Part shown: one piece after another, positions 1 through 64,000 of the stretch
Layout of the letters: every line of letters starts with the position of its first letter
Numbering within the stretch: position 1 is the first letter of the stretch
The notes under the pieces: model-generated
What the model was told of the DNA's origin: nothing
The model's database searches: none
What the model saw: the letters and a program-made list of their open reading frames with translations, nothing else
Made by a program: the position numbers and the translations under genes
Assembly (NCBI GenBank): GCA_902635455.1
Contig: CACPNW010000004.1
Span: 1-64,000, forward strand
Direction of reading: 5' to 3'
Origin: an uncultured Alphaproteobacteria bacterium
Lineage (GTDB): Bacteria > Pseudomonadota > Alphaproteobacteria > HIMB59 > GCA-002718135
DNA length: 64,000 nt

Positions 1-9
1 GATTTAACA

Positions 10-969
10 TTGAGTGAAGAATGCTACGAAATTCAAAGTAGTTTTCTAAGTCCTAAACATAAGTTGCGCGATAAATTACCTAAAATTATTATAAATAAAA
101 TTAACTTAAACAATAAAAAAATTTTTTTAAAAAATAAAACTTATTTAGTTAAAGCAAATGAGCAACTTAATTTAAATAACAATATCAAAGGTTTGTGTAA
201 TCCAAAAAGTAGTACAGGGAGATTAGATATTTTTTGTAGAACTATCTTAGATTACAGTGATGAATATGAAAAAATACCTTTAAATTATAATGGTGAAATT
301 TTTTTAGAAATTACTCCTAGATCTTTTGATATTGAATTTGTGGCTGGAGATTCATTAAATCAAATGAGATTAGTATATTCTCAAAATATGTATTTTAGCG
401 ATAATGAATTAGAAAAATTAAATAAAAATAATCCAATTACTTTTGATGAAAAAAATAATATTAGTTTACCCAATATTGATAATGGATTAAAAGTTTCAGT
501 AGATCTTTCATCAAAAAATCTAATAAGTGCTTATAAAGCTAAAAAGAAAACACCGACTTTGGTTTTCAAAAAAATAAATTTCCATAAAATAAATAATTTT
601 TGGCAACCACTTGAAACTAAAGAAAACTCATTAATCATTGAAAGAGATAATTTTTACATATTAAAGTCTAAAGAAAAAATTAGAATACCAAAAAATACAG
701 CTGGGGAAATGATACCTTATGATACTGGAATAGGTGATTTTAGAGTTCATTATGCAGGCTTTTTTGATCCTGGCTTTGGAGAAGCAAAAGGTTCTTTTGC
801 TGTTCTAGAAGTTAAAACTAATGAAGTACCTTTTTTATTAGAACATGGCCAAACTATTGCCAGAATTAAATATGAAAAGTTGAATAAAGTATCTAGCGTG
901 GTATATGGTAAAGAAATAAAATCTAATTATCAAAATCAAGGACTTGCCCTTAGCAAACACTTTATTTAA
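10..969 (+). CDS. dcd: 2'-deoxycytidine 5'-triphosphate deaminase-like protein
   Basis: 319 aa; C-terminal half (IPKNTAGEMIPYDTGIGDFRVHYAGFFDPGFG...LEHGQTIARIKYEKL) resembles the alphaproteobacterial long Dcd family. Confidence 0.75.
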   Translation: MSEECYEIQSSFLSPKHKLRDKLPKIIINKINLNNKKIFLKNKTYLVKANEQLNLNNNIKGLCNPKSSTGRLDIFCRTILDYSDEYEKIPLNYNGEIFLEITPRSFDIEFVAGDSLNQMRLVYSQNMYFSDNELEKLNKNNPITFDEKNNISLPNIDNGLKVSVDLSSKNLISAYKAKKKTPTLVFKKINFHKINNFWQPLETKENSLIIERDNFYILKSKEKIRIPKNTAGEMIPYDTGIGDFRVHYAGFFDPGFGEAKGSFAVLEVKTNEVPFLLEHGQTIARIKYEKLNKVSSVVYGKEIKSNYQNQGLALSKHFI

Positions 970-977
970 TTAAAAAA

Positions 978-1415
978 ATGAAAAAAATTCTTATAATAAA
1001 TGGACCAAATCTAAATTTACTAGGTAATCGTGAAATTGGTGTTTATGGAAAAGAATCTTTAAGCGATATTGAAAATGAATGTTTAGAAAAATGTAAATTA
1101 TTAGAAATAAATTGTGAATTTGTTCAAAACAATAATGAGGGAGAAATTATCAATTTAATTCAATCAGTAGAAAAAAATTTTGATGGATTAATTATTAATC
1201 CAGCAGCTTATACACATACTTCTGTTGCTATCCTGGATGCTTTAAGGTCAGTAACAAAACCTAAAATTGAAATCCATTTATCAAATATTTATACCAGAGA
1301 AGAATATAGAAAAAAAAGCATTACTTCTGAAGCAGTAAATGGGCTAATTTGTGGTTTTGGGGCTTATAGCTACATTCTTGCAATTGAAGCTATTAAAAAT
1401 ATGATTTATAATTAA
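978..1415 (+). CDS. aroQ: 3-dehydroquinate dehydratase, type II
   Basis: INGPNLNLLGNRE...GLIINPAAYTHTSVAILDAL...EIHLSNIYTREEYRKKS motifs. Confidence 0.95.
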   Translation: MKKILIINGPNLNLLGNREIGVYGKESLSDIENECLEKCKLLEINCEFVQNNNEGEIINLIQSVEKNFDGLIINPAAYTHTSVAILDALRSVTKPKIEIHLSNIYTREEYRKKSITSEAVNGLICGFGAYSYILAIEAIKNMIYN

Positions 1416-1419
1416 TATT

Positions 1420-1866
1420 ATGACTAAAATAGATAAAACTGATATTGAAAATATAAAGCTAATTTCAAAAGAAGCTAAGATTCAGAAAATAAATAAGGTT
1501 AAAATAAAAAAGGGTAATTATGAAATAGAAATATCTTCAATAAATAATTTGCCTGATTTGAATCAGAAGCATTTAAAAGAAAATAAAAATGAAGTGATTA
1601 GCGCCAAATCAGATAAAGAAATTGTTAATGATGAAAATATTGTTAAATCACCAATGGTTGGAGTTGCATATCTTTCTGCTGATCCAAACACTAAACCATA
1701 TGTTAAGATAGGCCAACATGTTAAACAAGGTGATACTTTGTTATTAATTGAAGCAATGAAAACTTTTAATGAAATTAAAGCACCAAAATCAGGTGTTATT
1801 AAGAAAATTGTAATATTGAATAGTCAGCCTGTTGAATTTGGTGACAATCTAATCATTTTTGAATAA
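1420..1866 (+). CDS. accB: Acetyl-CoA carboxylase biotin carboxyl carrier protein
   Basis: C-terminal biotinyl motif LLLIEAMKTFNEIKAPKSGVI; directly upstream of accC. Confidence 0.95.
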   Translation: MTKIDKTDIENIKLISKEAKIQKINKVKIKKGNYEIEISSINNLPDLNQKHLKENKNEVISAKSDKEIVNDENIVKSPMVGVAYLSADPNTKPYVKIGQHVKQGDTLLLIEAMKTFNEIKAPKSGVIKKIVILNSQPVEFGDNLIIFE

Positions 1867-3203
1867 TGTTCAAAAAAATACTTATCGCAAATAGAGGCGA
1901 AATTGCATTACGTATACTAAGAGCTTGTAGAGAATTGGGTATTAAAACTGTAGCAATCCATTCTGATGCTGATGAAGCAGCTATGCACGTTAGAATGTCA
2001 GATGAAAGTATATGTGTTGGTCCTGCTTCTGCTCAGTCTAGTTATTTAAATATACCAGCTATAATTACTTCTGCAACAATGAGTAATGTTGATGCGATAC
2101 ATCCAGGCTATGGTTTTCTAAGTGAGAATAAAAGATTTGCAGAAATAATTGAAGAACACAACATTAAATTTATTGGTCCAAGTTCAGAGCATATTGGTAT
2201 GATGGGTAACAAAATCTTAGCTAAAAAAATTATGATTGATAACGGTGTACCAGTAGTTCCTGGTATCGACAAAGTTAATGATGAAAATGAAATTAAATCA
2301 TTTATAAAAAAAGTTGAACTTCCAGTTATTATTAAAGCTTCAAGTGGTGGTGGTGGCAAAGGTATGAGAGTAGTATATAAAGAAGAAGATTTACAGGAGT
2401 CAATTGCAGCAGCTAAAGTAGAGTCAAAAAAATCTTTCAATGATGATACAGTTTATATAGAAAAATTTTTAACTAAACCTAAACATATAGAAATTCAAAT
2501 CTTATCTGACTCTCATGGTAATGTTGTTACATTAGGTGAAAGAGATTGTTCAATTCAAAGAAAGCATCAAAAATTAATTGAAGAAAGTCCAAGTAATTTA
2601 TTAACCAGTGAGCAAAGAAAAGAGATAAGTTCTCTTTGTCAAAAAGCTATTAAAACTATTGGTTATGAAGGGGCAGGAACAATAGAGTTTTTATTTGAAA
2701 ATGGCAAATTTTATTTTATGGAAATGAATACCAGACTTCAAGTTGAGCATCCTGTTACAGAAATGGTTACGGGAATAGATTTGGTTAGAGAACAAATTGA
2801 AATAGCTAATGGAAAAAAGCTATCTATAAAACAAGAAGATATAAATTTAAAAGGTCATTCTATAGAGTGTCGTATTAATGCAGAGCATCCTGAAAATTTT
2901 ATACCTTCTCCAGGAACTATTACTCAATATCATCAGCCGGGCGGACTTGGCATTAGGGTTGATTCAGCAGTATATCAAGGATATTCAATACCATCTCATT
3001 ATGATAGTATGATAGGTAAGCTTATTACTTATGCAGACAATAGAAGCGAATGTATATCAAAAATGAAAAGGGCTTTAGAAGAATATGTAATAATGGGGAT
3101 TAATACTAATATACAACTGCATCAAAAAATAATTAAATCAAAAGAATTTATTTCTGGAAAATATGATATAAATTTTCTATCAAAATTTTTACAATTTAAA
3201 TAA
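1866..3203 (+). CDS. accC: Acetyl-CoA carboxylase, biotin carboxylase subunit
   Basis: FKKILIANRGEIALRILRACRELGI, KASSGGGGKGMR, MNTRLQVEHPVTE. Confidence 0.97.
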   Translation: MFKKILIANRGEIALRILRACRELGIKTVAIHSDADEAAMHVRMSDESICVGPASAQSSYLNIPAIITSATMSNVDAIHPGYGFLSENKRFAEIIEEHNIKFIGPSSEHIGMMGNKILAKKIMIDNGVPVVPGIDKVNDENEIKSFIKKVELPVIIKASSGGGGKGMRVVYKEEDLQESIAAAKVESKKSFNDDTVYIEKFLTKPKHIEIQILSDSHGNVVTLGERDCSIQRKHQKLIEESPSNLLTSEQRKEISSLCQKAIKTIGYEGAGTIEFLFENGKFYFMEMNTRLQVEHPVTEMVTGIDLVREQIEIANGKKLSIKQEDINLKGHSIECRINAEHPENFIPSPGTITQYHQPGGLGIRVDSAVYQGYSIPSHYDSMIGKLITYADNRSECISKMKRALEEYVIMGINTNIQLHQKIIKSKEFISGKYDINFLSKFLQFK

Positions 3204-3205
3204 GC

Positions 3206-3574
3206 TTAGGTACACTCAATTAACCATAAATCATAAATAGGATGTTCTAGAGGAGTTACATCAGGGGCTGATGATATCATCCATCCTCTATAAATATACT
3301 GATTAGATTTTTTTAATCTATCTTTGACTTCAATTAATACATAATTTTCTGGGATTTCTTCAGGTGGGCTACTGAGGCAAGCGTAAATTTTAATAGTTAA
3401 ATAATCCCATTCAACAACAGAATTTGCTAAAATACTTTTTTCATTAACCCTATTTGTGATTTTATCCAGTAGCTTTAATTTTGCATAATTCTTAGCTATA
3501 GGATCGGCATACAAAAAAGTGCAAATAAAAAGAAAAAAGGAAATATATTTAAGGAGTCCAGGACTCATAATCAT
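3206..3574 (-). CDS. DUF2155-family secreted protein
   Basis: 122 aa, signal-like N-terminus; YRGWMISSAPDVTPLEHPIYDLWLIEC as in DUF2155 proteins. Confidence 0.7.
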   Translation of the reverse strand: MIMSPGLLKYISFFLFICTFLYADPIAKNYAKLKLLDKITNRVNEKSILANSVVEWDYLTIKIYACLSSPPEEIPENYVLIEVKDRLKKSNQYIYRGWMISSAPDVTPLEHPIYDLWLIECT

Positions 3575-3902
3575 TTTTTTCTTTTTCTGGATTATAAGAA
3601 CTAGATAAAGGATGTGATGATGGAAAATATGCTTTAGTAGTTCCAGTTAAATTAGGCTCAAGATCTTTTTGCCAACTATACTTATGTGAATAATTTGTTG
3701 GAGGTTTATGAATTGTTTTATGCAGCCATGCATGCCAATGTGGAGGAATCTTAGTTGCTTCTATGCTATCTTTAAAGATGACCCATCTTTTTGCATTAGT
3801 ATTGTTAAAATTTTTAGTATTTGAATAATATTTATTACCCAAATGATCTTTTGCAACAAATTTGCCAAAAAGCAAAGTGTAAATTACTGTCCCTAAATTC
3901 AT
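3549..3902 (-). CDS. NADH:ubiquinone oxidoreductase 17.2 kDa (NDUFA12-type) subunit
   Basis: GKFVAKDHLGNKYYSN...RRWVIF-like RWVIFKDSIEATKIPPHWHAWLHK signature of the NDUFA12 family. Confidence 0.85.
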   Translation of the reverse strand: MNLGTVIYTLLFGKFVAKDHLGNKYYSNTKNFNNTNAKRWVIFKDSIEATKIPPHWHAWLHKTIHKPPTNYSHKYSWQKDLEPNLTGTTKAYFPSSHPLSSSYNPEKEKNDYESWTP

Positions 3903-3905
3903 TTT

Positions 3906-4955
3906 TTAACTATAATTAACTTCATTTAATTTCCAACTCAATTTTTTTCCACCAAAAAAATTTTTTATTTTGATTTCGTCTTTTTCAAGATAATTTGGTA
4001 CTTCCCAGTCTTCTTTAGATAAAATTATATGATTATTATTTATAGGCAAATTATAGAATTTGGGCCCATTTATCGAGCTAAATTTTTCAAATTTATCTAA
4101 ACAACCTTCCTCTTCAAATATTTGTGCATATAACTCTATAGAAATTGATGCAGAGAATATTCCTGCTTTAGTTGATAAATTAGGATGTTTTTGATCTACA
4201 TGATGTGGAGCTGAATCTGTACCTAGAAAAAATTTAGAATTATTATTACAAGCAGCATTCCTAATAGAAATTAAATCATTTTCAGTTTTGACAACTGGCA
4301 TACAAAAATGATGAGGATTAATAGTATTATTTGAAAAAACATCTTTTTTTGTGAGCATCATGTGATGCGGAGTTATAGTTCCTGCAATATTATTATTTGA
4401 ATTTACAAAGTCTACCCCATAGCTGCTAGAAACATGCTCTAAAACAATTTTTAAATTAGGAAAATCATGTCTTATTTTAACCAAATCTTCATCGATAAAA
4501 TATTTTTCTCTGTCAAATATATCGATATTATTTCGAATTTTTTCACCATGTACTAACAAAACCTTTTTTTTATTCTCAATAATCTCTAAAACTGGATATA
4601 TTGATTTTATATTATGGACTCCAAATTCAGAATTAGTTGTAGCATTTGTTGGATAAAGCTTACCTCCAATAAAAATATTTTTTTCTAATCCTAATCTGAA
4701 ATCTTCTAGTTTCAAATTTTCAGTTAAATAACAAGGTATCAAAGGATCAAAATTTTTATTAAAGCTATTTTCTTTTATTATTTTTTTATATTCTAAAGCA
4801 AGCTTAGAAGTTGTAATTGGAATATTTGTATTAGGCATTGCTATACATCTTTTATTAACACGGGAAGTGCATTTAGTGACTTGTTTTAGCATTTCACCTT
4901 CACGCAGATGAACATGCCAATCGTCAGGTTGAATAATCTTAATTGTTTTTGTCAT
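3906..4955 (-). CDS. pyrC: Dihydroorotase
   Basis: DDWHVHLREGEML, LEHVSS, TITPHHMM, FFLGTDSAPHH motifs. Confidence 0.95.
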   Translation of the reverse strand: MTKTIKIIQPDDWHVHLREGEMLKQVTKCTSRVNKRCIAMPNTNIPITTSKLALEYKKIIKENSFNKNFDPLIPCYLTENLKLEDFRLGLEKNIFIGGKLYPTNATTNSEFGVHNIKSIYPVLEIIENKKKVLLVHGEKIRNNIDIFDREKYFIDEDLVKIRHDFPNLKIVLEHVSSSYGVDFVNSNNNIAGTITPHHMMLTKKDVFSNNTINPHHFCMPVVKTENDLISIRNAACNNNSKFFLGTDSAPHHVDQKHPNLSTKAGIFSASISIELYAQIFEEEGCLDKFEKFSSINGPKFYNLPINNNHIILSKEDWEVPNYLEKDEIKIKNFFGGKKLSWKLNEVNYS

Positions 4956-5875
4956 TTTAAAAAATTAGTTTTATTTATAATTTCGTATACATGATTTACA
5001 GAAATTGAGTTCATATAAGATTTATTTTCATCTATATTAGTTGTTTTAAAAAAATTATGATCTTCTTTCGTTCTTATAACGGTATTTTGCTTGCCCCATG
5101 GGGCATAAACTTTATCATTAGTTGGTCCAAACAAAGCTATAGACTTTAATCCACATGCAGCTGATAAATGCATCAATCCAGAGTCATTTCCTAAAAAAAG
5201 ATCACTTTTTTTCATCAAAGCTGCAGTTTGCGTTAAACTTTCTCCAAAAAAGTCAATTATATTTCCCTTAGGAACACCTTCAGCAATTTTATCATAATAA
5301 AGTTTTCTCTCAACAGTTGAGCCAACCAAAATAAATTTAATTTTTTTGTTTTCATTTACTAGCTTTAATAAAATCTGATTAAAATTATCAGGAGACCATA
5401 TTTTAGGAATCCAATTCCCCCCAGGAAACACAACTAAATATTTAAATTCTTTTTTTGCTAAATTATTAGCTATTTCCTCTTCACTATTATTTGTGATAAT
5501 TTCTAAATTTGAACAATCAAAACCTAATGATTTAGTAAGTTGTTCTACATGATGGATATTGCCAGATTTTTTAAAAATAAATTTTTTTTTATTTATTAGC
5601 ACATATCCTAATAATGAAGATCTTAGATCTATAATGATGTCCCATTTTGTTTTGAATGTACAATTAAGAATTTCTAACCAATGTAAATTAAATTTTTTTT
5701 TCTTTATTGAAAATATACTTTTTATATTTTTTAAGTTTTTTAATAAGGGTTTAGCAGTAGGGCCGATGACAAAACTAATTGAGGCCTCAGGATATGTATT
5801 TTGCAAATATTTGAATACACCAGTTGATAAAACTGTATCTCCAACTAAATTAGAACAAATTATTAATATTTTCAC
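4952..5875 (-). CDS. Glycosyltransferase family 9 (heptosyltransferase-like)
   Basis: SNLVGDTVLSTGVFKYLQNTYPEASI, FLGNDSGLMHLSAACGLKSIALFGPTN. Confidence 0.85.
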   Translation of the reverse strand: MKILIICSNLVGDTVLSTGVFKYLQNTYPEASISFVIGPTAKPLLKNLKNIKSIFSIKKKKFNLHWLEILNCTFKTKWDIIIDLRSSLLGYVLINKKKFIFKKSGNIHHVEQLTKSLGFDCSNLEIITNNSEEEIANNLAKKEFKYLVVFPGGNWIPKIWSPDNFNQILLKLVNENKKIKFILVGSTVERKLYYDKIAEGVPKGNIIDFFGESLTQTAALMKKSDLFLGNDSGLMHLSAACGLKSIALFGPTNDKVYAPWGKQNTVIRTKEDHNFFKTTNIDENKSYMNSISVNHVYEIINKTNFLK

Positions 5876-5924
5876 AAAAAATTCATGTCAAAATTAAATC
5901 ACAGAATATATATATAATTTAGAT

Positions 5925-6755
5925 ATGACAACACTTTCATTCTATCATAATGCTAATTCTAACTTTATTAAAATTAGTGGTAAGGACAGTGCTACTTTTA
6001 TACAAGGATTAATAACGAATGATATTAATAGCTGTAATGACAAAAATTTAATCTACGCATGCATGCTTACTCCTCAAGGAAAGTTTCTAGCTGATTTTTT
6101 TATTTTTAAGAAAAATGATGCTTATTTTTTTGAAATTCATAAAAAATTTTATGAAAATTTCTTTAATAAATTAACAATGTATAAACTTAGGTCCCTTGTT
6201 AATATTGAGAAAATTGACTCTTTGAATTCTTTTATTATTTTTGGAGAAGTGGATATCAATAATAAATATGAAGTTTTTAATTTGGATCCAAGAAATATAA
6301 ATATTGGTAAAAAATTAATACAAAATAATTCCACAATCGATAATGAATTAAATTTTAATGAAATTGATGAATTAGAATATCATGAGATTCTTATCAAAAA
6401 TAAAGTGCCATACTCACCTTTTGACTTAGAAATTAATAAATCTTTATTACTTGAAAATAAATTTGAAGAAATTAATGCAATTTCTTGGGACAAGGGCTGT
6501 TATGTGGGTCAAGAAATTACTGCTCGGATGAAATATAGAGCTTTATTAAAAAAACAAACATATGTATTGGAACTGATTGCTGGCACACTTGAAGTTGGAG
6601 AAGATATTTTCATAAATAAAATTAATTTAGGAAAAGTAATATCAGTAAGCAATAAATATGTTCTTTGTATGCTAAAAATAAATTTAGTAGATGAGCAAAT
6701 TGTTAAAAATAACACTTTTAAAATTGATTCATCATCAATTTTAAAACTGTTATAA
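5925..6755 (+). CDS. ygfZ: YgfZ/GcvT-like folate-binding protein
   Basis: KGCYVGQEITARMKYR signature. Confidence 0.9.
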   Translation: MTTLSFYHNANSNFIKISGKDSATFIQGLITNDINSCNDKNLIYACMLTPQGKFLADFFIFKKNDAYFFEIHKKFYENFFNKLTMYKLRSLVNIEKIDSLNSFIIFGEVDINNKYEVFNLDPRNINIGKKLIQNNSTIDNELNFNEIDELEYHEILIKNKVPYSPFDLEINKSLLLENKFEEINAISWDKGCYVGQEITARMKYRALLKKQTYVLELIAGTLEVGEDIFINKINLGKVISVSNKYVLCMLKINLVDEQIVKNNTFKIDSSSILKLL

Positions 6756-7898
6756 TTTAAATTCTTTTTTATAAATTACTATAGGTATTAAAAGTAAAAT
6801 AAAAATTAAAAGCATTGGAGAAAAAATATTATTAATCCCATATGAGTTAGCGATTAACCCTAAAGATGCTGGAGCTGCCATAAAAGTCCCATAAACAGAT
6901 ATTGAAATTATTGTTATGCCTACACCACTATCTACTCCTTTAATTTTTCCCCCTAAACTATAAGCAATGGGTACTATTGATGAAGCTCCCAAGCCTAGCA
7001 TTGCAAACCCTAAAAATGAATAAAATATTGAATTAAAGTTAATAAGAATAAACAGGCTTATAATTGTAAAAATAAATAGAATTATTAGCAGGTTATAAAC
7101 GCCTATCTTATCCCTAAACCAGTCTCCACTCAATCTTCCAATAACCATAAAAATATTAAAACTCAGAGTTGCAACACCAATTTGAAAGCCACTAACCTTA
7201 ATAAAATCTCTCATATATAAAGCTCCCCATGCATCTACACTACCTTCAGTGAGGGCATTTGCCATTGCTATAAGCGCTAATAAAACTATTATAATAGGCC
7301 AAATAAAGAAAATATTACTTTTGCTATCGGTTGCTATTTTATCATCTTCTCTTAAACTTAAAGCAAAAAATAAATTAATAGGTAGCAAAAAAATAATATA
7401 AATTAATATATTTTTAAAAAAAGAAACATTTATCTCTAAAAAATAACTTGTTAAAATAGAACCAAATAAAACACCTAGACTCCAAAATGCGTGAAAATTT
7501 GACATCATGGATTTATTTTCTCTTTTTTCAATATTTGAAGCATATAAATTACATGCAATTTCAAACACTCCATAACAGAGTCCAAAAATAAATGAAATAA
7601 ACATAAAAAATTGCAAATGAGTGATAAAAGGAATTGGTATCCATAATAGTCCTTGCATAAGACCAGAATAAATAAGTATTTTTTTCGAAGATGATTTTTT
7701 AATTATTTTGTTTGCGAATATCATAGCTATTATTGAGCCAGAGGCAAAGGTTAGCATTATATATCCAATACCAAGATAATCTGTTTGAATTTGATCCTTA
7801 ATTGTTGGTATTCTAATTGTCCAAAGACCTACATAAAAAGCCATTATAAAAAAAAGAGCGCGGCAAGCTAATATGTCATTAACTTTTTTCATATACAA
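6750..7898 (-). CDS. MFS transporter
   Basis: 382 aa, about 12 hydrophobic segments, MFS-like loop motifs. Confidence 0.75.
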   Translation of the reverse strand: MYMKKVNDILACRALFFIMAFYVGLWTIRIPTIKDQIQTDYLGIGYIMLTFASGSIIAMIFANKIIKKSSSKKILIYSGLMQGLLWIPIPFITHLQFFMFISFIFGLCYGVFEIACNLYASNIEKRENKSMMSNFHAFWSLGVLFGSILTSYFLEINVSFFKNILIYIIFLLPINLFFALSLREDDKIATDSKSNIFFIWPIIIVLLALIAMANALTEGSVDAWGALYMRDFIKVSGFQIGVATLSFNIFMVIGRLSGDWFRDKIGVYNLLIILFIFTIISLFILINFNSIFYSFLGFAMLGLGASSIVPIAYSLGGKIKGVDSGVGITIISISVYGTFMAAPASLGLIANSYGINNIFSPMLLIFILLLIPIVIYKKEFKL

Positions 7899-7919
7899 AT
7901 AGTAAATATTTAATAATTT

Positions 7920-9278
7920 CTAGTTAAAGTAATTTGTGTAGTAACTAATCAGTTCTTCTACATTAATTCTTTTTTGCTGCATAGTATCACGATCTCTTAC
8001 AGTAACAGATTTGTCTTCTAAAGTTTCAAAATCAACTGTAATACATATTGGAGTCCCTATTTCATCGTGTCTTCGATAGTTTTTTCCTATGTTTCCTGAA
8101 TTTTCAAGCATTACCCTACCTAAGCCTATTTTTTGAAGTTTTGATTTTATTAACTTAGAAAAATCAACTATTTCATCATTATTTTTTTTCAGAGGAATAA
8201 CAGCTGCTTTAATAGGTGCTAGATGTGGTTTTAATTTTAACACAATTCTTGAGTTATCTTTATCAATCTCTTCTTCAGTATATGCTTCATTTAATAATGC
8301 AAGTACACCTCTCTCAACGCCTGCTGAAGGCTCTATGACATATGGTATATACCATTTTTTTTTCTCAAGGTTTTGAACAGCAAGTTTCGTAGTAGAGTTT
8401 TCATTTTTAATAACACTTGAAGAAATAGAATATTCATCTTGATTTTTAGTATGAGAGCCTAAATCGAAATCTGTTCTATTTGCTATGCCTTCAAGTTCTT
8501 CTTCACCATGTGGAAAATCATACATAATATCTACTGTTGATTTTGAATAATGTGATAAATCTTTTTTTTCTACAGTACTTTTTTTTATTTTATTTTTTTT
8601 TATTCCTTGCTCAATCCACCATTCAAATCTTTTATCAACCCAATATTGATGCCATTTATCATCTTGCCCAGGCTCAACAAAAAACTCTAGCTCCATTTGC
8701 TCAAACTCTCTTACTCTAAAAATAAAATTTCTAGGAGTAATTTCATTTCTAAAAGCTTTTCCAATTTGAGCTATTCCAAAAGGAATGTTTCTGCTTGTGG
8801 AGTCTAAAATATTTTTAAAATTTGTAAAAATTTGCTGACAAGTTTCAGGCCTTAAATAAGCAAAAGTGCTTCCATCATCTACGGGCCCAATGGATGTTTT
8901 AAACATCAAATTAAAAGGTCTTGGATCAGTCAAATCATTTGAACCACATTGAGGACATTTATTTTCATTTAACTGATCAGATCTCCATCTTGACTTACAT
9001 GAGCGGCAGTCAACAAGAGGGTCAGTAAAAGTTTCCTCATGTCCGGATTGCTTAAATACTATTGGAGATGTAAGTATAGAAGCATCTATTCCTTCGATAT
9101 CATCTCTTTCATAAATCATTGATTTCCACCATGATTGTTTTAAATTATTTTTTAACTCAACCCCCATCGGTCCAAAATCATACAATCCTTTAATTCCTCC
9201 ATAAATATCATTAGTTTGAAATATAAATCCCCTCCTTTTACAAAGAGATACTAGCTCTTCCATATTTTTTGCAGACAT
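7920..9278 (-). CDS. glyS: Glycine--tRNA ligase, homodimeric (single-chain) type
   Basis: [36 protein letters not shown]; class II motifs; single chain of 452 aa with a C-terminal anticodon-binding domain. Confidence 0.93.
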
Positions 9279-9308
9279 AATTAATTAAAAAAATTTTTCA
9301 TTATAATT

Positions 9309-9464
9309 TTATTCCTTAGGCTTGTATTCTTTTGTTTTTGGATCTTTTTCTAAGTCGATTACTTTTTCTTCATTATTATTTTTCTTCTGATGTCTCTTTT
9401 TGTTAAAAAAATTAAATAATATCAAAATTGAAAAAACAATTAATACAAGAATTAATATTTTCAT
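9309..9464 (-). CDS. Small single-TM protein (51 aa)
   Basis: Hand-translated: MKILILVLIVFSILILFNFFNKKRHQKKNNNEEKVIDLEKDPKTKEYKPKE*; abuts the sppA-like stop codon. Confidence 0.5.
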   Translation of the reverse strand: MKILILVLIVFSILILFNFFNKKRHQKKNNNEEKVIDLEKDPKTKEYKPKE

Positions 9465-10276
9465 CACAAACCATACCTTGACCAATAAGCTTTTTCTTCA
9501 ATTTTTTGCAAAATAGAATCAGTATCCAATAAAGAAGTAGAGAGTCTTCTTTGTAAAAATGATTTTTTTTGATCTATAATTTTACATTTAGCTTTTTTAC
9601 CAAATTTTTTTTCAATTATTTGATCAATAGTTCCTATCCCATCAGCCAAACCAAGATCAATAGCATTTTGACCAACCCAGAACATTCCAGAAAAAATATC
9701 ATTCAATTTTTTTTTATCTAGTTTTGAGCCTCTTCTCGATTTTACATAACTAATAAAATTTTCATGAATTTGTTCCTGTATTATTTTTAATCTTTTAATA
9801 TCTTGAGGTTTTTCTTTTTGAAAAGGGTCTAAAAAACTTTTACTTTTTCCAGACGTATACATTCTTCTTTCAATACCAGCTTTCTTTATTAAATTAACAA
9901 AACCAAAACCCGGAGATATAACTCCAATTGAACCAACTATTGAATTCTCATCTATATAAATTTCATCAGCTATACATGCTAACCAATATCCACCAGATGC
10001 CGCAACATCTTCAACAAAAGCATATATTTTCTTTTTTTTTCTATTTGCCAATTCTAAAATTTTTTTTGCAATTAAGGATGATTGTGTTGGCGATCCTCCT
10101 GGAGAGTTAATAATTAATGCTACAGCAGGTGCTTTTTTATCTGAAAAAAGTTTAGTAATTAATTTATCTAAATTAGAGGAAGAAAGCCCTGAACGCATAA
10201 ATCCAGCTTGACCAATTACTCCCGATAGTCTTAACGTCGGTATATCTACAGTGCTAGAAAATATTTTTTTAAACAT
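9464..10276 (-). CDS. S49 family peptidase (SppA/SohB-like)
   Basis: INSPGGSPTQS, VEDVAASGGYWLACIADEIYIDENSIVGSIGV; start moved to internal Met (MFKKIFSS...) relative to the ORF track, which begins at 10366. Confidence 0.88.
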   Translation of the reverse strand: MFKKIFSSTVDIPTLRLSGVIGQAGFMRSGLSSSNLDKLITKLFSDKKAPAVALIINSPGGSPTQSSLIAKKILELANRKKKKIYAFVEDVAASGGYWLACIADEIYIDENSIVGSIGVISPGFGFVNLIKKAGIERRMYTSGKSKSFLDPFQKEKPQDIKRLKIIQEQIHENFISYVKSRRGSKLDKKKLNDIFSGMFWVGQNAIDLGLADGIGTIDQIIEKKFGKKAKCKIIDQKKSFLQRRLSTSLLDTDSILQKIEEKAYWSRYGL

Positions 10277-10402
10277 AGCTTTATTTATCAAAAAAGTTAG
10301 TGATTGTCGAAACAGTATTATTGATGTTTGATTTGTAAAACAACTAAAATAGGTTAATTGCATCAAATAAATTAAAAATATGATATCTAATTAAAATAAA
10401 TC

Positions 10403-11431
10403 ATGGCTGAAATAATACCTATATTAAAAGATAATTTTGATTTTGAAAAACAGGTCAAAACTCTAACTAATTTATGTAAACATGATTTAGAATCTGTTAA
10501 TACTTTGATTTTAGAAAAATTAGATAGCTCAGTTCCTCTAATTCATGAAATTGCTTCATATTTAATTATTTCTGGTGGAAAACGTCTTAGACCACTTATG
10601 ACTTCAGCTTGCTTTCATTTAAATTATAATAATCAAAAAAAAATGATGAATCATATTGGATTAGCTGCAGCTTTAGAATTTATTCATGCTGCCACTCTTC
10701 TTCATGATGATGTAGTAGATGAAAGCATGAAAAGAAGAGGAAAATTAACTGCCAATGAAGTATGGGGCAATAAAACAAGCGTACTTGTTGGAGACTTTTT
10801 ATTTAGTCGATCTTTTCAATTAATGACTAAATACGGTAACTTAGAAACTCTTAAAATATTATCTGATACAAGTGTAGTTATATCTGAAGGAGAGGTGCTT
10901 GAACTTAGTAATGATAAGAATTTAAAAATTAATGAAAATATTTATTTTGAAGTCATAAATGGAAAAACAGCATCATTATTCAGTGCAGCTTGTCAAGTGG
11001 GAGGCATTAGTTCAAATGCAAATAAAAGTCAGATTGAAGCCTTAAAAGCTTTTGGAACAAATTTTGGCATGACATTCCAATTAGTTGATGATGCAATAGA
11101 TTACTGTTCAAATAAAAAAATTCTAGGAAAAAATATTGGTGATGATTTTAAAGAGGGTAAAATAACATTACCTATTATACTAGCTTATGGTCGATCAAAT
11201 CAAAAAGAGAAAAATTTTTGGCAAAGAGTTATTTCTGAATTAAAACAAAAAGATGATGATTTTGAAGAAGCTATTACAATAATAAATAAGTACAATTGTA
11301 TAGAAGACACGATTTTAAGAGCTAAACACTTTTCCAATGTAGCTATTGATTCTCTAGATGCTTTTAAAAATAATAAATATAAGGATTGTTTAATAAATTT
11401 AACTGAAACAAGTATAAAAAGAATTGCTTAA
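10403..11431 (+). CDS. ispB: Polyprenyl diphosphate synthase (octaprenyl/decaprenyl type)
   Basis: GGKRLRPLM, LLHDDVVDES, FQLVDDAIDY motifs. Confidence 0.9.
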   Translation: MAEIIPILKDNFDFEKQVKTLTNLCKHDLESVNTLILEKLDSSVPLIHEIASYLIISGGKRLRPLMTSACFHLNYNNQKKMMNHIGLAAALEFIHAATLLHDDVVDESMKRRGKLTANEVWGNKTSVLVGDFLFSRSFQLMTKYGNLETLKILSDTSVVISEGEVLELSNDKNLKINENIYFEVINGKTASLFSAACQVGGISSNANKSQIEALKAFGTNFGMTFQLVDDAIDYCSNKKILGKNIGDDFKEGKITLPIILAYGRSNQKEKNFWQRVISELKQKDDDFEEAITIINKYNCIEDTILRAKHFSNVAIDSLDAFKNNKYKDCLINLTETSIKRIA

Positions 11432-11818
11432 CTAATATTTTTCGTACGACTTAACTTCTATTAACTTTGAACCAAATTTGTTATTTATCTGTAACTTAAT
11501 CTGAGAACGCTCATCATTAGTAAAATATACAGATCTGGCTAAGTCTATAAAATTTTGATCAAAATTTTTCTTTCTTTCACATTCTCTAATGTCATCCTCT
11601 ATTTTCCATAGTTTTGAGTTAACCTCTATTAATTTATCAATATACTCTTGAACTTGATCTATTTCGATTGATTTTTTTAAGATGTTATTAAGAGTCTCTA
11701 ACTCTTCTTTAACATAAGTTTTTTTTTGTATATCTGTAATTTTTTTATCTTTAATAATTAAAATTGATATCTTGTCCAATAATTCTCCGAGTGAAACAGG
11801 AGTGTTTATAATCATCAA
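11432..11818 (-). CDS. Conserved hypothetical protein (DUF6165-like)
   Basis: 128 aa, VSLGELLDKISILIIKDKKI...LKLWKIEDDIRECE-like pattern; overlaps the upstream cupin gene start. Confidence 0.5.
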   Translation of the reverse strand: MMIINTPVSLGELLDKISILIIKDKKITDIQKKTYVKEELETLNNILKKSIEIDQVQEYIDKLIEVNSKLWKIEDDIRECERKKNFDQNFIDLARSVYFTNDERSQIKLQINNKFGSKLIEVKSYEKY

Positions 11819-12159
11819 ATCCTCCTATAAATATCTTCAAAACGCTCTATATCATTTTCATCAAGCTCATCACCATACCATAATTCAATAATTATTAATG
11901 TTGCTTTTGAATTATTATTAATTCTATGTTTTGAGCCTTTTGGCACAAAAATTGTTTCATTTTCTTTCATTTGTATTATTTTATTATCTATAGTAATTTC
12001 ACCTTCACCTTCAGCTATAATCCAATGTTCAGAGCGGTGTTTATGTCTCTGCAAAGATAATTTAGCACCTGAATTAACTACTAATTTTTTTACTTGGTAC
12101 TTTGAACCTTTTTCTAAAACTTGAAAAGATCCCCATGGCTTTTCTACTATCGATTTCAT
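11815..12159 (-). CDS. Cupin-domain phosphomannose isomerase type II-like protein
   Basis: EKPWGSFQVLEKGSKYQVKKLVVNSGAKLSLQRHKHRSEHWIIAEGEG. Confidence 0.85.
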   Translation of the reverse strand: MKSIVEKPWGSFQVLEKGSKYQVKKLVVNSGAKLSLQRHKHRSEHWIIAEGEGEITIDNKIIQMKENETIFVPKGSKHRINNNSKATLIIIELWYGDELDENDIERFEDIYRRI

Positions 12160-12201
12160 TATGAATGTTTGTATATATATTATATATTTATAATTTAATA
12201 T

Positions 12202-12855
12202 TTGTATATGATAAAAGTTGCTCCTTCAATACTTGCTGTAGATTTATTAGAAATTGAAAAAAAAATCAAAATAATAGAAAATTGTAATGCTGATTACATT
12301 CATATAGATATAATGGACGGTCACTATGTTCCAAATATAACTTTTGGACCTAACATGGTAAAATCTTTAAGAAAAATTACAAAAAAAACCCTTGATGTCC
12401 ATTTAATGATTACACCGGTATTGCCTTATATACAGGAATTTATAGATGCAGGTTCTGATATTATAAGCTTTCATCCAGAGGCAGATTCAAACCATGATGA
12501 AATTTTTGAATTAATTTCAAAATCAGATTGCAAACCAGCAATAGCTATTCACCCTGAAATTGATGTATCAAGTATTTTACACTTATTACCACTTGTAAAA
12601 TTGGTTTTAATAATGACAGTCGTCCCTGGTTTTGGGGGTCAAAAATTCCTAGAATCACAATTAAAAAAAATAAATGAAATTTCTGAATATAAAATAAATA
12701 ATAAATTAGATTTTGAAATAGAAGTTGATGGAGGTATAAATAATATTACTGCAAAAAAATGTATTGATAATGGTGCTAATGTTTTGGTTTCTGGATCATA
12801 TATATTCTCTGAAATTGAATCAGATTATAGTAAAAATATTGAATCATTAAGATAA
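12202..12855 (+). CDS. rpe: Ribulose-phosphate 3-epimerase
   Basis: VAPSILAVDLL, DIMDGHYVPNITFGP, VPGFGGQKFLES, EVDGGIN. Confidence 0.95.
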   Translation: MYMIKVAPSILAVDLLEIEKKIKIIENCNADYIHIDIMDGHYVPNITFGPNMVKSLRKITKKTLDVHLMITPVLPYIQEFIDAGSDIISFHPEADSNHDEIFELISKSDCKPAIAIHPEIDVSSILHLLPLVKLVLIMTVVPGFGGQKFLESQLKKINEISEYKINNKLDFEIEVDGGINNITAKKCIDNGANVLVSGSYIFSEIESDYSKNIESLR

Positions 12856-13742
12856 TGGATTGGAATAAATTAAAATCTTTCTATGAAATAGCCGTAAGCA
12901 AAAGCATCTCTAAGGCAAGTTCAAAACTTAATATAAGTCAATCTGCTTTAAGCAGACAAATACAAGATTTAGAACTTGATTTAAAAACTGCGCTTTTTAT
13001 AAGACATCAAAAAGGTGTAAGACTAACAGAGCAAGGTGAAAATTTACTAAAAACTGTGAACCAAATTAACTTTTCAGTAGCTGAATTTGAAAAAAAACTA
13101 ATCGATAAAAAAACTAAACCAGTTGGCAAATTAACTATAAGCACTACGGTAGGTTTTGGAGCTACTTGGCTAACTCCAAGAATTAATAAATTTACAAATG
13201 AATTTCCTGATATTGAAATAAGCTTACTGATGAGCGATGAAGAGGTTGACTTGTCTAGTAGAGTTGCAGATGTTGCAGTAAGAGTAAAAAAACCAAGCCA
13301 AGGAAATCTTATATTCAAAAAATTTGTTAATTTTCACAATCATATATATGGGTCTTCAGAATATTTACAAAAAAATGGAATTCCTAGAAATATTAGTGAT
13401 ATTGACAAACATAGTTTGATTTGTTTTGGTTCTGGTTTGCCCTCTCCAATTTCTAACATAGATTGGATCTTAAGAATTGGTAAATCAGGCTCAAAAAGAC
13501 GTCCAAAATTTAGAGTAAATAGTATTTACGGTATGGCATTAGCAGTTGAGAATGGCGCTGGCTTAGCTTCACTACCTGATTACATGGTTGCAGAAAAATC
13601 AAACTTAGTAAGAGTATTACCTAATATAGAAGGACCCTCTTATCAAACCTACTTTGTTTATACTGAAGCTTTCAAAAATGACCGTAGATTAGAAGCATTT
13701 AGGGATTTTTTATATAATGAAGCAAAAGATTGGCATTATTAG
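12855..13742 (+). CDS. LysR-family transcriptional regulator
   Basis: N-terminal HTH: LKSFYEIAVSKSISKASSKLNISQSALSRQIQDLE. Confidence 0.93.
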   Translation: MDWNKLKSFYEIAVSKSISKASSKLNISQSALSRQIQDLELDLKTALFIRHQKGVRLTEQGENLLKTVNQINFSVAEFEKKLIDKKTKPVGKLTISTTVGFGATWLTPRINKFTNEFPDIEISLLMSDEEVDLSSRVADVAVRVKKPSQGNLIFKKFVNFHNHIYGSSEYLQKNGIPRNISDIDKHSLICFGSGLPSPISNIDWILRIGKSGSKRRPKFRVNSIYGMALAVENGAGLASLPDYMVAEKSNLVRVLPNIEGPSYQTYFVYTEAFKNDRRLEAFRDFLYNEAKDWHY

Positions 13743-13785
13743 TCTTTGACTTAATAGAAAGATTTTGTATACCTACTTTGAATTT

Positions 13786-13869
13786 ATGGGATATCCAAAA
13801 AAACATAGGGGCAGACGTAAAAGAGGCTCTAAATATAGAAGAAATAAAAAACGTCAAAAAAAGAAATAA
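13786..13869 (+). CDS. Putative 27-aa highly basic micro-ORF
   Basis: Hand-translated MGYPKNIGADVKRGSKYRRNKKRQKKK*; no clear ribosome-binding site. Confidence 0.25.
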   Translation: MGYPKKHRGRRKRGSKYRRNKKRQKKK

Positions 13870-13928
13870 ATTTTAAAATTTAATCTTAATATTTCAAAAT
13901 ATGATATTATTATCCCAATAAGGAGGGG

Positions 13929-14324
13929 ATGATGACTATATTTAAACCTATTGACGAAAAGAAAGCTTCATCAAGAGTAAAAAAACTTTTTAAAAGAATA
14001 AAAAAAGAGCGTAAGATTAATTTTATTCCAAATTTTTGGAAAACTATTGCAAATGACCCTGACACTCTTGAAAGAACTTGGGAGTCTTTAAATCAAATAA
14101 TGAAAAAAGGAGCGTTGGATCCTTTGACAAAAGAATTAATTTATATAGCAGTTTCTATGACAAATAGTTGCGAATACTGCATCCGATCACATTCTGCTTC
14201 TGCAAAAAAGAAAGGTATGACCGATAAAATGCTAAAAGAGCTTATTGCTGTTGTAGGAATGGCAAATGAAACGAATAGGCTTGTTGAATCCTATCAAGTT
14301 AAAGTTGATGAGTTTCTAAAATAA
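13929..14324 (+). CDS. Carboxymuconolactone decarboxylase/AhpD-like protein
   Basis: LTKELIYIAVSMTNSCEYCIRSHSASAKKKGMT (CxxC and His of the AhpD fold). Confidence 0.88.
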   Translation: MMTIFKPIDEKKASSRVKKLFKRIKKERKINFIPNFWKTIANDPDTLERTWESLNQIMKKGALDPLTKELIYIAVSMTNSCEYCIRSHSASAKKKGMTDKMLKELIAVVGMANETNRLVESYQVKVDEFLK

Positions 14325-14369
14325 TATAAATATTGTTTAATTTATTAAAATTGGCCATATATATTAATA

Positions 14370-15374
14370 ATGTTTAAATTTTTCACTAATACTAAATGGG
14401 CAATTTGGGCTTGGCCAGGATCAATTTTAATTTTATCATCAATTTGGTTTCAAGTTAAAATTGATGTAAGAATTAATGAATGGTTTGGTGAATTTTATGA
14501 TTTAATACAAAAAGCTTTATCTGCCCCAAACTCAATTACTATAACGGAATATTGGTCAAGTTTACTCTCTTTTATTACTTTAGCTGGAATAGCTGTAGCA
14601 GTTGCTGTTGTAATAAGTTTTTTTACAAATCATTTTCTATTTAGATGGAGAACAGCAATGGTTGAATGGTATCATTCAGTGTATGATAAAGCTAGAACAA
14701 TAGAAGGTGCTTCACAAAGGGTTCAAGAAGATACAATAAAGTTTTCTAGAATTATGGAAAGTCTTGGTACAAGTTTTATAGCATCAGTTTTAATTATCTT
14801 TGAATTTACTCCTATACTATTTGGACTTAGCCTAGGAATACCTATCTACTTTTTTGGCGATTGGCAATATGGTTTAATTACGGGAGCACTTGTTTGGTCA
14901 ATTGGTGGTACGTTATTTCTAGTATTTCTTGGATTAATACTAAGACTTGTAGGTGTAGAATATGATCTACAAAAACAAGAAGCTGCATATAGAAAAATTT
15001 TAGTTATAGCAGAAGATGATGGAACAGTTAGGCCAAAAAAATTAGAAGAATTGTTTAGTGATGTTAGAAAAATACATTTTTTAAGTTATTTAAGGTATTT
15101 ATATTTTGGGATTGCTAGCAATGCATATGGGCAAGCAAATGTTTTAAGTGCATATATATTTTTAGCTCCTGCAATAGTTGCAGGGGTAGTGACTTTGGGT
15201 GTTATGCAACAAATTATAAGAGCTTTTGGAAGAGTAGAGTCTTCAATGCAATACTTATTAAGAGCGTGGCCTACTATTATTGAACTTTTAAGTGTTTACA
15301 AAAGGTTAAGAGAATTTGAAAAAATGATTGAGTTAAAAATTCAACAAGAAAATTTAGACTCGCTTTCTAAATGA
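14370..15374 (+). CDS. sbmA: SbmA/BacA-like peptide transporter
   Basis: INEWFGEFYDLIQKAL, FRWRTAMVEWYHSVYDKARTIEGASQRVQEDTIKFSRI. Confidence 0.88.
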   Translation: MFKFFTNTKWAIWAWPGSILILSSIWFQVKIDVRINEWFGEFYDLIQKALSAPNSITITEYWSSLLSFITLAGIAVAVAVVISFFTNHFLFRWRTAMVEWYHSVYDKARTIEGASQRVQEDTIKFSRIMESLGTSFIASVLIIFEFTPILFGLSLGIPIYFFGDWQYGLITGALVWSIGGTLFLVFLGLILRLVGVEYDLQKQEAAYRKILVIAEDDGTVRPKKLEELFSDVRKIHFLSYLRYLYFGIASNAYGQANVLSAYIFLAPAIVAGVVTLGVMQQIIRAFGRVESSMQYLLRAWPTIIELLSVYKRLREFEKMIELKIQQENLDSLSK

Positions 15375-15730
15375 TATTTTTACTTTTTATTATAATTCCG
15401 ATTATTGAAATAAGTATCTTTATTACTATTGGTTCAAATATTGGAATTCTAAACACGATAGCTATAATTTTGATAACAGCACTTGTTGGTATTTTTTTAG
15501 TAAGAAGAAAAGGCCTAAGCTTGCTCTTTAATGCACGTCAAAATATGTCTCAAGGCATTATGCCAACTGAGGAAATAAAAGGGGGAATTTTTCTTTTAAT
15601 ATCTGGCTTGCTTTTAATAACTCCTGGTTTTTTTACAGATTGCATTGGTTTTTCTATGTTTCTAAAGCCAGTACAAAATTTTGTTGCTTTTAAAGCTAAA
15701 CAATATTTTCAATCACGAACTAGATATTAA
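15371..15730 (+). CDS. fxsA: FxsA family membrane protein
   Basis: 119 aa; FLLFIIIPIIEISIFITIGSNIG...GGIFLLISGLLLITPGFFTDCIGFSMFL. Confidence 0.9.
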   Translation: MIFLLFIIIPIIEISIFITIGSNIGILNTIAIILITALVGIFLVRRKGLSLLFNARQNMSQGIMPTEEIKGGIFLLISGLLLITPGFFTDCIGFSMFLKPVQNFVAFKAKQYFQSRTRY

Positions 15731-16666
15731 ATTATCAATCTTACTAACCAATTCTTTTAAACTTATGACTATCTTATGATTCTTTGGGTCATCAATTTTT
15801 TTAAGAGGTGGCATTACTAAACTCCATTCTGGAATATTATCAACTAATGAAAAATATGCTTTCATTGTACTAATTGGCTCGTTACTTGTAATAGTTTCTC
15901 GAATATTTTCCATCAAATTTTGTAATAGAGAAAAATTTTCAATTTCATTTTCTCGTTTATAATTATGAATAATAAAACTCAATAATTTTCCAGCAATATT
16001 AGTGCCAGCTGTAATAGCACCAGCCCCTCCTCTTTTACATACCTTTAGCGCAAGACTGTCATGTCCACAAAATAAAGCTAAGTTGTCAAAGTATTTTATA
16101 GTTTTTAACATTCCTTCTATATCACCACTTGAATCTTTAATGCCAACAACGTTATCAGGATAAAGTTTTAATAAGTTTTCAATTATATTAAAATTAATTT
16201 CAACACCTGATACTTGTGGAATATTATATAAAATATATTTTAAACTATCGGATCCAACTGTCTCTATAATATTTTGATAATACTTAATTATTCCCTCATC
16301 ACTGACATTTTTATAGTAAAATGGTGGTAATAATAAAACACCTTTAACACCATGTTCATCTGCGTGTTTTGTCATTAAAATAGAATCTTTAACAGAAGAA
16401 GATCCTGTTCCCGGTATTAAAACCTTGGGATCAATTCTATTAGCAATTAAAAAATCAATACTTAGGCATTTTTCTTTAATACTAAAACTGTTAGCCTCAC
16501 CTGTAGTTCCAAAAATAGCTAACCCATCATGACCTTGTTTCATCAAATATTGACAATGTCTTAAATAAAGATCTCTATTAATTGTTAAATCCTCATTAAT
16601 AGGAGTGAGGGCAGCACTATAAACTCCTGAAATTTTATGCATAAAAAACCAATAAAACAAAACCAA
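15713..16666 (-). CDS. DapA-family (dihydrodipicolinate synthase-like) aldolase
   Basis: GVYSAALTPINEDLTINRDLYLRHCQYLMKQGHDGLAIFGTTGEANSF; YNIPQVSG; GIKDSSGD. Confidence 0.88.
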   Translation of the reverse strand: MVLFYWFFMHKISGVYSAALTPINEDLTINRDLYLRHCQYLMKQGHDGLAIFGTTGEANSFSIKEKCLSIDFLIANRIDPKVLIPGTGSSSVKDSILMTKHADEHGVKGVLLLPPFYYKNVSDEGIIKYYQNIIETVGSDSLKYILYNIPQVSGVEINFNIIENLLKLYPDNVVGIKDSSGDIEGMLKTIKYFDNLALFCGHDSLALKVCKRGGAGAITAGTNIAGKLLSFIIHNYKRENEIENFSLLQNLMENIRETITSNEPISTMKAYFSLVDNIPEWSLVMPPLKKIDDPKNHKIVISLKELVSKIDNLISSS

Positions 16667-17420
16667 GAAAAATTCTATAAAATATAAATATATTAAAATT
16701 AGTTTTTTGAATAATTCTCATCATTACATGAATTGATAATAGTGCAATTACACATGCTACTATTGCCGCAAAAATTGATTGGCTTAAATTAACTGTAAAA
16801 ATTGGATCTTTTATTGCTTTAGTTAAAGATAATACTAATGATGCTAAAATTATGGGAATTGATAAAAGCATAGAAAAAATTGCAGCATTATATCGATTAA
16901 ATTTTAAAAAACGTGCCGCTGTTATTGTAACACCAGCCCTACTAGCACCTGGAATAAAGGCAAAAATCTGAAATAAGCCTATTATAAAAGCATTCTTAAA
17001 GCTTATTTCATTCCAAGAAGATACGCCACTTTCATTTTTATCAGCAAAAAATAAAATTATACCAAATATAATACTAGCCCATCCAACTACTTGTAAATTG
17101 CGAAAGTAAACTTGAACAAAATTATATATAAAAAAACCTACAATCACTGCTGGCAATGTAGCTAATATTATTTTAAAAATTATTACATTGTTAAATGATC
17201 TAAAATGGAAAAAATTAATTAATATTTTTATTATATCTTTCCTTAAATAGATTAAGACAGCTATTAAAGTGCCTACATGAACTGAAATATCTGTAAATAA
17301 ACCCTGATCCTCCCATTTTGTGATTTCTGATATTAATACTAAGTGTCCTGATGAGCTAATAGGTAAAAATTCTGTTAAACCTTGTATAAAACCAACAATA
17401 AAATATTGAAACTCAAACAT
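16635..17420 (-). CDS. uppP: Undecaprenyl-diphosphatase
   Basis: GFIQGLTEFLPISSSGHLVL; PGASRAGVTITAARFL. Confidence 0.95.
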   Translation of the reverse strand: MFEFQYFIVGFIQGLTEFLPISSSGHLVLISEITKWEDQGLFTDISVHVGTLIAVLIYLRKDIIKILINFFHFRSFNNVIIFKIILATLPAVIVGFFIYNFVQVYFRNLQVVGWASIIFGIILFFADKNESGVSSWNEISFKNAFIIGLFQIFAFIPGASRAGVTITAARFLKFNRYNAAIFSMLLSIPIILASLVLSLTKAIKDPIFTVNLSQSIFAAIVACVIALLSIHVMMRIIQKTNFNIFIFYRIFLGFVLLVFYA

Positions 17421-18949
17421 TATCCAAAAATATGTTTGCTTAATTTTGAGCCTTCGGGAAGAGGTCCAGAATTTTTATTAGAAAAATATTTTTCCATAAA
17501 AGTTAAATATTTATTATAATCATTAAGTATTTCAACTTTTTCTTGTTTAGTTTCACTATCACTATCTTCTAATTTGGAAAATTCAGTATCAATTTGAGTC
17601 ATAGCTTCGGGTATGGTTGTAAAAGGCCTCTCTTGAATCACAACTAATCGATCATGCATTTCTCTGTGCACCATTTTAAAATCTTCTTCTGATAGTGTTT
17701 TTGGACTTTCATCAAAAATTAACCTCTTTGCGATAAACTGGGCTCTTGGATCACGCAGAGAAAGAGCTGTCTTGTATTTTTCTTCCCAGCTTTTTTGATC
17801 ATGAAATTTTTTAATGACATCTTGTTGTCCAAATTCCATAAATTTGTTTGCTTTGCTTTCTGGAAAAATATTATCTTGAGAAGATTCATCTATTTTTTCA
17901 AGTTGCCTATCAACTTCCATATGCTTAAATTTTTCAGCTAATGACTTATTTTTAAAAACTATTTTTGCCCTTTCATTTAAAACTTTAGAACCTATGTCAT
18001 TATAAGGCTCATAATTTATTGCAAGTTTTCCAGGAAGAAGAATAGGATGTTGATTAGTAATAACATATCTATTTTTTTTCTTTATTAAAGTTTTAAACTC
18101 TTCAATATTTGCTTCTAACAAAGGCTGTGGATCATAAGCTAAATTAAATGCATTAAACCATCCACTATAGGAAGACTCACAAACTACAGAAAGGGCTTCT
18201 AATTTTATTCTTCCAGCAAACGTTGTCATGTAGCAAAAACCTTTATTACTATTTACATACTCAATTGCCTTTTCTTTGTTCATGGTCCTTGATAATAGTT
18301 GCCAATTTTCTGGATCAGAGTCATGAATAAATTTAGTTAGAGCGATAGATGTTTTAACATCACTGTAAGCATCATGAGCAAACTCTACAGGAAGATTATT
18401 TAATTCAGCAAGTTTTTCTAGACGAAAGCTAGGATTTCCTTTTGCGGTTAAGGGCGTTTTAATATTAGAGGGATTCAAGGCATACATTGCTCTTGAAAGA
18501 TTAAGTGTGTCACCTCTACTTTTTCTATCAATATAAGGAAAATATAAATTGTTGAATAAATTATATTCTAATACTGGGCTATCAAAATTAACTATATTAT
18601 GACCAATAAATGTAAGATTGTCATTTTCTCTTTTCCACTCTTCAAATTTATTATTAATTAATGATATTAATTCATAACAGGAATGATTTGCATTAAGAGA
18701 TTTTCTAATACCTTGCTTAGTAGTTATAAGGGCTCCTGGCTGAGCGATAATTGTTGATCGAGGTCTACAAAATTCATTCATATTTTGATTGGTAGGTTGC
18801 AAATTTTCATCAACCACAATTGCAGCTATTTGCATTATTTGTTCCCATTTAGGAGTACTTTCAAAGGCTTTTGGGTGTTCTTTCTTACCTGCACCTGAAG
18901 TTTCTAAATCCCAAAAACATTGTTTATTTAATAAAAGCTTTTTGTTCAT
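17420..18949 (-). CDS. sbcB: Exodeoxyribonuclease I-like (SbcB family) DEDD exonuclease
   Basis: FWDLETSGAGKKEHPKAFESTPKWEQIMQIAAIVVDENLQP; GHNIVNFDSPVLEYNLF; HDAYSDVKTSIALTKFI. Confidence 0.85.
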   Translation of the reverse strand: MNKKLLLNKQCFWDLETSGAGKKEHPKAFESTPKWEQIMQIAAIVVDENLQPTNQNMNEFCRPRSTIIAQPGALITTKQGIRKSLNANHSCYELISLINNKFEEWKRENDNLTFIGHNIVNFDSPVLEYNLFNNLYFPYIDRKSRGDTLNLSRAMYALNPSNIKTPLTAKGNPSFRLEKLAELNNLPVEFAHDAYSDVKTSIALTKFIHDSDPENWQLLSRTMNKEKAIEYVNSNKGFCYMTTFAGRIKLEALSVVCESSYSGWFNAFNLAYDPQPLLEANIEEFKTLIKKKNRYVITNQHPILLPGKLAINYEPYNDIGSKVLNERAKIVFKNKSLAEKFKHMEVDRQLEKIDESSQDNIFPESKANKFMEFGQQDVIKKFHDQKSWEEKYKTALSLRDPRAQFIAKRLIFDESPKTLSEEDFKMVHREMHDRLVVIQERPFTTIPEAMTQIDTEFSKLEDSDSETKQEKVEILNDYNKYLTFMEKYFSNKNSGPLPEGSKLSKHIFG

Positions 18950-19020
18950 ATTTCTTACTCTTTACTACTTTATACTGAAATAAAATAGAATCGAAGAATT
19001 TCAGATATAATTTTATTTCT

Positions 19021-19791
19021 ATGCAAATAAGTGAAAATATTAATGGTTTATTAATAGATCTCGAGGGAGTTTTGTACAGTGATAATAAATTAATTCCAGG
19101 TTCAATTGATGTAATTAAAGAATTAAAAAGAGAGGGCATAAAGTTACGATTTTTAACTAATACCACAACAGCTCCTAGAAAAATAATATTGAAAAAACTT
19201 ATAAATTTTGGTTTTGATATCGAGGAAAAAGAAATTTTCACGCCAATAATTGCAACTAAAAATTATTTAAGAGATAATACTGTTAAGAAAATTTCTCTAG
19301 TAACAAATATTGAAATTATAGAAGAATTTAAAGAGTATGAAATTACTCAAAAAGATCCTGAAGCTATCATAATGGGAGATATTTATAAAAATTTTAATTG
19401 GGAAATTTTAGATAGAATTTTTAAATTAGTTTATATCAATAATGCTGCTCTTATAGCATTACATCAAAATAAATATTGTATGAGAGATGGTCAAGTTTCT
19501 CTTGATCTCGGCCCCTTTGTAAGAGCAATAGAATATGCAAGTAATAAAAAATCTATTTTAATGGGAAAGCCTGAGAAAAATTTTTTTGATTTAGCAATTA
19601 AGGACATGGAAATTTCAAAAGAAGCTGTGTTTATGATCGGTGATGATATTATATCTGATATCAAGGGTGCAAAAGATTTTGATATAAAAGCAATACAAGT
19701 AAAAACTGGAAAATATCAAAAAGAAGATTGTTCAGATAAATTTACACAACCCGATTTAAGGATAGATTCAATTATTAATTTGCTAAATTAA
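19021..19791 (+). CDS. HAD-superfamily IIA hydrolase (LHPP/NagD-like)
   Basis: GLLIDLEGVLYSDNKLIPGSIDVIKELKREGIKLRFLTNTTT; MIGDDIISDIKGAKDFDIKAIQVKTGK. Confidence 0.9.
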   Translation: MQISENINGLLIDLEGVLYSDNKLIPGSIDVIKELKREGIKLRFLTNTTTAPRKIILKKLINFGFDIEEKEIFTPIIATKNYLRDNTVKKISLVTNIEIIEEFKEYEITQKDPEAIIMGDIYKNFNWEILDRIFKLVYINNAALIALHQNKYCMRDGQVSLDLGPFVRAIEYASNKKSILMGKPEKNFFDLAIKDMEISKEAVFMIGDDIISDIKGAKDFDIKAIQVKTGKYQKEDCSDKFTQPDLRIDSIINLLN

Positions 19792-19971
19792 TTAGTTGTC
19801 TTTTTTTACCCAATAAAAATGATAAAAAGCTGTTGCCAATAAAGCAAGAAATAAAGAAATAAAGGCTACATAAATTACTGTAGAAATTGCCCAAACTATT
19901 ACTACCAAAAGTAAACCAACAATTGTAATAGCTCCCCAAAAATACAGTAATCTCTCTAAAAATAATTGCAT
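19792..19971 (-). CDS. Small membrane protein (59 aa)
   Basis: Hand-translated MQLFLERLLYFWGAITIVGLLLVVVIVWAISTVIYVAFISLFLALLATAFYHFYWVKKDN-like reading, two hydrophobic segments; convergent with the HAD gene. Confidence 0.5.
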   Translation of the reverse strand: MQLFLERLLYFWGAITIVGLLLVVIVWAISTVIYVAFISLFLALLATAFYHFYWVKKDN

Positions 19972-19989
19972 TTATATATTCTATCTTAA

Positions 19990-20931
19990 TTATAATATTT
20001 TTTCAATTTCATCTCGTAAAGGCATTGAATTTGCAGTACCAAACTTAGTTGCAGATAATCCAGCTGTAGCACTGGCAAAATTCAAAGATTCTTTTATATT
20101 TTTACCTTCAGATAACGCTACGGCTAATCCAGCATTAAATGCATCACCAGCTCCCGTAGTATCTAATATAGGATTGTCTAAATTTGCTTTCGAAACAATG
20201 TGTTGTTCGTTTTTATTTTCAAAATAAGCCCCTTTTTCACCTAAAGTAATAATTACATTTTTAACACCCATTTCTAAAATTTTTTTTGATGCTTGCTTAG
20301 CATCATCAATTGTTTCAATTGGATGGTTTACATAATAACTTGCTTCTGTTTCATTTGGTGTAAAATAATCAACCATAGAAAAAATTTCTTTATCAATTGA
20401 AGCTGCAGGAGCAGGATTTAAAATAGTTTTTACTAAATGTTGGTTTGCTACTTTTATTGAATACATTACAACTTCTAAAGGAGCTTCTAATTGAGTTAAA
20501 AAAATAGAAGATTTTTTAATACTATCAGTTGCTTTATCTATATCACTAATTTGCAATTCTCCTGCTGCACCAGGAACAACATTAATTGAGTTAGCTCCTG
20601 AATTTTTATTAACTAATATTCCAGCCGCTCCTGTAGAATGTTCTTTTGATATAATAACATTAGAATAATCAACTTCTGATTCATCATAAATTTTTTTAGC
20701 CATTGATCCAAAATGATCATCACCAATTTTTGAAATAAAATATGTTTTTGCACCAGCCTTTGCTGCAGCTACTGCCTGGTTAGATCCTTTACCCCCAGGA
20801 CCAATAATATATTTTTTTCCTATAATTGTTTCTCCTTCACTTGGAATTTTTTCACCAAAAAAAGCTAAGTCAGCAACAAAAATGCCTAGAACTGAAATAG
20901 ACATAAAATCATTTATTTTTCTTGTAACCAA
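19990..20931 (-). CDS. rbsK: Ribokinase / PfkB-family sugar kinase
   Basis: GGKGSNQAVAAAKAGAKTYFISKIGDD; DTTGAGDAFNAGLAVAL. Confidence 0.92.
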   Translation of the reverse strand: MVTRKINDFMSISVLGIFVADLAFFGEKIPSEGETIIGKKYIIGPGGKGSNQAVAAAKAGAKTYFISKIGDDHFGSMAKKIYDESEVDYSNVIISKEHSTGAAGILVNKNSGANSINVVPGAAGELQISDIDKATDSIKKSSIFLTQLEAPLEVVMYSIKVANQHLVKTILNPAPAASIDKEIFSMVDYFTPNETEASYYVNHPIETIDDAKQASKKILEMGVKNVIITLGEKGAYFENKNEQHIVSKANLDNPILDTTGAGDAFNAGLAVALSEGKNIKESLNFASATAGLSATKFGTANSMPLRDEIEKIL

Positions 20932-21371
20932 ACTGATCCGTCTGGTTTAAGAACTCCTTTTGTTAAAATAAAATTACAATAAGGCCTTCTTTCACTAGTT
21001 GTAATTACAGCATATACTTTTTTAGTTTCTTGGTAAAACTGCTGACGCTCTATTGATCCTACCGTCCAATGATCCCCCGATACTTCTTTGATAACATCAA
21101 TAACTTCTTTATTTACATCATTAATTTCATCTGGAGCATTATCTACTTCCATTCGATGAATAGGAGCCGGAACAAAACTATCAAGAGGAAATACTGAAAG
21201 TACAGAGCGCATTACTGTTGGCATATCCAATCCATCAAGTCTATGAATTCTATTATTATTAGAATGAGCTGGAAAGTTAATATCGCTTATTAATACCCTA
21301 TCTCCATGTCCCATTTCTCGAAGTGTCTTCAAGATATCTGGACTTAAATTTTGATCAATATTTATTAACAT
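20913..21371 (-). CDS. RbsD/FucU family sugar mutarotase
   Basis: LSPDILKTLREMGHGDRVLISDINFPAHS; C-terminal ERRPYCNFILTKGV. Confidence 0.9.
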   Translation of the reverse strand: MLINIDQNLSPDILKTLREMGHGDRVLISDINFPAHSNNNRIHRLDGLDMPTVMRSVLSVFPLDSFVPAPIHRMEVDNAPDEINDVNKEVIDVIKEVSGDHWTVGSIERQQFYQETKKVYAVITTSERRPYCNFILTKGVLKPDGSVWLQEK

Positions 21372-21385
21372 GAATTAAATATAAA

Positions 21386-23746
21386 CTATTCCCCGTAAGG
21401 TATCCAAATATTTTTTACTTGGGTACTTTGATACAAAAACTCAGATAAAAAATCATCAGAATTACTAGACCAATCGATTTTTTTGTTTTTTGGACACCAA
21501 TATCGCTTTAAATTATGAGATGTTTCCTTTATTGCTGCCGAACGCATCTTAGAATTTTCAGAAAATAACCAAATAGCATCAATATTTTCGTGTTGGGAAA
21601 CAATTGTATTTAGTTCATTTTGCTTTGTTGTTAAAATATTTATGTAACCAGGCGGCACATCTGATGTATCAAAAACTTGGTACATTGAAGTAGCAATTAA
21701 TGAAGTTTTTTCTGAAGGAATTATGATGTTAGTATTTCCTGTTGAAAAAATAGAAGACATAATTGTTGATAAACTCAATAGTGGCTGATTATCATCAAGA
21801 ATAGAAGCTATAACTCCTATAGGTTCTTTTACAGCAAGGGTTAATCCTTTCATAGGTGGATTGTGAATTAATCCCTCAAATTTATCAGCCATAGACGCAT
21901 AGTAGAATATTCTTTCACATGATAAATCAAATTCTTTTTTTGCTTCAAATGATTTAATACCAGAAATATTCATTAATAAATTAATAAACGTATCTTTTCT
22001 TTGTGATAAATTTTCCGCAAGATAAAATAAAATTTGAGATCTATTAAAATTATTTAATTGTTTTAAAAAAGCTTTAGATGCAACTTCTACAGTATCTCGC
22101 AAATCTTTTCTGTTTGCTCTACCAACATCACAGATAAATTTATTATTGAAAGATAAATTTGCTAAAGAGTATCCACTATCAGGTCTTTTTTGTTTGCCGC
22201 CAATATAAAGTTTCGGGGTTTGATCAATTATTGGCAATCTAACATTTTGTTTAGATTTTTTAATAATATTTTTTTTCTGATTTGGAATTACAATATCAGT
22301 ATAAGCGCGTATACCCTCACTACCACCCTCTCTACCAAATCCACTTTCTTTGTACCCTCCGAATCCACAGGAAGCATCAAATAAATTTGTTGAATTAATC
22401 CAAACAACACCTGCTTTTATTTTTGGAGCTACATCCATAGCTAAATTGATATTTTCTGACCAAACACTAGCTGCTAATCCATAAGGTGTATTATTAGCTA
22501 TAGAAACAGCTTCACTTGGGGTTCTAAAAGTAAGAGAAGATAAAACAGGTCCAAATATTTCAACCTGAGCAATATAAGAGGCTGGAGACACATTCGTGAA
22601 TAAACTTGGTGGAAAAAATAAACCATCTTTAGGACATGCCCATTTCGGTTGCCATAATTTTGAACCTTCTTTTTTTCCTTTCTCAACTATTTTTTTAATT
22701 TTTTTAAGTTGTATTGGAGCAACAATAGCCCCAATATCTATTGATTTGTCCAAAGGATTTCCAACACGAAGTTTTTCCATTCTATTTTTGAGTTTATTTA
22801 TAAATTTTTTTTCAATACTTTCCTGCACTAGCAATCTTGAGCCTGCACAACAAACTTGACCTTGATTAAACCATATAGCATCAACGACTCCTTCAACCGC
22901 ACTATCTAAATCAGCATCTTCAAACACTATAAATGGAGATTTACCTCCAAGTTCCATAGTAAGTTTCTTTTCAGAGTCAGATGTATTCTGGATTATTTTT
23001 TTTCCAATTTCTGTTGAGCCAGTAAATGCTATTTTTTTAATTTCAGAATGTTGAGTAATAATTTCACCTGTTGATCCATCGCCCGTAATGATATTAATTA
23101 CTCCTGCTGGAATTCCTGCTTTATGACAAAGTTCTGCAAAAAAAATAGCTGTTAAAGATGTAAATTCAGCTGGTTTTAATACAACAGTATTACCACAAGC
23201 AATTGCTGGGGCGATTTTCCAAGAAAGCATCAACAATGGAAAATTCCAAGGGATAATTTGACCTACAACGCCTATTGGTTTTAAATCAGAATTTTTTATT
23301 TTTGAAGCCCAACCAGCATGATAATAAAAATGTCTTGCTACCAAAGGTATATCAATATCTCGAGTCTCTCTAATTGGTTTTCCATTATCAATAGTTTCTA
23401 AAACAGCAAGAAATCTTGAATGTTTTTGAATTAATCTGGCTAGAGAATATAAGTATTTTGATCTTTTTGTTGGTGAGAGAGCCAGCCATTTAGGCAAAGC
23501 TTTTTTTGCAGCACTAACAGCACTATTAACATCAGATTTATTAGAAATTGATAATTTATATAATTTTTTATTATTTCCAGGATTGATGCCTTGTAATGTA
23601 TTTTTTGATTTCGAGCGAACCCATTTTCCATTTATATAAAGATAGTTTGGATTATTTAACTCACTAATCCATTTGTAAACTTCCTTACTATCCTCAGGAG
23701 ATGGGCCATAAGAAATATTTTTAAAATTTTTTAATATCTTATTCAT
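21386..23746 (-). CDS. Aldehyde dehydrogenase, long two-module form
   Basis: 786 aa; PWNFPLLML, KPAEFTSLTA, FTGSTEIG, ELGGKSPFIVFEDADLD, NQGQVCCAGSRL, followed by a second ALDH-like half. Confidence 0.92.
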   Translation of the reverse strand: MNKILKNFKNISYGPSPEDSKEVYKWISELNNPNYLYINGKWVRSKSKNTLQGINPGNNKKLYKLSISNKSDVNSAVSAAKKALPKWLALSPTKRSKYLYSLARLIQKHSRFLAVLETIDNGKPIRETRDIDIPLVARHFYYHAGWASKIKNSDLKPIGVVGQIIPWNFPLLMLSWKIAPAIACGNTVVLKPAEFTSLTAIFFAELCHKAGIPAGVINIITGDGSTGEIITQHSEIKKIAFTGSTEIGKKIIQNTSDSEKKLTMELGGKSPFIVFEDADLDSAVEGVVDAIWFNQGQVCCAGSRLLVQESIEKKFINKLKNRMEKLRVGNPLDKSIDIGAIVAPIQLKKIKKIVEKGKKEGSKLWQPKWACPKDGLFFPPSLFTNVSPASYIAQVEIFGPVLSSLTFRTPSEAVSIANNTPYGLAASVWSENINLAMDVAPKIKAGVVWINSTNLFDASCGFGGYKESGFGREGGSEGIRAYTDIVIPNQKKNIIKKSKQNVRLPIIDQTPKLYIGGKQKRPDSGYSLANLSFNNKFICDVGRANRKDLRDTVEVASKAFLKQLNNFNRSQILFYLAENLSQRKDTFINLLMNISGIKSFEAKKEFDLSCERIFYYASMADKFEGLIHNPPMKGLTLAVKEPIGVIASILDDNQPLLSLSTIMSSIFSTGNTNIIIPSEKTSLIATSMYQVFDTSDVPPGYINILTTKQNELNTIVSQHENIDAIWLFSENSKMRSAAIKETSHNLKRYWCPKNKKIDWSSNSDDFLSEFLYQSTQVKNIWIPYGE

Positions 23747-24670
23747 TTAACCAATCGCTAGTTTTTCTCTATTAGCATATCTTCCTACTGCAAAGTGATA
23801 TAATTGCCTCTCTATATCAATAAGTAAACTGGATGCACCAATTCTTAACAATTTAGGATTAATCCATTCTGTCCCTAATTCTTCTATAACAAGTATAAGA
23901 AATTCTATTACTGATTTAGCTGTTGATATACCTCCTGCAGGTTTAAATCCAATTTTTTTATTAGTTAACTCATGAAACTCTCTAATCATCCTCAGCATTA
24001 CTAAACTATTATTTAGGTTAGCATTAGTGCTTTCTTTTCCAGTAGAAGTTTTAATAAAATCTGCTCCAGCCATCATACACACTAAAGAAGCTTTAGCTAC
24101 ATTGCGCATCGTTTCTAAATCTCCAACACCAAGTATAGCTTTTACGTGTTTCTTTCCAGCTGCTTTTTTGAACGATCTAACCTCATCATAAAGCTTCTTC
24201 CAATGATTTTGTAATACAAAACCTCTGTTAATAACAATATCAATTTCATCTGCACCATTATTTATTGATTCAATAATTTCTTGTTTTCTAGTCTTAAAAG
24301 ATGACAATCCTGCAGGAAAGCCAGTTGATACTGCGGCAATTGGGATTTCTTTTTTTAAATAACTATTACATTCTTTAATAAGATGATGATAAACACAAAC
24401 AGCAGCTACCTTTATTGGCTCCCTGAGTCCAAGTAATTTTTTTAACTCTAAGGATATAGGATTAACAGCTTTTTCACAAAGTCGATCTACCTTTCCATAG
24501 GTATCATCTCCACTTAATGTAGTTAAATCAATTAAAGTAATTGCTTTAAGAAGCCACGCTGCTTGATATTCTTTTTTTACTGACCTTCTTTTTGTTAAAG
24601 TAGTGGTTCTTCTTTGAACAGCACTAAGGTTAACTTTAACATTATTTACCCAATCCAAATCAAGCTTCAT
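23747..24670 (-). CDS. deoC: Deoxyribose-phosphate aldolase
   Basis: VAAVCVYHHLI, AAVSTGFPAGLSSFKTRKQEI, DEIDIVINRG, GADFIKTSTGK, GFKPAGGIST. Confidence 0.95.
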   Translation of the reverse strand: MKLDLDWVNNVKVNLSAVQRRTTTLTKRRSVKKEYQAAWLLKAITLIDLTTLSGDDTYGKVDRLCEKAVNPISLELKKLLGLREPIKVAAVCVYHHLIKECNSYLKKEIPIAAVSTGFPAGLSSFKTRKQEIIESINNGADEIDIVINRGFVLQNHWKKLYDEVRSFKKAAGKKHVKAILGVGDLETMRNVAKASLVCMMAGADFIKTSTGKESTNANLNNSLVMLRMIREFHELTNKKIGFKPAGGISTAKSVIEFLILVIEELGTEWINPKLLRIGASSLLIDIERQLYHFAVGRYANREKLAIG

Positions 24671-24678
24671 AATAATAT

Positions 24679-25656
24679 TTATATTTTTTCTTCAGTTAAA
24701 GGTCTACTTAATAATTCTTCAATTTCTTTTTCAATATTGTGATGGTTATGCAAAATATTGTAAACTGATTTCATAATTGGCATATTAATTGAATTTTTTT
24801 CAGAAATAATATTAACTGCTTTAACAGTATAATATCCTTCAGTAATTTGTTGTGATTTTAAAATATCAATATAATTTTCAGGCTTGGTGTTTGCAATTTT
24901 TATTCCAAACTCGGTGTTTCTAGATTTAGATGAGTTACATGTCAAAATTAAATCTCCTAAACCCGATAAGCCAAATAAAGTTTCTTTTTTTGCTCGAAAA
25001 TAATCTGCAAATCTTGTAATCTCTACAAAAGATCTTGTGATTAGAGCACTTCTTGCATTTTCTCCCAAGTTTAATCCATCAGATATACCGGCAGCTATTG
25101 CATAAATATTCTTTAATGCGCCTCCTATCTGGCAGCCTACTACATCATCAGTAAAATACATTCTAAATCTTTTATTTTTTAATAAAGTAGATATAGATCT
25201 ATAAGTTTTATTATTATCTCCAGCAAATGTTACAGCTGTAGGCAAATTTTGTGCAACTTCATCAGAAAAACATGGACCAGATAATATATTTATAGATTTA
25301 TAATTGGTGAGACTTCTGATTATATCTGATAACAATAAAGTACTTTCAATTTCAATACCTTTTGAAGCAATAATATAATTTGATTTATTATTCTTAAAAT
25401 GTTGACTTTCAAAGACTGATCTTATTTCTTGAGATGGTAGTGCGATAAAAATAAATTCTTTTTTTGATATTTCTTCTAGATTATTTGTAGCTTGGACATT
25501 TTTATTTAAAACTGCATATTTTAGTTTGGGATTAAAATGATGATCATTTATTGAGTCTACAACCTTTTGATCTCTTGCATATATTAATACCTCTTTATCA
25601 CTAAAGAGCTTAGCTAAAGCAGTGCCCCAAACACCTCCTCCAATTATACCAATCAT
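24679..25656 (-). CDS. gpsA: Glycerol-3-phosphate dehydrogenase [NAD(P)+]
   Basis: IGIIGGGVWGTALAKLF; LSGPCFSDEVAQNLPTAVTFA; GLSGLGDLILTC. Confidence 0.95.
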   Translation of the reverse strand: MIGIIGGGVWGTALAKLFSDKEVLIYARDQKVVDSINDHHFNPKLKYAVLNKNVQATNNLEEISKKEFIFIALPSQEIRSVFESQHFKNNKSNYIIASKGIEIESTLLLSDIIRSLTNYKSINILSGPCFSDEVAQNLPTAVTFAGDNNKTYRSISTLLKNKRFRMYFTDDVVGCQIGGALKNIYAIAAGISDGLNLGENARSALITRSFVEITRFADYFRAKKETLFGLSGLGDLILTCNSSKSRNTEFGIKIANTKPENYIDILKSQQITEGYYTVKAVNIISEKNSINMPIMKSVYNILHNHHNIEKEIEELLSRPLTEEKI

Positions 25657-25813
25657 ATCGAATCTTTTATAGTTTTATCCTTTTTATTGGAATTTGTTGC
25701 AAAAAACTGCATTTATTAGCTAAATTTGTGGTTTTTTTAACAAATGGAATTATTGATCACTGTACCTTGAATATGATTTGATTTATAGGAAACATATAAT
25801 TCTTGGAGGAAAT

Positions 25814-26995
25814 ATGAAAAAATTACTTCTAGCAGCTATCATAAGCTTGTCATCAATTACGACAGCTGCGTTAGCTGAAGTTAAAGTAGGTATTATACTT
25901 GGTTTCACTGGACCAATTGAATCTTTAACACCTGCTATGAGAGATGGAGCTAGATTAGCTTTCTTAGAAGCTTCTAACTCTGGAAATTTACTTGGTGGTG
26001 AAAGTATTACAATATTAGAGGGCGATTCAACTTGTGTTGACTCTGCTGCTGCAACTGCTGCTGCTGAAGATTTAGTAGCAAACGGTGTATCTGCAATTAT
26101 GGGTGCTGATTGTTCTGGAGTTACTGGTGCAATTAATGCAAACGTTGCTGTTCCTAATGGCGTACTGATGGTATCTCCATCTGCTACTTCACCTGGTTTA
26201 AGTAAAATTGCTGACAACGGAACATTTTGGAGAACAGCTCCTTCCGATGCAATGGGTGGTAAAGTGCTAGCTAATTTAGCTCTTAGTAGAGGTGTTAACA
26301 GTATAGCTATCACTTATACAAATAACGATTATGGTAAAGGTCTTGCTGATGTTTTTGAAGCAGCATTTACATCTGGTGGTGGCGAAGTAACTGCTGTTGC
26401 TTCTCATGAAGACGGAAAAGCTGATTATTCATCAGAAGTTGGAGTTTTAGCTTCAGCTGGTGGAGACGCTTTATTAGTAATTGGATATCTTGATCAAGGT
26501 GGTAAAGGGATGATTGAAGCTTCCCTTGACTCAGGAGCTTTTGATTTATTTGTTTTATCAGATGGTATGATTGGTCAATCAATAGTTGATGCTATTGGTA
26601 GTGATCTTGAAGGCTCTTTTGGTTCTATGCCTGGAGCTATTTCAAAAGGTTCTGCTAAATTTGGCGAACTAGCATCTAGCAATGGTATGGATGGAAGTGC
26701 TCCTTATGTTGGAGAATCTTATGATGCTGCTGCACTTATTGCACTTGCAATACAAGCTGGTGGATCAGCTGATAGACAATCTATTCTTTCTAATATTAGC
26801 AAAGTATCTAATGCACCTGGAATTAAAATTATGCCAGGTCAATTATCATACGGGCTGCAAATGTTAGCTGAAGGTAAAGATATAGATTACCAAGGTGCAA
26901 CTGATGTAGAATTTAATGCATTTGGTGATGCTGCTGGTGCATTCAAGGAACTTGAAGTTTCTGGTGGCACTTTTGTAACAATAGGTGCGTTATAA
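25814..26995 (+). CDS. Branched-chain amino acid-type ABC transporter substrate-binding protein
   Basis: Signal peptide MKKLLLAAIISLSSITTAALA; periplasmic-binding fold motifs; SD-like GGAGGA upstream of ATG 25814 (ORF track starts upstream at 25778). Confidence 0.9.
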   Translation: MKKLLLAAIISLSSITTAALAEVKVGIILGFTGPIESLTPAMRDGARLAFLEASNSGNLLGGESITILEGDSTCVDSAAATAAAEDLVANGVSAIMGADCSGVTGAINANVAVPNGVLMVSPSATSPGLSKIADNGTFWRTAPSDAMGGKVLANLALSRGVNSIAITYTNNDYGKGLADVFEAAFTSGGGEVTAVASHEDGKADYSSEVGVLASAGGDALLVIGYLDQGGKGMIEASLDSGAFDLFVLSDGMIGQSIVDAIGSDLEGSFGSMPGAISKGSAKFGELASSNGMDGSAPYVGESYDAAALIALAIQAGGSADRQSILSNISKVSNAPGIKIMPGQLSYGLQMLAEGKDIDYQGATDVEFNAFGDAAGAFKELEVSGGTFVTIGAL

Positions 26996-27022
26996 TATTA
27001 TTTACTACATAATTTAATTCTT

Positions 27023-27052
27023 AAAACCCAGCTTTTAAAGCTGGGTTTTTTT
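27023..27052 (+). terminator. Rho-independent terminator
   Basis: AAAACCCAGCTTT-T-AAAGCTGGGTTTT perfect stem followed by T run, about 30 nt after the substrate-binding protein stop codon. Confidence 0.9.
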
Positions 27053-27132
27053 ATGACTAAAAAGAACTCGATGTGTAATATGAGCTGCAAAAAAAATTCT
27101 AAAAAAAATAAAAATTTAAAGTTGAATTTTTT

Positions 27133-28503
27133 TTACGAATGCCTGACTTTCTCTGGAATAATTCCTTTAGGCCGGTATCTTAAGATCAGTAATAAGACCA
27201 TACCCATTAACAAATATCTGAAATAAGGAACACTATCTAATAAATGTAAACGAATGGCATTTTGAGGGTCTAATCCTGAAGTAAATAAATTAATTAAAAA
27301 TGTTGTCAAAGGTGCTACTTCGATCCACGCAAACCAAATGACAAATCCTCCAAAGATAGCCCCTAGATTATTCCCACTTCCTCCAACTATTACCATGATC
27401 CAAATAATAAATGTAAAACGAAGTGGTCTATAACTAGAAGGGGTGAACAAGCCATCTAACGTTACAAGCATCGCCCCTGCTACACCAACTATCGCTGCCC
27501 CTATAACAAAAATGATTAAGTGTTGCTTCACAATATCTTTTCCCATCGCATTTGCAGAGACTTCATTATCGCGAATTGCGCGCATCATGCGACCCCAGGG
27601 AGAAATTTGTGCTTTATTGGCAAAATAATAAATTACAATCATGACAGTAAAAAATAATATCGCATAATTCAGCTTCACAAATAAACTGGAACTATCAATT
27701 ATTAATTTATTCAGTATTTCTTGTTTTTGATTAGCATCTATTATTTGATTAAGTTTTGATGAGTTAAACCACATAACCATATTAATAAACCAATCAGAGG
27801 TTTGTAAATTAATTTCATAAGGCACAGGTCTTTTAAGACCAATCACGTTTTTAACTCCTCTGGATAACCACTCTTCATGTTTGAGAACACTGACAACAAT
27901 CTCAGAGATACCAAGTGTAACGATTGCTAAATAATCTGAGCGTAATCCAAGGGCTACTTTTCCAATAACAAAAGCAACGCCCCCAGCAAAGATACCTCCT
28001 ACTACCCAGGAAAAGATGATAGGTAAATTAGCACCACCCAAAAATCCTGCTAAAGCTGGATCAACTTCTTCAATTCTAACTGTTGCATTAAGGAAAAAAT
28101 ATCTAATGATAATTAAACCAAAGAAAATTACTAAACCATTTAACCAATATTTATGGGATTTTTTTTCTACTAATTTGGTAATAAAATATACAACTGTTAC
28201 TAATGCTACTAATAAAATAAAACTAATTCCAAGCCCTGATCCACCAACGTGCCATGCTTCTTTTACAGGAGGATACGATACTAATACTGCCGCTAAACCT
28301 CCCATCGCTAAAAATCCCATCACACCAAAATTAATGACACCCGCATATCCCCATGAAATATTAACACCCATGGTCATGATAGCAGATATGATGCACATAT
28401 TCAGAATAACTAAACTAACTGACCATCCTTGAATAAAACCTACTAAAATAAATAAGAACACCATGATGGATATTGCTGTCCACTCGTATTTATCAAATTT
28501 CAT
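27133..28503 (-). CDS. livM: Branched-chain amino acid ABC transporter permease (LivM-like)
   Basis: NISWGYAGVINFGVMGFLAMGG; GGSGNNLGAIFGGFVI. Confidence 0.9.
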   Translation of the reverse strand: MKFDKYEWTAISIMVFLFILVGFIQGWSVSLVILNMCIISAIMTMGVNISWGYAGVINFGVMGFLAMGGLAAVLVSYPPVKEAWHVGGSGLGISFILLVALVTVVYFITKLVEKKSHKYWLNGLVIFFGLIIIRYFFLNATVRIEEVDPALAGFLGGANLPIIFSWVVGGIFAGGVAFVIGKVALGLRSDYLAIVTLGISEIVVSVLKHEEWLSRGVKNVIGLKRPVPYEINLQTSDWFINMVMWFNSSKLNQIIDANQKQEILNKLIIDSSSLFVKLNYAILFFTVMIVIYYFANKAQISPWGRMMRAIRDNEVSANAMGKDIVKQHLIIFVIGAAIVGVAGAMLVTLDGLFTPSSYRPLRFTFIIWIMVIVGGSGNNLGAIFGGFVIWFAWIEVAPLTTFLINLFTSGLDPQNAIRLHLLDSVPYFRYLLMGMVLLLILRYRPKGIIPEKVRHS

Positions 28504-29516
28504 TATAATACCTTTCCTCTAAAAATACCGGAGGGTCTGATTAAAAGCACTATCACAAGAATAGTAAAAGAGACGGCGAATTTATAATCAGTAGAAAGTA
28601 ATTGCACTAGACTCGATGGCTCTAAGTTTTCTGGTAATAAATACTTAAAGAATTTTTTATACGCATAGGTGACCATGATTTCTGAAAAGGCAATCACATA
28701 TCCACCAACAACTGCTCCAAAAGGACTTCCTATACCTCCTACAATTGCAGAAGCAAATATAGGTAATACAAGATTCAAATAAATGATGGGCTGATAACTT
28801 TTATCCAAGCCGTATAATGTTCCTGCGACACAAGCTAATGTTCCCACAATTAACCACGTAATAAATACTACGCGGTCAGGATTGATGCCTGATAATAGTG
28901 CTAAATCTTCATTATCTGAGAAAGCACGCATTGATTTTCCTGTCTTCGTTTTTTGTAAAAACCAAAAAGTAAAAGTTAATAGCGCGATAGTAATAAGAAT
29001 AGTAATAACTTGAGAAGATTTTAAGGCTAGCCCCTCATTAAATCCTGTTATTTCTTTAAAATCTCTTGCTTTAATTATAAATTTTTGACCATCAAAAAAC
29101 TTCTTATCACCAGGACCAATTATGATTCTTACTATGGCATTAATGACGAACATAACGCCAATCGAAACCATAGCCAATACAACGGGAACACTCTTTTGTT
29201 TTCGGTAATATTTAAAAACAAATTTATCGGAGAGTAAACCAAGAACAATTGTAGCTAAAATTCCAAATGGTAATGCAATTAGTGCTGTAGGAAAAATACC
29301 TAAACCAATATTTTGTGATTGAAAAAACCATGTAAATAATATTGTAATCATGGCACCAAATGACATGAGTTCACCATGCGCAAAGTTAGCAAATCTTAAT
29401 ATGGCGTAAACAAATGTAACACCTAAGGCACCTAATGCTAATTGAGAGCCATAAGACAACCCTGGTATAATAACAAAATTAAGGAGAACAACAATAGAAT
29501 TAATAAAATCAACCAT
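28503..29516 (-). CDS. livH: Branched-chain amino acid ABC transporter permease (LivH-like)
   Basis: GSQLALGALGVTFVYAILRFANFAHGELMSFGAM; AIVGGIGSPFGAVVGGYVI. Confidence 0.92.
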   Translation of the reverse strand: MVDFINSIVVLLNFVIIPGLSYGSQLALGALGVTFVYAILRFANFAHGELMSFGAMITILFTWFFQSQNIGLGIFPTALIALPFGILATIVLGLLSDKFVFKYYRKQKSVPVVLAMVSIGVMFVINAIVRIIIGPGDKKFFDGQKFIIKARDFKEITGFNEGLALKSSQVITILITIALLTFTFWFLQKTKTGKSMRAFSDNEDLALLSGINPDRVVFITWLIVGTLACVAGTLYGLDKSYQPIIYLNLVLPIFASAIVGGIGSPFGAVVGGYVIAFSEIMVTYAYKKFFKYLLPENLEPSSLVQLLSTDYKFAVSFTILVIVLLIRPSGIFRGKVL

Positions 29517-29517
29517 T

Positions 29518-30222
29518 TTAGCCTCCTAAAAAAGATTTTCTTACTTCAGGATTATTTAGTAAATCTTGCCCACTGCCTTCTCTACTGTGTTTTCCATTAA
29601 CTAATACGTAACCTCTATCAGCAATATTAAGAGCTTGTTTTGCATTTTGTTCAACCATTAAAATTCCAACACCTGTTTTGCCTACTTCTATAATTCGTGC
29701 AAAAAGCTCATCCATCACAATAGGCGATACACCAGCAGTTGGCTCGTCTAGCATTAAAATTTTTGGTTTTGTCATTAAGGCTCTTCCAAAAGCAACTTGT
29801 TGACGTTGACCTCCTGATAATTCACCTGCATTCTGATTTCTTTTTTCTTTTAGTATGGGAAAAAGATTGTAAATATCTTCAATAGTATGCTTAATATCAT
29901 CAGATCTTATAAATCCACCCATCTCTAGATTTTCTTCTACAGTCATCCCTGTAAAAACATTGTTCGTCTGCGGAACAAAAGCTATTCCTAAATTTACACG
30001 GTCTTGAGGAAGCATCAAAGTTATATCATCTTTTGCAAAACTCACTGATCCATCCGTTAATTTTAACATTCCTAATAAGGCTTTCATCGCTGTAGACTTA
30101 CCTGCTCCATTTGGTCCAACTATAACCACTATTTCACCTTCGTTTACATATAAATTAATATTTTTAATTATATCTACGCCTCCATAACCAGCTGTAATAT
30201 TAACTCCTTTTAAACTAATCAT
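29518..30222 (-). CDS. livF: ABC transporter ATP-binding protein (LivF-like)
   Basis: Walker A VGPNGAGKSTAMKAL; signature ELSGGQRQQVAFGRALM; LMLDEPTAG. Confidence 0.93.
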   Translation of the reverse strand: MISLKGVNITAGYGGVDIIKNINLYVNEGEIVVIVGPNGAGKSTAMKALLGMLKLTDGSVSFAKDDITLMLPQDRVNLGIAFVPQTNNVFTGMTVEENLEMGGFIRSDDIKHTIEDIYNLFPILKEKRNQNAGELSGGQRQQVAFGRALMTKPKILMLDEPTAGVSPIVMDELFARIIEVGKTGVGILMVEQNAKQALNIADRGYVLVNGKHSREGSGQDLLNNPEVRKSFLGG

Positions 30223-30996
30223 TTATGCTTTTTTCACTTTCATTCCTCTTCCTAAATAAGCCTCTATTACCTCCTCATTAGATTTAACTTGTGCAAATTT
30301 ACCTTCAAAAAGTACAGACCCTTCAGCCATTACAATTACAGGATCACAAATCTTTTCAATTAAATCCATATCATGCTCAATTACAAAAAAAGTATAATTT
30401 TTTTCTTTATTTAATCTTATAATTGCATCGCTGATTTCATTTAATAAAGTTCTATTTACACCAGCACCTACTTCATCAAGCAACACTAATTTAGAATCAA
30501 CCATCATAGTTCTTCCAAGTTCTAATAATTTTTTTTGACCACCAGATAAGTTGCCTGCTAGTTCTTGAGTAAGATGTGATAAATTTAAAAAATCAATTAC
30601 TTCGATTGCTTTTGCACGTATTTCTTCTTCTTGTTTTTTTACTAAACTATTTTTAAACCATGCATAAATTAAATTTTCACCTAATTGTTTATTAGGTACC
30701 ATCATTAAGTTTTCAAGGACTGTTAAAGAAGAAAATTCATGAGCTATTTGAAATGTTCTTAAAATACCTAAGTTAAATAATTCATGAGGTTTAAGACCTG
30801 TAATATTATTGTCTTCTAAAAAAATTTCTCCACTATTTGGTGAATAAACTCCAGCTATTGTATTAAATAGCGTTGTTTTTCCTGCTCCATTTGGACCAAT
30901 TAAACCAGTTATTGAGCCCTGATTAACTTTTAAAGTAACATTATTGACAGCCTTTAATCCTCCAAAATATTTATTTATATTTTGTACTTTAAGCAT
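30223..30996 (-). CDS. livG: ABC transporter ATP-binding protein (LivG-like)
   Basis: IGPNGAGKTTLFNTIAG; NLSGGQKKLLELGR; ILRTFQIAHEF. Confidence 0.93.
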   Translation of the reverse strand: MLKVQNINKYFGGLKAVNNVTLKVNQGSITGLIGPNGAGKTTLFNTIAGVYSPNSGEIFLEDNNITGLKPHELFNLGILRTFQIAHEFSSLTVLENLMMVPNKQLGENLIYAWFKNSLVKKQEEEIRAKAIEVIDFLNLSHLTQELAGNLSGGQKKLLELGRTMMVDSKLVLLDEVGAGVNRTLLNEISDAIIRLNKEKNYTFFVIEHDMDLIEKICDPVIVMAEGSVLFEGKFAQVKSNEEVIEAYLGRGMKVKKA

Positions 30997-32092
30997 TTTT
31001 AGATATTTTTTTTATTTTATAATTTAAATCAATATTTAAAAGTATGCCCAGTGAAATGAATGAAGATAGCATTACTGTTCCTCCATACGATATCAAAGGC
31101 AAAGGTATTCCTACTACTGGCATTAAACCTGTTACCATTGAAATATTAAAAACAACATAAATAAACATATTAGTAGCAATTCCTATAGCTAAAATTCTAC
31201 CAAACAAATTATTTGACTTAATGCTTATATAAAAACCTATAGATATAATAATAAAAAATAATGAAATTATAAAAATACTACCTATAAAACCAAACTCTTC
31301 TCCAATAAGTGTAAAAATAAAATCTGTTTGTTTTTCTGGTAAATATTCAAGATAAGATTGTGTACCTTTTAAAAATCCCTTTCCTGTTAAGCTGCCTGAG
31401 CCTAGTGCAATTTTTGATTGTATTAACTGATATCCGTTTCCTAATGGATCTGACTCTGGATTTAAAAAAGATATTACTCTTTCTCTTTGATATGGTTTGA
31501 TAAAATTCCATAATACTGGAAGTGAAACTAAAAATACAAAAAGCCCTAATATAAATTTCCATAATCTCACCCCAACTGAAAATAAAATTATAATACCTAA
31601 TAAGAATATACTAATAGCTGTACCCAAATCAGGCTGTATAATTGTTAACAAAAAAGGAAAAAAAATTATTGTTAAAGGGATAAGTATGTAAGAAATTCTC
31701 TTTAGATTATCAAATCTAATATCATTATAATATTTAGCCAAAGAAATAATAATTCCTATTTTAATTATTTCTGAAGGCTGAATACTAAAACCAAAAATTC
31801 TAACCCATCTTGAAGCCCCTTTACCGAATTCACCTATTAATTCAACTGAAAAAAGAAGCAGTAAACATAAAATAAAAATTGAATATGCATGTTTGTAAAT
31901 TAATCTCAAATTTATTAAGCTTAATATTATAGCCATTAATAAAAATATAAATAACCTGATAAGATGTTTTGATGACCATGGATTATAAGAACCATCTGCT
32001 GCTGAATAAAGTCCTGCTGCACCTATAAAGCTTAAAAGCACAAATAAAAAAATTATCAAATAATTTAAAGATTTTATTTTATTTAATAGCAT
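30989..32092 (-). CDS. rodA: Rod shape-determining SEDS protein RodA
   Basis: RWVRIFGFSIQPSEIIKIGIIISLAKY; TGLMPVVGIPLPLISYGGTVML. Confidence 0.95.
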   Translation of the reverse strand: MLLNKIKSLNYLIIFLFVLLSFIGAAGLYSAADGSYNPWSSKHLIRLFIFLLMAIILSLINLRLIYKHAYSIFILCLLLLFSVELIGEFGKGASRWVRIFGFSIQPSEIIKIGIIISLAKYYNDIRFDNLKRISYILIPLTIIFFPFLLTIIQPDLGTAISIFLLGIIILFSVGVRLWKFILGLFVFLVSLPVLWNFIKPYQRERVISFLNPESDPLGNGYQLIQSKIALGSGSLTGKGFLKGTQSYLEYLPEKQTDFIFTLIGEEFGFIGSIFIISLFFIIISIGFYISIKSNNLFGRILAIGIATNMFIYVVFNISMVTGLMPVVGIPLPLISYGGTVMLSSFISLGILLNIDLNYKIKKISKNA

Positions 32093-32094
32093 TT

Positions 32095-33894
32095 TTATAA
32101 ACCTAGTTTGTAAATGTAATTAAAAATATCTTTAGCTATAGGTGCTGCTGTAGAAGCTCCAGATCCACCATGTTCAACAACAACAGAGATTGAATATTTT
32201 GGCTTTGAAGAAGGCATATATCCTACAAAAAGCGCGTGATCCCTATCTTTCCATTCAATTTCTTTTTTTCTAAAATCTTCACTTTCTCTTTCTAATAAAG
32301 AAATCTTTTTAACTTGAGATGTTCCAGTTTTACCTGAAAATTCTAAATTTGCTAATTTTGATTTAAAAGCCGTTCCCTTGTATTCATTCACTACTTTAAA
32401 CATAGCTTTTTTGACAATTAAAATTTCATTTTTATATTTTTCGTTTACTTTAAAATTGTTATTTTCTTTATGAATAAGTGAAGGTTTTACATTTTTTCCA
32501 TTTGAAGCTATTATTGATGTCATCACTGCTAACTGAAGTGGATTAACTAATATGTATCCCTGACCAATACCTGTAATTAATGTTTCACCTGCGTACCAAT
32601 TTTCTCCTTTTTTTTCTTTCTTCCATTTTTTAGATGGTACTATTCCACTGTTTTGGTTTTTTAACTCAAAATCATAGACAGTACCTAAACCAAAATCTAA
32701 GGCTACTTCTGAAATACGATCGATACCTATTTTTTTAGCCAAATCATAAAAAAATACATCACAAGATTCTTTTATACCATCAATTAAATTCATTTTACCA
32801 TGTCCTTTAGTTTTCCAGCAATGGTATGTTCTATCTCCAAATTCAATCTTACCAGTGCAAAAAATATTTGATTCATTATTTATTAAACCATATTTTAAAC
32901 CAGCTATCGCTACTATCATTTTAAAAGTTGAACCTGGAGAATACAATCCCTGAATTGATCTAAAGGTTAGTGGTGATAATTTATTACTTAATAGAGTATC
33001 CCAATATTTTTTATTTGGTTTTTTTATTATTTTATTTGAGTTGTATGTTGGTACAGAAACCATACATATTACTTGACCATTTTCAATATTCATTACAACT
33101 ATTGATCCGGCTCTGTAAGTTTTTAATTTATTAAAGGCATACTCTTGTATTCTACTATCAATAGTTAAATTAATATTTTTTCCTTTTGTACTTTCTTTTC
33201 TTGAAATTTCTCTAATTAAACGACCATTAGAGTTTACTTCAACTTCTCTTTGACCAGGAGCTCCTATTAAAATTGAATTAAATGTACTTTCAATTCCTGA
33301 TTTTCCAATCTTTAAGTTAGGCATTTTAGAAACAAAAGGCAAAGACATGTCTTTTTGATTTGGTTTGTTAATATATCCTAATATATGTGAAAAATGCTCA
33401 TGTTTTGGATAAACTCTTATATAATCTTGATCAATAGCAATCCCAGGCAATTTAAACTTATTTGATTCAATTTGTTCTAAAATATTCCAATCTATATTTT
33501 CAGCTATTTTAATTTTATGAAATTTTTTTATTTTTTTACTATATTCAATAATTTTTAATCTATCAGCAAAACTTATATCAATGTATTCTGATAAATTATC
33601 TAAAGTATCTTTAATTGATATAGTTTTCTCAGGAATCAATGAAAGATCATAAACTCTTTTGTTTGTTGTCAATAAAATATTGTTTGTATCATAAATTTCA
33701 CCTCTAACTGGAAGAATAATTTCTAAATCAATTTGATTATTTTTTGATAAAGTTTTATATTTTTCTGATTGAGATATTTGAATATCAAATAAACGGTAAC
33801 CAAGTAATGAAAAAAGAGAAAATTTTAACAAATATAAACTAAACATTCTTCTGTTTAATTTAGTAAGTTGTTGTTTTTCTTCAGAATAAAACAT
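32095..33894 (-). CDS. mrdA: Penicillin-binding protein 2
   Basis: LLPVRGEIYDTN-like PVRGEIYDTNNILL; GLYSPGSTFKMIVAIAGL (SxxK); FSGKTGTSQVKK. Confidence 0.95.
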   Translation of the reverse strand: MFYSEEKQQLTKLNRRMFSLYLLKFSLFSLLGYRLFDIQISQSEKYKTLSKNNQIDLEIILPVRGEIYDTNNILLTTNKRVYDLSLIPEKTISIKDTLDNLSEYIDISFADRLKIIEYSKKIKKFHKIKIAENIDWNILEQIESNKFKLPGIAIDQDYIRVYPKHEHFSHILGYINKPNQKDMSLPFVSKMPNLKIGKSGIESTFNSILIGAPGQREVEVNSNGRLIREISRKESTKGKNINLTIDSRIQEYAFNKLKTYRAGSIVVMNIENGQVICMVSVPTYNSNKIIKKPNKKYWDTLLSNKLSPLTFRSIQGLYSPGSTFKMIVAIAGLKYGLINNESNIFCTGKIEFGDRTYHCWKTKGHGKMNLIDGIKESCDVFFYDLAKKIGIDRISEVALDFGLGTVYDFELKNQNSGIVPSKKWKKEKKGENWYAGETLITGIGQGYILVNPLQLAVMTSIIASNGKNVKPSLIHKENNNFKVNEKYKNEILIVKKAMFKVVNEYKGTAFKSKLANLEFSGKTGTSQVKKISLLERESEDFRKKEIEWKDRDHALFVGYMPSSKPKYSISVVVEHGGSGASTAAPIAKDIFNYIYKLGL

Positions 33895-33896
33895 TA

Positions 33897-34388
33897 CTAT
33901 TTTTTATCAATTTTATTAAATATAAATATTATTGGTAAAATAATTATAGCATTAGTTATAGTAATTTTAAAAAATTGATTTTTACCAAAGTTATAATTTA
34001 AAATTATTTCAGCTAAAATCATTTCTAAAATGAGCATCATAAAAGTTAAAATTATAACTAAATATAATATGTTTTTTTGATTTAAACTAATTAATTTAGT
34101 TTTTAAAAAATAGACTAGTAATAAAAATGATATAAAAACTAACAAATGAGGGCCAATATTATTTAGTAAAATAATATCAAAAAAAACACCATATAAGAAA
34201 AAAATAAAAAATAATAGGAAGTTGAAAAAATAAAAACTTAGATAAATAATAGTTATATGAGCTATAATATAGAAAGCTAAATTTATATAACTTAAAAAAA
34301 TTAAATTATTTACACTAATTGAAAAGCTCAAAAACAGAATTAGATGAAAAATATAAACTGGTTTAAAGTAATTAGCAAATTGCATCAC
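33897..34388 (-). CDS. mreD: Rod shape-determining protein MreD-like
   Basis: 163 aa hydrophobic protein located between mreC and mrdA. Confidence 0.75.
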   Translation of the reverse strand: MMQFANYFKPVYIFHLILFLSFSISVNNLIFLSYINLAFYIIAHITIIYLSFYFFNFLLFFIFFLYGVFFDIILLNNIGPHLLVFISFLLLVYFLKTKLISLNQKNILYLVIILTFMMLILEMILAEIILNYNFGKNQFFKITITNAIIILPIIFIFNKIDKK

Positions 34389-35206
34389 TCGGATTTAACA
34401 ACTTGAACATAATCAATGCTGTTAAAATCAACAAATGGAAGAGCATAAAATCTATTATTTGAAACGCTTACAATCTTCCCAACAAGCAAATCAGCGGGGA
34501 ATATTTGAGCTGTTCCGCTCGTTACTAAAAGATCGCCGACCTTTGGAAGTTTATCATCTTTAATAAAAGAACTTACCAAATGGACTCCGTCAGAGCCCCC
34601 TTGAACTAAGGAAAATAGTTCATTTGAAATTGTTTTAACAGAAACCGATGAATTTTGATCAGTAATTAATAAAATTTTTGAATTATTTAAAGAAGTTTCT
34701 AAAACTCTTCCTAATAAACCTCTGTAATTGATTACTGCCATTTGATTCAATATTCCTGCTCTTGTTCCTGCATTAATATTAATAGTCTTAGAAAAAAGTA
34801 TATCATTTCTATTAATAAGAGAGGCAGTCTTAACCAAAGTTAAATTATTGTTTGTTGCATTTAGTAATTTTTTTAAAACTTTATTTTCTCTTGAGTTTTG
34901 TAATGCTAAAATTTGCCATTTTTTTAATCTTAAAATTTCTTCTTTAAGTTGCAAATTCTCATTGTTAATAATTTTATATTCACGAATTTCATTAATAACA
35001 TTTGACGAAAAAATAATTGGAAATGAAACTATTTTTGTAAGAGGATTAATATATTCATTAGATATTGATTTAAATTTGTTAACAACTAAGTAATCTGATT
35101 TATTAAAAAAAATTAATAAAAAAGCTAAAACAAATACTATTGTTGCAGAAAAATTAATTAGAGTTTTGCTTTTAACTAAAGATTTAAACTTAAATATTGG
35201 TTTCAT
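34385..35206 (-). CDS. mreC: Rod shape-determining protein MreC
   Basis: NFSATIVFVLAFLLIF TM, coiled coil, INAGTRAGILNQMAVINYRGLLGRV, position next to mreB. Confidence 0.92.
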   Translation of the reverse strand: MKPIFKFKSLVKSKTLINFSATIVFVLAFLLIFFNKSDYLVVNKFKSISNEYINPLTKIVSFPIIFSSNVINEIREYKIINNENLQLKEEILRLKKWQILALQNSRENKVLKKLLNATNNNLTLVKTASLINRNDILFSKTININAGTRAGILNQMAVINYRGLLGRVLETSLNNSKILLITDQNSSVSVKTISNELFSLVQGGSDGVHLVSSFIKDDKLPKVGDLLVTSGTAQIFPADLLVGKIVSVSNNRFYALPFVDFNSIDYVQVVKSE

Positions 35207-35214
35207 TAAAAATA

Positions 35215-36255
<1,041 letters not shown>

Positions 36256-37812
36256 TTATACTCCACCAATCTGAATTTCTGATTTTTTATTCATAATAGA
36301 TTTAGATTGTTTAAAAATCAAACGATTAAGAGCACTTATATATGCTTTTGCAGAGGCAACTATTATATCAGGATCACTTCCTTTGGCTTGAGATGAAAGT
36401 TGATCATTTTCTAATCTTACTGTTACTTCTCCTTGAGCATCAGTTCCAGCTGTGATTGCTTGAACTTGATAAAGTTTTAATCTGAAATTAGTGTTAGTTA
36501 ATTCTTTAATTGCATTAAAAGTAGCATCAACAGGACCATTTCCAGAGCTTTTCATGGTTTTTTTATCCTCTTCAACTATCATTGAGAGTATAGCTTCATG
36601 TTTTTCAAGTGATCCAGCATTTACTTTTAATGATACAAATTTAATTTGTTCATTATATGACGATGACTTATCACCAGCTAAAGCTATCAAATCTTCATCA
36701 TAAACATCTTTCTTCTTATCTGCTAAATCTTTAAAACGACCAAATAATTCCATTAAAGCGTTATCTCCAAAATCATAACCTAATTCTTTAAGTTTTTCTG
36801 AAAAAGCATGCTTTCCTGAATGTTTACCTAATACTAAAGAAGACTTTATTAGTCCCACAGACTCAGGTGTCATAATTTCATACGTTCCGGAATGTTTTAA
36901 CATTCCGTCTTGATGAATACCTGCTTCATGAGCAAATGCATTAGCGCCAACTATAGCTTTGTTAGGTTGGACTGAGAATCCTGTAATAGAAGAAACTAAC
37001 CTCGAAGCCTTTGTAATATATTCTGACTTAATATTAGTGTGATATGGGATTAAATCCTTTTTAACTTTTAATGTCATTACAACTTCTTCTAATGATGCAT
37101 TACCTGCTCTTTCACCCAAACCATTAATTGTGCATTCAACTTGCCTTGCCCCTTCTTCAATAGCAGCTATACTATTAGCCACAGCCAAACCAAGGTCGTT
37201 ATGTGTATGAGTTGATAAAACTGCTTTATCAATATTAGGCACATTATTTTTTACAGCTTTAAAAATAGAACTAAATTCTGATGGAAGGGTAAAACCAACT
37301 GTATCAGGTATATTTATTGTAGTTGCACCGCATTCAATTGCAAGTTCAATAGCTTTATATAAATAAGTTAAATTTGATCTCCCAGCATCTTCACAACTCC
37401 ATTCAATATTATCACACAAGTTTCTTGCATGGGTGACTGTTTGTTTAATAGCTTCTAGAACTTCATCTTCATTTTTTTTTAATTTATATTTCATATGTAT
37501 AGGACTAGTTGCTATAAAAGTATGAATACGAGGAGAAGCAGCATGTTTAACTGCATCCCAAGCCCTATCAATGTCTGGTAATTTAGCTCTTGATAAACCA
37601 GCAATAGTTGAGTTTTTAATATTTTTACTGATTTCTGATACAGCTTCAAAATCGCCATTTGAAGCAATTGGAAAACCAGCTTCAATTATATCAACTTTCA
37701 TTTCTTCAAGAATTTGAGCAATTTGCATTTTTTCATCCAAATTCATCGAAGCGCCAGGAGATTGTTCTCCATCTCTTAAAGTTGTATCAAAAATATATAT
37801 TCGCTCACTCAT
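36256..37812 (-). CDS. leuA: 2-isopropylmalate synthase
   Basis: FDTTLRDGEQSPGASM; STHTHNDLGLAVANS; HEAGIHQDGMLK. Confidence 0.97.
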   Translation of the reverse strand: MSERIYIFDTTLRDGEQSPGASMNLDEKMQIAQILEEMKVDIIEAGFPIASNGDFEAVSEISKNIKNSTIAGLSRAKLPDIDRAWDAVKHAASPRIHTFIATSPIHMKYKLKKNEDEVLEAIKQTVTHARNLCDNIEWSCEDAGRSNLTYLYKAIELAIECGATTINIPDTVGFTLPSEFSSIFKAVKNNVPNIDKAVLSTHTHNDLGLAVANSIAAIEEGARQVECTINGLGERAGNASLEEVVMTLKVKKDLIPYHTNIKSEYITKASRLVSSITGFSVQPNKAIVGANAFAHEAGIHQDGMLKHSGTYEIMTPESVGLIKSSLVLGKHSGKHAFSEKLKELGYDFGDNALMELFGRFKDLADKKKDVYDEDLIALAGDKSSSYNEQIKFVSLKVNAGSLEKHEAILSMIVEEDKKTMKSSGNGPVDATFNAIKELTNTNFRLKLYQVQAITAGTDAQGEVTVRLENDQLSSQAKGSDPDIIVASAKAYISALNRLIFKQSKSIMNKKSEIQIGGV

Positions 37813-37850
37813 ATAAGTTTATCTTTTATACTATCAAATTTGCCTAACCA

Positions 37851-39411
<1,561 letters not shown>

Positions 39412-39412
<1 letters not shown>

Positions 39413-41178
39413 TAGACTAATATTTTTCCTTTCTCAGCTGACTTTTTATCTTGTTCTTGATCTTTGCTAAGTAACATTTCATTATGAGCAGAACCACTTT
39501 GTATCATTGGAAAACAATTTTCCTCTTTATCAACCCATATATCTGCAATTACTGTTTTATCTGAATTTATCATTTCTTCAATTACATCGTCCAATTCATT
39601 TACATTTTTTGCCCTTAAACCCAAAGCTCTATAACTTTCAGCAAGTTTAACAAAATCTGGCAGACTATCAGTATAGCTTTCTGAATATCTTCCTCCGTGC
39701 AACAATTCTTGCCATTGACGAACCATACCCATGTATTCGTTATTTAATATAAATATTTTTACTGGTAGACGATATTGCACAGCTGTACTCATTTCTTGAA
39801 TATTCATTAATATCGATGCATCTCCAGCTATATCTATAACAAGAGCATTAGGGTTGGCAATTTGGGCACCAATTGCTGCTGGAAAACCATATCCCATTGT
39901 ACCAAGACCTCCTGAAGTTAACCATCTATTTGGTTTTTCAAATTTATAATATTGTGCAGCCCACATTTGATGCTGACCTACTTCAGTTGTAATAAAAGTG
40001 TCTCTATTTTTAGTTAATTCATATAATTTTTGAATAGCATATTGAGGCTTTATATTTTTAGTCTCTTGATTATATTTTAAACAATCAATTTCTTTCCAAT
40101 CATTAACTCTTTTCCACCAAGATTCTAAATTTGATTTATTTACTGAAAAATTATTTTTTTTCCAAATACTTAACATTTCATTAACCATTAATTTAACATC
40201 ACCTACTAGAGGAATGTCAACATTTATAGTTTTGTTAATATTGCTTTCATCAATATCAATATGAATTTTTTTAGAATTAGGAGAAAACGCATCCAATCTT
40301 CCTGTTACTCTATCGTCAAATCTAGCTCCAATATTAATCATAACATCACATTCATGCATTGCCATATTTGCTTCATACATTCCATGCATCCCAAGCATGC
40401 CTAAAGACTGTTTATGAGAAGAAGGGATTACTCCTAAACCCATCAAAGTCATTGTTGCAGGCGCTCCAACCAACTCAACAAATTCAGTTACTTTTATTGA
40501 AGCTTCTTTACCTGAATTTATACAACCTCCACCAATATAAAAAATAGGCTTTTTTGCTTTTGAAATTAATTCAACTGCATTTTTTATATTTTCAGAATTG
40601 TTTTTTAAAACAGGTTCAAATAAACGGTGTGATGGTATAGTAATTGATTTTTTTGATTCGTACTTTCCTTTTGCAAATTGAACATCTTTAGGAATATCTA
40701 TTAGAACAGGTCCAGGTCTTCCATTATTAGCAATTTGAAATGCTTCATGAAAAACATAAGATAATTTATTTACATCTTTAACTAAATAATTATGTTTTGT
40801 GCAAGCTCTTGTAATACCAGTTGTGTCACATTCTTGAAAAGCATCACTTCCAATTAAATGTTGAGGTACCTGACCTGTAATACATACAATAGGCACACTG
40901 TCCATCATTGCATCTGTTAAACCTGTAACAACATTAGTTGCTCCAGGACCTGAAGTAACTAAAACAACTCCTATTTTTCCTGTTGATCTAGCATAACCTT
41001 CTGCTGCATGAATAGCACCACCTTCTTGACGTACTAAAATATGTCTAATAGAATTTTGTTTGAACATCGTATCATATATAGGCAACACCGCTCCGCCTGG
41101 ATATCCAAAAACAACTTCTACACCTTGTTCAGCAAGGCATTTAAGCACTATGTCTGAGCCTGTAATTTCTTCTTTCAT
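39412..41178 (-). CDS. ilvB: Acetolactate synthase large subunit
   Basis: GSDIVLKCLAEQGVEVVFGYPGGAVLPIYD; GDASILMNIQEMSTAVQY. Confidence 0.97.
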
Positions 41179-41225
41179 TGCCGAAGTCTCATAGGCTGTG
41201 GATAAAATAAAATCAATAAATTAGT

Positions 41226-42149
41226 TTAAATTTGATTAAAATTCATTGAATTTAGGTCATATTGATCTGGGAATTCAGTAATTTTTTGCTGAATTCTTAT
41301 GTTTGACGAATTCCACCAAGTATGTTGCCTTTTAACATAATTTCTAGTTACCTGCTGAGCTTTGGCAATACATTCATCTAAGTTTATTTTTTTTTGTAAA
41401 AATAAACTTATTTCTGGAACACCATGAGCTCTCATAATAGGCAATGAATTATCTAAGTTTAATTTAAGAAGTTTTTCAACCTCTGGAATTGCACCTTTTT
41501 TTATCATATTAATAAATCTTTTTTCAACACGCTCATAATTTTTTTTTCTATCAGGTAAAAACAAATATAACAAATAGTCAGAACTGCTTATAAAATATTT
41601 ACTTTTATTTCGTGTCCATTCACTAAATTGTATCTTGGTATAAGAAAAAACTTCCCATATTCTTTTTAATCTATTTATATCATTAGGATTAATTTTTTTT
41701 GTTGCCTCTTTGTCTAAATCATAAACTAATTTGTAAAAATCTTTAATTCCAACTTTTGCTAATTTTTTTTCTGACTTTAATTTGTATTCCTCAGGAATAG
41801 ATGGGATATCTACTATTCCATTAATTAATTTTTCAATATACATACCTGTTCCACCAACCAAAATTACAGGTATATTTTTTTTAGAAAATTGATTTATAAA
41901 ACTTGAAGCTTCATTACACCAGTTTGCAACATTATATCTTTCAGAGCCTTTAATATGACCATATAATTTATGTTCAACTTCTTTTAAATCTTTTTCTGAA
42001 GGTCTTGCAGTTAATATATTCAGGTTCTCATAAACTTGCATACTATCTGCATTAATTATTTTGCCATTAATTTTTTTGGCTAACTTAATTGCCAAGTCAG
42101 ATTTACCTATGCCAGTTGGTCCTGAAATAAAATGTATTAAGGAACTCAA
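41226..42149 (-). CDS. miaA: tRNA dimethylallyltransferase
   Basis: ISGPTGIGKSDLAIKLAKKINGKIINADSMQVYENLNILTARPS. Confidence 0.95.
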   Translation of the reverse strand: MSSLIHFISGPTGIGKSDLAIKLAKKINGKIINADSMQVYENLNILTARPSEKDLKEVEHKLYGHIKGSERYNVANWCNEASSFINQFSKKNIPVILVGGTGMYIEKLINGIVDIPSIPEEYKLKSEKKLAKVGIKDFYKLVYDLDKEATKKINPNDINRLKRIWEVFSYTKIQFSEWTRNKSKYFISSSDYLLYLFLPDRKKNYERVEKRFINMIKKGAIPEVEKLLKLNLDNSLPIMRAHGVPEISLFLQKKINLDECIAKAQQVTRNYVKRQHTWWNSSNIRIQQKITEFPDQYDLNSMNFNQI

Positions 42150-43531
42150 TTATCTATAAATTTAATTGTTATCCATAAAGATTGTTCTTCTCTAATTATT
42201 TTCAATAATAATGAACTTCTTCCAGTTTTGTGTATTTGGTTAACCAACTTACTAAAACCTTCTAAATCAGAAATATTTTCCCTATTAATTTCAGTAATTA
42301 TATCCCCTAACATTAGATTTGAATCTGGATTTTCAATTTTGGTAACTAGTACACCATCATCATTAGCTGACTTAGAAATACTAATACCTAATTTTTCTAT
42401 CTTTTTTTCTTCAACCTTTAATTCAGTTTCTTTTCTTTGAACAAATGAATCTTCAGGAAGTTCTCCTAATTTAACTTTTATTGTAATAACCTTATTTTTT
42501 CTCCATACTTTTAATGTTGCAATGGAACCAACATCTGATTCTGCAACAACTCTAGGTAAGTCAGTCATTTTAATAATATCAACACCATTAAATTTAAGGA
42601 TTACATCTCCTGCTTGAATACCAGCCTTTTTTGAAGGTCCTTTTGGATCAATATTTGAAACAAAGGCACCCTTTTCATCAGCTAAACCTAAACTTTCTGC
42701 AAAGTCTTTAGATACTGGTTGAATTTGAACTCCCAACCAACCTCTTTTGGTACGTCCAAAATCTTTTAGTTGTTGGATTATTTTTTTGGCACTATTTGAA
42801 GGAATTGCAAATCCCAATCCTATACTTCCACCAGTTTGTGAAATTATTGCAGTGTTAATTCCAATTACCTCACCTTGTATGTTAAATAATGGTCCTCCTG
42901 AATTACCCCTATTAATAGACGCATCAGTTTGAATAAATTTTACATAAGGACCGCTTCCAATGTCTCTTGATATAGCTGATATTATTCCCGCAGTAACTGT
43001 TCCGCCCAAACCAAGTGGATTTCCAATTGCTATTGTCCAATCTCCAACACGCATTTTATCAGAATTTCCCCATTTCGTAGATTGTAATAGCTTTCCTTCA
43101 GGGTTAATTTGTAAAACTGCTAAATCTGCTTTTGGGTCTCTTCCTAATAATTTAGCTATATATTCAGATTGATCTGATAAAATAACTGTTATTTCATCAG
43201 CTCCTTCAATTACATGGTTATTTGTGACTATAATGCCACTTTTATCAATTATGAATCCTGATCCAAGACCAACCATTGGTCTTTGGGAAGGTGAGCGTTT
43301 ATTTTCTCTTTCAAAATACTCTTTAAAAAATTCATCAAAGGGCGAACCTTCTGGAAATCTTGGATATTGATCTTGTTGATTGTAATTATTAACTATCGTA
43401 GTTGAAGCTATACTCACCACTGCAGAAGATGATTTTTCAACTAGATCAGCAAAACTATTTGGAATAGCATTTGATATATTAGTAAATGAAATAACTAATA
43501 CTACTATAAAATATTTAAGTAAAACTTTCAT
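42146..43531 (-). CDS. DegP/DegQ-like periplasmic serine protease
   Basis: GSGFIIDKSGIIVTNNHVIEGADEI; TDASINRGNSGGPLFN; two PDZ-like regions. Confidence 0.95.
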   Translation of the reverse strand: MKVLLKYFIVVLVISFTNISNAIPNSFADLVEKSSSAVVSIASTTIVNNYNQQDQYPRFPEGSPFDEFFKEYFERENKRSPSQRPMVGLGSGFIIDKSGIIVTNNHVIEGADEITVILSDQSEYIAKLLGRDPKADLAVLQINPEGKLLQSTKWGNSDKMRVGDWTIAIGNPLGLGGTVTAGIISAISRDIGSGPYVKFIQTDASINRGNSGGPLFNIQGEVIGINTAIISQTGGSIGLGFAIPSNSAKKIIQQLKDFGRTKRGWLGVQIQPVSKDFAESLGLADEKGAFVSNIDPKGPSKKAGIQAGDVILKFNGVDIIKMTDLPRVVAESDVGSIATLKVWRKNKVITIKVKLGELPEDSFVQRKETELKVEEKKIEKLGISISKSANDDGVLVTKIENPDSNLMLGDIITEINRENISDLEGFSKLVNQIHKTGRSSLLLKIIREEQSLWITIKFIDN

Positions 43532-43735
43532 TTAATTATTTGAGTACAACCTTAAAGTGAAATAAATAAGGCAACAACCTAAAACAATACAAAATGTTGA
43601 TATTGATTTAACTATTTTAGAATCAAGACTATTTAAAAATTTAATCAAAATATTCATTTTGTTTGCTAATAAAAAATAAATTAAACCTTCAAATATCAGC
43701 AATAGGCCAATACTTAAAAGCAAAATCTCTAACAT
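43532..43735 (-). CDS. DUF2065-family small membrane protein
   Basis: 67 aa, two TM; next to hflC as is common for DUF2065. Confidence 0.75.
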   Translation of the reverse strand: MLEILLLSIGLLLIFEGLIYFLLANKMNILIKFLNSLDSKIVKSISTFCIVLGCCLIYFTLRLYSNN

Positions 43736-44610
43736 TAATTAGTATTATTAATCTCTCCAAAGAATTTTTCACAAACCTCGCCAGGAACAATTACCATAGA
43801 CATTTCTGTATCACCAAATGTTTCTCTACAAGCTTGCATTGTTCTTAAAAAATCAAAAAATTCTTTGTCTAATCCATATGCCTCAGCAAGTATTTTGTTC
43901 TTTTCCGCATCCCCTTCTCCACGTAAAATTGAAGATGTTCTTTCGGCTTCAGCTATTATGACAGTCTGCTGTCTATCTGCAGATGCTGTAATTTCTTTTG
44001 ATAATTCTTCTCCTTCAGCTCTTAACAAGTTTGCTTCCTTATCTCTTTCTGATCGCATACGTTGAAAAACATTATTAGAAACTTGTTCAGTTAAATCTGT
44101 TCTTCCAATTCTTATATCTAATATTTCAACACCAAAATCCATTTCATTTAGCTTAACTTGAGTTTGTATTTTATTCATTATTTTAACTCTTTCCTCACTT
44201 AATAATGAAGTAAGAGAATATTGCGCTATTACACCTCTAACAGCTGCGTTTATGATCCGCCCAAATCTATCAGAAAACGTTGTTTCATTTCTAACAGTTT
44301 GAAAAAATTTTAGTGGGTCTATAATTTTATATCTTGCGAAAGAATCAACAATAATTCTTTTTTGATCAGACAAAATCATTTCCTCAGGTTGAGGATCAAG
44401 ATTTAACATTCTTCTATCTAAGTAAACCGCATCTTGAATAAATGGCACTTTAAACTGGAGACCTGGTTCATTAATTAATTGTCTAGGTTCGCCAAATTGG
44501 AGAACAATAGCCTGTTTTGTTTCATTGACTACAAAAAAAGCTCCTGTAACTGTCAAAAATATTACAAAAAATACTAATAAATAAATTATATTTCGTGGTG
44601 ATAATCTCAT
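43735..44610 (-). CDS. hflC: Protease modulator HflC
   Basis: FFVVNETKQAIVLQFGEP...GLQFKVPFIQDAVYLDRRML; SPFH domain. Confidence 0.95.
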   Translation of the reverse strand: MRLSPRNIIYLLVFFVIFLTVTGAFFVVNETKQAIVLQFGEPRQLINEPGLQFKVPFIQDAVYLDRRMLNLDPQPEEMILSDQKRIIVDSFARYKIIDPLKFFQTVRNETTFSDRFGRIINAAVRGVIAQYSLTSLLSEERVKIMNKIQTQVKLNEMDFGVEILDIRIGRTDLTEQVSNNVFQRMRSERDKEANLLRAEGEELSKEITASADRQQTVIIAEAERTSSILRGEGDAEKNKILAEAYGLDKEFFDFLRTMQACRETFGDTEMSMVIVPGEVCEKFFGEINNTN

Positions 44611-45701
44611 TAGTTAGTGTTCCTATTTTTTAATTCATTAAGAGGCAAATAAGGGACTACTCCTTGGCCATTTCCAGAATCATCTAGTATAATTTTGTTT
44701 TTACCTTCCAAAACTTCTCTAAGAGTTTCAAGATAAATTCTTCTTTTTGTAACGTCCTCAGCTCCTTTGTAGCTATTATATACATCAACAAAATTTTGTG
44801 CCACACCTTCAGCTTGTTTTACAACTTGCTCTTTATAAGCTCTAGCACTTTCAACCAATTTTGCTGCTTCACCTCTAGCATTAGGAACTATTTTATTAAG
44901 ATATGTATTAGCTTCATTAACTAATCTCTCTTTATCTTGTCTTGCTCTTTGAACTTCATCAAAAGCATCTATTACCTGATCTGGGGGATCTACACTCTGC
45001 AGTTGTATTGATTGAACTAAAATTCCACTTTCATATGAATCTAATATATCTTGCAATTGATTCCTAACAACCTGCTCTACTTCTTGCCTTCCTTCTGTAA
45101 GTAAAAATTGCAAGTCGCGTTGCCCTACAACTTCTCTCATGACACTTTCAGACATATCTTTAACAGTGGTTTCTGGATTTCTTAATTTAAACAAAAAGTT
45201 TCCTGCATCTTTAATTTTATAAAGAACTGTAAACCTAACATCTGCAATATTCTGATCTCCAGTTAGCATTAAGCTTTCTCTATCAACATCTCTTTCAGCA
45301 TTGGATGCTGCAGAATAACCTAAATCACTTGCTGTTCTAAAGCCAATATTTATTTTTCTGATTTCTTCAACCTTAGGTGTAATTGTTTTGCCAATTGGTG
45401 TTGGAAAAAAATAGTGCAAACCAGGGTTGGTTGTACTTCCGTTCCATTTACCAAATAATAATTCAATACCTTGTTCATCTGGTTCAACTCTATAGAAGCC
45501 TGAAGCTAGCCAAACCAAAATAGCTAATAGAATTAATATACTTATATTTCTCGGCCCCCCAACTCTAAACTTTCCAAATCTTTCTTTTGCTTTTTTAAAA
45601 GAGTCTTCAAAATCCATATTATTGGAATTGTTACCACCCCATGGATTATTACCTCCCGGGCCCCATGGATTATTATCGTTATTATTTTTGTTCCAATTCA
45701 T
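44610..45701 (-). CDS. hflK: Protease modulator HflK
   Basis: N-terminal Gly/Asn-rich WGPGGNNPWGG; SGFYRVEPDEQGIELLFGKW...NPGLHYFFPTPI. Confidence 0.95.
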   Translation of the reverse strand: MNWNKNNNDNNPWGPGGNNPWGGNNSNNMDFEDSFKKAKERFGKFRVGGPRNISILILLAILVWLASGFYRVEPDEQGIELLFGKWNGSTTNPGLHYFFPTPIGKTITPKVEEIRKINIGFRTASDLGYSAASNAERDVDRESLMLTGDQNIADVRFTVLYKIKDAGNFLFKLRNPETTVKDMSESVMREVVGQRDLQFLLTEGRQEVEQVVRNQLQDILDSYESGILVQSIQLQSVDPPDQVIDAFDEVQRARQDKERLVNEANTYLNKIVPNARGEAAKLVESARAYKEQVVKQAEGVAQNFVDVYNSYKGAEDVTKRRIYLETLREVLEGKNKIILDDSGNGQGVVPYLPLNELKNRNTN

Positions 45702-45788
45702 AGATAATTTGTTAGTAATTAATCATGCTATTATCATTAATAAACTATTATTCTATCCTATATTTGGGTAAATTTTAAGAATTCAAGT

Positions 45789-46820
45789 ATGTCTGATGAA
45801 ATTTTAAAGTCTATTTACGAAATTACTAAAAAATTTGAAGATCCTTCGACTAAACAAGTTTTTGATGAAAATAACAAAAAAATAAGTGTTTTAGTTGAAA
45901 ATGGTAATGTAAATATTAGCTTAATCATAGAGCCTAACAAAAAAAATGATTATTTTAATGTAATTTCTGGCTTAAAATCGAAAATATCTAATATACCAAA
46001 TATCAATTCAGTAAATATAGCCTTAACTTCAGAAAAACAGCCTAATCAAAGCAGAAAATATACCATAGATTGTGAACATATAATCGCTGTTGCAAGCGGC
46101 AAGGGTGGTGTAGGCAAGTCAACTTTTGCAGTCAATATTGCTACATCTTTAAGTCTTTTAGGTAAAAAAGTCGGTCTTCTTGATGCTGATATTTATGGTC
46201 CCAGTATTCCTAGAATGATGGGCTTATCAGAAAAACCCAAAACTAGTGAAAATAAAAAGTTAATACCCTTAGAAAAACACAATATAAAATGTATGTCTAT
46301 AGGCTTTTTAATAGATCCAGACACACCAACAATTTGGCGAGGCCCAATGGTTATAAAAGCTTTAGAACAAATGTTTAATGGCGTAGAATGGGGTACCTTA
46401 GATTATTTAATTATTGATCTGCCTCCAGGTACGGGAGATGCCCAATTAAGTTTAGCTCAAAACACTAAACTAACAGGGTCTATAATTGTTTCAACACCTC
46501 AGGATGTAGCACTAATTGATGCCAGAAAAGGTATTAACATGTTTAAAAAAGTAAATGTTCCAATACTTGGACTAGTTGAAAATATGAGCTATTTTATTTG
46601 TGATAATTGTGAGCAGAAACATCATATTTTTTTGAGTGGCGGAGCAAAAAAAGAAGCTGAAAATTTTAATATTCGTTTTTTAGGAGAACTGCCTTTAGAT
46701 AAAAATTTATGCATTGATTCTGACAGAGGAAAACCAGTAAATATTGGTAATAAAAATAGCAGCACATCAGAACTTTTCAAAAAAATAGCAATAGATATTA
46801 ATAATATAGTTACTAGCTAA
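45789..46820 (+). CDS. Mrp/ApbC/NBP35-family Fe-S carrier ATPase
   Basis: AVASGKGGVGKSTFAVNIATSL; IIDLPPGTGDAQLSL; FICDNCEQKHHIF. Confidence 0.95.
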   Translation: MSDEILKSIYEITKKFEDPSTKQVFDENNKKISVLVENGNVNISLIIEPNKKNDYFNVISGLKSKISNIPNINSVNIALTSEKQPNQSRKYTIDCEHIIAVASGKGGVGKSTFAVNIATSLSLLGKKVGLLDADIYGPSIPRMMGLSEKPKTSENKKLIPLEKHNIKCMSIGFLIDPDTPTIWRGPMVIKALEQMFNGVEWGTLDYLIIDLPPGTGDAQLSLAQNTKLTGSIIVSTPQDVALIDARKGINMFKKVNVPILGLVENMSYFICDNCEQKHHIFLSGGAKKEAENFNIRFLGELPLDKNLCIDSDRGKPVNIGNKNSSTSELFKKIAIDINNIVTS

Positions 46821-47647
46821 ACATTCATTTCAGCTAATATAGACGGATGAGGATCATAATTAATTAGCTTAAAATCATTTGTTTCATAATCTTTAATTTT
46901 TTTAGTTTTAAATTCTAAATCTGGAATATCCCTAATTGTTCTTGAAAGCTGAATTGCCACTTGTGAAAAATGTTGATGATAAATATGATAATCACCAAGA
47001 GTATGGATAAAAAAACCAACTTGAAGATTACACTCTCTTGCTATTATATGTGTTAGCAAACTATAACTAGCTATATTAAAAGGAACTCCTAAAAACATAT
47101 CGCAAGATCGCTGATAAAGTTGACAGCTAAGTTTATTCTCAGAAACAAAAAATTGAGAAAAAGCATGACATGGTGGAAGAGACATTAAATCAAGTTCAGC
47201 AGGATTCCATGCTGTCAATATATGTCTCCTGCTGTTAGGATTTTTTTTAATTTGTTCAAGCAAAGTTTCGATCTGATCAATTCCATTAAAATTTCTCCAT
47301 TGAACACCATATATTTTTCCTACATCACCATCGAAATTTGCTTTATTTTTCCAATAATCAGCTTTTGCATTTTGGGTCCAAATAGTTTTTTTATCACTTA
47401 AATTTTCTCTTTTATCTGCGTATAATATTTCAGCTAATCTTCTCTCATCATTTGAGCCTTCCAAAAACCAAATTAATTCTGAAACTACTGCTTTCCATGC
47501 TAATTTTTTTGTGGTCACGGCAGGAAAACCATCTTGTAAATTAAACCTCATTTGATACCCAAACGATTTTCTTACCTTGCCTGCTCTGCTATCAACATCT
47601 ATTCCATTTTCATAACAATCCTTGAGTGCTTCTATGTATTGTTTCAT
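46817..47647 (-). CDS. thyA: Thymidylate synthase
   Basis: GYQMRFNLQDGFPAVTTKKL; MSLPPCHAFSQFFV; QRSCDMFLGVPFNIASY. Confidence 0.97.
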   Translation of the reverse strand: MKQYIEALKDCYENGIDVDSRAGKVRKSFGYQMRFNLQDGFPAVTTKKLAWKAVVSELIWFLEGSNDERRLAEILYADKRENLSDKKTIWTQNAKADYWKNKANFDGDVGKIYGVQWRNFNGIDQIETLLEQIKKNPNSRRHILTAWNPAELDLMSLPPCHAFSQFFVSENKLSCQLYQRSCDMFLGVPFNIASYSLLTHIIARECNLQVGFFIHTLGDYHIYHQHFSQVAIQLSRTIRDIPDLEFKTKKIKDYETNDFKLINYDPHPSILAEMNV

Positions 47648-48190
47648 TTAAAAATTTTTCATTTTTTCTTCATAAACTGAATTTTTCATCCAAACCTTAA
47701 AAACACAACTATCATCTGAGGATGGGGCTGATCTGAAAACTGTCATTTTATTAGTTATTACATTTCTATCTAGTTTTTTATCACAGTTATATACTCCTTT
47801 AATATGAGTTATAAGAAATATATCTATAATATTAAATATTTGAAATATTAAGTTTGCTCCACCAATTATGAACACATCCTTATTTTTTAAAATATCCTGA
47901 TTTTCGTATTCTGAATTTATATTCTTTATAATGTTTATTAAATCTCCAGAAATATAACGATCAGCTCCTGGGTATAAATCAGGTGATTTTGAAGTAACTA
48001 AAATATTTATTCTATTTTTTAATGGGGTTGGCATAAATGGATCATCCCAAGTTAACCGTCCCATTACTACAACATTATTATTTGTTGTTTCTTTGAAATG
48101 CTGAAGATCTATAGTATTTTTTGGCCAGGGCATAGTGCCATTTTTACTAAAGCCCCATTCATCGTCTACTGCCATAATTGCTTTAATCAC
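47648..48190 (-). CDS. folA: Dihydrofolate reductase
   Basis: IMAVDDEWGFSKNGTMPWPKNTIDLQHFKETTNNNVVVMGRLTWDD; next to thyA. Confidence 0.93.
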   Translation of the reverse strand: MIKAIMAVDDEWGFSKNGTMPWPKNTIDLQHFKETTNNNVVVMGRLTWDDPFMPTPLKNRINILVTSKSPDLYPGADRYISGDLINIIKNINSEYENQDILKNKDVFIIGGANLIFQIFNIIDIFLITHIKGVYNCDKKLDRNVITNKMTVFRSAPSSDDSCVFKVWMKNSVYEEKMKNF

Positions 48191-48221
48191 AATTTATATT
48201 ATAATAGTAATGTTGTTTTAA

Positions 48222-48470
48222 CAACTATAGCGATAAATGCTTTATGTAATAGGTTAGATGGACCCGGGGGCAGTACCCGGCGCCTCCACCATAAATATTC
48301 AGGGGGGCGAAATAGGTTTGACATCGACTGAAAGGTAAAGACTTTGCTCGGTATTGTACCACCGTTATCGGGCTATTTTAATAAACGCTAACGATAATAG
48401 ATTAGCTATCGCTGCCTAGTTTCTAGGCTAGCGCGGTTTGGGGCACCGGGCAACAGAACGCCCCACTATA
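48222..48470 (+). ncRNA. ssrA: Circularly permuted two-piece tmRNA (alphaproteobacterial type): acceptor piece about 48222-48291, spacer about 48292-48302, coding piece about 48303-48470
   Basis: Acceptor piece ends CCGGG-GGCAGTA-CCCGG-CGCCTCC-ACCA (T-arm stem + acceptor 3' strand + CCA); coding piece starts GGGGGCGAAATAGGTTTGACATCGACTG, whose GGGGGCG pairs with CGCCTCC (one G-U); tag ORF GCT AAC GAT AAT AGA TTA GCT ATC GCT GCC TAG = ANDNRLAIAA* at 48387-48419; terminal hairpin GGGGC...GCCCC. Outer 5' and 3' ends are approximate. Confidence 0.93.
48445..48465 (+). repeat. tmRNA 3'-end core, copy 1 (native): ACCGGGCAACAGAACGCCCCA
   Basis: End of the tmRNA coding piece; reference copy for downstream repeats. 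Confidence 0.85.
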
Positions 48471-48521
48471 ATCTTGATTTTTGATTCAATTCTCTGGTTT
48501 TTTTTAAAATGCTCCAAAAGA

Positions 48522-48540
48522 ACGCGTAATTTACGCGTAA
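48522..48540. repeat. Pair of ACGCGTAA direct repeats, 11-bp periodicity
   Basis: ACGCGTAA at 48522-48529 and 48533-48540. Confidence 0.8.
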
Positions 48541-48557
48541 TTAGAATTAAAAATTAA

Positions 48558-49730
48558 TTATTTATAATCACTAAAGAATGATTTTTGTCTTTCACCTTCT
48601 TCAATTATTTGTTTAATTTTTGCAACGGACATCCAACACTCTAGATAGATAGTAGCTTCCGTAATAAGTTGTCCAAGTTCCTTATTTGATAGCTTCTCGG
48701 TTGACGGATCTTGGAACTTGAATTGATTGGAACTTGCAAATGTTTTAAGTGTCGAAGACTTCACACCAAAGTTAAAGCCTTCCACTCCCTCTTCAATATA
48801 TTTTGCGACAGCAACACCTACAATATTGCCTTTTTGATCAATTATAGGACCACCACTATTACCTGTACTTAGTGAAGCATCAATTTGAAAGTTGGAATAA
48901 TTATCTCCATATCCTGCAAGAGAGGTAACACTACCTTTAAATGTTTTAATAGAGGCACTAATATTTTTCCCTAAAGGATAGCCGGCCACAATAATATCTT
49001 CTAAAATAGATACATCCTCTTTGCTTATAGAAAAAACTTTGTTTGGTTTTATGTTTGCTTTGATAATTGCTAAATCATTTGTCCTATCAATAAACAATAC
49101 ATTGGTATCTAGCTCTCTTCCTTTGTAATGTGTTTTAATTATATCACAAGAGTCTATAACATGGTTATTTGTTACCATATGTCCATTATTTGAAACAATA
49201 AACCCAGTTCCAGATGATGCGGGAACAAGAGTGTTATGATCTTCTTTTTGTGTTTTTACTATTTGGTTTTTTTCAATTTCTTTTTCAAGATTTAATAATG
49301 CTAATTCCAAGTTATTAATATCATTGCATTGGATAGCATGCCATTTGTTATATATTTTATTTGTATCGTTATTTTCATAATTAATATTAGTAAAAATTTT
49401 GTTTTTATAATTGTATATAGCATCCCAAGTATCCTCTCCATCAAGTGTTCTTCCTCGAGAGAAAATAGACTCTTCTGTAATTTTATAAATTTGCATTGTG
49501 TTACTTATATCTTCTGACACTCCATTAGCGTAAATCCATTCTTTCATTAAGATTATATTTTTTTCAATATTTATAGTGAAGGTAGCTTTCTCATTATAAT
49601 CGTAATCATCACTAGTATTTTTTTTATTATCTTCATCAATATACCAGCCACTACACTCAAAATTGAAATTATTAGCATTTGCAATGTTTGGAATTAAAAA
49701 AGCTATAATTAAAATGAAAAAATATTTCAT
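48558..49730 (-). CDS. Secreted trypsin-like (S1C) serine protease with novel N-terminal domain
   Basis: Signal peptide MKYFFILIIAFLIPNIANA; GTGFIVSNNGHMVTNNHVIDSCD (His), NDLAIIKA (Asp), IDASLSTGNSGGPIID (Ser). Confidence 0.88.
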   Translation of the reverse strand: MKYFFILIIAFLIPNIANANNFNFECSGWYIDEDNKKNTSDDYDYNEKATFTINIEKNIILMKEWIYANGVSEDISNTMQIYKITEESIFSRGRTLDGEDTWDAIYNYKNKIFTNINYENNDTNKIYNKWHAIQCNDINNLELALLNLEKEIEKNQIVKTQKEDHNTLVPASSGTGFIVSNNGHMVTNNHVIDSCDIIKTHYKGRELDTNVLFIDRTNDLAIIKANIKPNKVFSISKEDVSILEDIIVAGYPLGKNISASIKTFKGSVTSLAGYGDNYSNFQIDASLSTGNSGGPIIDQKGNIVGVAVAKYIEEGVEGFNFGVKSSTLKTFASSNQFKFQDPSTEKLSNKELGQLITEATIYLECWMSVAKIKQIIEEGERQKSFFSDYK

Positions 49731-49771
49731 ATGTTAACAATACCATGAAATTTAAAAATTGCTCTAATTTC

Positions 49772-49790
49772 ACGCGTAAAATTCGCGTAA
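49772..49790. repeat. Pair of [AT]CGCGTAA direct repeats, 11-bp periodicity
   Basis: ACGCGTAA at 49772-49779 and TCGCGTAA at 49783-49790; a further ACGCGTAA at 49894-49901. Confidence 0.75.
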
Positions 49791-49923
49791 TCTATTTAAA
49801 AAATATTAATTTTTGGTGTTATGTGATATAAACTTTTTTAAGAAAGAATAGGCAATAACATTAGGAAATGCTTAAACTTTTGGGTGTTTGTTCACGCGTA
49901 AATACATGAGAACCATTTCACGC

Positions 49924-49944
49924 ACCGAGCAACAGAACGCCCCA
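49924..49944 (+). repeat. tmRNA 3'-end fragment, copy 2: ACCGAGCAACAGAACGCCCCA
   Basis: 20/21 identity to the tmRNA 3' core at 48445-48465, same strand. Confidence 0.85.
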
Positions 49945-50049
49945 TACTAAATCTCAAAATATCTATGTTAATTATAGGTTTTTTATTTTCTAAATTTGGT
50001 TTGCCAAAATCATGCCGAATAGAAAAATGAAATTTAAAGTATTATATTA

Positions 50050-50418
50050 TTAATTAACTGGAATTACAAAACTAGGAGAATAAGTTCTATGCTTGTCAGT
50101 AATTGCATCTGTTATACCTAAATCAAAGAATAAAACACTTGCGCCTAATTTAGCGCCTTCAATAGAACTAGCAATATTGCCAAATCCTTTTTTGCCGGTA
50201 TCTGTTGTACAATCATATCTTAAGTTATCATCGGATCTTCTTATCGAAAAAGTTCCTGGAACTTTACCACTCCATGAGCCTCTTTTGTTTGACAAATTGC
50301 AAGTTCCAGAACTTGCATCACTAAAAGACAACGAAACTGGAGTATTTGGATCATTAACAATAGTGGCACACGAAGAAAGTACAAATATTGAAACCAAAAC
50401 TAGTGCAATTTTTTTCAT
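50050..50418 (-). CDS. Small putative lipoprotein
   Basis: Lipobox-like LVSIFVLSSCATIV; 122 aa. Confidence 0.7.
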   Translation of the reverse strand: MKKIALVLVSIFVLSSCATIVNDPNTPVSLSFSDASSGTCNLSNKRGSWSGKVPGTFSIRRSDDNLRYDCTTDTGKKGFGNIASSIEGAKLGASVLFFDLGITDAITDKHRTYSPSFVIPVN

Positions 50419-50483
50419 AGGAAAAAACTAAACCCATTTTAAGCTTAAGTCTATAAACATCTAAATAAGCTATAAAAACTGCT

Positions 50484-50900
50484 TTAATTATTAGTTTTTA
50501 ATTTTTCAATATGAGTTAAAATATCAGAAATATTTGTCATTTCACAAAAACCTATAGGTATCATTTCTCTAGTTGTATTCCCGCCCGAGGTCATTGTCCA
50601 TATATCAACTCTCAAAGTTTTGAGATGAACAGAATAAATAAGATCTCTTATTTGATTTTGTATTAAATATATATTTATGAAGGGTAGCTCAGAGTCAGTT
50701 TCGTAATAATATTCTCTAAGATTAGTTACATTATTAATGTCAGTATTTATAACTTTAACTTTTTGAGATGATATAAATTCAAAACCCCATAATAGATCTG
50801 AGCATAAAATATTTTTACCATCTAAATTTTCATCTGCAAAAACGTTAATAATTAAAAAAATAAAAGAAAAAAAAATCAATAAAATTAGTCTTTTCATCAA
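50484..50900 (-). CDS. Hypothetical secreted protein
   Basis: Signal peptide MMKRLILLIFFSFIFLIINVFA; no family recognised. Confidence 0.6.
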   Translation of the reverse strand: MMKRLILLIFFSFIFLIINVFADENLDGKNILCSDLLWGFEFISSQKVKVINTDINNVTNLREYYYETDSELPFINIYLIQNQIRDLIYSVHLKTLRVDIWTMTSGGNTTREMIPIGFCEMTNISDILTHIEKLKTNN

Positions 50901-50906
50901 ATTAAT

Positions 50907-51767
50907 TTATTCTGCTATTGCAATTAATGTATCTGTTTGACCTAATTTTTTTAGATTTTCACAATAAGATGAATTTAATTCATCACTTACAGCTTCTTTA
51001 TAAAAGTTATGACCACCAGGTTTTCTTTTTAAAAACCAGCCTAAGTGATTTGAAAAATTATATCTTTGATAATATTGAATATTTATATTTTTAAAACCTG
51101 ATTTCAAAAGAATGAATTTAAGAGATTTGTATGTATGAAGAATTAAATGCTCACTCCAAAATGTAAAGTTTTTAAATTCTTTTAACTCTTCTTGTAAAAT
51201 TAAAAAATCTTCAGCATGAGGTACTTCAATAATAATTTTCCCTTTATTATTTAATTTTGATTTTAAAACCTTTAAAGTTTTTATTTGGTAAGGAATATGT
51301 TCTAAAACATGAAACATTGTAATTACATCGAATTTTGTCCTATTTTTTTCTAAATTATCAATAACATTTATTTTTTTAATATTTTTTTTAAGGAATTTTA
51401 TACAATTTTTATTTACTTCGAGACCAAACAATTTTTTTGAATTAGTTATATTTTTTAGAAAACCTCCAAACTCACATCCAAAGTCTAAAATTTTTTTTTG
51501 TTTTAAAATATTTTTAAATTGTAGGTATCTTCTTTTATCATCATTTTTACAATTAGAAATATATTTAGTAAGATTTTTTTCATTCATCTTCCTGTCATTT
51601 TCATAATGCTTTGTATCTCTTATGAACTTTTCTAAAAATATAATTTTAGTTTTTAAATCTTTTATTACTTTTATTTTTTTATCTCTAGTTTTGTTACTTA
51701 AAACAACCAAATTTGATTTTGAAATTAATTTCAATTTTATTAATTCATCTATAATTGGATTTTTCAT
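50907..51767 (-). CDS. Class I SAM-dependent methyltransferase
   Basis: KKILDFGCEFGGFLKNI; FDVITMFHVLEHIPYQIKTLKVLKSKLNNKGKIIIEVPH. Confidence 0.88.
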   Translation of the reverse strand: MKNPIIDELIKLKLISKSNLVVLSNKTRDKKIKVIKDLKTKIIFLEKFIRDTKHYENDRKMNEKNLTKYISNCKNDDKRRYLQFKNILKQKKILDFGCEFGGFLKNITNSKKLFGLEVNKNCIKFLKKNIKKINVIDNLEKNRTKFDVITMFHVLEHIPYQIKTLKVLKSKLNNKGKIIIEVPHAEDFLILQEELKEFKNFTFWSEHLILHTYKSLKFILLKSGFKNINIQYYQRYNFSNHLGWFLKRKPGGHNFYKEAVSDELNSSYCENLKKLGQTDTLIAIAE

Positions 51768-51812
51768 AATTATTTAATATCATTAAACTAATAAGATTAA
51801 TAATTAAATATC

Positions 51813-51929
51813 TTAAACACTTGTCTGAAGTTCTACATTACAGATATTGTGTCTAATGATTGCTTCATTTAGTGGAATACTACTTTCTCTTTTTAAGATA
51901 TTAAAAAACCACGATTTAGGAAACTTCAT
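51813..51929 (-). CDS. Possible 38-aa small ORF
   Basis: Hand-translated MKFPKSWFFNILKRESSIPLNEAIIRHNICNVELQTSV*. Confidence 0.25.
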   Translation of the reverse strand: MKFPKSWFFNILKRESSIPLNEAIIRHNICNVELQTSV

Positions 51930-51999
51930 ACGAGTTCAATTAATTTATTAATTAATAATATTTTATTGAATATTTTTAAATTTATATTAATTAATATTC

Positions 52000-52224
52000 A
52001 TGCAAAACCAAGAAATAATTAAAATAATTGAAAATCTAAAAGGTCGAAGAAATTATGTAGAAAAAAAAGCATCTAAATTAGGTTTTACTTCTCTTTATGA
52101 CTATTTTGAAGATAAAATTTTAAAAGAAAAAAAAGTGATTGAAGATAAAAAAAAAGAATGTGAAGAGATCAAAAATGACAATGATCTAAAAAATAAAGAA
52201 AATAAAAGTTGTAGCTGTTGTTAA
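52000..52224 (+). CDS. Small charged protein with C-terminal CSCC motif
   Basis: 74 aa ORF MQNQEIIKIIENLKGRRNYVEKKASKLGFTSLYDYFEDK...KSCSCC*. Confidence 0.6.
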   Translation: MQNQEIIKIIENLKGRRNYVEKKASKLGFTSLYDYFEDKILKEKKVIEDKKKECEEIKNDNDLKNKENKSCSCC

Positions 52225-52241
52225 ATATATTTTGTTGAAAT

Positions 52242-52259
52242 GAACAACAGAACGTCCCT
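52242..52259 (+). repeat. tmRNA 3'-end fragment, copy 3 (degraded): GAACAACAGAACGTCCCT
   Basis: Shares CAACAGAACG-CCC with the tmRNA 3' core; 18 nt after the preceding ORF. Confidence 0.6.
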
Positions 52260-52428
52260 AAATTATAAAATTCTCTAATTTTTCTTATTTATATTATCGT
52301 TTTTTTTACTTTTATTAATTTTTAAAGAAAAAATATGAGGTCTTGAATTATTAAAAGGTTGTTATATTAAAAAAAATTTGATTTTTTTAATGTAATAAAA
52401 CTAATTTTTCTGCTAGTTTGGTTAACGA

Positions 52429-52447
52429 ACCGGGCAGCAGAACGCCA
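52429..52447 (+). repeat. tmRNA 3'-end fragment, copy 4: ACCGGGCAGCAGAACGCCA
   Basis: One internal mismatch to the ACCGGGCAACAGAACGCC core; upstream GCTAGTTTGGTT also resembles the coding-piece GCTAGCGCGGTTT. Confidence 0.75.
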
Positions 52448-52471
52448 AGTTGATATTTATAAAGGAGTATT

Positions 52472-52837
52472 ATGAAAAAATTTGATGATTTAATGAGTGT
52501 TAAAAATGAAATTGAAAATATTTCGGCTGAAGAGGCAAAAGAAAGGTTAAATGATCCAAATGTTCAATTTATTGATGTTAGGGATAAAGAAAGTTTTTCT
52601 AAAGGTACAATTGGAAATGCAATCCATATGGACAGAGGTTTGCTTGAATTCTATTTAGCAGAAGGAAGTCCATTAGAAAGTGATATTTTCAAAAAAAACC
52701 CGAATAAAGAATATGTTGTATTTTGTGGTGTAGGAGGACAAGGCACTTTAGCAACTAAGACAATGCAAGAAATGGGTGTTAAAAATGTTAAAAATATTAC
52801 TGGTGGTATGGCTGAGTGGGAAAAGATAAAAAAATAA
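52472..52837 (+). CDS. Rhodanese-like domain protein
   Basis: VQFIDVRDKESFSKGTIGNAIHMDRG; active-site loop YVVFCGVGGQGTLAT; GGMAEW. Confidence 0.9.
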   Translation: MKKFDDLMSVKNEIENISAEEAKERLNDPNVQFIDVRDKESFSKGTIGNAIHMDRGLLEFYLAEGSPLESDIFKKNPNKEYVVFCGVGGQGTLATKTMQEMGVKNVKNITGGMAEWEKIKK

Positions 52838-52933
52838 TTATCATTAATAAATGATTAATTTAAAATTTAAAGTTGAACAGTCAAGTCAACAGAATACTCA
52901 AAAGATTGCTAAGTAATTTAAAAAAATAAAATA

Positions 52934-53866
52934 ATGTATAATATATTTAAACCGCTTCTTAAAAAATTTGAATCTTTTATATTGAAAAACTTTGAAAAGC
53001 AAAAAATACAAGTCTCAAAAAATTTTTTTTTAAATCTTGAATTAAATCTAGATAAAATTGAAAATATTGACTCTATAAATTATAAGGTATTTTCTCAAAA
53101 TGGCGAAGATGGGATTATACAATATCTAATTAAATCATTAAAACTTAAGAAAATTAAATTTGTAGAAATTGGAACAGAGGATTACTCAGAAAGCAATACT
53201 AGATATATTTTTGAAACCACTAGGTGTGATGGCTTAATAATTGATCCTCTTAAAAATCTTAAAGATAAAGTTAAAAATACAGTTACAAATTTTTGGAAAA
53301 ATAATTTATTGATTATAAATGACTTTGCTAGTCCAAGTAATATAAATTTAATTTTAGAAAAAAATAACTTTAATAATAATATTGATCTTTTTTCTATTGA
53401 TATTGATGGTGTTGATTACTGGATTATAAAAGAATTAAAAAAGAATATTTCAAAAATATTTGTTGCTGAATATAATCCTTATTTTGGTCCAGATTTAGAA
53501 ATTACTGTTCCTAATATAGAAAATTTCAATAGATCATCTTATCATTATTCAAATTTATGTTTTGGGGTTTCATTAAAATCGTTAATAAAAATTATGATTG
53601 AAAAAAATTATACTTTTGTTGGTTCAAATGAATTTAGAAACAATGCTTTTTTTGTATCGAATGAGCATATAAGTAATATTAAACTTAAAATACCCAATAT
53701 ACAAAATTTAGAAGAATTTACTGATGCAACCTTTAAAGAAAGTAGAAACAAAGATGGAAATCTATCACTTATAGAGCCAAAAAAAATATTAAATAAAATT
53801 AGAAATTGTGAAGTAATTAACCTAAAAAATAATCAATTAGTAAAAATTAACGAATTATTAAAATGA
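52934..53866 (+). CDS. FkbM-like methyltransferase-fold protein
   Basis: YKVFSQNGEDGIIQYLIKSLKLKKIKFVEIGTEDYSESNTRYIFE; IDLFSIDIDGVDYWI. Confidence 0.6.
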   Translation: MYNIFKPLLKKFESFILKNFEKQKIQVSKNFFLNLELNLDKIENIDSINYKVFSQNGEDGIIQYLIKSLKLKKIKFVEIGTEDYSESNTRYIFETTRCDGLIIDPLKNLKDKVKNTVTNFWKNNLLIINDFASPSNINLILEKNNFNNNIDLFSIDIDGVDYWIIKELKKNISKIFVAEYNPYFGPDLEITVPNIENFNRSSYHYSNLCFGVSLKSLIKIMIEKNYTFVGSNEFRNNAFFVSNEHISNIKLKIPNIQNLEEFTDATFKESRNKDGNLSLIEPKKILNKIRNCEVINLKNNQLVKINELLK

Positions 53867-54495
53867 AAAAAAAAATTAATTTAAATGATGCTTATTCTTT
53901 AAAAACACCTGGGGACTCTAAAAAACTTTATAAAAAATGGGCACAAACCTATGATAAGGATTTTGCATTAAGTTCAAATTATTTATCTCCAAAAAAAATT
54001 GCTAATTTTTTTAATAAGTATTCAATGAATTCAGATACCCCAATTCTTGATGTTGGAGCAGGAACAGGTTTAGTTGGTCAATTTCTAAACAAAAGTGGTA
54101 CAAAAGAAATAATTGGAATAGATATTTCTTCTGATATGTTAGAAATGGCAAATGTTAAAAAGTGTTATTCATCTCTAATAGCAGCTGATATTACAAAAAA
54201 AATTCCATTCAAAGATGCTTCTATTGGAGCGATTGTAAGTGCTGGAACTTTTACTCATGGACATGTTGGAGCAGATGCAATTGATGAACTTTTACGAATT
54301 ACTAAACCAGGAGGCTTATTCGTTTTATCTATTAATTCAAAAGTTTTTATTGATGGAGGTTTTAAGAAAAAATTTTTAAAAATTAGAAATATAATTTCCT
54401 CACCCATTTTTAAGGAATTTAATGCGCATGGAAAACATAAAAATAAAAAATATAAAGAGGTAAAAATTTTAGCATCAATATTTCGTAAAAAATGA
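53863..54495 (+). CDS. Class I SAM-dependent methyltransferase
   Basis: YKKWAQTYDKDF; PILDVGAGTGLVGQFL; EIIGIDISSDMLEMA. Confidence 0.9.
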   Translation: MKKKINLNDAYSLKTPGDSKKLYKKWAQTYDKDFALSSNYLSPKKIANFFNKYSMNSDTPILDVGAGTGLVGQFLNKSGTKEIIGIDISSDMLEMANVKKCYSSLIAADITKKIPFKDASIGAIVSAGTFTHGHVGADAIDELLRITKPGGLFVLSINSKVFIDGGFKKKFLKIRNIISSPIFKEFNAHGKHKNKKYKEVKILASIFRKK

Positions 54496-54550
54496 AATTT
54501 TATATTTTATTATTTTAAAAAAATGTTAATAAAAATTCAATTTATAATTC

Positions 54551-55030
54551 ATGAATCTAAAAAAATATAAATATAACTTCAATTTTTTTAATTGGATAAA
54601 AAGAACAGAATTAGTAGAATTAAATGAAATAAACACAGAAGATGATCCTATAAGACCTGAATTAAGCAATGATTTTAGGACTTCTAGTGGAAGAAAAATA
54701 TTTGGTCTAAAATATGATGGTGATATTGAAGGAGTTGTTTGCGTTGCTTTTACAAGTGATATACCTGAAACAGTCAAAGAATTAGAATTAATGAGTACTA
54801 GTGAGGAAAAAGCTAAAATTGCAGTTGCTTACACTCTTTGGTCTTTAAAAAAAGGAGCTGGTAAAAAAATAATGAAAGAACTTTTAAAACATTTAAAAGA
54901 AGAAAATAGTTTAGATAGTGTAATGACACTCTCTCCCTTAACGCCTATGGCAACTCATTACCATATTAGAAATGGCGCCAAACTAGTAAAAATTAACCCT
55001 ACAACTCAAAATTTTGAATATAAAGTTTAG
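54551..55030 (+). CDS. GNAT-fold / malonyl-CoA decarboxylase C-terminal-like protein
   Basis: LKYDGDIEGVVCVAFTSDIPETVKELE...SVMTLSPLTPMATHYHIRNGAKLVKINP. Confidence 0.5.
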   Translation: MNLKKYKYNFNFFNWIKRTELVELNEINTEDDPIRPELSNDFRTSSGRKIFGLKYDGDIEGVVCVAFTSDIPETVKELELMSTSEEKAKIAVAYTLWSLKKGAGKKIMKELLKHLKEENSLDSVMTLSPLTPMATHYHIRNGAKLVKINPTTQNFEYKV

Positions 55031-55057
55031 ATTAGTAATACTAAACCATAGAATAAT

Positions 55058-55080
55058 TGATAATATTTAAAATATTATCA
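55058..55080. terminator. Perfect AT-only inverted repeat between convergent genes, possible bidirectional terminator
   Basis: TGATAATATT-TAA-AATATTATCA, 10-bp arms. Confidence 0.45.
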
Positions 55081-55746
55081 TTAATGTATTTTTTTAATAT
55101 TTTTGTAAATTAATTCAGCCAATATAAAATCAGATTTTTCATCAATATCAAAATGTTCCGGTGAGTTTAGAACAAGAGGATAAAATTTATTACCAAAAAT
55201 TTTTCCTTCTTTTTTCATGAAATTTGATTTAACAATACTAAAAGCAAAATTCAAAGCATAAATTTTTTTTAAATTTTGAGATCTTGGATGATTATTTGGA
55301 TTGTAATTTATAGCCTTTCCCTTAAACCACATATACTCCTGTATTATGTGAACAGTTGTTAAAGAGTCATATTTTTGTTTATTTTTGTTAAAAAAATTGT
55401 AAGCTTTTTTAATTGATTTATCACTAATTAATGGTGAAGTTACATTTACATAACAAATATATTTGTTTTTTACTCTTGATGCTAAATACTTATAAACTTC
55501 TTTCATCGGAATTGTTGATGTTGCATATTTTTTTGGCCTAATATCTATATTTATTTTATTTTTTTTTCCAATTTTTACAGATTTCTTACAATCTGTACTT
55601 AATAATATTTCAGGTTTTTTAAATATTCTTTTAATTTGATTAATTTTTAACTGTAATAAATTTGTATTATGAAATTTTTTAATATTTTTATCTATTACTC
55701 TTTGACTACCCTTTCTTACTGGAATTATGAAAACAAAATCTTTCAT
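55081..55746 (-). CDS. Acylneuraminate (nonulosonate) cytidylyltransferase-like protein
   Basis: FVFIIPVRKGSQRVIDKNIKKFHNTNLL; ICYVNVTSPLISDKSIKKA. Confidence 0.85.
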   Translation of the reverse strand: MKDFVFIIPVRKGSQRVIDKNIKKFHNTNLLQLKINQIKRIFKKPEILLSTDCKKSVKIGKKNKINIDIRPKKYATSTIPMKEVYKYLASRVKNKYICYVNVTSPLISDKSIKKAYNFFNKNKQKYDSLTTVHIIQEYMWFKGKAINYNPNNHPRSQNLKKIYALNFAFSIVKSNFMKKEGKIFGNKFYPLVLNSPEHFDIDEKSDFILAELIYKNIKKIH

Positions 55747-55747
55747 C

Positions 55748-57559
55748 TTAAAATAATTTTTTATATAAAATATTATGATTTTCTAATAATTTCTTCTCAT
55801 TAATAAGTTTTGAATATTTATTTTTTTTCATTATTCTATTTTCTTCTAGTGATATAATAAAATTGTTTATTACTAAATATTCAATTGTACCTCCTAATAA
55901 ATGCTCAACAGCTTGATAAGGTGAAGAAATTGTTGAAATACCATGCCTATTAAAACTAGTATTTAAAATAGAATAACAACCTGTAAGTTTGCCAAATTTT
56001 AGTATCAGATCATGAAATGAGGGATTAAATTCTTTAATAACTAGTTGTGTTCTACAAGAGTTATCTACATGACAAGCTGCTGGAGCTATTTTTTTAAAGT
56101 AAGAACCAGCTTTTTGGGTTAACTGCATATATAGAGAGGCTTTTTCGTCCTTAAAATATTCACTAAATTTTTCTTCAATTATTGCAGGGGCGAACGGCAT
56201 AAACCAATCTCTACGCTTAATAAATAAATTTAACTTTTGTTTAGAATTAATATTTCTAGGATCAGCTAGTATTGACCTTGAACCAAGTGATCTTGGTCCA
56301 TATTCACCTCTTCCTCTAAAAAGCCCAATAATTTTTCCATCTACAATTTTTTTTACTAAAAAAGAATTTACTTTTTTATAAGAATCAAATTTTTTATAAT
56401 TTAAATTGAAATTTTGAATAATCTCTTTTATCTCAAAATCTTTAAAAGATGGCCCTAAATAAGGCGATAAACCAAATTTGGACATATATTTTTTTGAAAA
56501 TTTTTTTTTCTTATGTTTAAATTTTATATAAAGTGCCATACCAAGAGAAAGTCCTGAGTCTCCAGGAGACATTGAAAAATAATAATTTTTAAATTCAGTT
56601 TTTTTTATAATCTCTTTATTAAGAACAACATTATTAAATAAGCCTCCTACACAAATTAGATTATCTTTATTTGTGGCAAATATACTTTTAATAAAATCAA
56701 TTGTTATATCTATTAATAGTTTTTCTCCTGTAATAGCTATATCTTCAGCCTTATATTTTTTACAAATGTTAAGTAATTTAGAATTAGTAGGAGAGATTTT
56801 TAAATATTTTTTTGGTTCGAATGTTTGATACTTGATTTTTTCAAATTGAGTGGATGTTTTTTTTCTTTTATTACTAAATATAATTTTTTGTTTTTTTAAA
56901 TCTAATAAAAAGAAATTTTTTAACTTTACATATAATTGTTTTGAAAATTTTCCATAAGCTGCTAGCCCTGAGGTTTTTCCATTGTTATCATAAAATCCAA
57001 GAACATCAGTTAAATGATTGTGAAACGCTGCTATTCCTAAGCCTTGATTATTAAAAGTTTCACCAAATTTTTTAAAATTAAGCTTATCTGAACCTTTATA
57101 ATTTATTTCACCCCAAAGCATTCTTCGTTGATCACCGAAATCCCCTCCACCGTCTATTGATAATATTTTTGAACTTTTGAAAGGAGAAGCAAAAAAGCCA
57201 TTATAAATATGGCCCATATGATGTGGTATCTCTATAACATTTTTGGTAATAAATTTTTTTAAATCTTTTTTAGTTGTTGCTTTTAATAAATCTACAAAAA
57301 AATATTTATATCCTTCTAAAGATATTTTTCTAAAAGGTTTACTAAAAATCCAATAATCTATTTTTTGTGGTACTAAATTTATTTCTTTGAAACCAAAAAA
57401 TAAAGATCTTATTGGAATAGAATTACCTTCATCATTTTTCGATCCTCTTAGTTTGGCTTCTTCATAAGAATATATTTTGTTATTAGAAATGATGGTAACA
57501 TTTTGATCATGTCTATATTGTTCATCCATAGGATGGGGATAAATTGACACTATATTCAT
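55748..57559 (-). CDS. NodU/CmcH-family carbamoyltransferase
   Basis: HHMGHIYNGFFASPF; SIDGGGDFGD; CVGGLFNNVVLNKEI; LFRGRGEYGPRSLGSRSILADPR; LNTSFNRHG. Confidence 0.9.
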   Translation of the reverse strand: MNIVSIYPHPMDEQYRHDQNVTIISNNKIYSYEEAKLRGSKNDEGNSIPIRSLFFGFKEINLVPQKIDYWIFSKPFRKISLEGYKYFFVDLLKATTKKDLKKFITKNVIEIPHHMGHIYNGFFASPFKSSKILSIDGGGDFGDQRRMLWGEINYKGSDKLNFKKFGETFNNQGLGIAAFHNHLTDVLGFYDNNGKTSGLAAYGKFSKQLYVKLKNFFLLDLKKQKIIFSNKRKKTSTQFEKIKYQTFEPKKYLKISPTNSKLLNICKKYKAEDIAITGEKLLIDITIDFIKSIFATNKDNLICVGGLFNNVVLNKEIIKKTEFKNYYFSMSPGDSGLSLGMALYIKFKHKKKKFSKKYMSKFGLSPYLGPSFKDFEIKEIIQNFNLNYKKFDSYKKVNSFLVKKIVDGKIIGLFRGRGEYGPRSLGSRSILADPRNINSKQKLNLFIKRRDWFMPFAPAIIEEKFSEYFKDEKASLYMQLTQKAGSYFKKIAPAACHVDNSCRTQLVIKEFNPSFHDLILKFGKLTGCYSILNTSFNRHGISTISSPYQAVEHLLGGTIEYLVINNFIISLEENRIMKKNKYSKLINEKKLLENHNILYKKLF

Positions 57560-57686
57560 TGTTGGTTAATAAGCATTTTAAATATGATAAATCAATATTT
57601 TAAATTAAGAAAATATTATATAAGGTTTTCAATAAATTTATCATTGAAATCTCAATACAAAGCAAATTATATCTGATATTATTTAT

Positions 57687-58427
57687 ATGGTGATCAAAAA
57701 GAAAAAAAAGTCAGCAGGTGATACAATATATACTGAAAATGCTTCCTGGAGCTTTGGGAATAAGGTACCTAAAAGTTTTTCAAAGCATATTAAAAAATCA
57801 GTACCTATGTATGAAGAAGCTCATAATATAGTTGAAGAAGTTTCTGATTTTTTTTTAAAAGAAAAATCAATATGCTATGATTTAGGTTGCTCTACAGGAC
57901 TACTTATAAATAAGTTATCAAATAGACACCCAAATAAATATGTTGATTTTATTGGTATTGATTCAATTAAACAAATGATTACTCAAGCAAAAAAAGAAAA
58001 TAAAAAAAATAAAAATAATAAAAATAAAATTAAGTATCAAAATGGTGATATTAAAAAAATTAAATTAAAAAAATCTGATCTAATTATATCTTGTTACACA
58101 ATGCAATTTATTGAACCAAAATTTAGACAAATTATTATTAACAAAATATATAAATCTTTGAATTGGGGTGGTGGTTTTTTAATGTTTGAAAAAATAAGAG
58201 CATCTGATGCAAGATTTCAAGATATTTTCTCAATAGTCTATAATGATTTTAAATTAAAGAATGGTTATTCACCAAGTGAAATTATTCATAAAACAAAAAG
58301 TTTAAAAGGTGTTTTAGAGCCTTTTTCTGATTATGGAAATAAAAGTTTATTAAAAAGAGCAGGTTTTGAGGATAGTATCCCAATTTTTCAATGGCTTTGT
58401 TTTAAAGGATATCTTTGTATAAAATAG
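57687..58427 (+). CDS. CmoA-like class I SAM methyltransferase
   Basis: ASWSFGNKVPKSFSKHIKKSVPMYEEAHNIVEEVSDFF...CYDLGCSTGLLINKL. Confidence 0.85.
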   Translation: MVIKKKKKSAGDTIYTENASWSFGNKVPKSFSKHIKKSVPMYEEAHNIVEEVSDFFLKEKSICYDLGCSTGLLINKLSNRHPNKYVDFIGIDSIKQMITQAKKENKKNKNNKNKIKYQNGDIKKIKLKKSDLIISCYTMQFIEPKFRQIIINKIYKSLNWGGGFLMFEKIRASDARFQDIFSIVYNDFKLKNGYSPSEIIHKTKSLKGVLEPFSDYGNKSLLKRAGFEDSIPIFQWLCFKGYLCIK

Positions 58428-58430
58428 TCA

Positions 58431-59384
58431 ATGAATAATTCTGACATAAAAAAATATTTAAAATATCTTAATTTTGATAAATTTTATAAACCAAAATATA
58501 AAAGGTGTGAAATTTGTAATTCCAACAAAACAAAATTGCTAAGAAAAAAAATATCATGGAACAATAATAAGTTTGGAGTTTTGCCAGTTCATTGTTGTCT
58601 TAATTGTGGATTTGTTTTTCAAAATCCAAGATTTGATAAACAATTTTATAAAAACTATTATGAAAAAGCATATAGAAATATAACCTTAGGAACTCAAAAA
58701 CCTCCAAAAAAATATTTGGATGATCAAAAAAGTAGGGGGAAAAAATTATTTAAATTTCTAAAACCTCATATACCAAAAAAAGGTTCTATGTTAGACGTAG
58801 GCTCTTCTGTTGGTTTGATGTTACTACCTTTTTTAAAAAATAATTGGAAGTGTAGTGGAAATGATCCAATTAGGAGTTATGTTGATTATGGTAAACAAAA
58901 GTTTAATCTTCCAGTTGAGTGTATTCTTTCGGAAGATATGAAGCTTAAAAAAAGAAGCTTAGATCTTATCATAATTATGGGCTCATTAGAGCATGTTGTT
59001 GATGTAAATTTAGTTATGAAAAAATGTTCAGAAGCATCAAAAACTAATGGAATTTTAGTTTTAGAAGCAAGAGGAGACCCTTTAGGTAACACTAAAAAAT
59101 TTTTTAATCAAAGTCATCATAGATATTTTTTTGAAAATACTCTGGAATTAATTATGATTAAGTATGGATGGGAGCCTTTTTTAACCACCAAATATCCAAT
59201 TACAGGCCCAACAAGACAAAACACTATTTTTTGTTTAGGAAGATTTAAAGGAGAAAGTATTAAAAAGAATTTTAAAAAAGCAATTAAATTTGGAAAAAAA
59301 GAAACTTTTGATGATATTTTTTTTAAACTAAAATATTATAATTATTTAGCAAAAAATTCTTCAAACAAATTGCTTCTCAGATAA
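58431..59384 (+). CDS. SAM methyltransferase with N-terminal zinc-ribbon
   Basis: RCEICNSNKTKL...VHCCLNCGFVFQNPRFD; GSMLDVGSSVGLMLLPFL; GSLEHVVDVN. Confidence 0.85.
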   Translation: MNNSDIKKYLKYLNFDKFYKPKYKRCEICNSNKTKLLRKKISWNNNKFGVLPVHCCLNCGFVFQNPRFDKQFYKNYYEKAYRNITLGTQKPPKKYLDDQKSRGKKLFKFLKPHIPKKGSMLDVGSSVGLMLLPFLKNNWKCSGNDPIRSYVDYGKQKFNLPVECILSEDMKLKKRSLDLIIIMGSLEHVVDVNLVMKKCSEASKTNGILVLEARGDPLGNTKKFFNQSHHRYFFENTLELIMIKYGWEPFLTTKYPITGPTRQNTIFCLGRFKGESIKKNFKKAIKFGKKETFDDIFFKLKYYNYLAKNSSNKLLLR

Positions 59385-61227
59385 GATTGCTTTGTAAATT
59401 ATTTTTCCAAATTACATAATTTAAAATCCTAAAATATGAATCATTATTAGTTCTGTATTTAAGGTTTTTATTGTCATTTCTTAAGTTGTCTAAAATTAAT
59501 CTTGGATCAAAATAAATATTATTTTGAAATGAATTTAGATAGTCACAAAATTTTTCATAATAATTATTAAATATCATTACTTTAGAACTTCCTGGTCTTC
59601 CAATTTTTTTCTTATGTAAATATTTATGTGGAAGCTTGTCATTCATAATTTTTCTCAGCATATATTTAGAAAAACCATCTTTCATAAAAAAACTTTCGTT
59701 TAATGAAAATACATATTCCATAAATTTATAATCAACAAATGGTGTTCTATTTTCAATACTATTGCCCATTGAAATTCTATCCTCTAATCTTAAAATATGA
59801 GGTAAATCTCTTTTGAATAAATGACAATATAGAAATTTTTTAAATGAATTTTCATCATCTGGTTTGGAGTCATTATAAAATTTTAAATCTGAAGGTAAAT
59901 TTGATTCTTTAATTTTTAAAAAATTAAAAACTTCTAAATCTTCAATGTCATTATTACGATTTAAAATATCTTTATAGTTATCTAAATTTTTTTTAAAATT
60001 TAAAAAACTACTTCCAAGATTTTTTTTAATATTATCAATTAAAATTTGAGGTATAGGTTTATTTTTATTTAAATAAACACTATTTATAAAAGGAATAAAC
60101 ATTCGATTATATCCTCCTAATAATTCATCTCCCCCCTCACCTACTAATAGAACTTTATATCCCTGCTTATGTATATGTTTTCTTAATAAAAACTGATTAA
60201 CAAATGAGACTGCATTGATTGGCTCATCTTGTATAGATAAAATTTTTTCTAATATATCTCCATTTAACCCTTCTCTGCAATCAACATAAGAATGGTTTAA
60301 AGAATTTTCTTTTATAAATTCATCAATAAATATTTTTTCATCATTTTCTTCTTCATATTCAGAGTTAAAGCTAAATGCTTTATAATTAATATTATTATTT
60401 TCCAAACTTGTTTTAACTATTGAAGAGCTATCAAGACCTCCTGACAAAGTAAAGGCTATAGGAACATCTGCTCTCAGATGTAAATTAATATTTTGATTAA
60501 AATTATAATTAAATTCTTCAAGGTCAAACTTCTTATTTTGATTTATTTCTAATTTCCAATATTTTTTTATTTTAATTTTTGAACCTTCAATTATACCCAT
60601 ACATCCTGCAGGCAATGTAAATATATCTTTATAAAAAGTTTCATTAGTATCATCTGACCAACCTCTTAATAAATATTTTAAAACAACTTTTTCGTTTTCA
60701 TTTATTTCATTTTTATTTTTTACTAAAATGATATCTTTGATTTCAGAGCTTAGTATTAATCCTTCAGAAAAAAAAGAGTAGTAAAAAGGTTTTTGTCCAA
60801 GATGGTCCCTAAAGCAATAAATTTTATTTATTCTTTCATCAAAAATAATAAAACTAAACATTCCTCTAATCTTTTTTATAAAATCTAGACCCCAAACTTC
60901 ATAGCTTTTTAACAACACTTCAGTATCTGAAGAAGTTTTAAAAGAAATATTTTTTTGTTCTAACTCATTTTTTAATTCCAAATAATTGTATATTTCACCA
61001 TTAAACACTAATACAATTTTGCCGTCATTGCTTAAAAATGGTTGATTTGCATTTTTTGATAAATCAATAATCTTTAATCTTCTAAATAAAATTGAATATT
61101 TCTTTTTTTCAATTTTATTAATATCATCTGGACCTCTATGAAAATTCAAACCACTTAACTTATTAAAAATATTATTAAGTTTATCAGTATTTAAATTTGA
61201 GTTTACTATAGATACAAATCCACACAT
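59377..61227 (-). CDS. asnB: Asparagine synthase (glutamine-hydrolysing), AsnB-type
   Basis: MCGFVSIVN; LNFHRGPDD; LVFNGEIYNYLELKNEL; FTLSGGLDSSSIV; LLVGEGGDELLGGYNR. Confidence 0.95.
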   Translation of the reverse strand: MCGFVSIVNSNLNTDKLNNIFNKLSGLNFHRGPDDINKIEKKKYSILFRRLKIIDLSKNANQPFLSNDGKIVLVFNGEIYNYLELKNELEQKNISFKTSSDTEVLLKSYEVWGLDFIKKIRGMFSFIIFDERINKIYCFRDHLGQKPFYYSFFSEGLILSSEIKDIILVKNKNEINENEKVVLKYLLRGWSDDTNETFYKDIFTLPAGCMGIIEGSKIKIKKYWKLEINQNKKFDLEEFNYNFNQNINLHLRADVPIAFTLSGGLDSSSIVKTSLENNNINYKAFSFNSEYEEENDEKIFIDEFIKENSLNHSYVDCREGLNGDILEKILSIQDEPINAVSFVNQFLLRKHIHKQGYKVLLVGEGGDELLGGYNRMFIPFINSVYLNKNKPIPQILIDNIKKNLGSSFLNFKKNLDNYKDILNRNNDIEDLEVFNFLKIKESNLPSDLKFYNDSKPDDENSFKKFLYCHLFKRDLPHILRLEDRISMGNSIENRTPFVDYKFMEYVFSLNESFFMKDGFSKYMLRKIMNDKLPHKYLHKKKIGRPGSSKVMIFNNYYEKFCDYLNSFQNNIYFDPRLILDNLRNDNKNLKYRTNNDSYFRILNYVIWKNNLQSNLI

Positions 61228-61278
61228 TAGTTTGCTTAATATTAATTAGGAAATTAAATAAATTTATTTATATTATAA

Positions 61279-62415
61279 TTAATCAAATATAAATTTATTA
61301 TCCAATTTTTTTATCCATTCCCTATATTTATCAGAAAGATCTATCAATTTTATATAAAACTCATCATCTAGGCCATTTTTGAAATTATTTGAGATATTCT
61401 TTCTATATTCCAAATCTGCGTCTTCATAAGTCATTTTTTTGGCATTTTTATCAGAAATTGATTGATTTCCATATCTTTTATAAACTGACCTAGTAAAGCC
61501 TTGGTTTAATAACTTTCTCGGAATCTTTTGTTTTTTCATTTCTTTTAATAATTGATTAGTTTTTTCAATTTTCAATATTTTTAATATTCTATCTATCCAA
61601 GGATCAGGATTAACTACAAATTTTTCAAATGGTAAAAAAATAAAACTGTTTTCATTTAATGTTATTTTGTCAAAATCAAAATTGAAATAAAAACCAAAGA
61701 TTCTTTCTAGGTATGATACTACAAATTCATTGGTATTTACATTATCAGCATCTGCAAAAACATTTTCTTTTGAATAGTAATCGAAAAATAAAGATTTACC
61801 AGCATTTGAAAAACATTGAAAAGTAAAAACTTTTTCCGGATTGTCTATATATACTTCTTTATATAAAATACTAACTTGTTTAAACATATAAACTGGATCA
61901 CGAACTGTTTCAATAAATAATAATCTTTTTTTTAAGGCATCTGAAATTGCGTTTATAAAAAAAATTAGATGTGAACTTACAAAACACGTAATAGGTTTTT
62001 TTTCATTAATAATTTTTGGAATATGATTATCTCCTTTTTTAAAAGCTCTTAATAAATATTTTAAAAATTTACCTGAATTATATACACTCGAAACATCAGT
62101 AAAGCGAAAGTTTGAATTTCTCGACATCATTTGGTTGTATATTGTATGATCTGCATACTGTTTTATAAATTCTTTGTAAGAACCAGGATCAATTTTTTGA
62201 TTGTACAAAAAGCTTGATATCCATTCGATTTCATAAGGATAAATCATAGACTCTACATTTTGCATAGATGATATGATCGGGGAAAGCATAGTTTTTCCTG
62301 AAGCTGAAAAACCATTTACAAAAACTACTTTGTTTGAAAAAGTTTTACTTTTTTTAATCTTTCTTTTTTTGTCAGCTTCCTCTAAACCTATATCATTAGT
62401 AAATTTAAATATCAT
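61279..62415 (-). CDS. Sulfotransferase-like P-loop protein
   Basis: VVFVNGFSASGKTMLSPIISSM (PAPS/P-loop-like); LLFIETVRDPVYMFKQ. Confidence 0.65.
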   Translation of the reverse strand: MIFKFTNDIGLEEADKKRKIKKSKTFSNKVVFVNGFSASGKTMLSPIISSMQNVESMIYPYEIEWISSFLYNQKIDPGSYKEFIKQYADHTIYNQMMSRNSNFRFTDVSSVYNSGKFLKYLLRAFKKGDNHIPKIINEKKPITCFVSSHLIFFINAISDALKKRLLFIETVRDPVYMFKQVSILYKEVYIDNPEKVFTFQCFSNAGKSLFFDYYSKENVFADADNVNTNEFVVSYLERIFGFYFNFDFDKITLNENSFIFLPFEKFVVNPDPWIDRILKILKIEKTNQLLKEMKKQKIPRKLLNQGFTRSVYKRYGNQSISDKNAKKMTYEDADLEYRKNISNNFKNGLDDEFYIKLIDLSDKYREWIKKLDNKFIFD

Positions 62416-62424
62416 TTAATTGAC

Positions 62425-63963
62425 TTAATCTAATCTCTGTAAAATTGCTGACGTTATATTATTTAAGCTTTTTTCTTGATTACTTTCTTTAAAAAAAATT
62501 TGCAAATGTTTTTTGCTATAAACTGCGTTTATTAAATATCCACTAATTTCTTTGATAAATAAACATACGTCTGATTTAATTTCTTCTTTAGTTTTATTTG
62601 ATAAATTATTAATAGCATCTTCAATTTCATTTTTAGAACTAACATATCTAGAACTATTACATCTTGAATGCCAGTTTTCTGAGAACAAAATTGATGGTTT
62701 AAGTTTTAATAATCCTTCCCAACCCACTGATCCAGAAACGGTTGCTGTTATTTTGCATTTTTCTATTAATAAATTCTGATCTAAATCAGTAGAAGCAAAT
62801 ATTACATTATTATTTTTTAAAAAATTTTCATAATAAATATTATTACGTGCATGCATTGCTCTCAAATCATAAGTCATTTGCCTTGGATGCTCTTTAATAA
62901 CCAGTTTCCAATCTTTTGGAAGAGCTTCGGCTAAATTACGAGCAATTAATAATTGATCACTAAAAATCATGCCTTCAGGCAATGTTGAAGCTTCTGGTTG
63001 ATAATGCAAAGCTAAATATATATATGGCTTGCTTAAATCTATATTTGAAGTTTTTAATTTATTATAATTTTTAATTTGTTTTTTTAGTATTCTTAAATAG
63101 TTATTATGTAATTTAAAATAACTCCACCTATTCAATGGATTAATACCTGCTAATGAAGTTCTTTGACTTGTATCTGTTGTTGCTCCTTCAACATTATTAT
63201 TAGGTCCATATAAAAAAATACGAACAAAAAAAATTAAATTTTGCAAGCCTAATTTTCTTAAAAAGTCTAAAAAAATTTCAAAATATTGTTTTTTTTCTAT
63301 CCAATCTTTTGGCCATTGACCTTTAACTTGATTTTTTGTGAATGATAAATTTTTAAGCGTTTCAAATGTATTTTCTTTTTCAATAATTGTGCTCATTGGG
63401 TTGTAAAGTTTTTTATACATAAATTTCCAATTTGATTTTTTTGGTCTAAAATCTTCGTCAATATACATATAACCTGCTATGCATGTTCTTCTTAATATGA
63501 GAACCCTTAACCCCAAATATTTAGCAACATAAAATAAACAAATATTCCATGGTAAATGGGGAATGCTATCAAATATAATTGAATCAATTTCTTTATTTTT
63601 TTTAAAAAAACTAAAATAATAACCAAGCAAATCCCAGAAAAATGTTTGTGTAGCATTAACAGATTGTAAAATAGGTGTGGTTCTATCCATAGAAGATAAA
63701 AATAAAAATAAGCACTCTGAAAACTTACTTGCAACCTCAGCACTTATTGATGAACTTTTAGTATCTTGAAATGCTGATGAAATACTTGAATGTCTGTAAA
63801 GCAATGTTGCATCCATAAAATTTAAATTTGATAATGAGCTTGTTTTTTTTGGTTTTCTGTGTGAAATTATATGGCTAAATTTTTTACTATTTAAATCACA
63901 TAAACGCTCAGCTATATTTTCTGTGTATGAATCACCCATAAAATCACAAATAATAGTGCTCAT
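62425..63963 (-). CDS. Capsule polysaccharide synthesis/export-like protein
   Basis: KPYIYLALHYQPEASTLPEGMIFSDQLLIARNLAEALPKDWKLVIKEHPRQ; TATVSGSVGWEGLLKLKPSILF. Confidence 0.75.
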   Translation of the reverse strand: MSTIICDFMGDSYTENIAERLCDLNSKKFSHIISHRKPKKTSSLSNLNFMDATLLYRHSSISSAFQDTKSSSISAEVASKFSECLFLFLSSMDRTTPILQSVNATQTFFWDLLGYYFSFFKKNKEIDSIIFDSIPHLPWNICLFYVAKYLGLRVLILRRTCIAGYMYIDEDFRPKKSNWKFMYKKLYNPMSTIIEKENTFETLKNLSFTKNQVKGQWPKDWIEKKQYFEIFLDFLRKLGLQNLIFFVRIFLYGPNNNVEGATTDTSQRTSLAGINPLNRWSYFKLHNNYLRILKKQIKNYNKLKTSNIDLSKPYIYLALHYQPEASTLPEGMIFSDQLLIARNLAEALPKDWKLVIKEHPRQMTYDLRAMHARNNIYYENFLKNNNVIFASTDLDQNLLIEKCKITATVSGSVGWEGLLKLKPSILFSENWHSRCNSSRYVSSKNEIEDAINNLSNKTKEEIKSDVCLFIKEISGYLINAVYSKKHLQIFFKESNQEKSLNNITSAILQRLD

Positions 63964-64000
63964 ATTTAAATACTTCTCATTTATAAAGATTAGCGATGCC

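Follow-up and report, generated by a model that had tools for sequence, protein, structure and literature searches.

The 3′ end of a permuted tmRNA gene very probably (we put the chance at roughly 85%) acts as the attachment site, attB, of small site-specific integrative units that accrete behind it into arrays. One such array lies in the stretch of DNA analysed here, 64,000 nucleotides of an uncultured alphaproteobacterium (hereafter ‘the window’). The permuted (two-piece) alphaproteobacterial tmRNA gene of the window occupies 48174..48467 on the + strand (Rfam RF01849, 226.5 bits; RF04321, 143.7 bits) and was also scored as permuted by ARAGORN, the end of its coding piece being the 3′ end of the gene. 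An earlier note on this sequence had claimed that exactly this end recurs at three sites downstream, and the observation is real: core 1 (ACCGGGCAACAGAACGCCCCA, 48445..48465, +, attL) is followed, all on the + strand, by core 2 (49924..49944, one mismatch), which is both the attR of unit 1 and the attL of the next unit, by a degraded core 3 (52242..52259), and by core 4 (52429..52447), the outermost attR, which adjoins the ancestral downstream flank with the same spacing to an ATG as in relatives. Chance is an improbable source of these repeats, as the note had argued: the 21-mer, at ≤3 mismatches, occurred twice, whereas 100 dinucleotide shuffles gave an expectation of 0, and a relaxed 15-base core matched these four sites with 0 mismatches. 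A dispersed repeat was ruled out by a search of the genome's own assembly (1.14 Mb, 68% complete), where the core is confined to the window locus behind the tmRNA. The tmRNA is intact at the window site by Rfam, the integration target having been made whole again while a fragment of its 3′ end moved to the distal side, and the note's reading of the locus as a site of island integration is supported.

Copies of the tmRNA end were common in relatives. Within the genus, 40/43 inspected tmRNA loci had them (a share biased upward, because the loci were chosen partly for their copies), and they occur in further genera of this order as well. They were strongly polar: at 47 related tmRNA loci, 99 copies lay downstream on the same strand, none upstream (255 kb scanned) and one was inverted, which ties the 21-mer to the tmRNA. 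The arrays comprised 116 units with a median size of 0.89 kb, mostly of a single gene. Cargo genes were mostly oriented towards the tmRNA, many of them having a leader of their own and starting some 215 bp away from the distal core; no conjugation families were found among the listed Pfam tallies of unit cargo. Instead of the fixed synteny of repeats and segments that would have spoken against integration, array content differed almost everywhere between related genomes, an identical unit was found at differing array positions in different genomes, and empty sites exist. At these (L060 and L062) the tmRNA is joined directly to a rhodanese gene by 22–23 bp, and at the filled sites of many genomes the last core stands 20–24 bp before the rhodanese ATG, a junction of the same kind. 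Insertions nested at one unit, c0, add to these exact presence/absence junctions: most genomes bearing c0 have it immediately behind the tmRNA, whereas 1920 bp separate the two in L082, 668 bp in L044 and 963 bp in L305. Were the repeats duplicates of a transcription terminator or processing signal, made for the sake of an RNA function, neither the polarity of the copies nor the empty sites would be explained. The tmRNA end does form a GGGGC...GCCCC stem, but the copies outside the tmRNA are without the GGGGC half and have a variable left flank, so the hairpin is not kept in them, and we give an origin of this sort next to no credence.

Unit ends carried matched, unit-specific iterons, tandem short words with a period of 11 or 12 bp. 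In 80 deduplicated units, the GC-containing word common to both ends had a mean length of 6.5, compared with 0.88 ± 0.31 (maximum 2.1 in 10,000) when ends were permuted, and a shared word of ≥8 bp was present in 45/80 units but in only 2/56 interior controls. A tandem iteron 46–61 bp past the core was found in 63/109 units, compared with a tandem anywhere in 1/77 control segments; the 46/109 units missing a recognisable start tandem iteron may be dead. Core and iterons are laid out as are the core and arms in the attP of a tyrosine integrase. Iteron sequences vary from unit to unit, although one, GTGCCGTTT, is common to L078 unit 2 and L079 unit 1, and such differing iterons would call for a wide range of integrase specificities, or else for an enzyme that tolerates the differences.

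The window holds one intact-ended unit, with a protease as cargo, and three older or decayed units. Unit 1 (48466..49944, +, 1479 bp) has intact ends and matched iterons and is without an integrase. Its P′-type arm contains a tandem pair of the iteron ACGCGT with an 11-bp period (48522..48538, +), and its P-type arm (49772..49899, +), lying before core 2, has iterons at 49772, 49783 (again an 11-bp period) and 49894; around the latter arm, 130–200 bp are conserved among units with unrelated cargo. Between the arms, on the − strand, is a gene for a 390-aa trypsin-like protease with a signal-peptide-like start (48558..49730; Pfam PF13365, 3e-23), with a relative (83.6% nucleotide identity over 675 bp) in the first unit of L071. 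Unit 2 (49945..51937, +), decayed or composite and without matched iterons, carries three − strand genes: one lipoprotein-like (50050-50418), one of unassigned function (50484-50900) and a methyltransferase (50907-51767). Because 51943-52257 aligns to L068.6, a 318-bp unit that is complete in a different genome (90.5% over 315 bp), a hidden unit boundary with a decayed core can be placed at about 51938; unit 3 (51938..52259, +, ~320 bp, with a 74-aa ORF at 52000-52224, +) thus corresponds to that entire unit. A remnant, unit 4 (52260..52447, +), is 79–80% identical to unit ends in L067 and L072, and includes, by arm alignment, the conserved left arm of one unit group (52371-52446). Beyond it, the rhodanese-domain gene (52472..52837, +; Pfam PF00581, 6e-23) is not cargo but the conserved distal neighbour, and its position at 52472 is the old distal border of the array. 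Of the three insertions of 1.5, 2.3 and 0.19 kb proposed in the earlier note, the serial, scar-bounded pattern stands; their number does not, as there are four units or remnants and the 2.3-kb segment is composite.

We propose that the circle of a unit would carry one attP, in which tyrosine-integrase arm sites lie on either side of a core equivalent to the final 12–22 bases of the tmRNA gene. A crossover within the core would insert the unit and restore the tmRNA 3′ end, leaving a distal core copy that would itself still be a target, and repeated rounds would build the array. Neither a circular intermediate nor an attP was seen, and exact-pattern scans of IMG/VR recovered no attP-bearing phage or satellite. 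Matches there to core and arm patterns were contigs with a tmRNA of their own (eight of L035–L043, whose tag is ADENLALAA or close to it) and one that had no tmRNA (L039), or there were none, and a phage origin was rejected; likewise, no phage structural or packaging genes were present among the listed PHROG tallies.

As the note had remarked, no integrase is visible in the window, and the genome's own assembly (68% complete) shows none of the type described next; the array of the window is without the tyrosine integrase gene that Islander demands of an island. A sister genome, L125, encodes an intact 336-aa integrase about 110 bp behind its tmRNA, in an element sharing the unit architecture (tandem iteron at +59/+70). 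Among the 116 units, integrases amounted to one interrupted homologue (L078 unit 2) and one 51-codon N-terminal remnant in the same place as in L125 (L051 unit 1), the only intact tmRNA-adjacent gene being that of L125. The L051 remnant records a deletion within an element that once had an integrase; no parental ICE or IME was seen. Relatives of the L125 integrase in other Alphaproteobacteria, phages and plasmids were distant (up to about 37% identity), and those checked lay at various tRNAs or had no RNA gene in the stretch fetched, with none at tmRNA; IMG/VR held no relative of the protein. The L125-type family presumably catalyses the insertions, and most units probably lost their integrase by deletion. 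With one intact tmRNA-adjacent integrase found, we infer, rather than observe, that rare relatives with an integrase act in trans on the units that have none; the attP-like arms at both ends, the rarity of the integrase and the element in the sister genome favour the note's suggestion of minimal elements so mobilised. Transfer of units from cell to cell presumably rides on another vehicle.

The shortened integrase of L051, the degraded cores and the existence of iteron-less units, window units 2–4 among them, would suit a picture of pure decay, in which the units are immobile, dead remnants of larger tmRNA islands and their variation reflects differential loss. For several units this is already contradicted, and as a general account it is distinctly improbable: most units have retained matched arms, and integrase-less units are near-identical, with exact ends and at differing array positions, between genomes whose core is about 75% identical. 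The 801-bp integrase-less c0 is 100% identical between L082 and L083 (neighbouring core 75.5%), c2 is 98.8% identical between genomes (core 75.5%) and c4 96.4% (core 74.6%). Cassettes that are still nearly identical have passed between related species in the very recent past. Such exchange could in principle be the work of homologous recombination with DNA from lysed relatives, moving cassettes through core and tmRNA or through the arms with no site-specific step today, since shared flanks could carry a unit together with its neighbours and the arms and the tmRNA and rhodanese borders are conserved. This is unlikely, however, as the cores are just 12–22 bp long, L082 and L083 agree by only 75% in the flank on the tmRNA side but by 100% in the unit, and the matching of unit-specific iterons between the two ends would go unexplained.

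A fixed site followed by a row of units, most of them with one gene, also recalls an integron, with one resident recombinase acting as IntI on attI and attC; a candidate would be a 355-aa Xer-like protein, whose gene most genomes have once, next to a sir2-type gene at a conserved position. We consider this very unlikely, given the double-arm attP architecture with its varying iterons and the genes, most of which point towards the tmRNA and many of which have a separate leader and the spacing from the distal core given above. Moreover, both recombinases fall below the cut-off of 265 bits of the integron integrase model, the L125 integrase scoring 37.5 bits and the Xer-like protein not appearing among the listed matches. 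The units resemble integron cassettes in being mostly single-gene and arrayed beside a fixed entry site, and differ in that no IntI-level recombinase was seen and in having double-arm ends, own gene leaders and genes mostly facing that site. We see about an even chance that they form a cassette system comparable to integrons, with attP arms, entry at the tmRNA, a few tmRNA-specific integrases working in trans and an order-wide pool.

Related phenomena have been described. Additive flexible genomic islands (fGIs) at tRNA genes, such as the tRNA-Lys fGI-2 of Methylophilaceae (PMC10872708) and fGI1 of Ca. Actinomarinales (PMC7771536), likewise show serial insertion at an RNA gene, whose last ~20 bases recur in them; their content varies and includes many unknown genes, and their hosts are streamlined aquatic bacteria; here, by contrast, the site is a permuted tmRNA, units are resolved to the size of gene cassettes, iterons match at both ends, and there are a candidate integrase class, exact empty sites and near-identical transfer. 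CIMEs and microCIMEs descend by decay from ICEs or IMEs, retain att sites and accumulate side by side through accretion (PMC7563491). Our units share with them att-like sites at both ends, the absence of recombination genes in nearly all, stacking at one gene 3′ end, an overlapping size range and, putatively, mobilisation by a relative. They differ in that no ICE or IME parent is known, the only parent-like elements seen are small (an integrase and a few genes), integrase-less units outnumber integrase-bearing ones by ~100 to 2, and no conjugation genes were seen. Islander islands at tDNA (PMC4383910) also regenerate their target, leave a displaced fragment at the distal end and have the integrase beside attL (as in L125), but an integrase is required of each island, and nearly all units here would be missed. 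Tycheposons, described for Prochlorococcus and given as 4–200 kb in the account in PMC10872708, are, as far as that account goes, alike in tyrosine recombinase, RNA-gene target and cargo shuffling in ocean bacteria, whereas the median of our units, 0.89 kb, lies below that size range and nearly all of them are without a recombinase. Analogues are thus known, and what is new is the cassette size, the paired arms and the permuted tmRNA site.

The genome most probably belongs to bacteria of the AEGEAN-169/HIMB59 type, which are a common part of the surface-ocean community and whose genomes are streamlined, and the host is probably an abundant kind of ocean bacterium; despite such streamlining, genes at the tmRNA locus are replaced one at a time. 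Units of this kind are overlooked by island finders for which an integrase is obligatory. For studies of integrase–DNA recognition, the arrays supply naturally occurring attP arms and integrases of differing iteron specificity, and, with many delimited transfers at one site, the rate and range of marine single-gene transfer become measurable. If the order-wide system is true, cassettes would circulate as a common pool across an abundant ocean order.

Behind a permuted tmRNA gene, placed at 48174–48467 (+) by Rfam and at 48199–48510 by ARAGORN, the last 21 bases of its coding piece reappear three times in the same orientation, at 49924, 52242 and 52429, as the earlier note had claimed; shuffled sequence gave no close matches to this 21-mer. 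A search of the whole assembly (1.14 Mb, 68% complete), which the note had proposed, found this ‘core’ confined to the one locus. These figures suggest a full genome size of ~1.7 Mb, which, with the window GC content of 28.3%, agrees with a probable place in the AEGEAN-169/HIMB59 order, family GCA-002718135 (PMC10308909, PMC10734472).

If a unit is taken to begin just past a core and to include the following core, the window contains four: 48466–49944, with protease cargo and matched iterons (tandem short words, here ACGCGT); 49945 to ~51937, with no recognisable arms; ~51938–52259, a 90.5% match to a complete 318-bp unit of the related locus L068; and 52260–52447, a remnant bearing a conserved unit arm. 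The degraded fourth core retains its spacing to the conserved rhodanese gene (52472–52837, +), as in filled loci of relatives. Beyond that gene lies a second variable region (53000–63963) of surface-polysaccharide-like genes, read from the sequence as methyltransferases, asparagine synthase, carbamoyltransferase and cytidylyltransferase.

Such arrays are widespread and polar. The order comprises two families, and the comparison set consists mostly of incomplete ocean single-cell genomes. A 15-base core search matched 85/101 genomes of the genus, often serially on one strand, and a 16-base search 128/162 genomes of the order. At 47 tmRNA loci in fetched regions there were 99 downstream same-strand copies, one inverted copy and no upstream copies (in 255 kb covered for the genus). 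The inverted copy (L307:7384–7778) lies together with an inverted rhodanese gene, which indicates that the array end was inverted there. At least one copy was present at 40/43 tmRNA loci of the genus, a proportion that is no frequency estimate, loci having been picked partly for carrying copies. In G110, a genome of the other family on a single contig (1,410,127 bases), the only core was the tmRNA itself. One locus (L066, G060:C33) carries a second, different permuted tmRNA with tag ANESYALAA, the genome's own being ANDNRLALAA, and is possibly assembly contamination.

Insertion proved exact when junctions were compared among relatives, as the note had also proposed. In L060 and L062 the rhodanese gene lies 22–23 bp behind the tmRNA, and this flank resembles that of many filled loci, where the gene follows the last core by 20–24 bp. 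One recurrent unit, c0 (~800 bp), directly follows the tmRNA in 11 genomes; an extra unit separates the two in L044 (668 bp), L082 (1920 bp) and L305 (963 bp), and the start of c0 is unaltered in all three.

Units are small (median 890 bp, n = 116), 81 of the 116 having a single ORF of ≥60 aa, and 113/163 ORFs point towards the tmRNA. The left flank of the core differs by unit family (CACGCACCGAG, TAGTGGTCGTT, GACTGATAAGG and others), the ACAGAACGCCCC part of the core is present in nearly all copies, and the terminal 130–200 bp are conserved within a family despite unrelated genes. Within a unit, the first core is typically followed by a tandem pair of a short word that returns ahead of the second core. 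The word differs between units: window unit 1 has ACGCGT, and others have CTACGAAG, TGTGCAC, GTGCCGT, TGCACACACT or further words. With one unit taken per sequence cluster, the word common to both ends averaged 6.5 in length, against 0.88 with ends permuted (maximum 2.1, 10,000 permutations), and ends shared ≥8 bp in 45/80 units compared with 2/56 interior controls. A tandem of period 11 or 12 lay 46–61 bp past the core in 63/109 units, compared with any such tandem in 1/77 control segments. For lambda-type integrases, attP is marked by paired arm sites flanking the core on both sides; here each unit retains one half per end, as expected of an integrated element.

The window's own genome yielded one tyrosine recombinase gene (68% completeness), a 355-aa Xer-like protein with neighbours conserved in most relatives. 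No XerC/XerD match of expected strength was found in 38 genomes, and this protein may be the chromosome-dimer recombinase of the order. In most genomes it occurs once, adjoining a sir2-type gene (L085:2288–3355 (−), L217–L228). An intact 336-aa phage-type integrase was found in L125 (JAQBWI010000091.1); it starts ~110 bp past the tmRNA end, and iterons occur at +59 and +70. A homologue, interrupted into two frames, shares unit 2 of L078 with two genes read from sequence as an ArsR-like regulator and a permease-like protein, and unit 1 of L051 retains only the first 51 integrase codons at the same place, illustrating a route by which an integrase-less unit can arise. We infer from shared architecture and position that an L125-type integrase would act on integrase-less units; L078 unit 2 and L079 unit 1, which have the iteron GTGCCGTTT in common, are a candidate helper–client pair.

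Related arrangements are known elsewhere. The last 20 bases of the RNA gene are repeated between cassettes accreted at tRNA-Lys in Methylophilaceae (PMC10872708), tRNA-fragment repeats end inserted cassettes in Actinomarinales (PMC7771536), CIMEs and microCIMEs offer a mechanistic parallel (PMC7563491), and tmRNA is an established island target (PMC4383910, PMC11915505). The literature searched contained no description of tmRNA cassettes in this order, and the HIMB59 island paper mentions neither tmRNA nor integrase.

Cargo included trypsin-like proteases (5/117 proteins scanned), methyltransferases, acetyltransferases, bactofilins, HNH endonucleases, type I and type II restriction-modification genes, and many short proteins of unassigned function with signal-peptide-like starts; the families listed included no phage structural ones. 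Many unrelated cargo proteins in GACTGATAAGG/GATGTGTTGGG-type units (L076, L073, L298, L299) had a near-identical signal-peptide-like start (MKTLLTLFVLFFSSSV.A), and one L073 unit had several tandem genes, each with such a start. The leader and signal peptide may be invariant within the unit, with the mature parts of proteins exchanged behind them.

Unit copies were far more alike than the genomes carrying them: c0 was 100% identical over 801 bp between L082 and L083, against 75.5% for the 2.4 kb upstream of tmRNA, and pre-tmRNA flanks lagged similarly for units shared by L056 and L046 (99.5% vs 76.4%), c2 in L071 and L047 (98.8% vs 75.5%) and c4 (96.4% vs 74.6%). Contamination is an unlikely source of this identity, since each copy shares a contig with its own genome's tmRNA; the identities indicate that units transfer between species. 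A second additive array, of nearly full-length tRNA-Gly copies with integrase fragments and a decayed c0 unit, occupies L061:4810–7450 (reverse-complement orientation) and L063:200–3990. Within it c0 also adjoins a tmRNA-type core, and units seem to accrete across different hotspots.
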